From Deltaproteobacteria bacterium (lineage in GTDB: Bacteria > Bdellovibrionota_C > UBA2361 > SZUA-149 > JADLFC01): 32,532 nt of DNA. The stretch lies in NCBI GenBank assembly GCA_020845775.1, contig JADLFC010000036.1, positions 1 to 32,532 of the forward strand, given 5' to 3'. Below, piece after piece: positions 1 to 32,532 of this stretch (position 1 is its first letter; every line of letters starts with the position of its first letter). The notes beneath the pieces are model-generated. The model was not told the origin of the DNA, did not search any database, and worked only from the letters and a program-made list of their open reading frames with translations. The translations under genes and the position numbers were made by a program.

Positions 1-211
1 CAGAATCCTTAGCAGTTATAATGAGATGCACATGGCTTCCCTCAAAGACATAGTGATGAAGTATAACCTTATCATCCCTCTGCACACGAGCTAGTATGCC
101 CTCGATAATTGCACGCATGTACATAGTACAGCAAAAAGGCAAACCTCTTCGCGCGCGGAATGATATCCCGTATAAAGTATTAGATTTTATCAACCGTGGT
201 GCTCTAGGCAT
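1..211 (-). CDS. Probable HUH/Y1 (RAYT or IS200-like) transposase, N-terminal fragment
   Basis: Seventy codons are visible on the minus strand from an ATG at 211 (in-frame stop TAA three codons upstream); the gene runs off the left edge. The protein begins MPRAPRLIKS and continues through an RGLPF segment to HHYVFEGSHVHLIITAKD. The His-hydrophobic-His core (H60-V-H62), followed by a beta strand, is what the metal-binding HUH motif of Y1 single-strand transposases (Pfam Y1_Tnp, including REP-associated tyrosine transposases) looks like, and it sits at the residue number usual for RAYTs. These enzymes nick single-stranded DNA next to hairpins. The catalytic tyrosine would lie beyond the window and cannot be checked. 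Upstream pairing with the hairpin repeats of this window is an inference. No strong ribosome binding site is seen. Another small HUH-fold protein is possible. Confidence 0.6.
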   Translation of the reverse strand, partial: MPRAPRLIKSNTLYGISFRARRGLPFCCTMYMRAIIEGILARVQRDDKVILHHYVFEGSHVHLIITAKDS

Positions 212-400
212 ATTTATTTACTTCATTCTTTGCAAAAACGAAACCTGAGTTGTCGAAACTCTTATCGGCAAAATAATTTTCCTTTGTGCAAAGAAAAAAT
301 AAAAACGTTCAGCTAGAATATAGTTACTTTAAGTATTTTAAAGTTAGGCATTGTTGGTATGCACTAATTTGTCGGGGAGGGGGATTGGATTGGAGGCGCC
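212..400. other. Intergenic, AT-rich
   Basis: This stretch lies between the divergently oriented transposase-like start at 211 and the 3' end of the C45-type hydrolase gene at 401. It is AT-rich in its left two thirds. A weak inverted repeat of 7 bp (ACTTTAA...TTAAAGT) lies near 330-350. No gene or clear promoter is recognised. Confidence 0.4.
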
Positions 401-1678
401 TTAGTCGGCGGTCTCTTCGATACCTGTAATAAGAGCCTTTTTGAGGTCAAAGAAGGAATATGATTCACTGGCTGCCCAATTCCCTTTGTCTCGCGCGTTG
501 CTAACCCAAAACTGCAATTTTGAGGGCAAATAAATCACGTTCTGGAAATTCGACTTCATTGCGAATTCTGGGATCAGAGTGTCTTGCAATAGATCGCAAC
601 TAATTTTGCCATGGCTCATGCTAAGCATTTCGGCCATTTTCTCGTTATAATGCCCGCCATACACGACATCGGAGATTGCAGGCAAATGCTCCTCGCCATC
701 GCGGACTTCCTGTCCGGCACTAGAAGTCTTAAAGCGATCTCTATCCTTAATGAAGAGCTTAGAGGACTTTGTCTTGCCATCGCTAATCAAGAAAACAAAT
801 GAATTCGTGCCAATGCTTTCCTTTAATATTAACTCAGCTTCACCAAGACTAGACGCTTGGCTTAGGACATCGCGCAATAAAAATGGCATCGGCCTCCCGC
901 GCAGCGTCTCGTTCGGCGGATCTCCATATCCCATTTCTCCAAGCGTTATCCCCTCAGCATTCATTCCAGATACCGCCCCTAGGAAACCTACCCAACCTAT
1001 GTTAGCAGATGGTACTCCATTTTCGGGAATGTTAACCGTAATAAGCGGGTATTCGTGCAGCTTGGAAATTCTGTGCAATCCCCAATCCAGAATGCGCACA
1101 ACATACATCTCGCCATCGACAGTCGAAGCACCAGTCATCGAGAAGTTGCTACAAGAAGTGCCGAGATCACCCGCCATCATCTGCTTAATAACGCCCTTAA
1201 TTTGCTTTTTCCCTCCCCATTCGCCAAGCTCCGGCAAAATATGAAGGTGGTGAATCATGGCTAGAGGTAGGCGCGAACCATGGGCTAAACCGTGCATCTC
1301 CTCAATATACTCCGCAGGAATAAAGGGCTGCATGCGCTCATAGGCCTCAGCAAATAACTCATCGAAGTGAAATTTCTCCTGAGCAGTCTTGTAAAGGTAA
1401 CCGAAATTGTCCTGAATTTCTTTTCTTAAAAGTGCGCCGTGTTGATAGCCCCTCTCGTAAGGCGAGCCGCTCACGTAAAGAACTCGCACTCGCTTATCCC
1501 CGGTCCATTCAAGCCTCGCCTTACTTAAAATTTGCTTTTCTTGCACCAGCGAACGAATGTAGTCGCTGCGAACTAAAACATGCCAAGGATCAATCCTCCA
1601 ATAGCTACAACCACTAGTTGCGAGCGAGACAACAAAACAACCCAACATGGCTAGTACGGCTAACCTAACTCCTAGCAT
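401..1678 (-). CDS. C45/AAT-type Ntn-hydrolase, predicted lipoprotein
   Basis: The 425-residue product has an N-terminal hydrophobic segment ending in a lipobox-like LATSGC, so Cys24 would be lipidated. The body resembles the acyl-CoA:6-aminopenicillanate acyltransferase (AAT, peptidase C45) and related choloylglycine-hydrolase-like Ntn hydrolases. The family features seen are the GSPYERGYQHG segment (about 71-81), the GTSCSNF motif with a candidate nucleophile Cys176 exposed by self-cleavage, and the following VDGEMYVVRILDW strand pair. In that family the Cys becomes the new N-terminal nucleophile and hydrolyses or transfers amide-linked acyl groups. The substrate cannot be told from sequence. 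As a lipoprotein it should act at the periplasmic face of a membrane. It starts with ATG at 1678 with a weak ribosome binding site and stands alone; a three-hairpin repeat lies in the divergent gap to lpxK. Membership of the fold is fairly sure, the activity is not. Confidence 0.75.
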   Translation of the reverse strand: MLGVRLAVLAMLGCFVVSLATSGCSYWRIDPWHVLVRSDYIRSLVQEKQILSKARLEWTGDKRVRVLYVSGSPYERGYQHGALLRKEIQDNFGYLYKTAQEKFHFDELFAEAYERMQPFIPAEYIEEMHGLAHGSRLPLAMIHHLHILPELGEWGGKKQIKGVIKQMMAGDLGTSCSNFSMTGASTVDGEMYVVRILDWGLHRISKLHEYPLITVNIPENGVPSANIGWVGFLGAVSGMNAEGITLGEMGYGDPPNETLRGRPMPFLLRDVLSQASSLGEAELILKESIGTNSFVFLISDGKTKSSKLFIKDRDRFKTSSAGQEVRDGEEHLPAISDVVYGGHYNEKMAEMLSMSHGKISCDLLQDTLIPEFAMKSNFQNVIYLPSKLQFWVSNARDKGNWAASESYSFFDLKKALITGIEETAD

Positions 1679-1745
1679 AAAAAAACCTAGTGAAAATCTT
1701 ACATTAAAGTTATTATACCGCAGAACTGTTTTATGTTGAAGGATT

Positions 1746-1869
1746 TATAGCATTTACAAAAATCCTTTTTGTAAATGCTATAAACAGCAAGTGCGTAAGC
1801 ACTTGCCAATAAACAACAAATACCGTTTCCAAAAAGTAAGTTAAATATTTTACTTTTTGGAAACGGTAT
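1746..1869 (-). repeat. Three-hairpin repeat, copy A (minus orientation)
   Basis: On the plus strand the order is H1 (1746-1782, 17-bp perfect stem, loop TCC), H2 (1787-1806, GCAAGTGC/GCACTTGC, loop GTAA) and H3 (1820-1869, 20-bp perfect stem starting ATACCGTTTCC, 10-nt loop GTTAAATATT). It lies in the divergent gap between the C45-type gene and lpxK. With copies aligned by H2 and its spacers, the loops of H1 and H3 are inverted here relative to copies C, D and E. No clear target-site duplication is visible. Confidence 0.95.
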
Positions 1870-1925
1870 ATTAGCGCTCTGTTTGTTATTGTTAATCTGT
1901 AATATCAATTAAATTTGGGTTTTTA

Positions 1926-3065
1926 GTGACTTTTGGTAAATGGGATTTGTTGGAAGGGGTTGTAAATACTAAAGGATATCGGCATTTAGAATGCTGTCTC
2001 AGCTCCATGTCGTATCTGTACTCATTGGTCGTTCGTGCTAGGAATTGGTGTTACGATCACAGGCTCATTACTTCACGTAACGTCGAACTACCTGTTATTA
2101 GCGTTGGCAATGTCACAGTCGGAGGCAATGGAAAAAGTCCGTTCACTGCCTATCTCGTGCAGGAGCTAACGCAGCGCGGGCTTATGTCAGTCATCTTAAG
2201 TCGCGGCTATGGTGGCTTTGCAATTGGACCGCACATTGTGTCTGAGCGCGATTCTGTTAGTGAGGTTGGAGACGAGGCTTTGATGCATTTGTCGCATCTC
2301 GGCTCTCGGGCTAGAATTGTCATTTCAAAAAAGCGCGTAGCGGGAGCCAAATTAATTAAGAGCCAGGCTTTGGGAGATGTTATCTTGCTAGACGATGGTT
2401 TCCAGCATCGTCGCCTAGAGAGGAACTTAGACCTATTGCTAATAGACGTCGGCGACAAAAATGTCGTCGAGGAGTTTGAGAATCCAAAATTGTTGCCTAG
2501 AGGTAGATTTAGGGAAAACCCCGACAGTGCGTTTAGGCGCTGCCACGCAATAGTATTTGTTCAAAAAGCACTTAAATTCGACCGAGAACGTCAAAGCGAA
2601 ACTGCTAATTGGGTGAACGTCGATCGCTTGCTCTCATCGACACAAATCTCTTGGCCAAGTATTCCTATATTTCGCTTTGCGTTGTATCCGGCCCGTTTTG
2701 TAAAGGTTTCTACTGGCGAGGAGTTCCCACTTGAGAGTTTTAGGAATAAGACCGTAGGTGCAATGGCAGCCATTGCTAAGCCAGAGGGCTTTTTTTCTCT
2801 TCTAGATAACCTAGGCCTAGTAGTGCAAAATGCCTTTGCGAAGCCCGATCATGCTGTTTTTTCGCTGGATGAATGGAAGACCTTTTCACGCAACAATTCC
2901 ACGATCGTAACAACTGCCAAAGATACCCCCAAACTTAAACCCTTTCTCCAAGCCGGTGATGAACTCTACGAGCTAATACTAGATGGGGAGTTTTTAAGCA
3001 TAGATGAAAAAGCGCGCTTTCTTGCCCTAATAGACGAGACTGTCAAGGGAGCTTTGGGTAACTAA
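1926..3065 (+). CDS. lpxK: Tetraacyldisaccharide 4'-kinase
   Basis: LpxK phosphorylates the 4' position of the lipid A disaccharide at the inner face of the cytoplasmic membrane, the sixth step of the Raetz pathway. The P-loop region PVISVGNVTVGGNGKSP (about residues 56-72), followed by VILSRGYGG and the ILLDDGFQHRRLERNLDLLLID block, is diagnostic of the family. Length (379) is slightly above the usual 330-360. The start is uncertain: 1926 is GTG, and the first ATG in frame is at 2007 (residue 28). Starting there would remove part of the N-terminal membrane-associated helix that matches E. coli LpxK (..LSWLYG..), so an upstream GTG or TTG start is preferred. The stop TAA (3063-3065) overlaps the stop of convergent trhP. 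No other lpx gene is in the window. Confidence 0.93.
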   Translation: MTFGKWDLLEGVVNTKGYRHLECCLSSMSYLYSLVVRARNWCYDHRLITSRNVELPVISVGNVTVGGNGKSPFTAYLVQELTQRGLMSVILSRGYGGFAIGPHIVSERDSVSEVGDEALMHLSHLGSRARIVISKKRVAGAKLIKSQALGDVILLDDGFQHRRLERNLDLLLIDVGDKNVVEEFENPKLLPRGRFRENPDSAFRRCHAIVFVQKALKFDRERQSETANWVNVDRLLSSTQISWPSIPIFRFALYPARFVKVSTGEEFPLESFRNKTVGAMAAIAKPEGFFSLLDNLGLVVQNAFAKPDHAVFSLDEWKTFSRNNSTIVTTAKDTPKLKPFLQAGDELYELILDGEFLSIDEKARFLALIDETVKGALGN

Positions 3066-4429
3066 TGCGACTTCTGGGAGTCCGTACTGGCGCATGCTTC
3101 CACTGAGATGGGGACTCTCAATAACGTAGTATCGTCTGCGACGAAAGGGCAGGGGAGACCTCCAAAAACGCCGCCGTGTAGCTCGCTCGTTAGAGAACCG
3201 TTTTTTTTGTTTACCAAAGTTCTTACGGTCTCAGTAAGGCGCTTTTTAGGTGTAATCCATTCGATCTGTGAGCCAACGGCAATTTTGTTCTTAAAATTTA
3301 CCCATGCTATTCCGCTCGCCGGATCGTAGCTTTGAACATGGCCGGCAAACTTGTGACTTAAGGGAAGAGACAAACCATCCTCAAAATTTTCGCCATACTC
3401 ATTTGGGCGTTTAAGGTAAAAGCCCGTCATTAAAGTGCGATTGGCCGTCGACATAACTTCGAGCAGATTGTCTTTGTCAAATGCACGCCCCGCTGCCATA
3501 TCGTCTATAGCACGCCGATACGCCTGAGAAATGATGGCCACATAATACACTGACTTAGTTCTTCCCTCTACCTTAAAACTCGTAACTCCTGCGTCTGCTA
3601 GCGCGCCTAAGAGTTCTATTGCGCACAAATCCTTAGAATTCATGAGGTAAGTGCCATGCTCATCCTCGTCCATCTCAAAGCGCTTCTCGCGGTGATTGGG
3701 CTCCGTCACGTAGTAACTGTCGCAGAGTTGTTCGTAGGCTGCTTCGCTTCCTGGCCGAGTAGTTTCGCCCTCGCATAAACTTTTCTTCTCGTGGCTAAGT
3801 TTATACTCCCACCGGCAGGAGTTCGTACAAGTGCCTTGATTGGCATCGCGGTGATTTAGGTAATTTGAAATCAAGCAACGACCTGAATAAGCTATGCAAA
3901 TGGCTCCATGCACAAAAGCTTCTAATTCAATCCCCGGAACCCTATCTCTAATTTCTGCAATTTCTTTTAGCGAGAGTTCTCGCGATAAAATTAGCCGCTT
4001 AGCACCACAGTCTCGCCAAAATTCAGCAGCCGCCCAGTTTGTAATATTAGCCTGGGTAGAGACGTGAATTTTTGCATTTGGCCTAAGTTTTAGCGCTTGT
4101 TTAATAAGACCCGCATCGCTCATAATAAAGGCGTCTGGTTCTAACTCAGACATTTCGCAAAATAAATCTAAAAACCCAGCAATCTTGCTGTTGTGCGGGA
4201 AAATATTCATGGTTAGAAACAACTTCTTGCCCAAACGCTTTGCCAACAAAATTGCTTCTTTTAGAGATTCTTTTCGAAACCCATTCTCCCGCGCTCGAAG
4301 CGAATAGATAGGGACGCCCGCATAGGCTGCATCTGCTCCATAGGCATAGGCAAATTTGAGTTTGCTCATGTCGCCTGCCGGCATCACCAATTCAAACGAG
4401 TTGTTCTTATTACTGCTATTCGCTTCCAT
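3062..4429 (-). CDS. trhP: U32-family tRNA 5-hydroxyuridine synthesis protein TrhP (YegQ)
   Basis: This 455-residue protein aligns closely by eye with E. coli YegQ/TrhP over its whole length: MPAGDMSKLKFAYAYGADA at the N terminus, IMSDAGLI, VHGAICIAYSGRCLISNYLN, DANQGTCTNSCRWEY and EDEHGTYLMNSKDLCAI. TrhP carries out prephenate-dependent C5 hydroxylation of wobble uridine 34 in tRNA, the first step to cmo5U or mo5U. Cysteines 178, 185, 201 and 205 lie in the region that holds an iron-sulfur cluster in U32 relatives such as UbiU/UbiV; cluster binding here is inference. It is the last gene of a minus-strand run and starts 18 bp after the DUF502 gene, so co-transcription is likely. Its stop overlaps that of lpxK by convergent CTAA. 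Confidence 0.9.
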   Translation of the reverse strand: MEANSSNKNNSFELVMPAGDMSKLKFAYAYGADAAYAGVPIYSLRARENGFRKESLKEAILLAKRLGKKLFLTMNIFPHNSKIAGFLDLFCEMSELEPDAFIMSDAGLIKQALKLRPNAKIHVSTQANITNWAAAEFWRDCGAKRLILSRELSLKEIAEIRDRVPGIELEAFVHGAICIAYSGRCLISNYLNHRDANQGTCTNSCRWEYKLSHEKKSLCEGETTRPGSEAAYEQLCDSYYVTEPNHREKRFEMDEDEHGTYLMNSKDLCAIELLGALADAGVTSFKVEGRTKSVYYVAIISQAYRRAIDDMAAGRAFDKDNLLEVMSTANRTLMTGFYLKRPNEYGENFEDGLSLPLSHKFAGHVQSYDPASGIAWVNFKNKIAVGSQIEWITPKKRLTETVRTLVNKKNGSLTSELHGGVFGGLPCPFVADDTTLLRVPISVEACASTDSQKSH

Positions 4430-4447
4430 AGTGCTGTTAAGTTAGTA

Positions 4448-5149
4448 TTATTCCGAAACGGCGGGACGGCTATACGTGATGCTTTCAGGAGCCACCGCAC
4501 CTCCTGAAATAATAAAAGTCATGGCTTCCTCCATGTTCCAATTTGTCGGAACCACATCTGCTAAAGGCAGTATTTCGAGATATCCAGAGGTAGGGTTTGG
4601 AGTTGTCGGCACATAAACCGCTGCCAAGCTTTCACCTGTCACTTCGTCCTTTAATAGTCTTGTCAAAATGCCGACGGTTTTCATCCTTTCCGATGGGAAA
4701 TTAATGAGCACTACGTGGTTAATCTTTTCTCCTCCAGGCGGAGTCTGCAAAAGCGCGAGAAGCTTTTTAGTAGCCCCATAGATCTTATGTGCAAACGGTA
4801 TGCGCTCCATTATAGAGTCAATCATGCCCCAAATGCGCTTTCCTATCACCCTCGACGCGATCCAGCCTAAAATATATAAGACCAGGAGAGTGAGGAGTAC
4901 CGCGAGGGAGGACTGAAAGAGTGGAGAGACTAGCCATTCTGCACTATTTGGAAATGTCGGCTCAATCACATGAGACAATGCCTTTACCCAAGGAAGTCCG
5001 ATATCGGACAATGTTTGGAATATGAGGTGAAAAAAAAGCCAGGTTATCCACAGCGGGATAAGCGTTAGAGCTCCCGTGATTATGTATCTCTGAATGTGGT
5101 GGTCTGAGGTTTTTTTCTTGCTTACCTCCGAGACGTTTTCGTCTTTCAT
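4448..5149 (-). CDS. DUF502 family membrane protein
   Basis: The 233-residue product has the DUF502 (PF04367) layout. A first membrane segment begins ITGALTLIPLWITWLFF (about 25-41). A second lies near 80-100 (SSLAVLLTLLVLYILGWIA). A soluble beta-rich part carries the family motifs NFPSERMKTVGILTR, VYVPTTPNPTSGYLEILP and a C-terminal MTFIISGGAVAP. The biochemical role of the family is unknown in bacteria; plant relatives (LCV/COV1) affect vascular patterning. It lies 51 bp after the cation transporter gene and 18 bp before trhP on the same strand, which suggests a three-gene operon without an obvious shared pathway. Confidence 0.85.
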   Translation of the reverse strand: MKDENVSEVSKKKTSDHHIQRYIITGALTLIPLWITWLFFHLIFQTLSDIGLPWVKALSHVIEPTFPNSAEWLVSPLFQSSLAVLLTLLVLYILGWIASRVIGKRIWGMIDSIMERIPFAHKIYGATKKLLALLQTPPGGEKINHVVLINFPSERMKTVGILTRLLKDEVTGESLAAVYVPTTPNPTSGYLEILPLADVVPTNWNMEEAMTFIISGGAVAPESITYSRPAVSE

Positions 5150-5200
5150 GGCTTTAAATACCAGTTCCTAGCACTAGCTGGACATTTGACTAGCAATTAT

Positions 5201-6124
5201 TTACTTTTTGTCATTACTAAGAGGATCAACGCGGTGTCCTTCGGGGTGAATGCGGCAGTGATCCTCAGGTTCTATATGTGATGTAACACAAACTCTATAA
5301 GTGGGAAATAGTTGCTCTAGCTGCCGTTCTACTAAGCTCGCACGCTCATGGGCATCGGAGATAGTTATGTCTTTTGGAACTAGGACGTGAACCTCAATCC
5401 AGTATTCGTTGTTTATCCTCCTATGTCTGAGCTGATGATACTCGCTAATTGTGTGGTTTTTAACTAGAGCATCCAGCGTTAAATTAATGCGTTCGGTATC
5501 CTCGGTGGAAGCCTCGTCCATGCTTAAATTTGCAGCTTCGCGAAGTATAGAAGCTCCAGCAAACAAGACGTAAGTTCCCGCCATAAGCGCCACAATCGGA
5601 TCTAGGATGCTAAACCCCGTTAGCCATACCGCAGTAAGACCAACAATTACCACTGCGCTAGTCATCATATCAGCCAGAACATGCTTGCCGTTTGCCACTA
5701 GTGCGGGCGAGTTTTCTTTCTTTCCAACGCGCACTAGAAAGACGCCTAGCGCCAGGTTTATAATTGTTAAAACAAAGATTAATAGCAAGCCGCTATCGAG
5801 TTTTTGCAGATGAGAGCCGTTGATAAGGGCATCTATGCCATTTACTAAAATAAAGATAGCAGTACAAAAAACCAATAACCCCTCTATGCCAATAGAGAAG
5901 AGGACAATTCTGCCATGTCCATATGGATGCCTCGCATCAGCTGGTTTATCGGCAAATCGTATGCTGAGTAGAGACACGCAAGTTACAAATATGTGAACAA
6001 CCGACTCAGAGGCATCCGACAGTATAGCGGCGCTACCCGTTAGAAAATAGGCACTGGTTTTCCCAATTAGCATCAATATCGACACAACAAGAGAAATATT
6101 GATGGCAATCTGTTTTTTTTGCAT
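5201..6124 (-). CDS. Cation diffusion facilitator (CDF) family transporter
   Basis: CDF proteins export divalent metals such as Zn2+, Mn2+, Fe2+ or Co2+ by proton antiport across the inner membrane. The protein shows about six membrane segments followed by a cytoplasmic domain from about residue 205. Family marks are SDASESVVH in TM2 (E40 and H44), KPADARHPYGHGR (60-72) in the loop to TM3, and the TM5 metal site HVLAD (H148, D152). TM2 has Glu and His where well-studied members carry D/D or H/D, so metal choice cannot be predicted. The C terminus ends in a His-containing tail (EPEDHCRIHPEGH). An A8 run lies in codons 2-4 and a second one just upstream of the ATG. It is first in the run with DUF502 and trhP. 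Confidence 0.9.
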   Translation of the reverse strand: MQKKQIAINISLVVSILMLIGKTSAYFLTGSAAILSDASESVVHIFVTCVSLLSIRFADKPADARHPYGHGRIVLFSIGIEGLLVFCTAIFILVNGIDALINGSHLQKLDSGLLLIFVLTIINLALGVFLVRVGKKENSPALVANGKHVLADMMTSAVVIVGLTAVWLTGFSILDPIVALMAGTYVLFAGASILREAANLSMDEASTEDTERINLTLDALVKNHTISEYHQLRHRRINNEYWIEVHVLVPKDITISDAHERASLVERQLEQLFPTYRVCVTSHIEPEDHCRIHPEGHRVDPLSNDKK

Positions 6125-6172
6125 TGGCGGTTTTTTTTAAAAAGTCCCTATAACCCTTGGAGAAAGCAAGCT

Positions 6173-6250
6173 ATACCGTTTCCAAAAAGTAACTTAAATA
6201 TTTTACTTCCTGCAAACAGTATTTTTTGTTCACTGGCGATTGCTGAATAG
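6173..6250 (+). repeat. Three-hairpin repeat, decayed copy B
   Basis: Positions 6173-6222 match H3. The left arm is identical to the consensus, the loop differs at one base (CTTAAATATT), and the right arm has four substitutions that break the stem. The following bases to about 6250 resemble the H3-H2 spacer and the outer half of H2 with the middle deleted, and H1 is not recognisable. The orientation (H3 first) is that of copies C and E. It sits between the FliK-like gene and the cation transporter gene, just before the FliK-like stop codon. Confidence 0.8.
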
Positions 6251-6256
6251 GAGAGC

Positions 6257-7678
6257 TTATGCCATGGCCAAGAATCTGTCGAGAGTCCTTGAGAACCAGG
6301 CTGTAGAGTTTTCGGGGTTTGGGTTCGAGCTAGCAATAAATTCAGTTTTTTCGAAACCGCTGCTTCGCAATATAGCCGACAAAAAGTCTAGCTGTTCTGC
6401 TAGAAATTCAGCTTTTTCTTCGTCATCCAGTGTAAATCTTACGAGAATCTCATGCTTGCGGTGGGCTATGTCGACTATGGTTTGCCCCAGCGTGGGAAGT
6501 GTTAGATTGATGTGAATGTGCCGATAAGCTTCTCCGTTGGATAGCCCTTCGTCGTGGTGGGTACTGCCGTCTGAGCTCTTTTGCTTGCTACCTTTGTTTT
6601 GACGGTCTGGATCTATTATCACTTCGCCATGAGATATGAAATTCTGAAAGAGAAATGGAAACATGATTAAGGCTGGCTCTCCGAGTGCCTGCATCAAAGG
6701 ATTTAGTCTATTTAGGGTCTCTTGGGTATTGGCGAGTTGCTCAAGGCCTAGGATTGCCTGCTTGAATTGGGCCTCGCTCATGCTTGCAGAGGTGGTAGTA
6801 AGTTTGGCGTTGTTGTGAAGAAATTCTTCGAGCTGCGAAAAAGCGGCCTGGATATGCAGCCTCGCGTGCTCTTCGTTTTGGGTGGCGGTTTTTAAGTCTC
6901 GCAGGACATTTTGAAGGACTTGCGCGTCTTTTGAATTTAGTGTTTCTTTTTGGGAAAAGTCTTTTGATATGACATCTAAAATATGCTTGAGATGTTTGCT
7001 TATGGATGAAAAATCGCTTGCTTGGCCTAGCATGGCTCGTAGTTCAGCTTCTAGTGCTGTAAGCAAAGAGCCTGGTAAAGGTTGTAGAGTGCCAAAGGGC
7101 GAATTCAACGAAGTGGTTTGCGTTTGGTCTAGTAGGCTTTTAAGCCAGCTCGAAAAGGTTCCGTTTGTAAGTTTGAATAAATTGGCGAGGAGCGCGTTTG
7201 AGTCATAGAGCTCGGCATTGTTAGAAATGTTTCCCATCAGGCTTTTAAGAAGTTCTGGTCTCCAGGCGGAGGAATCGAGGTTCATCGGAAGAAGGAGCGA
7301 GGATTGAAGTTTAAGATGGTTTAAACTAGCGGTACTCAAGCTGTTAGCTATCTCGTTTGCAAGTTGAGTTGCTAGGTCTATGCGAGAACTGGTAGTTGGG
7401 CCTTGAGCCTGTAGAATTTTTAGCAAAACTTGCGGTCCAATTTCGGCAACTTGCGCGAGGATTTTCGAGCCAGCCTTAATGTTTAGTGGTAAGTTAGCCT
7501 GAACTAGTTGGCCATTAATACTTATTATCCCGCGGTTGCCAGGAATATTGCGACGAACGCCGAAATTTACTACGTCTCCAACTCCTACTGTCGGCATTGT
7601 AGGCGAGAGCACAGCAGATCGCTCTATCGCGATAGCCGCCGTTGCTTTAGGATCGGAATTTATTACGTGCGTTGCCAA
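6257..7678 (-). CDS. FliK-like protein (flagellar hook-length control C-terminal domain)
   Basis: The 473-residue product has a long, low-complexity, Ser/Leu/Gln/Asn-rich middle. Near the C terminus (about 385-450), LPTLGQTIVDIAHRKHEILVRF and EFLAEQLDFLSAILRSSGF resemble the Flg_hook (PF02120) domain of FliK, which switches secretion specificity when the hook is complete. The N-terminal part (about 30-90) contains an SH3-like stretch (GIISINGQLVQANLPLNIKAG) followed by KILAQVAEIGPQVLLKIL, also seen in FliK-like proteins. No other flagellar gene lies in the window, so a link to flagella or another type III export system is inference. The first available start is TTG at 7678 without a clear ribosome binding site; an ATG at 7597 is an alternative. 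A remnant of the hairpin repeat lies just after its stop. Confidence 0.6.
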   Translation of the reverse strand: MATHVINSDPKATAAIAIERSAVLSPTMPTVGVGDVVNFGVRRNIPGNRGIISINGQLVQANLPLNIKAGSKILAQVAEIGPQVLLKILQAQGPTTSSRIDLATQLANEIANSLSTASLNHLKLQSSLLLPMNLDSSAWRPELLKSLMGNISNNAELYDSNALLANLFKLTNGTFSSWLKSLLDQTQTTSLNSPFGTLQPLPGSLLTALEAELRAMLGQASDFSSISKHLKHILDVISKDFSQKETLNSKDAQVLQNVLRDLKTATQNEEHARLHIQAAFSQLEEFLHNNAKLTTTSASMSEAQFKQAILGLEQLANTQETLNRLNPLMQALGEPALIMFPFLFQNFISHGEVIIDPDRQNKGSKQKSSDGSTHHDEGLSNGEAYRHIHINLTLPTLGQTIVDIAHRKHEILVRFTLDDEEKAEFLAEQLDFLSAILRSSGFEKTEFIASSNPNPENSTAWFSRTLDRFLAMA

Positions 7679-7740
7679 GAAAGTCGGAAGTAATATAAGA
7701 CTATTGCTGTCAATATTATAAAATTATGGTGCCTACGAAG

Positions 7741-7770
7741 TTGACACTTCTACTAAAAATATCGTTAAAT
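7741..7770 (+). promoter_or_regulatory. Candidate sigma-70 promoter for sppA
   Basis: A perfect -35 hexamer TTGACA (7741-7746) is followed after 18 bp by TTAAAT (7765-7770), which matches the -10 consensus at four of six positions. This is about 40 bp upstream of the sppA start in the divergent gap with the FliK-like gene. Confidence 0.4.
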
Positions 7771-7808
7771 TTAAGCATGAACTTTAGAAATTTTATTGGA
7801 TTATTTAG

Positions 7809-8717
7809 ATGAATATACTCAAGAAAATAGTTTCTCTCATCGTTTGGAGCTGCGCTGCGCTTTTTTCCCTCTTAATGCTGATGATGTTGGTATCGATAGT
7901 AATGATGGCTTCCGGAGTTTTGGATAAGGACGAGCTAAAGAAAGTGGTTTCGGATAAAGCAGTAGGTGTAGTTGCCATCGAAGGGGAAATACTTAGTTCT
8001 AAGAAATTTAGAAAAAGTATCGAAGAGCGGGTTGCGGACGAAAAAATAAAGGCAATCGTTGTTCGCATTGATTCCCCAGGGGGAGCTGTTGGAGCGTCTG
8101 AAGAAATCTATCGAGCTATCCTCAAGGCACGAGAGAAAAAACCAGTGGTGTGTTCTTTGGGAAATATCGCTGCATCGGGCGGGCTTTATGCTGCGGTCGG
8201 TTGTGAAAAAATCATCACTAATGAAAGCACGCTGAGTGGGTCTATCGGCGTCGTTCTAATGATTCCCAATTTCTCTGATGTCATGAAAGATCTCGGCATT
8301 GGAATGACGGTAATTAAGAGCGGTAAATATAAGGATTCAGGTTCGCCGTTTCGTGCAGTTAGCCCAGATGATGCAAAAGTGCTCCAGTCTACAGTGGACG
8401 AGGCATACGAGCAGTTTGTGGCAGTAGTTGCAAAGGCTCGCAACTTGTCAGTTAAAGAGGTCGAAAAATTTGCCGATGGAAGGATTATTTTGGGGCAAAC
8501 TGCTGTAGAGCTAAAGTTAGCTGATAGTATTGGTAGTCTTAACGATGCTGCTAAAATTGCGCTTGAATTATCCGGAGGCGAAGGCGAGCCGGAGATTATA
8601 ATGCCGGAAGCAAAGAAGGGTTTGCGCGCCTTACTCGATGATCTCGCAAAGTCAAAACTGTGGTTTCTACTTAACTCGCTAGATGGAGTTCACCTATTAT
8701 ACAGGGCCTTTATCTAG
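7809..8717 (+). CDS. sppA: Signal peptide peptidase SppA, short form
   Basis: SppA is a membrane-anchored serine protease (S49, Ser-Lys dyad) that degrades cleaved signal peptides. The product is 302 residues, the length of the single-domain Bacillus-type enzyme rather than the duplicated E. coli form. An N-terminal membrane helix covers about residues 7-35. The ClpP-like core shows VVRIDSPGGAV (84-94), NIAASGGLYAA with candidate nucleophile Ser123, STLSGSIGV (140-148) and SGKYKD (171-176), which supplies the likely general-base lysine, Lys175. It heads a plus-strand run with a glycosyltransferase gene 16 bp downstream. No strong ribosome binding site precedes the ATG. Confidence 0.93.
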   Translation: MNILKKIVSLIVWSCAALFSLLMLMMLVSIVMMASGVLDKDELKKVVSDKAVGVVAIEGEILSSKKFRKSIEERVADEKIKAIVVRIDSPGGAVGASEEIYRAILKAREKKPVVCSLGNIAASGGLYAAVGCEKIITNESTLSGSIGVVLMIPNFSDVMKDLGIGMTVIKSGKYKDSGSPFRAVSPDDAKVLQSTVDEAYEQFVAVVAKARNLSVKEVEKFADGRIILGQTAVELKLADSIGSLNDAAKIALELSGGEGEPEIIMPEAKKGLRALLDDLAKSKLWFLLNSLDGVHLLYRAFI

Positions 8718-8733
8718 CTAGTCGGCTGCGCTC

Positions 8734-9984
8734 ATGAAGTTGCTATGGATTTCGCATTTCCTGTTGTATCCAGAGACCGGTTTTGGCGCTTTGGAGCGCA
8801 GCAGGAATTTGCTTTGCCAGTTAGCAAAGCATCACGAAATATATCTAGTGTCGTACTATCGCAGAAACAAGGATTTACGTCGCGGCGTTTCTCTTGAATC
8901 AGCGCGACGGGACTTAGAGAAGTATTGCAAAAAAATCGTTCTTCTCGCCCACGTCCCGAGCGAAAATTTATTTGCGAAGGGGCTAAAGGTGTTGCAGAGC
9001 CTGGTTGGAAATTTGCCATATTCGGCTCTTATTTACCGCTCTAGCGCGCTTGAGGCTGCTGTGTTGGATATTTTAGAGGCAGTCGACAGTATCGATCTCG
9101 TTCACGTAGATACAATTGGTTTAGCTGAGAATATATTGGGTAAAATTAATGCGCCAAAGGCACTTACGCACCACAACGCAGAATCGGCTATGATGAGGCG
9201 TCGAGCTACGCGCGATGGCAATGGAGTAAGAAAACTTTTTTTATTTTTAGAAGCCTTAAAGTTGGAGCACTACGAACGCAAGCACATGATTCGATACGAC
9301 CTAAACGTTTGCGTGTCGGAATTAGACAAGGAAAGTCTTGTGAAGTGCAATCCCTCAGTGCCGATTGAAGTTATAGAAAATGGGGTCGATTGTTCCCATT
9401 ATCGCCGCGAACATATTGGTGGAAATATGGAACAACTGGTATTCATGGGCTCACTAGATTGGTACCCAAATCGCGACGCGATGTTGTTTTTTTGTATGGA
9501 GGTTTGGCCAATCCTGAGCGCCAAGCATGGCGCTTTGACTCTAACGATTATAGGGAAAAATTGTCCTCCGAAACTAGCGAAACTTGTTGCTAAATGTGAT
9601 AGGATAACTCTAGCTGGTTATTTAGAAGATGTTAGGCCAGTTCTAAAAGGTGCCAGCATCTTTATCTGCCCTATTCGAGACGGCGGGGGTACGCGCCTAA
9701 AACTTCTCAGTGCAATGGCTTATGGGATACCTATAGTGTCTACTTCCATAGGTTGTGAGGGGCTCGAGGTAGAGCACGAAAAACATTTACTGATTGCCGA
9801 TGCGCCAGAAGAGTTTTGTGTTCAAGTTGGACGTCTGTTAAAGCAGCCTGAACTAAGGAAAGCTTTAAGTGAAAATGCTTTCAGCTTAGTGCAACAAAAG
9901 TATTCTTATGATGTAATTGGCAAGAAAATAACTACTCTTTACGAAAATTTGGTCTCGGGTGCGTATCGGGAAACACCGGTTTAA
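8734..9984 (+). CDS. GT4-type glycosyltransferase
   Basis: The 416-residue product has two Rossmann-like halves of a GT-B enzyme. The N-terminal part begins LLWISHFLLYPETGFGALERSRNLL. The C-terminal part contains LVFMGSLDWYPNRDA (about 233-247), the ICPIRDGGGTRLKLLSAMAYGIPIVST block (about 309-335) with the acceptor/donor-site pattern of GT4 retaining enzymes, and a C-terminal helix. It resembles the sugar transferases found with PEP-CTERM/exopolysaccharide loci, but no such locus is visible here. The donor and acceptor are unknown. It lies 16 bp after sppA, and a small zinc-ribbon gene follows closely. Confidence 0.87.
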   Translation: MKLLWISHFLLYPETGFGALERSRNLLCQLAKHHEIYLVSYYRRNKDLRRGVSLESARRDLEKYCKKIVLLAHVPSENLFAKGLKVLQSLVGNLPYSALIYRSSALEAAVLDILEAVDSIDLVHVDTIGLAENILGKINAPKALTHHNAESAMMRRRATRDGNGVRKLFLFLEALKLEHYERKHMIRYDLNVCVSELDKESLVKCNPSVPIEVIENGVDCSHYRREHIGGNMEQLVFMGSLDWYPNRDAMLFFCMEVWPILSAKHGALTLTIIGKNCPPKLAKLVAKCDRITLAGYLEDVRPVLKGASIFICPIRDGGGTRLKLLSAMAYGIPIVSTSIGCEGLEVEHEKHLLIADAPEEFCVQVGRLLKQPELRKALSENAFSLVQQKYSYDVIGKKITTLYENLVSGAYRETPV

Positions 9985-10002
9985 GAAAACAATTTGGTTA
10001 AA

Positions 10003-10275
10003 ATGGATGATAATTATCTAAAACGACAATTACTTGCCAGGCAGTTAAGGCAGCAAGCGGCAGCTACGAAACATGGCACGCGTGGGCCGGCGACCGGCGA
10101 GCGTCGGGATGATTCGAGTTACGAATCTTTCTCGGCAAGTGAGCTTTATTGTCCAACCTGTAAGATGGCTATGCCTGTAAGGGAGAAAATGTTGCTCGCT
10201 CTTCCACGTGGAGACCTTTACGACTACTGCTGCAAAAAATGCGGAACCTCTTTAGGCACGAGGCGAACTGGATAG
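10003..10275 (+). CDS. Small zinc-ribbon protein of unknown function
   Basis: The predicted 90-residue protein has a basic, Gln/Arg-rich N-terminal half (NYLKRQLLARQLRQQAAA) and a C-terminal zinc-ribbon-like part with two CXXC pairs (YCPTCKMAMP and CCKKCGTS). An upstream TTG at 9994 would add three residues; ATG 10003 is chosen. It lies 18 bp after the glycosyltransferase gene and 4 bp before hemN. This tight packing, and a composition like that of the neighbours, argues that it is a real gene. A nucleic-acid-binding or metal-binding role would be inference. Confidence 0.65.
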   Translation: MDDNYLKRQLLARQLRQQAAATKHGTRGPATGERRDDSSYESFSASELYCPTCKMAMPVREKMLLALPRGDLYDYCCKKCGTSLGTRRTG

Positions 10276-10279
10276 GGCC

Positions 10280-11725
10280 ATGTCCAACGCAAATCTCGGA
10301 AACTCTACAAGTGACTTTTCGGCGCTTTCATCGCGGGAGTTGGTTTATCTAGTGGAGAAGTATTCCGTTTCTGGCCCTCGCTATACGAGTTATCCAACAG
10401 CGGTGGAGTTTAGCTCGGCGCTATCTATTGAGGAGTGGCAAGAGGCAATTAAAACCGCCGCCAATCAGTCTAGCGCTACAGTAGGGGGGAATTTACTTTC
10501 GCTTTATTTTCACATTCCGTTTTGTCAGTCGCTTTGTTACTACTGTGCGTGTAACAAGATAGTTCCTAAAGATAGGTCCTTGGTCGGTCCCTATTTGGCC
10601 GCAATGAGTCGCGAAATTCGGGCGTACGCTAAAATGTTTGGTTCCGAGACAACTGTTAAGCAGATTCACTGGGGTGGGGGAACGCCTAATTATCTAACTC
10701 CTAGCGAAATTCGAGATATACATGACGCATGCGTACAAGCCTATCCCAATATAGCAGGAGATGCCGAGGTGTCGATTGAAGTTGACCCAAGAACTCTTTC
10801 TGATGCGCACTTGAGTGCACTAGTCGGAGCTGGATTTAATCGAATTAGCCTTGGCGTGCAGGATTTTAATCCGGCTGTGCAGGAAGCTGTTAACAGAGTT
10901 CAGTCTTTTGAGCTCACCCGCAATTTGTGCAATGCTGCGCGTGACGCCGGCTTTGGTGGCGTTAATATCGACCTAATATATGGCTTGCCCAAGCAGACTG
11001 TTAGGAGTTTTATCGATACTATTGATAAAATTATCGAGATTAAGCCGGATAGGATTGCGCTTTATGGCTATGCGCATGTTCAGTGGTTGCAGAAGGTTCA
11101 AAAGACATTAGAGCGCTCTGCTTTGCCGCAGCCTTCGGAACGCATAGCGATTTTCGTTGAGTCGATTAAGCGCTTAATTGATTACGGCTATTGTTATATT
11201 GGCATGGATCATTTCGCCCTGCCTAATGATTCTCTTTATATTGCGTTGCGAGATGGATTTCTGATGCGTAACTTCATGGGGTACACGGCACATAAAGGGG
11301 CGCATGTCATAGGGCATGGCATGAGTTCAATATCTAGTTTGGCGGGTGCGTATTGGCAGAATGTTAAGGAAATAAACCGCTATGAACTTGAAATATCAAG
11401 GGATCGCTTTCCAGTTGAGCGAGGGCTTATTAAATCGCCTGAAGATTGCATGCGCGGAGAAATTATTCAGGACATTTTTTGTCAGGGGCAAGTTGACATA
11501 TCGTCATTTGAGAATCGTTGGAAAATGGACTTTTGGTCGACGTTTAGCGAGCCACTAATACACCTAAAAGGCATGGAGCAAGACGGCCTTTTAAGTATAG
11601 ACTCCCAAACAATGCGCCTGTCGTCCATTGGTCGCCTCTTTATGAGAAACGTAGCTATGACTTTTGACGCCTATCTAAACCAACACCGCACCCGCCAAAC
11701 TCCAGTTTTTTCACAGACAGTGTAG
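10280..11725 (+). CDS. hemN: Oxygen-independent coproporphyrinogen III dehydrogenase
   Basis: HemN is a radical-SAM enzyme that decarboxylates two propionates of coproporphyrinogen III to give protoporphyrinogen IX without oxygen. The product is 481 residues, near the 457 of E. coli HemN. GPRYTSYPTAVEF (32-44) matches the substrate-site N terminus, and HIPFCQSLCYYCACN (78-92) holds the CX3CX2C cluster motif (C82, C86, C89) plus the extra cysteine typical of true HemN rather than HemW. The HWGGGTPNYL and GVQDFNPAVQEAVNRVQ motifs and the GMDHFALPND segment agree. True HemN status fits with the heme demand of the cytochrome-rich act operon. It follows the zinc-ribbon gene by 4 bp and ends the plus-strand run. 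Confidence 0.95.
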   Translation: MSNANLGNSTSDFSALSSRELVYLVEKYSVSGPRYTSYPTAVEFSSALSIEEWQEAIKTAANQSSATVGGNLLSLYFHIPFCQSLCYYCACNKIVPKDRSLVGPYLAAMSREIRAYAKMFGSETTVKQIHWGGGTPNYLTPSEIRDIHDACVQAYPNIAGDAEVSIEVDPRTLSDAHLSALVGAGFNRISLGVQDFNPAVQEAVNRVQSFELTRNLCNAARDAGFGGVNIDLIYGLPKQTVRSFIDTIDKIIEIKPDRIALYGYAHVQWLQKVQKTLERSALPQPSERIAIFVESIKRLIDYGYCYIGMDHFALPNDSLYIALRDGFLMRNFMGYTAHKGAHVIGHGMSSISSLAGAYWQNVKEINRYELEISRDRFPVERGLIKSPEDCMRGEIIQDIFCQGQVDISSFENRWKMDFWSTFSEPLIHLKGMEQDGLLSIDSQTMRLSSIGRLFMRNVAMTFDAYLNQHRTRQTPVFSQTV

Positions 11726-11773
11726 CCAGCGCGTAAGACAGTGACCAGTTTCGTCGTGCTCAGCACTTAATTC

Positions 11774-12532
11774 TCAGACGATCTCAACCGCGCTAAGGAG
11801 AGTCCTCGTCCCAAGCCTATATGCCTTGGTTCTAAATCCACATGTCCACTGCGAACCTAACAAGTCCGAGACGACGAATGCTGCTGCTAGCATTACGCCG
11901 TAGCGCTGGCTCAAAAAATTAATCGCCGCAAACTCCATATCTACTATGGCCGCACCCTGTTCACGATAGTAGCTAATCTTATCTGGAGTCTCCAAATACG
12001 GCGTATCAGTAGTCCAAACGCGACCCCTATGACAGGAAAGTTTCGCAGCGCCGCTCTCAATTTTCGCTTTAACCGTATTTTCTAGTTTAGTCTGAAGTGG
12101 ACTCGAAACGAACTCCTGAATTGGGGGCGCGCCATAAGCCCTCGATGTTCCGTCTTCTCCTATGGCGCTATCTGGAAAGACGATATCGCCAATTTTAGGT
12201 AATGATCGCTCTGACATAAGCAGAGCCGCAGCGCTTAGTAAAATAATTTTTCGGGCGCCAGAACTTATTAGGGACTCACAAATTATGCCAGCCTGTGGTG
12301 CTCCTACTAATGGGCCAACAAGTGAAGTGTCTGCAAAGGTCTGCAACGCAACCGAGCCAGCTAGTAGCCGTTTTGTAAGCATTGGCGGTTTTTGGCCGCT
12401 ATTCTGCAATAACCTCTCTAAATATCGATAGTTTGCTTGACTTGGAACAAGAAGACATAAAGAACCAACGGGCAGGTTAGACTGCGGTTTAATTATTGAA
12501 TTTAGTTCATTTGGATTTGCCACGTTATGCAC
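11774..12532 (-). CDS. Nucleoside phosphorylase (PNP/UDP family)
   Basis: The product of 252 residues has the layout of the PNP_UDP_1 fold, which splits purine or pyrimidine nucleosides with phosphate. Seen are VGPLVGAPQAGIICESLISSGARKIILLSAAA (about 72-103), a GDIVFPDSAIGEDGTS strand (about 115-130), a WTTDTPYLETPDKI segment, and the ribose-site motif AAIVDMEFAAINFLSQRYGV (about 194-213) with the conserved ME pair. Whether it prefers uridine or purines cannot be decided. The start is GTG at 12532, with AAGGA 11 nt upstream. It is transcribed alone toward hemN. Confidence 0.8.
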   Translation of the reverse strand: MHNVANPNELNSIIKPQSNLPVGSLCLLVPSQANYRYLERLLQNSGQKPPMLTKRLLAGSVALQTFADTSLVGPLVGAPQAGIICESLISSGARKIILLSAAALLMSERSLPKIGDIVFPDSAIGEDGTSRAYGAPPIQEFVSSPLQTKLENTVKAKIESGAAKLSCHRGRVWTTDTPYLETPDKISYYREQGAAIVDMEFAAINFLSQRYGVMLAAAFVVSDLLGSQWTCGFRTKAYRLGTRTLLSAVEIV

Positions 12533-12686
12533 CGAAATTCAATTCCTTGACAAGGTTCAGCTGCCCTTGTTTCTTTTTGTTAACATATATAAACTTCTAA
12601 TGGCATTGGAATAAAGGTGGTAGGGACATGTTTTAATAGGTTATTCATGAATTTCAATTGTTTACTAAAAGGAGTGTAAGCGACAT

Positions 12687-13205
12687 ATGGGCGAAAGTCG
12701 ACCGATACATCAACGTGGCGAAGTAAAAAAGCAATATCTGCAAAATCCGTACTATGATTCCCATCACGATCCATATCATGCAAGGCAAAAATATACAGAC
12801 GGTGCGTATTGCGAAGACTGTGAGGCTGTAGTGGAAAAAGGCTCATTTCGTTGGGCCGCAGTAGAGGCGAAGCATGTGGGCCAGGCAGTCAAGTGCCCTG
12901 CTTGTCAGCGGATCCAGGAAAACATGGCCGGTGGAGTAGTTTTCCTGGAAGGTGCGTTTTTAAAAGAGCATATAGTTGAAATAAGAAATCTAATATCGAA
13001 TGTGGAGAACGTTGAGAAGAGCGAGCATCCGCTGGAGCGTATAATCGATTTGGAGGAAAAACAAGATAGTTTATTGGTCCGAACTACGTACGAGCATCTC
13101 GCTAGAAGAATTGGCGAGGCGGTTCACAGAGCCTATAAGGGGGAACTACAGATTTCTTACGCGGAGGATGAAAAATACGTGGACGTGCGCTGGATTAGGA
13201 ATTAA
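12687..13205 (+). CDS. BCAM0308-like zinc-ribbon protein
   Basis: The 172-residue product matches the pattern of the BCAM0308 family as I know it: DPYHARQKYTDGAYCEDC near the N terminus, a zinc-ribbon built from C42/C45 and C70/C73 (CPACQR), GGVVFLEGAFLKEHIVEIRNLI, the EHPLERI motif (113-119), and TTYEHLARRIGEAVHRAYKGEL (133-154) with a VRWIR end. The N-terminal region recalls NMD3-type ribbons; function is unknown. A ribosome binding site AAGGAG lies at 12669-12674, 12 nt before the ATG. It is monocistronic between divergent phosphorylase and convergent pckA. Confidence 0.82.
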   Translation: MGESRPIHQRGEVKKQYLQNPYYDSHHDPYHARQKYTDGAYCEDCEAVVEKGSFRWAAVEAKHVGQAVKCPACQRIQENMAGGVVFLEGAFLKEHIVEIRNLISNVENVEKSEHPLERIIDLEEKQDSLLVRTTYEHLARRIGEAVHRAYKGELQISYAEDEKYVDVRWIRN

Positions 13206-13212
13206 TTAGCGC

Positions 13213-13259
13213 AAAAAAAGTATAGCCCTAGACATACCTCAATCGATACGCCTAGGGCT
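13213..13259 (-). terminator. Candidate terminator of pckA
   Basis: On the minus strand an 8-bp stem AGCCCTAG/CTAGGGCT with a 20-nt loop is followed by ATAC and seven T residues, as expected of a rho-independent terminator. It lies between the stop of pckA and the convergent BCAM0308-like gene. The long loop makes it less certain. Confidence 0.45.
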
Positions 13260-13293
13260 TCCCTTAAGGGAGTGACCGCAGCAAATTTCCGCA

Positions 13294-14904
13294 TTAAATT
13301 CGCGGTCCGGCTTTGTGCAGTTCGGGCATGTAAGCTTCGAATCTGGCAAAATTGTCGACAAACCTCTTTGCCAAGTCCATTGCAACCTTTTTGTACTCGC
13401 CTAAATCCTTCCACATTTCCCATGGTCTCAAAACATTGCCTGGTATGTTTTGAATGCTTGCAGGAATAGAGAGCCCAAATATTTCGTCGATAACCACTTC
13501 CACGCCGTTTAACTCTCCATTTAACGCCGCTTGCACCATCGCTCGAGTGTACTTGAGGCTGATGCGATTGCCAACTCCAACACCTCCACCAATCCAACCA
13601 GTATTTACTAACCAACACTGAGAATTGTGTTCCGCAATTCTTCTGCCTAACATTTCTGCATAAACGGTCGGTTTCAGTGGTAGGAAGGGAGAACCAAAAC
13701 AAGTGCTAAAAGTTGCCTGTGGCGAATTGCCCATTCCTTTCTCTGTCCCAGCCACTTTTGCAGTGTACCCGCTCAAAAAGTGGTACATTGCCTGCTCAGG
13801 CGTCAATTTGGAAATTGGGGGCATAACTCCAAACGCATCACATGTCAAAAAGACTATGTGTTCTGGGTGATTTCCAGTTCCCTTTAGAATCGCCTCGTCT
13901 ATGTGCTCAATTGGGTAAGCCGCGCGCGTATTTTCAGTCAGCGAAACGTCGTGGTAGTCTGGAATCTTGGTCTTGGGATCGATAACCACGTTTTCCAAAA
14001 TTGCTCCTCGTCTTATCGCATTCCAGATCTGAGGCTCATTTTCCTTCGATAAAGTCACGCACTTGGCATAACAACCTCCTTCGAAGTTAAAAATGCCTTC
14101 GGTTGACCAACCATGCTCGTCATCGCCAATCAGTTGTCGCGTAGTATCTGAGGAGAGGGTGGTTTTGCCAGTGCCTGACAGGCCGAAAAACAGAGCCGTG
14201 CGCGATGGATCGACTTTGCTTATGTTTGCCGAGCAGTGCATCGGGAGAACTCCACGCTGCGGATAAACAAAGTTGAGAACTGAAAATATAGATTTCTTCA
14301 TTTCGCCTGCGTAGTTCGTTCCACCGATAAGAATTAATCCTTCGGAAAAATTGACCACGATAAAGGCAGAAGAGTTAGTGCCATGCTTCTGTGGATCTGC
14401 TTCAAAGTTAGGCGAGTGAACTATCGTAAACTCTGCCGCGTGCTGCCCAATCTCGCTTGCCTCAAGTCTACGAAAAAGCTGCTTGCAAAAGAGATTAGCC
14501 CAGGCTGTCTCGTTAATAACGCTTATTGGAACTCTATATTCGTCTTGAGCGCCCGCATACGCGTAACCAACGTATAGGTTCTTGTCGGCCAGGTATTCCG
14601 CTTGGTCGGCACGGAGGCGTGCAAAATGCTCCGGTGTCATGGGTTTGTTCACCTTGCCCCAATCGACCATGTCTCGCGTCTTGGCATCTTCTACTATAAA
14701 CTTATCATTTGGCGACCGCCCGGTATGTTGCCCAGTTAAACAAACTAAGGCGCCAGTATCCGAAAGCGCAGCACCTTCCATAGAGACGGCGTGCTGAATT
14801 AACGTATCGGCATCTAGGTTAAGATAAACTTCCCCGGATGTGTTTATTCCTATATCACTTAACATTTCGTAATTATTGTGTTTTTTTATTGTTTGTTCTT
14901 TCAT
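13294..14904 (-). CDS. pckA: Phosphoenolpyruvate carboxykinase (ATP)
   Basis: PckA converts oxaloacetate and ATP to phosphoenolpyruvate, CO2 and ADP, the entry step of gluconeogenesis. The 536-residue length is typical of the ATP-dependent family. TGRSPNDKFIV (61-71), the kinase motif GLSGTGKTTLSSD (241-253), the following IGDDEHGWS (259-267), GGCYAKC and VFLTCDAFGVMPPIS are all present. NYAGEMKKSIF (197-207) carries the catalytic lysine region. It is single in its strand run, with a 278-bp gap to divergent infC and a candidate terminator downstream. The ATG at 14904 is used; no strong ribosome binding site is seen. Confidence 0.97.
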   Translation of the reverse strand: MKEQTIKKHNNYEMLSDIGINTSGEVYLNLDADTLIQHAVSMEGAALSDTGALVCLTGQHTGRSPNDKFIVEDAKTRDMVDWGKVNKPMTPEHFARLRADQAEYLADKNLYVGYAYAGAQDEYRVPISVINETAWANLFCKQLFRRLEASEIGQHAAEFTIVHSPNFEADPQKHGTNSSAFIVVNFSEGLILIGGTNYAGEMKKSIFSVLNFVYPQRGVLPMHCSANISKVDPSRTALFFGLSGTGKTTLSSDTTRQLIGDDEHGWSTEGIFNFEGGCYAKCVTLSKENEPQIWNAIRRGAILENVVIDPKTKIPDYHDVSLTENTRAAYPIEHIDEAILKGTGNHPEHIVFLTCDAFGVMPPISKLTPEQAMYHFLSGYTAKVAGTEKGMGNSPQATFSTCFGSPFLPLKPTVYAEMLGRRIAEHNSQCWLVNTGWIGGGVGVGNRISLKYTRAMVQAALNGELNGVEVVIDEIFGLSIPASIQNIPGNVLRPWEMWKDLGEYKKVAMDLAKRFVDNFARFEAYMPELHKAGPRI

Positions 14905-15161
14905 GTAACTATCTCTATCAAACTGACCTGCGGAAGCTCTAAACCTATCACAATTCCCTATGAAATCAAGTTGACTCCTATATCAAATTTTGAAAATTTG
15001 CCCAAGTCTCCGAATTGACTACACCTTGATATGAGGCTTCCCAAGTCATTAGATACAGCTATAAATCTGTATCGACAAACACTCCTCACAATTATTTTTT
15101 GACTTTATTCGGGAGTGATGGGAGAGATAGTATCCAAAAACGGAAATTTTATAAAAAAATT
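14905..15161. promoter_or_regulatory. Divergent pckA-infC intergenic region
   Basis: The gap should hold promoters for both genes. A possible -10 TATAAA (15060-15065) with TTCCCA (15038-15043) 16 bp upstream points toward infC, but the -35 is poor. Nothing resembling a known riboswitch or ribosomal leader is recognised. Confidence 0.25.
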
Positions 15162-15167
15162 AGGAGG
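15162..15167 (+). promoter_or_regulatory. Strong ribosome binding site upstream of infC
   Basis: A perfect AGGAGG is followed by 15 nt to the first ATG (15183), longer than usual. The intervening in-frame codons include ATA at 15180 (12-nt spacing). Because infC in E. coli starts with a rare codon for autoregulation, a non-ATG start here is possible. Confidence 0.5.
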
Positions 15168-15182
15168 ATAGTTACTGATATA

Positions 15183-15740
15183 ATGCGAGATCGCTACGTT
15201 CGGGGTGAGGCAGCAAAAGGTGCAAGTAAGCACGCGATAAACGAAGAGATAAAGGCCAGCGAGGTTAGACTTATTGGCGTTCAAGGCGAGCAGTTAGGCG
15301 TTTTGAGAACTGACGCCGCTCTGCGCATGGCTACTGATGCAGGTGTGGATTTGGTGGAGGTCGCGCCGGAAGCAAAACCGCCTGTCTGCAAACTGTTAGA
15401 TTATGGCAAACTAAAATATCGCGAGCAAAAAAAACAAGCCGAAGCTAAAAAACATGGAGCTTCCCAACAAATAAAAGAAATTCGAGTGCGCTACAGCACC
15501 GATGACCACGATTTAGAAACTAAGATTCGCAGCGCAAAGAAATTCATAGCTTCGGGCGATCGAGTGAAATTTCAGATGCGCTTTCGCGGTCGTGAGCGTT
15601 CGTATCGCGATTTGGGCGAGCAGACATTTGATAAGATTGCCACCCTAATGTCCGATGTCGCGGCAGTAGAACAAAGACTTCCGCTCCTAGGCAACACAAT
15701 GTCGATAATCTTCGTGGCGGGCAAGCCAGGAACTAAGTAG
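15183..15740 (+). CDS. infC: Translation initiation factor IF-3
   Basis: IF-3 binds the 30S subunit, blocks premature joining of 50S and checks start-codon pairing. With the ATG at 15183 the protein has 185 residues, close to the usual 170-180. HAINEEIKASEVRLIGVQGEQLGVL marks the N-terminal domain, PPVCKLLDYGKLKYREQKK the linker, and QIKEIRVRYSTDDHDLETKIRSAKKFI plus RGRERSY the C-terminal domain. The frame is open upstream to a TTG at 15099, but that start lacks a ribosome binding site. The usual downstream partners rpmI and rplT are absent: 118 bp later comes an acyl-CoA dehydrogenase on the opposite strand. Confidence 0.95.
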   Translation: MRDRYVRGEAAKGASKHAINEEIKASEVRLIGVQGEQLGVLRTDAALRMATDAGVDLVEVAPEAKPPVCKLLDYGKLKYREQKKQAEAKKHGASQQIKEIRVRYSTDDHDLETKIRSAKKFIASGDRVKFQMRFRGRERSYRDLGEQTFDKIATLMSDVAAVEQRLPLLGNTMSIIFVAGKPGTK

Positions 15741-15750
15741 AAACGTTAAG

Positions 15751-15796
15751 GGCGTGTCAGGAAACGCGCCTTTACTTACGCCTTTGCGTCCGTAAG
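15751..15796 (+). terminator. Candidate terminator hairpins after infC
   Basis: A 6-bp stem GGCGTG/CGCGCC with one G-T pair (15751-15770) is followed by TTTACTT, and a second 6-bp stem CTTACG/CGTAAG (15775-15796) comes right after. The T run is short, so this is a weak candidate between convergent genes. Confidence 0.3.
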
Positions 15797-15858
15797 GGCA
15801 GCAGCAGTAGGAGCAATGACAGGCGCGTAGTTTTGCGCTTAAAGAGTCTTAGCAATGG

Positions 15859-17592
15859 CTATATTGTATCCCATGGATAGGCCTGTTCAGTGGATATGAA
15901 ATCCGCGAGTTTTTCTTTAAGAAAATCCTTGTTGTGTTCCGCATCCTTTAGTGATTGAGATATATTGATTTTTGCCCGATGGGAGAAAATGCGTGCTATG
16001 GCGATTTCTTTTTCGCATTTCTCTTCTGAACTCTCGTTTATCATGCTCGTGACACGGCTTAGAACGCATAGTCCAGCAAAGAGCTCTATCGCAACGTCGG
16101 CGAGGCGCTTCATTATGAACTGCTGTTCCACTATGTTCTTGCCGTATTTGCGCAGACAGCTTTCAGTAACTTTGGAGAGTTCAAGCGTGTGAACCTCAAA
16201 TATTTCTGCTTCTTCTTTTAATGAAGGGTGAATCGATTCTATCTTGTCTCGTCCGAGTGAGGTAAAATGAACAAATTTCTTGCTCGCATATTGTGAGAGA
16301 ACCCCAAAACCCTTAATTGGGTCGTTTAAAAAATTTATTGCACTCTTGCTAACGCCTTTTAAAAATTCCCCGGCATCGCGCATTCCCGATAACGCGATAA
16401 AAAGTCGCAATATTTCGTTAGTGCCTTCAAAAATTATATTAATTCGGGAGTCTCTGACAATTTTTTCGTAGGGGTATTCTTTCATATAGCCGTTGCCGCC
16501 CGCAATCTGCATGGCCTCATTGGCTGAGCGCCACAGTGCTTCGGACGCAAATACCTTTGCAATAGCAGCTTCCAGTGAATAGTCCTGCATATTTGAATCG
16601 ATATAGTGGGCTGTCATTGTAACGACACTTTCAGTGGCAAAGCAGTCGACCATCATATTTGCTAGCTTTTCTTTTACTAAGCCAAACTCGCAAATGCTCT
16701 TATCGAACTGCTTTCTTTCAGACGAGTACTGGCTAGCGAGCTCGATACAGCGCTTTATGCCACCGATGCAACCACCGCCTAGACCCGTTCTTCCATTGTT
16801 TAAGATTGAAACGGCAATTTTAAAACCCTTGCCTTCCTCTCCCAATAAATTTTCAGCAGGAACTTTGACGTTATCGAAAGACACTGATGCTGTCGCCGAC
16901 GCGCGAATTCCCATCTTGTCTTCCTTCTTACCAATGCTTACCCCACTAAACTCGCGCTCTACGATAAAAGCCGAAAGTTTGCCGCCCTCGCTACTAGTGC
17001 GAGCAAAGACGGTAAAAAAGCCCGCAAATGGAGAATTGCTAATCCAAATTTTTTCTCCATTTAAGATCCAATTCCCATTACTGTCCTTTGTAGCGGTCGT
17101 TCTTAGAGAAGCCGCGTCGCTTCCAGCGTTTGCTTCGGTAAGGCAAAAAGCGCCAATCAACTCCCCAGTAGCAAGCTTCGGCAGATATTTTCTCTTTTGT
17201 GCCTCATTGCCATAAAGGAGTAATCCCTTGATGCCTATCGAGGAGTGTGCACCAATTGTAACAGCAGTAGCACCGTCATAACGGCTAACCTGCTGCATTA
17301 CGCGAGAATAAGCTGCATTGGAGAAACCCAATCCATCGTACTCCTCCGGAATAATTAATCCAAAAAGGCCAAGCTCTTTTAGTTTTTCTAAATACTCGTC
17401 GGAATAACTATTGTCGCGATCGAACTCAGCTAACTCTTTTTCATTAGAAGTCATGAACTTATCTATACTATCGAGAACGATTCTCAGAGTTTCAGACTGC
17501 TCAGAGTTCTTGCTCGGGAACGGGAAAATGTTCTGCTCGACAATTTGCCCCAAGAAGAAGGACTTTACTGGACTGTGTTCAAGATCTAACAC
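15859..17592 (-). CDS. Acyl-CoA dehydrogenase, long (VLCAD/ACAD9-like) form
   Basis: The enzyme performs the first, FAD-dependent step of fatty acid beta-oxidation. At 577 residues it is longer than the usual ~380 and has the extra C-terminal helical domain of VLCAD/ACAD9-type enzymes. Seen are the FAD/substrate motifs GAFCLTEANAGSDAASL (147-163) and WISNSPFAGFFTVFART (183-199), the ILNNGRTGLGGGCIG region, MQIAGGNGYMKEYPYEKIVRD (361-381), and the catalytic glutamate Glu389 in IIFEGTNEILRLFIAL. The start is GTG at 17592, fixed by a good AGGAG 9 nt upstream. argS lies 129 bp upstream on the same strand. No other beta-oxidation gene is near. Confidence 0.93.
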   Translation of the reverse strand: MLDLEHSPVKSFFLGQIVEQNIFPFPSKNSEQSETLRIVLDSIDKFMTSNEKELAEFDRDNSYSDEYLEKLKELGLFGLIIPEEYDGLGFSNAAYSRVMQQVSRYDGATAVTIGAHSSIGIKGLLLYGNEAQKRKYLPKLATGELIGAFCLTEANAGSDAASLRTTATKDSNGNWILNGEKIWISNSPFAGFFTVFARTSSEGGKLSAFIVEREFSGVSIGKKEDKMGIRASATASVSFDNVKVPAENLLGEEGKGFKIAVSILNNGRTGLGGGCIGGIKRCIELASQYSSERKQFDKSICEFGLVKEKLANMMVDCFATESVVTMTAHYIDSNMQDYSLEAAIAKVFASEALWRSANEAMQIAGGNGYMKEYPYEKIVRDSRINIIFEGTNEILRLFIALSGMRDAGEFLKGVSKSAINFLNDPIKGFGVLSQYASKKFVHFTSLGRDKIESIHPSLKEEAEIFEVHTLELSKVTESCLRKYGKNIVEQQFIMKRLADVAIELFAGLCVLSRVTSMINESSEEKCEKEIAIARIFSHRAKINISQSLKDAEHNKDFLKEKLADFISTEQAYPWDTI

Positions 17593-17601
17593 GGGAGTTT
17601 T

Positions 17602-17606
17602 CTCCT
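17602..17606 (-). promoter_or_regulatory. Ribosome binding site of the acyl-CoA dehydrogenase gene
   Basis: On the minus strand AGGAG precedes the GTG at 17592 by 9 nt, which supports the GTG start. Confidence 0.7.
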
Positions 17607-17651
17607 AAAATAGGTGATGGTTTAAGCGTCAAAATACAAGGCATTACTTAT

Positions 17652-17670
17652 CGTTGATGCTACATCAACG
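17652..17670. other. Short perfect hairpin between argS and the dehydrogenase gene
   Basis: CGTTGATG and CATCAACG form an 8-bp stem around a 3-nt loop. No T run follows on the minus strand, so it is not a standard terminator for argS. It may be an mRNA processing signal, a protein-binding site or chance. Confidence 0.35.
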
Positions 17671-17721
17671 AGCATGGGTTTAAAAAGCACAATGTGGATG
17701 TCCCAAAAACCGGCACACATT

Positions 17722-19461
17722 CTACATCTGCTCGAGCTTCCTCATGCCAAGTAGCTCAATTGCTGTTCCAAGGGTCTGTCTTGCAGCCTCAAATAGAGAA
17801 AGTCTTGCGGTAGCTAGTGCGGCCTCTTCGCCAATTACTCTTAAATCCAGGTAGCTCTTAGCTATGCCCTTCGCCAATTCCAAGGCGTAGTTCGCTAAAT
17901 AGCTAGGCTCGCTAAATTCAATGGTCCTGTTAATTGCTTTGTCGAATTCCGCTATTAGTTTTACTAACTGATAAGCAGAGTCATCGCATATTAGATTAGT
18001 GTCGATGCTTGCGCTGGTGAAAATGCCGTGCTCCTTAGCTTTTTTCTTAATGCCATTAATGCGAGCGTACGCATATAAAATATATGGGCCGGTATCGCCT
18101 TGAAACTCCAACGCATGTTCCCAGCTAAAGGTAACTTCTTTAAGTCGGCTGCGCGACAGGTTGCTAAATACTATTGCCCCAAGAGCGACCGCAGTCGCTA
18201 CAACTTCTTCGTCTAAATCCTCCGGGCGCTTGGCTACTTGCGTCTTGTATGCATCTAAGGCGCGTTCCTTCGCTTCATCGAGAAGGTCATTAAGTTCTAT
18301 AGCGCCCCCTTCACCTCGCGTCTTCATTCCCTTTACGTGACCAAAAGAGACGTGCTCAATCTTATCCGCATAATCTCTCCCGAGGAGCTTAAGGATAGCT
18401 TTAAGCTGCCTAAAGTGAAGCTCCTGTGGTGCGCCTACTACGTAAAGAGCCTTGTCGAATTTGAAAGTGGCGTTTCTATATTCAGCACAGGCAATATCTC
18501 TCGTAAGATAGAGCGAGCGCCCATCCGGAGTAAGAATCCGGGCAAAACCCAGCTCTTCCCCCAAATCCACGCCCCAGGCATCTTTTGAGCGCTGCAATAT
18601 GCCAGCTTTTTCCAAACTTTGTTTTACAGAGTCGAGGTGGGAGGAATAGAAAGACTCGCCCGTATAGTAGTCAAAGTGAACGCCTAATTTTTCGTAAGTT
18701 TCCTTGAAATATTTTAAGGAGAGGTCTAAACACCACTGCCAAAAAGTCACAGCATAATCGGCGCCGTTTTCCAGATCTACGAAGTAAGAGCGCGCAATGC
18801 TGTTTATATCCGACTCGGGTGAAGTTATGAGACTTGGATCTACTTCTTGCTTTTCCTTTAAGGCGGTTGCCTTGCGATATAGATCGACCAGCGCGCTAAC
18901 GGTTGCCGCCTCCGGTTTTCCCCAAAGTTTACATCCCGCCCATACGAAGCCAAACTGAGTTCCCCAATCCCCTAAATGATTGATGCTTGTCACCTTATAA
19001 CGTAGATGCCGATATACTTTGTCCAAACAATTGCCAATTAGCGTAGTGCGCAGATGGCCTACGTGGAAAGGTTTTGCAATGTTTGGGCTGCTGTAATCTA
19101 TTACGATTCTTCGAGCCTCCTCTGCGCTAAGAGGCTCGTCTGTAGACTTGTCTGTCTTAACGTTAGCCAGCACTTCCTCGGCAAAGGCTCTCTTACTAAA
19201 AAAAAAGTTCAAAAACGCCCCCACAACCTCAGCGCGAGCAATCTGGGGGGGCAAGGAAATTTCCCCCAGCAGTTTTTCGGCGCAACTATTAGGCGATTTT
19301 TTCCAGAGTTTAGACAGCTCGAAACAGGGGAATGCCAGGTCACCAAATTTAGGATCGCGAGTAATCTCTAATTTTACACTAATATAGTCTTGATCTAGCC
19401 CGGAAGCGCTGGAGATACTTGCCGATAAAAGGCGCTTAAAACTTTCGATAGGATCTTTCAT
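17722..19461 (-). CDS. argS: Arginyl-tRNA synthetase
   Basis: ArgRS charges tRNA-Arg with arginine. The 579-residue length is normal for the family. The N-terminal additional domain (1-110) with NFFFSKRAF (85-93), the class I signature SSPNIAKPFHVGHLRTTLIGN with HVGH at 133-136, NHLGDWGTQFGFVW, and the KMSK-equivalent HVKGMKTRGEGGAIELNDLL are all visible, and the C-terminal DALR anticodon domain ends in the usual ..LEQM-like terminus. It is divergent from the act operon, with 344 bp between them. Confidence 0.96.
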   Translation of the reverse strand: MKDPIESFKRLLSASISSASGLDQDYISVKLEITRDPKFGDLAFPCFELSKLWKKSPNSCAEKLLGEISLPPQIARAEVVGAFLNFFFSKRAFAEEVLANVKTDKSTDEPLSAEEARRIVIDYSSPNIAKPFHVGHLRTTLIGNCLDKVYRHLRYKVTSINHLGDWGTQFGFVWAGCKLWGKPEAATVSALVDLYRKATALKEKQEVDPSLITSPESDINSIARSYFVDLENGADYAVTFWQWCLDLSLKYFKETYEKLGVHFDYYTGESFYSSHLDSVKQSLEKAGILQRSKDAWGVDLGEELGFARILTPDGRSLYLTRDIACAEYRNATFKFDKALYVVGAPQELHFRQLKAILKLLGRDYADKIEHVSFGHVKGMKTRGEGGAIELNDLLDEAKERALDAYKTQVAKRPEDLDEEVVATAVALGAIVFSNLSRSRLKEVTFSWEHALEFQGDTGPYILYAYARINGIKKKAKEHGIFTSASIDTNLICDDSAYQLVKLIAEFDKAINRTIEFSEPSYLANYALELAKGIAKSYLDLRVIGEEAALATARLSLFEAARQTLGTAIELLGMRKLEQM

Positions 19462-19805
19462 ATTAAGCTAAAAAATGCGTATTGGCTCTTGTGTTTAAAC
19501 CTCTGAGTTTGGTATGTGAGCGAACGATTCTTTCACGATGTTGGGTTTTGCCCGTTTGTGTTAACTATTTAAACTTTGAATACCAAACTGCTCAATTTCC
19601 CCTATTGTGTTGTAAGCAAAAAGAAAATAGGTTTTCTTTGGTTCGCGTAGTTTGGAAACAAAATTTAAGGCCAATACAGTAGTAGTGCCAGATGCAAATG
19701 GTGTCAATATCGCAGCGCGAATACATTAAGTGCGCCAGTGACTGAGTGAGAGTAGTGCGGCAACAAATAGTCTAGTCGTTATAACATCATGGGGAGAGAG
19801 GAGAT
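19462..19805. promoter_or_regulatory. Divergent argS-act intergenic region
   Basis: This 344-bp gap must hold the promoters of argS (minus) and actA (plus). A 10-bp perfect inverted repeat AGTTTGGTAT (19506-19515) and ATACCAAACT (19580-19589) with a 64-nt interval lies closer to argS and could be an operator or leader structure. TATAAC (19780-19785) is a possible -10 only 21 bp before the actA start, without a good -35. GGGGAG (19791-19796) is the likely actA ribosome binding site. I see no small gene with a credible start. Confidence 0.35.
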
Positions 19806-20438
19806 TTGAATCGACGAAGTGGTAGTGGACGAAAAAAATGCTTAGGGGCAGTTGTTTTTTTTGTCGCTGTTCTTAGCCTTGTTTGCGGCTCAATTGCTGC
19901 AGCACCGGACGCTAGTCAAAGTTTGGATGTTCCAAATATAAAGGCTGGTTTGTGGAAGGAAGGCAAGGCGGTGTTTTCCGATGTCCCAATCTTCGATGTT
20001 TTCTTGCAGTACGCCAGGGGGTATCGGCCCCAACAGCCGGTAAAATTTAGTCACAAGACACACGTTGAAGTTAACAAAATGGAATGTCAATATTGCCATT
20101 CCGGTGTTCATAAATCCTCGTTTGCCACAGTCCCCTCGCTGGAGCTTTGTATGGGTTGTCATAACACCGTTAGACCAGAGTTGCCGGACATTCAGGCACT
20201 GAAAAAGAGCTACGAGGTCAAGGAGCCCATTTCTTGGGAGCCTGTAAATCATCTTCCGGAGCATGTTGTGTTTAATCACGAAAGACACGTTAAGGGCGGC
20301 GTCGGTTGCCAAAACTGCCATGGGCAGGTTCAGCTCATGGATCAGGTGGAAATGGTTTCGTCGCTAAAAATGGGTTTTTGCGTCAGTTGTCACAGAGAAT
20401 ACGGGGCAAGTCTTGACTGTGCGGTTTGCCATTATTGA
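19806..20438 (+). CDS. actA: ACIII subunit ActA, pentaheme cytochrome c
   Basis: ActA is the multiheme periplasmic subunit of alternative complex III, which oxidises menaquinol or ubiquinol and passes electrons to cytochrome c or directly to an oxidase. The 210-residue protein has a basic N terminus and one hydrophobic segment (about 12-33), a signal peptide or anchor. Five CXXCH sites occur at 94-98, 115-119, 168-172, 192-196 and 205-209, the last almost at the C terminus, and PVKFSHKTHV and VVFNHERHV supply likely distal histidines. Five hemes is the number reported for this subunit. The start is TTG at 19806 with GGGGAG 9 nt upstream; an ATG at 19789 is in another frame and stops after six codons. 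First gene of the act operon. Confidence 0.93.
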   Translation: MNRRSGSGRKKCLGAVVFFVAVLSLVCGSIAAAPDASQSLDVPNIKAGLWKEGKAVFSDVPIFDVFLQYARGYRPQQPVKFSHKTHVEVNKMECQYCHSGVHKSSFATVPSLELCMGCHNTVRPELPDIQALKKSYEVKEPISWEPVNHLPEHVVFNHERHVKGGVGCQNCHGQVQLMDQVEMVSSLKMGFCVSCHREYGASLDCAVCHY

Positions 20439-20501
20439 AAATTGTTAGCAGGCGGGGCGGAAAATTAAGTTTTAGTTCATTATTTATTTTATTATAGATG
20501 G

Positions 20502-23480
20502 TTGCAAGTGGCGAAGAATTCTAAGTTTTATACAAGGCGGGACTTTCTAAAGGTAGTTGGGGCTACTGGTGGGGTGGCGGCTGTAGGCTGCACGCAACGC
20601 CCGATTGAAAAGATCGTTCCATTTGTAAATCAGCCAGACGAAATAGTGCCAGGGGTTGCTAGTTGGTATTCTGCTACTTGTGGAGAGTGCAGTGCGAGCT
20701 GCGGCATAATAGTTCGAAACCGCGAGGGAAGAGTTGTAAAGGTTGAAGGCAATCCGATACACCCAATAAACTTAGGTGGCCTGTGCGCTAGGGGGCAGGC
20801 CTCCTTGCAGGCGGTTTACGATCCAGATCGCATTAAAGAACCGCTTAGGCGTGCTCAGGATGGCTTCTTTGGTGCTGTTTCTTGGAAAGAGGCCATTGGC
20901 CAAGTAAGTGCGAAAATAAAATCGCGCCCAGCTGGCAAAGAACTTGTTATTTTAACCCCAAAAATTTCTGGAAGTGTATCCAAATTAATTTCTGAATTTA
21001 CAGCCAAGGTCGGAAATGCGCGACACGTCGAGTTTGAATTGCTCGGCAGTGATGCAGTCGAAGAGGCAGCTCGCCGCACTTTTGGAACCGGGTACGGCGT
21101 TCGCTATGATTTTTCTGAAGCAGACGTCGTAGTGGGCTTTGGAGCAGATTATTTAGAGACTTGGATTTCTCCTGTCGAATATTCCAGACAATGGGCTAGT
21201 CGTCGAACTCATAACGACAAGCGCCAGATGAGCTATGTGGTTCATTTTGAACCGAGGCTATCGCTTACTGCGGCTAATGCCGATAAATGGGTCATGACTA
21301 GTGTTGGCTCCGAGACAGACTTGCTTCGAGGGTTGCTTAAATCATTGTTCTTAAATGGCCTAGAAAGTGCCCCGGCATTTTCGCGTTACGAGGCAAACGC
21401 AAAGCAAATGGTTCAGGGTATTGACGTCGGGGAGGTTGAGAGGAAAGCGGGCATCCCGAATGGCGAGCTAAATGCTTTAGCGAAGCGGCTTGTGCGGGCA
21501 AAGAGTTCTTTAGTAGTTGCAGGTGGTGTTACGGCAAGTGGTGCCAATGGCGTGAGCGCCGTTGTGCTGTCGAACATTATCAATTGCCTGCTCGGCAATG
21601 TTGGTCGCAGTGTGAAAGTGGAGAAGGCGAAGGGCAATAGAGACAAGACCACTCACGCTGCTATGCAAGAGTTGATTGACTTGATGGCGGACTCAAAGAA
21701 AAAGTCCGTTTCAATGTTAATAGTCGCGCAAGTGAATCCCTACTATAGCTTGCCTAGGTCTAGCGGTTTTCATGATGCGCTTGCCAATGTCGAAACTGTG
21801 GTTAGCATCGCTACTCATTTGGACGAAACTTCCTCAAGGGCAAATTTAATACTTCCGTGTAGCACGAATTTCGAATCGTGGAGTGACTCGGAGCCTTATT
21901 CAGGGATCTACAACCTAAACCAGCCGTCAATGCAGCCACTTTATAAGACGCAGGGCTTAGGAGATACTTTTATCTCGTTGGCTGCCCAAGTGGGACTCGA
22001 GCTCGGCAAAGTTTCGAGTTTCTATGACTACGTTCGTGAGAACTGGAAGAGTCGATTGGCTAGTGCGGGCGTTAGTGATTTTGAGGCACAGTGGTTAAAG
22101 TTTTTGGAGCAGGGTGGGGATTGGTCGAACAGAATAGAGGGGATGTCAGAGGTTGGAGTAGTGCAAACTGCATTTGAGCAAAAGTCTAATGCAAGTGTAC
22201 CAAGTGGCGTAAAAGGCTTATCGGTTTTAGCGTTTCCATCGGTTAATTCGCTGGATGGATCGTCGGCTAACAAGCCCTGGTTGCAGGAACTGCCTAATCC
22301 AACTACGACGGCTGTGTGGGGATCTTGGGCCGAGATACATCCCGACACAATGAAGCAATTTAATATAAGCGAAGGGGATGTGGTCGAGGTGCGCGCAAAC
22401 AAGGCGTCGGTAAGTGTGCCGGTTTATCCCACTAAGAACGTTCATCCCAATGTTGTGGCGCTACCCATCGGACAAGGTCATGAAGCCTATGGTCGTTACG
22501 CGATGGGCGTTGGAGAGAATGTCTTAAGCCTTATGGGGGGCAAACCGGAGGATGCTACTTTCGGGTTTGTAGCAACTGGAGCAGAGATATTTAGGACGTC
22601 CTGGAAAGAAGAGCTGTTACTTACCCAAGGTCACGATTATCAAATGGGCCGGGGGATCGTTCAGTCCGTTAAGTTGAGTGCTTTAAAGAAAGTTTCTCAT
22701 GCGCATGGTGGAGGTGATAAGCACGGAGGAGAGGGGCACGAAAATGGCCATGATACTCCGCAGATGTATAGACAGATGGAGCACCCCATGTACCGCTGGG
22801 GGATGGCTGTGGATTTGGCTTCCTGCACTGGATGCTCTGCCTGTGTGGTAGCTTGTTATGCAGAGAACAATATACCGGTAGTTGGCAGAGAGCTTTGCTT
22901 AGAGGGTCGAGAACAGTCTTGGATTCGCATTGAGCGATATTTAGATGGCAGCGATTCGAGGCCCGTAGGCTTTTTGCCGATGATGTGTCAGCATTGCAAC
23001 AACGCGCCTTGCGAACCAGTTTGCCCGGTTTATGCAACATATCACAACGAAGAAGGCTTAAATGTAATGGTATATAACCGTTGTGTGGGGACGCGTTATT
23101 GCTCCAACAACTGCAGCTATAAGGTGCGGCGCTTTAATTGGTTTAAATACAATTGGCCTGAGCCTCTTACCTGGCAATTAAATCCAGATGTCACGGTGCG
23201 CGAGGTAGGGGTGATGGAGAAGTGCACATTTTGCATCCAGAGAATTAAAGAAGCGCAGAATAACGCGAAGAATGCTGGGCAGCCTGTAGGCGATGGCGAT
23301 GTTATGCCAGCCTGTGCGTCGAGCTGTCCCACAAAGGCAATTACTTTTGGCAATTTGTTGGACGAAAAGAGCAATGTTTTTCATGCGTCTCAGGATGGGC
23401 GCGCGTATAAAGTTTTAGAGCATCATTTAAATACCCAACCTGCTATTAGCTACTTAGCTAGGATTGAAAATGATACTTAA
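20502..23480 (+). CDS. actB: ACIII subunit ActB, molybdopterin-like plus iron-sulfur protein
   Basis: ActB (992 residues) fuses a molybdopterin-oxidoreductase-like domain (about 50-720), which binds no molybdenum in studied ACIII, to a ferredoxin domain (about 760-960) like NrfC/PsrB. The N terminus has a Tat motif (TRRDFLKVVG, 11-20) and a lipobox-like AAVGC (Cys30), so it may be a Tat-exported lipoprotein. CX2CX3CX27C (C60, C63, C67, C95) is the classic N-terminal iron-sulfur motif of the molybdoenzyme superfamily. The ferredoxin part shows CTGCSACVVAC from C775, CQHCNNAPCEPVC from C829, CVGTRYCSNNC, CTFC and CASSCP, enough for four clusters. A His/Gly-rich linker (about 730-750) joins the domains. 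The start is TTG 20502 or GTG 20508, with a weak ribosome binding site. Confidence 0.94.
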   Translation: MQVAKNSKFYTRRDFLKVVGATGGVAAVGCTQRPIEKIVPFVNQPDEIVPGVASWYSATCGECSASCGIIVRNREGRVVKVEGNPIHPINLGGLCARGQASLQAVYDPDRIKEPLRRAQDGFFGAVSWKEAIGQVSAKIKSRPAGKELVILTPKISGSVSKLISEFTAKVGNARHVEFELLGSDAVEEAARRTFGTGYGVRYDFSEADVVVGFGADYLETWISPVEYSRQWASRRTHNDKRQMSYVVHFEPRLSLTAANADKWVMTSVGSETDLLRGLLKSLFLNGLESAPAFSRYEANAKQMVQGIDVGEVERKAGIPNGELNALAKRLVRAKSSLVVAGGVTASGANGVSAVVLSNIINCLLGNVGRSVKVEKAKGNRDKTTHAAMQELIDLMADSKKKSVSMLIVAQVNPYYSLPRSSGFHDALANVETVVSIATHLDETSSRANLILPCSTNFESWSDSEPYSGIYNLNQPSMQPLYKTQGLGDTFISLAAQVGLELGKVSSFYDYVRENWKSRLASAGVSDFEAQWLKFLEQGGDWSNRIEGMSEVGVVQTAFEQKSNASVPSGVKGLSVLAFPSVNSLDGSSANKPWLQELPNPTTTAVWGSWAEIHPDTMKQFNISEGDVVEVRANKASVSVPVYPTKNVHPNVVALPIGQGHEAYGRYAMGVGENVLSLMGGKPEDATFGFVATGAEIFRTSWKEELLLTQGHDYQMGRGIVQSVKLSALKKVSHAHGGGDKHGGEGHENGHDTPQMYRQMEHPMYRWGMAVDLASCTGCSACVVACYAENNIPVVGRELCLEGREQSWIRIERYLDGSDSRPVGFLPMMCQHCNNAPCEPVCPVYATYHNEEGLNVMVYNRCVGTRYCSNNCSYKVRRFNWFKYNWPEPLTWQLNPDVTVREVGVMEKCTFCIQRIKEAQNNAKNAGQPVGDGDVMPACASSCPTKAITFGNLLDEKSNVFHASQDGRAYKVLEHHLNTQPAISYLARIENDT

Positions 23481-23531
23481 AGCGAACGTAACTGCAAACG
23501 GTAGAATGAGTTCAACGAGGATAGTTATTTA

Positions 23532-24860
23532 ATGTCTGCTTCTGCTGCAAATTTGACTTATAAGCGAATTAACTCGGATTTGTTGGCTACGCTTAAGGCA
23601 CCGGGGGCTTCATGGTACGGGCTTTTAGCGCTGGCTTTTTCAGTTTTGTTACTCGGTGCCTATACTTGGGGATCGATGCTCATTGAGGGTTTAGGTGTTT
23701 CGGGCATTTCGCATCCTATCATGTGGGGAGTATTTATTACGGATTTCGTTTTTTGGGTAGGTATAGCGCATTCCGGAACCCTGATTTCGGCAGTGCTATT
23801 TTTGTTTCGCGCTAAGTGGCGTATGCCCATTTACCGCATTGCTGAGGCAATGACGGTATTTGCAGTATTTACTGCTGGGTTATTTCCCATCATTCATCTT
23901 GGGCGTCCTTGGAATTTTTACTGGCTTTTCCCCTATCCCAATCAGCGATATTTATGGGTCAACTTTCGTTCACCATTGTTGTGGGACGTGTTTGCGGTTA
24001 GCACATATTTAACGGTTAGTTTCTTGTTCTTTTGCATTGGACTTATTCCCGACATAGCCGCGGCGCGCGACAAAGCGAAAGGATTTAGTAAGTTTGCCTA
24101 TACTGTCCTTGCTCTTGGTTGGAAGGGTAGCGATCGGCAATGGCGTCACTATACGGCGGCTTATGGTTTCTTTGCCGCCTTGGCCACTCCGCTGGTACTG
24201 TCTGTCCATTCAGTTGTGTCATGGGATTTTGCCGTTGGCAATGTTCCTGGATGGCACACGACGATTTTTCCTCCTTACTTCGTTTCAGGGGCCATATTTT
24301 CAGGCCTGGCGATGGTTATGACAATCACAATACCTCTTCGAAAGGCGTTTAATTTGGAAGCTTATTTGACGACTTGGCATTATGAAAAGATGGCTCAACT
24401 GATAATGTTTACGTCGGGAATTGTCGGTTATGCGTATGCGACGGAGTTTTTTATAGCGTGGTATAGCAATAATATTTTTGAAAGATATCAGTTCTGGTTT
24501 AGAGCTTTTGGCGATTACAACTTCGTCTTCTGGGGTATGGTTTTCTGCAACTGCATAGCGCCACTTAGCTTGTGGGTTAAGAGGCTTAGAACCAATCTTA
24601 AGTGGCTTTTTTGTATCTCCATAGTTATTAATATTGGCATGTGGCTTGAGCGGTTTAATATCGTATTTATGTCGCTAGCTCGCGAATTTTTGCCAGCTGC
24701 TTGGGGCGATTATAATTTTTCTTGGTACGATGTGGGGATAACACTGGGATCTTTTGGGTGGTTTTTTACGTGGATATTGTTGTTCATTAAAACCTTGCCC
24801 TGTATGGCGCTTACGGAGATTAAGGAGATTGCTGAGGCGCCAATGCGAGCTCATCATTAG
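23532..24860 (+). CDS. actC: ACIII subunit ActC, NrfD/PsrC-like membrane protein
   Basis: ActC carries a quinol-binding site and part of the proposed proton pathway. The 442-residue protein shows about ten membrane segments from residue 28 (WYGLLALAFSVLLLGAYTW) to about 425. Family features include the SHPIMWGVFITDFVFWVGIAHSGTLISA helix (60-87), LFPIIHLGRPW and WHYEKMAQLIMFTSGIVGYAYATEFFIAWYS. Resemblance to ActF reflects the known duplication of NrfD-type subunits in ACIII. It lies 51 bp after actB, with GAGG upstream of the ATG. Confidence 0.93.
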   Translation: MSASAANLTYKRINSDLLATLKAPGASWYGLLALAFSVLLLGAYTWGSMLIEGLGVSGISHPIMWGVFITDFVFWVGIAHSGTLISAVLFLFRAKWRMPIYRIAEAMTVFAVFTAGLFPIIHLGRPWNFYWLFPYPNQRYLWVNFRSPLLWDVFAVSTYLTVSFLFFCIGLIPDIAAARDKAKGFSKFAYTVLALGWKGSDRQWRHYTAAYGFFAALATPLVLSVHSVVSWDFAVGNVPGWHTTIFPPYFVSGAIFSGLAMVMTITIPLRKAFNLEAYLTTWHYEKMAQLIMFTSGIVGYAYATEFFIAWYSNNIFERYQFWFRAFGDYNFVFWGMVFCNCIAPLSLWVKRLRTNLKWLFCISIVINIGMWLERFNIVFMSLAREFLPAAWGDYNFSWYDVGITLGSFGWFFTWILLFIKTLPCMALTEIKEIAEAPMRAHH

Positions 24861-24889
24861 TTTTGAAACTATTGGGTTAATTTTTCAAC

Positions 24890-25408
24890 ATGGCTGATAA
24901 TTTGGTAATAGGTCACTTCGAGTTTGTCGATGACGTCAAGTCGGCAATAATTAAGTTGCGCGAATTAGGTCTTGGCGATTGTGAATTGTTTTCTCCGGTT
25001 CCTAACCACGATCTAGAAGATGAACTCTACAAGTTTAAGCCGAGAAGCCCAGTTAGGCGGATGACGCTTTTGGGTGGCGTAAGTGGTTTGCTAGGCGGCT
25101 TTTTGATGACGATATGGATGTCTATGGACTGGCCACTGAGAACTAGTGCGAAGCCTATTATTTCGATTCCGGCTTTTTTTATAGTTAGTTTTGAGTGCAT
25201 GATTTTGCTCGGTGCAATTTTTACTCTTTTGGGAATGCTCGTATTCTCAGGGATACCAAAGATATTCTCGACTCCGGGGTATAGGCCCAGCTTTAGCGAG
25301 AGCACTTTTGGACTGACGGTGCGGGTAGCAAAGGAGCATGCCGAGGATATTAGGAAATATTTTAAAGATTGTGGAGCGAGCGAGGTGGAGGTGCAGTATG
25401 TTAGGTAG
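24890..25408 (+). CDS. actD: ACIII subunit ActD (DUF3341)
   Basis: The 172-residue product has the DUF3341 architecture. A ferredoxin-like N-terminal domain (1-55) includes IGHFEFVDDVKSAIIKLRELG and ELFSPVPNHDLEDEL. Two membrane helices follow (about 60-78 and 92-122), and a C-terminal soluble end carries AEDIRKYFKDCGASEVE. In cryo-EM structures of ACIII, ActD packs against the ActC/ActF membrane core on the cytoplasmic side. The last 11 bases overlap the start of actE, which indicates translational coupling. Confidence 0.92.
   Translation: MADNLVIGHFEFVDDVKSAIIKLRELGLGDCELFSPVPNHDLEDELYKFKPRSPVRRMTLLGGVSGLLGGFLMTIWMSMDWPLRTSAKPIISIPAFFIVSFECMILLGAIFTLLGMLVFSGIPKIFSTPGYRPSFSESTFGLTVRVAKEHAEDIRKYFKDCGASEVEVQYVR
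25387..25391 (+). promoter_or_regulatory. Ribosome binding site of actE inside actD
   Basis: GGAGG lies 6 nt before the ATG at 25398, which decides this start over an upstream one at 25338 that would lie further inside actD. Confidence 0.75.
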
Positions 25409-25949
25409 AAAACATTGCGTTAGGTATCTTTTGTGTTTCGTCGGAATTCTTTTTTGCATTGCAGCATTGGCCTCCTTAGCTATGGCGTTTCCTTGGGATA
25501 CAGACATGAACAAGCTTCAGTCATACAAGGCGAACGAATTAACTCGTTCGCCTGTAAAGGGATCTGTGCCAATTGGGTATAAGCCATTTACTATGACCTC
25601 CGACGAAGCCGCTACGCAGTTAAAGAACCCGACTGAGTTTTCTGCAAATTCTGTTTGGCGCGGTAGGCGGCTGTGGAGTGCTAATTGCGCCGTTTGTCAT
25701 GGAAGTCAAGGCGATGGGAACACGTCTGTGGGCAAAGTCATAAATGTGGTGTCGCTCTTAACAGATTTTTATAAGGGCAGGGAAGATGGGCGTGCTTTTG
25801 CGGTAATTACCAATGGGCAAGCTGGGATGCCGCGCTATGGATTTAAGTTTTCCGAGGAGGAACGATGGGATCTGGTAAATTACCTTAGATTTCTTCAAGG
25901 TAGGGAGTTAAGTGGAATACCTAGGACTTTAGAGGATAAGAAGGAGTAG
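25398..25949 (+). CDS. actE: ACIII subunit ActE, monoheme cytochrome c
   Basis: The 183-residue protein starts with a hydrophobic signal segment (about 8-30) ending ASLAMA before FPWDTDM. A single heme site CAVCH (97-101) in the context WRGRRLWSANCAVCHGSQGDG, and an axial Met144 in NGQAGMPRYGFKF, mark a class I cytochrome c. It would transfer electrons between ActA hemes and the terminal acceptor. In studied ACIII the homologous subunit is lipid-anchored; no lipobox cysteine follows the signal segment here, so the anchor may be an uncleaved helix. It starts 11 bp before the end of actD and ends 8 bp before actF. Confidence 0.92.
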   Translation: MLGRKHCVRYLLCFVGILFCIAALASLAMAFPWDTDMNKLQSYKANELTRSPVKGSVPIGYKPFTMTSDEAATQLKNPTEFSANSVWRGRRLWSANCAVCHGSQGDGNTSVGKVINVVSLLTDFYKGREDGRAFAVITNGQAGMPRYGFKFSEEERWDLVNYLRFLQGRELSGIPRTLEDKKE

Positions 25950-25957
25950 GGGGTTAT

Positions 25958-27262
25958 ATGTCGCACTCGCTGTCTAGCGTCACCATAGAGGATGTTCCTG
26001 GCATATTAGAGGCGGGGCCGCTAGAAGTCTCGAAGAAGCTAAAGCTATTTTTGTGGCTTCTCGTAGCAATGGGAATTGCAGTTTTTGTTTTGGGCATTAA
26101 TGGGGAGAACTCTAGGCTTGCGTGGATTTCATTTCATCTCAATTTAGTTTTTTGGATATTTCTGTCTGCCGCCGGAGCTGGTTTTTCTGCGGTGTTTAGC
26201 ATTTGCAATGCCCAGTGGGCGAGGCCTGTTGAGCGCCTGTTTCAGTCATGTGTTGTGTTTTTGCCAATCGGCATCTTGCTATTGCTAGTATTGTATTTTG
26301 GTCACGAGCAGCTTTTCGTATGGGCTACAGAGCCAGTTCATGGCAAGGAACTATGGCTAGAGTCTAAGTTCTTATTCATACGCGATATCATAGGCGCTTC
26401 TATATTGCTGTTTCTATTGTGCCGAGTCATTTACTATTCGTTGCGAGCGGATTTTCTAGCGATTAGGGGTGGAATTGTAAAACTCGATGACTCTCGTGCT
26501 AAACGATGGTTGGACAAGCGCTTTGATAATTACGCTAAGTTTTCTGCGGGTGCGTTGGACGTTCGCGACGAGATTGCGAGGGCGATGCACAAGCGCGGCC
26601 GATATTCCCCTGTTGTAGTTATATGTTATGCAGTAATTATGTCTATGCTGGCATTCGATCTCATGATGTCGGTCGACCCTCACTGGTATTCTACTTTGTA
26701 CGGCGCCTTTTTGTTTATGACAGGCGTTTATTTGGCGTTTGCTTGGATTTCTGTAGTAATTGCTCTCGCGCGAGAATGGCATCCGCTTTATAGAAAGAAA
26801 ATCGATAGGCGCTGTTTGCATGATGTTGGCAAACTGCTGTTTGGTTTTGGAATATTTTGGGCCTATCTTTTTTGGAGCCATTATTTGCCAATCTGGTATG
26901 GAAATATGCCAGAGGAGACGGCTTGGGTAATCGTTAGACTTAGAGAGCAGCCGTGGCACGGTTTGGCGTGGATGGTTTTTGGATCTGCTTTTATCGTGCC
27001 TTTCTTGTTGGGATTAAGCCGAGATGTAAAGCAAATGCCTAGCTTGCTCATGGCTACGGGTTTGATAGTTATTGTTGGCCTGTGGCTTCAGCAATACGTT
27101 CTCTTTGTCCCTACATTATTTCCTACGGACATTCCTATAGGCCTGAGAGATATAGCTATTTCGCTGGCATTTGGCGCTGCTTTTCTGCTTTCGCAGCTAG
27201 CGTTTTTGCGGCGGGTGCCTTTGGTTGCCTTCGGCGATTTTTATATAAGAAAAGCCGATTAG
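25958..27262 (+). CDS. actF: ACIII subunit ActF, polytopic quinol:cytochrome c oxidoreductase subunit
   Basis: ActF is the second NrfD-like membrane subunit of ACIII, thought to hold a proton half-channel. The 434-residue product shows about ten membrane helices, beginning LFLWLLVAMGIAVFVLGI (30-47). Family marks are HLNLVFWIFLSAAGAGFSAVFS (61-82), DLMMSVDPHWYSTLYGAFLF (about 232-251), LLFGFGIFWAYLFWSHYLPIWYGNMPEET and LWLQQYVLFVPTLFP. AAGGAG lies 11 nt before the ATG. It ends the act operon; 70 bp later a three-hairpin repeat begins. No oxidase gene follows. Confidence 0.93.
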   Translation: MSHSLSSVTIEDVPGILEAGPLEVSKKLKLFLWLLVAMGIAVFVLGINGENSRLAWISFHLNLVFWIFLSAAGAGFSAVFSICNAQWARPVERLFQSCVVFLPIGILLLLVLYFGHEQLFVWATEPVHGKELWLESKFLFIRDIIGASILLFLLCRVIYYSLRADFLAIRGGIVKLDDSRAKRWLDKRFDNYAKFSAGALDVRDEIARAMHKRGRYSPVVVICYAVIMSMLAFDLMMSVDPHWYSTLYGAFLFMTGVYLAFAWISVVIALAREWHPLYRKKIDRRCLHDVGKLLFGFGIFWAYLFWSHYLPIWYGNMPEETAWVIVRLREQPWHGLAWMVFGSAFIVPFLLGLSRDVKQMPSLLMATGLIVIVGLWLQQYVLFVPTLFPTDIPIGLRDIAISLAFGAAFLLSQLAFLRRVPLVAFGDFYIRKAD

Positions 27263-27331
27263 GCTAGCTCTGCGTTTTGCAAACATATTATTTTTTGTCT
27301 TGCGCTGCGGTCGCTGCTCGTCATAAATTCT

Positions 27332-27457
27332 ATACCGTTCCTAAAGAGTAAGTTAAATATTTTACTTTTTAGGAACGGTGTTTGTTGTTTGCTGGCAAGC
27401 ACTTACGTGCTTGCTGGTTATTCCATTTACAAAAATGCTTTTTGTAAATGGAATAAC
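27332..27457 (+). repeat. Three-hairpin repeat, copy C (plus orientation)
   Basis: H3 is 27332-27381 (20-bp stem with two wobble pairs, loop GTTAAATATT), H2 27395-27414 (GCAAGCAC/GTGCTTGC, loop TTAC) and H1 27417-27457 (19-bp stem, loop TGC). This copy has diverged from A, D and E, but the changes are paired: H2 has two compensatory pairs, H3 has TCC to CCT matched by GGA to AGG, and H1 has TATTCC matched by GGAATA. It lies between actF and the SPOR gene. Confidence 0.95.
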
Positions 27458-27509
27458 TGCGTGTAATGTGTTCTGTTCGCTTCAGTTATAATTTTTAGAG
27501 GTGACTGTT

Positions 27510-28598
27510 ATGGCTTCATATGTAGGGGGAGAGTCTGGCAATAGGAGCCGCAGCTCCAGCAGTAGGCAGTCGGAGAGAACTCAAAGGAGAGAAATTCGCC
27601 TTACATTGGGGCAAGTTTCTATTTTTTGGGCTGTTATCGCTGGTTCCATGGTAGCGGTGTTTCTTTTTGGCCTTTTTGCGGGGCGCGAAAGGGGAATTCA
27701 ACTGGCACTTGAAGGTGACGCTTCGGTTGGCATGCGTTTCCCTGTGCACTCTAACGATGCGGATAGGAGTGGTGCGTCAGTCGTTGCGCAAGGAAAGGGT
27801 AGCCAAGCCGATAGCGGCATACTCCTTGCTAGCTTAGAGAATGCTGCTGAAGGCACTTCGTCGGCTACTGATGATGCTGGGGGCATCGCCAATGCACCCA
27901 GTGATCGGCTAAACGTCACTGGAGTTTCTCCGGTAAGTGAGGCTGTGCAGAAATTAGAGGCAGATGTCGGGTTTGGCCAAAAGCTTGCTTCTGATGTCGT
28001 GAAGGCAGGCACTGACGCCACTTTGCAAGCTACTTCGGATGGCAAAGCTATCGACAATCGCCTTTTAAACAGAGAAGCGCTAAATCCGCCTCAAAAGAGG
28101 CCGATTACCACTCAGTTAAATGCTGAGGCAAAGAAAATTGAGCTAGCTGCTGAAAAGAGCAAGGAAACTTTTTCAAGCATATCCATAAAGGACGCGCCGC
28201 GAGCAAGGTTAGGGGACATAAAGTCAAGCTCTCCGCTAACATCTGTGCCACCGAAGAATGTGGAAAAGTCTAACTTGGTGGTCAAGAAGGAGGTTAGAAA
28301 AGAACCTACTTCTAGGGCGGTTCAAAGCACTAAAGCTCTGTCAAATAAGCCGCTTGCGTCGGGGTGGTATGTCCAAGTTGCGGCAAAGACTAGTGACGCT
28401 GAGGCTATGGGACTTAGTAAGCGAGTTGGGAACTTAGGTTTAAGTACCACGGTCGAGCAAGCTACAGTTAAGGGGACGAGGTATTATAGAGTATTGGTGG
28501 GGCCTTTTAAAAGTCGCGAAGGCGCGCAGTCTGCAGAGAGGAAGATTAAGTCATCGCGAGTTGTTGACAACATGCCATTTTTAAAGAGAGTGTCGTGA
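27510..28598 (+). CDS. SPOR-domain membrane protein
   Basis: The 362-residue protein is type II in layout. It has a short basic cytoplasmic start, one membrane helix (about 35-56, IFWAVIAGSMVAVFLFGLFAG), a long Ala/Ser/Lys-rich disordered periplasmic linker and a C-terminal SPOR domain (about 285-362; GWYVQVAAK, TRYYRVLVGPFKSREGAQ). SPOR domains bind denuded glycan strands at the division septum, so a role in cell division or envelope remodelling is likely; it resembles FtsN/DedD in layout. ATG 27510 is preferred over GTG 27501 because AGAGG lies 9 nt upstream. The gene is bracketed by hairpin repeat copies C and D in opposite orientation; copy D begins 2 bases after the stop codon. Confidence 0.87.
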   Translation: MASYVGGESGNRSRSSSSRQSERTQRREIRLTLGQVSIFWAVIAGSMVAVFLFGLFAGRERGIQLALEGDASVGMRFPVHSNDADRSGASVVAQGKGSQADSGILLASLENAAEGTSSATDDAGGIANAPSDRLNVTGVSPVSEAVQKLEADVGFGQKLASDVVKAGTDATLQATSDGKAIDNRLLNREALNPPQKRPITTQLNAEAKKIELAAEKSKETFSSISIKDAPRARLGDIKSSSPLTSVPPKNVEKSNLVVKKEVRKEPTSRAVQSTKALSNKPLASGWYVQVAAKTSDAEAMGLSKRVGNLGLSTTVEQATVKGTRYYRVLVGPFKSREGAQSAERKIKSSRVVDNMPFLKRVS

Positions 28599-28599
28599 T

Positions 28600-28723
28600 T
28601 ATACCATTTGCAAAAAGGATTTTTGTAAATGGTATAAACAGCAAGTGCGTAACCACTTGCCAATAAACAACAAATACCGTTTCCAAAAAGTAAAATATTT
28701 AACTTACTTTTTGGAAACGGTAT
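28600..28723 (-). repeat. Three-hairpin repeat, copy D (minus orientation)
   Basis: On the plus strand the order is H1 (28600-28636, 17-bp stem with one wobble, loop GGA), H2 (28641-28660, one mismatch next to the loop) and H3 (28674-28723, 20-bp perfect stem, loop AATATTTAAC). It fills the gap between convergent SPOR and hpt genes, starting just after the SPOR stop, so its transcript could also act as a terminator in both directions. Confidence 0.95.
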
Positions 28724-28753
28724 ATCAGTGCACTCGCGTAGGCGACGCTTAAT

Positions 28754-29332
28754 TTAGGGACGAGCTTTACTCTGCGCGGAATTAGAGATGACGTATAAAT
28801 CGGGGAGATTGGAAAACCGGTTTCGGTCTTCCATTCCATATCCAACGAACCACTCCTGCCCAGCATGAGGCATAGCTACCCAGTTAGGTACGAAAGTATT
28901 GTTGGCTGCCTTTCTGTGGATTAAGACAGCCGTTTTTACGCTACTTGCGCCAAGGGCGAGTAAATCGCTTTGAATCTTGTGCAAGGTTGCTCCGGTATCG
29001 CATATATCATCAACAACTAGAACATCGCGCTCGGTAGCATCTATATCCTCTATGTATGTGCGAATAGTATTTGCCTGTTGCACGTTGCTTTCAGAGCAAT
29101 ATGACCAGGCTCTGCAAAATGCTATTTCTACGCTGGTTTCCACTGCTCGCAAGAGGTCGGCAAAGAAAAAAGCACCGCCTCGCAATATGCAAACGGCAAG
29201 CGCCTGTCGAGTCGAGTTATTTTCTACATCCTTAGCCCAGGTGGTAATCTCAGCCCCAAGTCGAACGATGCGCGTACTGATTTGTTGGCGCGAATATATG
29301 AGTGAATAATTTTGTGGAACGTCAAATGCCAT
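28754..29332 (-). CDS. hpt: Hypoxanthine(-guanine) phosphoribosyltransferase
   Basis: The enzyme salvages hypoxanthine or guanine with PRPP to give IMP or GMP. The 192-residue product (ATG at 29332; a TTG at 29344 would add four residues) shows the type I PRTase fold. LAVCILRGGAFFFADLLRA (about 46-64) supplies the PPi loop. VLVVDDICDTGATLHKI (about 110-126) is the PRPP signature. The purine/hood end shows VGYGMEDRNRFSNLPDLYVI. A purine-salvage role is firm; whether guanine or hypoxanthine is preferred is not visible. It follows a small membrane-protein gene and topA on the same strand. Confidence 0.9.
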   Translation of the reverse strand: MAFDVPQNYSLIYSRQQISTRIVRLGAEITTWAKDVENNSTRQALAVCILRGGAFFFADLLRAVETSVEIAFCRAWSYCSESNVQQANTIRTYIEDIDATERDVLVVDDICDTGATLHKIQSDLLALGASSVKTAVLIHRKAANNTFVPNWVAMPHAGQEWFVGYGMEDRNRFSNLPDLYVISNSAQSKARP

Positions 29333-29371
29333 GCCGCAGCTCAAGATGGTTCGAGCTAATTACTTTTCTTC

Positions 29372-29650
29372 TCAATTATCCTTTTTTAGACGCCTAGTGA
29401 CAGATGCAATGCTCTGCGCGGTGCGTTTATCCGTTGCTTCGCTAGGTAATGTGAATGTGGCTAAGCGATTTTCGCGATACGCCGAGTAGTCCAATGTTTC
29501 AGCGTTACTGTGATACATCCAGCTATCTATGTTGGCGCATTTTACACAAATGAATATACCTATAGCTATGCACGCTATAAACCAAATGACCGCATTTCGC
29601 TGTATTGCACCAAAATCTGCGCAGGGATCTTCTGTCTTGCTAGACTGCAT
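29372..29650 (-). CDS. Small single-pass membrane protein, unknown
   Basis: The 92-residue product has one strongly hydrophobic segment (about 20-38, AVIWFIACIAIGIFICVKC) and a polar C-terminal tail rich in Ser, Thr, Arg and Lys. I do not recognise a family. It sits 22 bp after topA and about 40 bp before hpt on the same strand, with AAGGAATAGG some 12-15 nt upstream of the ATG. The tight fit between two housekeeping genes supports a real gene, but a chance open frame cannot be excluded. Confidence 0.5.
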   Translation of the reverse strand: MQSSKTEDPCADFGAIQRNAVIWFIACIAIGIFICVKCANIDSWMYHSNAETLDYSAYRENRLATFTLPSEATDKRTAQSIASVTRRLKKDN

Positions 29651-29672
29651 ATTACTAATTACCTATTCCTTC

Positions 29673-32306
29673 TTATTTATCTTTATCTGACTTTGTCTTT
29701 TTTCGCGTAGTCGCTGCCTTCTTAGGCTTTCCCTTAGTTTCGCCTTCATTTGAAACCCGTGCTTCAATTAGCTCCAATGCCTGCTCCAAGGTAAGCTCAT
29801 CTACGTTCATGCTTTTAGCAAGCGATGCATTCGTCGTGCCATCGGTAACGTAAGGCCCGTAAATGCCGCTTTTTAAAACTATCGGAGCTTTGGTAAGTGG
29901 ATTTTCACCGAGCTCTCTAAGCACCTTTGCTCCTCTACTAGAGCGACCCTTCTTAGGTTGACTAAGGAGCTCTAGGGCTTGATCATAAGTGATATCAATT
30001 GGGGTGGCAAGATCTGTAGGTATAGAGCGCGTCTCTGTTCCGCACTTGATATATGGGCCGTAGCGGCCGCTTGCTGCAAGAATAGGTTCCTTGGTGCCTG
30101 GGTTCTCTCCAAGAGTTCTCGGCAGCGATAACAGCTTAAGAGCGGTATCTAGCGTAATTTCCTCTGGCTTCATGCCGGCGAGCAATGAAGCCATTTTAGG
30201 CTTTGGGCCGCCCTTAATTTGTTCGCCAAGTTGAACATAGGGGCCAAATCGGCCGTTTTTCAAAAACACTGGTTCATTTGTTTGAGGGTCATTGCCTAAG
30301 GATTCTGCTTCTTGTACAGACTGTGCCAATATTTCAGCAGCTTTGTCCGGCGTCAATTCGTCTGGTGCGATATCTTCTGGCAAGCCGGCCCTGCGCGTTC
30401 CATCTGTTAGGAATGGGCCCCAGCGACCAATTCTTACTTCGAGATTCGCGCTAGGTGTGCCGTCGTTAGAAGATATTGGGATTCCGCAGACATCGCGCGG
30501 ATCGATTGATTTCTCGCCTTGCTCTACTAGCGTTTTTAATCCGAAATGCGAATTGCCAAAATAAAAATCACTTAGATAGCGAATGTTTTCAGCTTCGCCG
30601 CGGGAAATGGCATCGAGGTCATCTTCTAAACGCGCTGTAAATTCGTAATCCAGCAAATGGGTAAAGTGTTTTTCTAACAGGTTCACTACGGCCATAGCCG
30701 TAAACGTTGGAACCAAGGCAGTTTGGCGTCTTACTGCATAGGAACGAGACAAAATGACATCGACGATGGAAGCCCATGTGCTCGGTCTTCCAATTCCTCT
30801 TCTCTCAAGTTCCTTAATTAGAGTCCCTTCAGTATAACGGGCTGGCGGCTGAGTGTGATGCTCGGTAGAGTCAATCTTTCTCTTGTCTAGATGTTCGCCC
30901 TTGTTAAGAACGGGAAGGAGTTTTTCTTGATCTGCAAGTTTTGCATCTGGATCGTCTGAGCCTTCGACGTATGCACGCAGGAAACCAGGAAACTCTATTG
31001 TCTTACCAGACGCCCGAAATGTTAACCCATTGCATTCTATGCTAACGCCTATGTGTTTGCCATACGCATCAGTCATCTGACTCGCAACAGTCCTTTTCCA
31101 GATGAGATCGTAAAGTTTTGCCGCTTCCTCGCCCAGTTCTTTCCCAACTTGATCTTGGCTTGCAAAGTTGGCACCCGCTGGACGAATGGCTTCGTGCGCC
31201 TCCTGAGCATTCTTAACCTGCGTCTTATAGACTCGTGGAGCAGGGGGAAGGTAATCATTGCCGTAATGCTCTTTAATGAGGGCGCGGCTAGCACCCAAGG
31301 CTTCTTCCGATAAAGTAGTAGAATCTGTACGCATGTAAGTGATAAAACCGTTTTCGTACAGACGTTGCGCGATCCCCATAGTTGCTTTCGCAGAGAGGCG
31401 AAATTTTCGGTTTGCCTCTTGTTGTAGCGTGCTTGTTACAAATGGGGGTTGAGGTTTGGTAGTATAGGGTTTCTCCTCAACGCTTGATATAACTGCCGAT
31501 GCTGTCTTAATCGATTCTACGAGCTCGCGGGCTGCATTGATATCGAGTGCAATGATGCTATCAGCTTTTAGGAGTTGCCCCGTGTTTGGATCAAAATCCT
31601 TTCCTGTAGCTACGCGTTTGTCCTTAATATGGGTAAGTTGCGCCTGGAACGTTTCGCCGGTAGAAGGTTTTGCAAATTCGGCCTTAATTCCCCAGAAGCT
31701 CGCCATGCGAAACTTCATGCGCTCGTTTTCTCGCTCGACCAGCAAGCGAATCGTTACGCTCTGGACTCGGCCTGCGCTTAGTTTTGAGGCGATTTTTTTC
31801 CACAGCAATGGGCTTACCTCATAACCAAAGAGCCGATCTATAATTCGCCTAGTTTCCTGTGCTCGTACTAAATTTTCATCTATATCTCTGGGCGAATTGA
31901 GCGCCTGCTGAATCGCTTCCTTTGTTATTTCATGAAACACGAGTCTCTTAATCGGGACTTTGGGCTTTAGTGTCTGGACGAGGTGCCAGCTAATAGATTC
32001 GCCCTCTCGGTCTTCGTCAGTTGCTAGGAATACGACTTGGGCGTTCTTCAGGGCATCTTTTAAATCTTTAACATTTTGCTTCTTGGATTTTGGCACAACG
32101 TAAATGGCTTCGAAATTGGCATCCACATTTATGCCTAAACGTGCCCATGGTTCTTTTTTTAGGGTAGGGGGAATTTCAGACGCATTGTTTGGCAGGTCGC
32201 GAATATGACCATTTGAGGCCTTAACAACAAAACCTTTACCAAGAAATTTAACTATCGTACGAGCCTTTGTGGGAGACTCTACTATAATAAGTGAATTACT
32301 AGACAT
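29673..32306 (-). CDS. topA: DNA topoisomerase I
   Basis: TopA relaxes negative supercoils through a 5'-phosphotyrosine intermediate. The 877-residue product begins MSSNSLIIVESPTKA with the Toprim glutamate and shows the TDEDREGE metal site (about 96-103), SAGRVQSVT, and the active-site GFITYMRTDST with Tyr324. Downstream are RPSTWASIVD and, from about 600 on, four copies of a GxxGPY-type topoisomerase C-terminal repeat (for example NGRFGPYVQLG and SGRYGPYIKCG) in place of the cysteine zinc fingers of E. coli. A Lys/Arg-rich tail ends the protein. ATG 32306 is fixed by GGAG 6 nt upstream; the frame is open to a TTG at 32318. A three-hairpin repeat begins about 100 bp upstream. Confidence 0.96.
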   Translation of the reverse strand: MSSNSLIIVESPTKARTIVKFLGKGFVVKASNGHIRDLPNNASEIPPTLKKEPWARLGINVDANFEAIYVVPKSKKQNVKDLKDALKNAQVVFLATDEDREGESISWHLVQTLKPKVPIKRLVFHEITKEAIQQALNSPRDIDENLVRAQETRRIIDRLFGYEVSPLLWKKIASKLSAGRVQSVTIRLLVERENERMKFRMASFWGIKAEFAKPSTGETFQAQLTHIKDKRVATGKDFDPNTGQLLKADSIIALDINAARELVESIKTASAVISSVEEKPYTTKPQPPFVTSTLQQEANRKFRLSAKATMGIAQRLYENGFITYMRTDSTTLSEEALGASRALIKEHYGNDYLPPAPRVYKTQVKNAQEAHEAIRPAGANFASQDQVGKELGEEAAKLYDLIWKRTVASQMTDAYGKHIGVSIECNGLTFRASGKTIEFPGFLRAYVEGSDDPDAKLADQEKLLPVLNKGEHLDKRKIDSTEHHTQPPARYTEGTLIKELERRGIGRPSTWASIVDVILSRSYAVRRQTALVPTFTAMAVVNLLEKHFTHLLDYEFTARLEDDLDAISRGEAENIRYLSDFYFGNSHFGLKTLVEQGEKSIDPRDVCGIPISSNDGTPSANLEVRIGRWGPFLTDGTRRAGLPEDIAPDELTPDKAAEILAQSVQEAESLGNDPQTNEPVFLKNGRFGPYVQLGEQIKGGPKPKMASLLAGMKPEEITLDTALKLLSLPRTLGENPGTKEPILAASGRYGPYIKCGTETRSIPTDLATPIDITYDQALELLSQPKKGRSSRGAKVLRELGENPLTKAPIVLKSGIYGPYVTDGTTNASLAKSMNVDELTLEQALELIEARVSNEGETKGKPKKAATTRKKTKSDKDK

Positions 32307-32312
32307 CCACAT

Positions 32313-32316
32313 CTCC
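32313..32316 (-). promoter_or_regulatory. Ribosome binding site of topA
   Basis: GGAG on the minus strand lies 6 nt before the ATG at 32306 and too close to the ATG at 32312, so it selects 32306. Confidence 0.65.
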
Positions 32317-32408
32317 AAATAAATCTAGACCGTTCTACTAGCAATTGCTACTGTCGATCAAAACGCTCTACGTCCGATCTCTTAGGCGCATACATAGTTT
32401 TGGTTGCT

Positions 32409-32532
32409 ATACCGTTTCCAAAAAGTAAGTTAAATATTTTACTTTTTGGAAACGGTATTTGTTGTTTATTGGCAAGTGCTTACGCACTTGCTGTTTATAG
32501 CATTTACAAAAATCCTTTTTGTAAATGCTATA
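32409..32532 (+). repeat. Three-hairpin repeat, copy E (plus orientation)
   Basis: H3 is 32409-32458 (20-bp perfect stem, loop GTTAAATATT), H2 32472-32491 (GCAAGTGC/GCACTTGC, loop TTAC) and H1 32496-32532 (17-bp perfect stem, loop TCC), which ends exactly at the window edge. It lies upstream of topA. Its H2 stem and both terminal stems match copy A, but the loops of H1 and H3 are inverted relative to that copy. Confidence 0.95.

Follow-up and report, generated by a model that had tools for sequence, protein, structure and literature searches.

The gene at the left edge of the analysed DNA very probably encodes a RAYT-like enzyme that belongs to a mobile unit of its own, and the hairpin repeats on the same contig are most likely separate from this unit and lie close to it by happenstance. 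The window, which is the whole stretch of DNA that was analysed, is an entire contig of 32,532 bases (G000:C36) from an assembly of 2.57 Mb in 189 contigs. The gene is cut off at the contig end, and since the window is the entire contig, the assembly contains nothing to the left of the window edge. The predicted features of the transposase unit in the window are as follows:

2..211, minus strand: first 70 codons of the gene for a RAYT-like transposase of the Y1 (HUH) kind, with an ATG start and open at the window edge
26..34, minus strand: His-Val-His (HUH) motif, residues 60-62
212..372, minus strand: 5' non-coding part and left end, with homology common to contigs C86, C11 and C92
354..370, minus strand: terminal motif of the left end, AAATTAGTGCATACCAA, lying about 140 nt upstream of the ATG

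The 70-residue translation of the reading frame at 2..211 on the minus strand (MPRAPRLIKSNTLYGISFRARRGLPFCCTMYMRAIIEGILARVQRDDKVILHHYVFEGSHVHLIITAKDS) gave no match in a Pfam search when used alone, and the NCBIfam model REP_Tyr_transpos matched this fragment weakly, at 13.7 bits; with the RAYT equivalog model NF047646, the fragment scored 13.1 bits. The window copy ends before the position of the catalytic-type Tyr. The closest paralogue in the same genome, located on contig C11 (2-907, minus strand, 302 residues), was 83% identical across all 70 residues and extended through the catalytic-type Tyr. In a family alignment of 28 sequences, among them the C11 paralogue and 26 other homologues, the only invariant columns were the two His residues of the HUH motif; Tyr120, Asn124 and Pro125 (YxYxNP) were nearly invariant, and the Tyr was present in the proteins of both C11 and C62. 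Because the paralogue is highly similar and runs through the Tyr, and the His residues are invariant, the window fragment is considered to be more than a chance occurrence. The first-pass annotation had described this gene as an N-terminal region with His-Val-His in a Y1 context, and the paralogue and the alignment confirm that description. The window gene is the start, cut off by the contig end, of a RAYT-like Y1 transposase that would be about 330 aa in length.

Profile searches across the family gave graded scores. Pfam Y1_Tnp (PF01797) was matched by 15 of the 28 family members at E<=0.01. A more distant paralogue on contig C62 (P0003) scored 33.7 bits at a cut-off of 23, and neither the C11 protein (P0002) nor the window fragment reached the cut-off. 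With REP_Tyr_transpos, P0003 scored 57 bits and P0002 22 bits; with the equivalog model NF047646, for which the cut-off is 80 bits, the C62 protein reached 58.7 bits and the C11 protein 23.9 bits. P0002 was below every curated cut-off. Since the scores are under the curated RAYT equivalog cut-off, the enzyme is classed as RAYT-like and not as a strict RAYT. The same genome also has a truncated copy of the gene, on C86, and pieces of the C-terminal part on three contigs (C114, C85 and C6). The assembly contains no complete Y1 gene, as all copies are cut at contig ends or, in C86, internally deleted. A second Y1 lineage is represented by the C-terminal pieces on C6 (L118, C6:6744-6893) and C85 (L215), which are 93% identical across the gene end and possibly come from a gene of the C62 type (L155). 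Upstream of the C62 gene, we observed tandem CTGGAACGCCGTTACTCC-TTTTTTT repeats; the motif CTGGAACGCCGTTACTCC was considered as an abundant REP and rejected, with 5 matches at <=3 mismatches in 0.86 Mb.

The family profile had a single match in the PDB, the TnpA-REP structure 4er8, with an E-value of 1.9e-10 (hmmsearch). Structural comparison was performed with a model of a relative (L183) in place of the window protein; L183 is the closest full relative, is 52% identical to P0002, comes from a MAG labelled Bdellovibrionales bacterium HKST-UBA28 and was found in a search that used six closer rows of the alignment. The AlphaFold model of L183 showed a pLDDT of 86.5, and a Foldseek search with this model returned 4er8, a REP-bound RAYT, as the first match (TMt 0.72), followed by IS608 and ISDra2. 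The profile match and the modelled fold therefore support TnpA-REP, rather than plain IS200, as the nearest relative in sequence and fold, and the initial guess of a RAYT was right in kind.

The ends of the unit were derived from separate contigs and the C86 derivative, and no intact unit carrying its two ends was seen. The left-end region of the window was 90% identical to C86, 75% identical to C11 and, for the end only, 88% identical to C92. Since this homology stops at about window position 372, the left end was defined there. The terminal motif of the left end occupies the place that corresponds to that of the REP-like motif CTRGTGNGYGCCAACT beside homologous genes in the relative G024. 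In both C11 and C86, the left end carries a diverged CTRGTGNGYGCCAACT with three mismatches, about 140 nt before the start and oriented as it is in G024; the chance of such a match is 0.007 per 200 nt. The window motif has one further base difference. As an abundant REP of its own genome, the left-end motif was rejected, with only about 3-4 true copies. The right end, TACTCCCCAGCGCATTC, was identical in C114, where it follows the C-terminus, and in C86, where only about 30 codons of the gene stand immediately before it and nearly all of the gene is missing. C86 is thus an internal-deletion derivative of the transposase unit. The inverted motif seen in G024 was absent from the right end in the window genome (C114).

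In G024, CTRGTGNGYGCCAACT was found near the family genes, downstream and inverted in 4 of 4 cases and upstream and direct in 2 of 4. Inverted CTRGTGNGYGCCAACT doublets of about 65 bp, which are REPIN-like, were present at two other G024 loci (C49 and C50). These doublets have the form CTGGTGGGTGCCAACTC ... GAGTTGGGGCACACCAG and are repeated in L216 (G024:C49:93500-97529) and L217 (G024:C50:600-3200), one of them adjoining the end of an Rhs-like gene. By analogy with G024, the likely substrate of the enzyme would be a diverged CTRGTGNGYGCCAACT-type motif and not the hairpin repeat.

This RAYT-like type is widespread in the Bdellovibrionota-like class. The enzyme family was found in 39 of the 115 other genomes searched, and the relative G042 had up to 17 matches. 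An unlikely, although not negligible, alternative is that the fragment comes from a regular insertion sequence that moves itself, of the IS200/IS605 or a TIRYT-like kind, and not from a single-copy domesticated RAYT. This one genome has several related units, with N-termini on C36, C11 and C62 and C-termini on C114, C6 and C85, and the near identity of the C6 and C85 pieces, the number of G042 matches and the C86 derivative all agree with self-mobility. This alternative is opposed by the closeness to TnpA-REP in sequence and fold, by the REPIN-like doublets of G024 and by the IS200 transposase model NF033573, which gave C62 25.7 bits, where its cut-off is 55, and did not have the other proteins among its matches. 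In the favoured reading of a RAYT-like enzyme in its own mobile unit, the unit would be of low copy number and have a right end and a left end of its own, the left one about 160 nt ahead of the gene. By homology, the enzyme would cleave single strands at the terminal motif of its unit; the two His residues would hold a metal, Tyr120 would act as the nucleophile, and the enzyme may, as expected from its family, mobilise the unit itself as well as short derivatives. Four points speak against this reading: the lack of an intact unit in the assembly, the low scores of P0002, the right end without the inverted motif, and a left-end remnant on C92 close to a hairpin element.

The window also contains hairpin repeats, which are separate from the transposase unit and are located as follows:

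1744..1870, plus strand: copy A, three hairpins, 127 bp
6172..6276, minus strand: degenerate copy
27331..27457, minus strand: copy
28598..28724, plus strand: copy
32408..32532, minus strand: copy at the right contig end, with the assembly break in the repeat

Both ends of the contig thus lie in repeats, the transposase unit at the left (from window position 1) and a hairpin element at the right. The gene between two of the hairpin copies (27501-28598) encodes a SPOR domain and was rejected as a transposase. Two further reading frames, at 401-1678 (minus strand, 425 aa) and 25958-27262 (plus strand, 434 aa), had no Pfam match at E<=0.001.

For the repeats, 863 kb, a third of the genome, were read directly and were partly chosen for holding copies, while statements on the whole genome come from genome-wide searches. 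This sample contained 54 full elements and 24 solo or partial hairpins. Contigs chosen regardless of matches held about 25 full copies per Mb, which extrapolates to about 64 per genome. Because 20 of the 54 full elements reach a contig or stretch end without a gene on one side, the repeat count is partly hidden by assembly breaks. The outer ends resemble TIRs, with TATA[CG]C[AG]TTT[AC]CAAAAAG at both ends and TA at both edges, and the stems are 19 and 20 bp long. The stems covary strongly, with 16 pairs changed on both sides compared with 2.0 in shuffles and 97.3% of cells paired. Among the copies, those of the window included, the H1 and H3 loops are found either way round, as GGA/TCC and as AATATTTAAC/GTTAAATATT (L089, L143-L182). 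Loop inversion and multi-base compensation are described signatures of template switching (PMC8794818), and the flipped loops and covarying stems, which template switching explains best, fit either this process or an inversion of the DNA. Several solo hairpins are H1/H3 chimeras in which the outer arms are retained, as would result from loss of the central part of the 127-bp element via the common CAAAAAG stretch; such chimeras were observed at C1:1731, C22:1610, C116:55393, C28:45564 and C62:12712 (in L113, L168, L145, L167 and L155, respectively).

The hairpin repeats are a palindromic MITE-like family that is most likely separate from the Y1 unit. It is possible, with somewhat less than even probability, that they are TA-targeting MITEs of the DDE type (Correia/IS630-like) whose enzyme was lost or lies outside the assembly. 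The TIR-like ends, the candidate TA duplication at both edges, the internally deleted solos that keep their outer arms and the intergenic placement without orientation bias agree with this origin; however, DDE_3 (PF13358), the sole DDE family searched, was unmatched in the genome, and an end that is itself a hairpin is atypical. No autonomous element was seen between isolated hairpin TIR halves in 0.86 Mb, and a search of the available literature for MITEs in Bdellovibrio found none. It is improbable that the repeats are mainly RNA elements, such as terminators or stability hairpins, that are under selection and are not mobile DNA. The stem covariation and the intergenic location would suit such elements, but copies also lie between divergent genes, full copies in tandem pairs show no orientation preference (8 same, 6 opposite), the loops are inverted, and no Rfam match was found within the window.

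The proposal that the enzyme and the hairpin repeats form a pair, with the repeat as a non-autonomous element, was not supported. Copy A does lie about 1.5 kb from the gene, as had been pointed out, and a random position falls within 1,533 bp of a hairpin element with P = 0.21. This copy is the nearest to the gene, and no hairpin borders the known 5' ends of the family (C36, C11, C62 and the C86 derivative) or its known 3' ends (C114, C6 and C85); the sequences of the known ends and of the hairpins are unrelated. A left-end remnant on C92 (233-272) sits 68 bp from a hairpin element. Co-occurrence was likewise missing: of the 115 other genomes searched, 39 have the enzyme and none has the repeat, and one genome without the enzyme had a 31-bp match to the repeat at chance level. 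This missing co-occurrence carries little weight because RAYTs and REPs co-diverge and the window's own family lies outside the 115 genomes.

A further alternative is that the Y1 enzyme mobilises the hairpin repeats in trans by way of folded H1 and H3, so that its own ends need not match; we regard this as very improbable. Hairpin binding is typical of the fold (4er8), Y1 genes and numerous copies of the hairpin repeat coexist in the genome, a search of it for an IS630/DDE_3 enzyme gave none, and Y1 enzymes associated with TIRs whose families are self-complementary have been described (PMC3733652). Against this, apart from the unbordered gene ends and their unrelated sequences, neither GTAG nor CGTC, the tag that by definition stands at the foot of a REP palindrome (PMC3733652), was present in the 36-copy hairpin consensus. 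Cleavage by TnpA-Sm is severely impaired when the loop is reverse-complemented (PMC8266576), whereas the hairpin loops occur in both orientations. Additionally, the inverted hairpin ends are nearly symmetric, whereas Y1 enzymes of the IS200/IS605 type have substrates that are asymmetric. Equally little credence is given to a new palindromic mobile element in which stems are copied anew and loops change orientation, through template switching or the action of an HUH enzyme on single-stranded DNA, and which one of the long RAYT-like enzymes in this genome mobilises in trans without shared ends.

Under the favoured reading of a RAYT-like enzyme in its own unit, Bdellovibrionota-like genomes have a family of long enzymes (about 330 aa) whose REP-like ends are their own, with REPIN-like doublets in one relative, and the enzyme is kept from being wrongly paired with a high-copy hairpin repeat to which it is unrelated. 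With flipped loops, covarying stems and many sites, the hairpin repeat is itself well suited as a natural test case for template switching in bacteria.

We compared the enzyme and the repeats with known systems. RAYT/TnpA-REP enzymes (E. coli YafM and the Stenotrophomonas RAYT, 4er8) share the HUH motif, the single Tyr and the Y1 fold with the present family, as well as inverted REP-like motifs at the genes and REPIN-like doublets, both of which are seen in the relative G024. In contrast, the present enzyme has about 330 residues compared with about 165, including a long C-terminal part; it scores below the NCBIfam equivalog cut-off, its terminal motif lacks GTAG, and several copies occur per genome. 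In the TIRYT/TIRtron system, the inverted repeats on either side of a tyrosine transposase bear no relation to GTAG REPs (PMC3733652). A Y1 enzyme, inverted terminal motifs without GTAG (in G024) and a small motif family are features in common, although the right end in the window genome has no inverted motif and the GGGGWSAS consensus was not consistently found. IS200/IS605 elements (IS608 and ISDra2) have the same catalytic fold, HUH motif and Tyr, but the present protein is longer, the IS200 model remains under its cut-off, and no tnpB was seen. The hairpin repeats are comparable to Correia-type/IS630 MITEs in being short, with TIR-like TATA ends and TA edges, whereas the genome has no IS630 enzyme and the ends of the repeats are themselves hairpins. 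They are also similar to REP/BIME/REPIN sequences, which are high-copy intergenic palindromes with stem covariation; the differences are that the present repeats lack GTAG/CGTC, have longer stems and contain three hairpins in a fixed 127-bp order, away from the Y1 gene.
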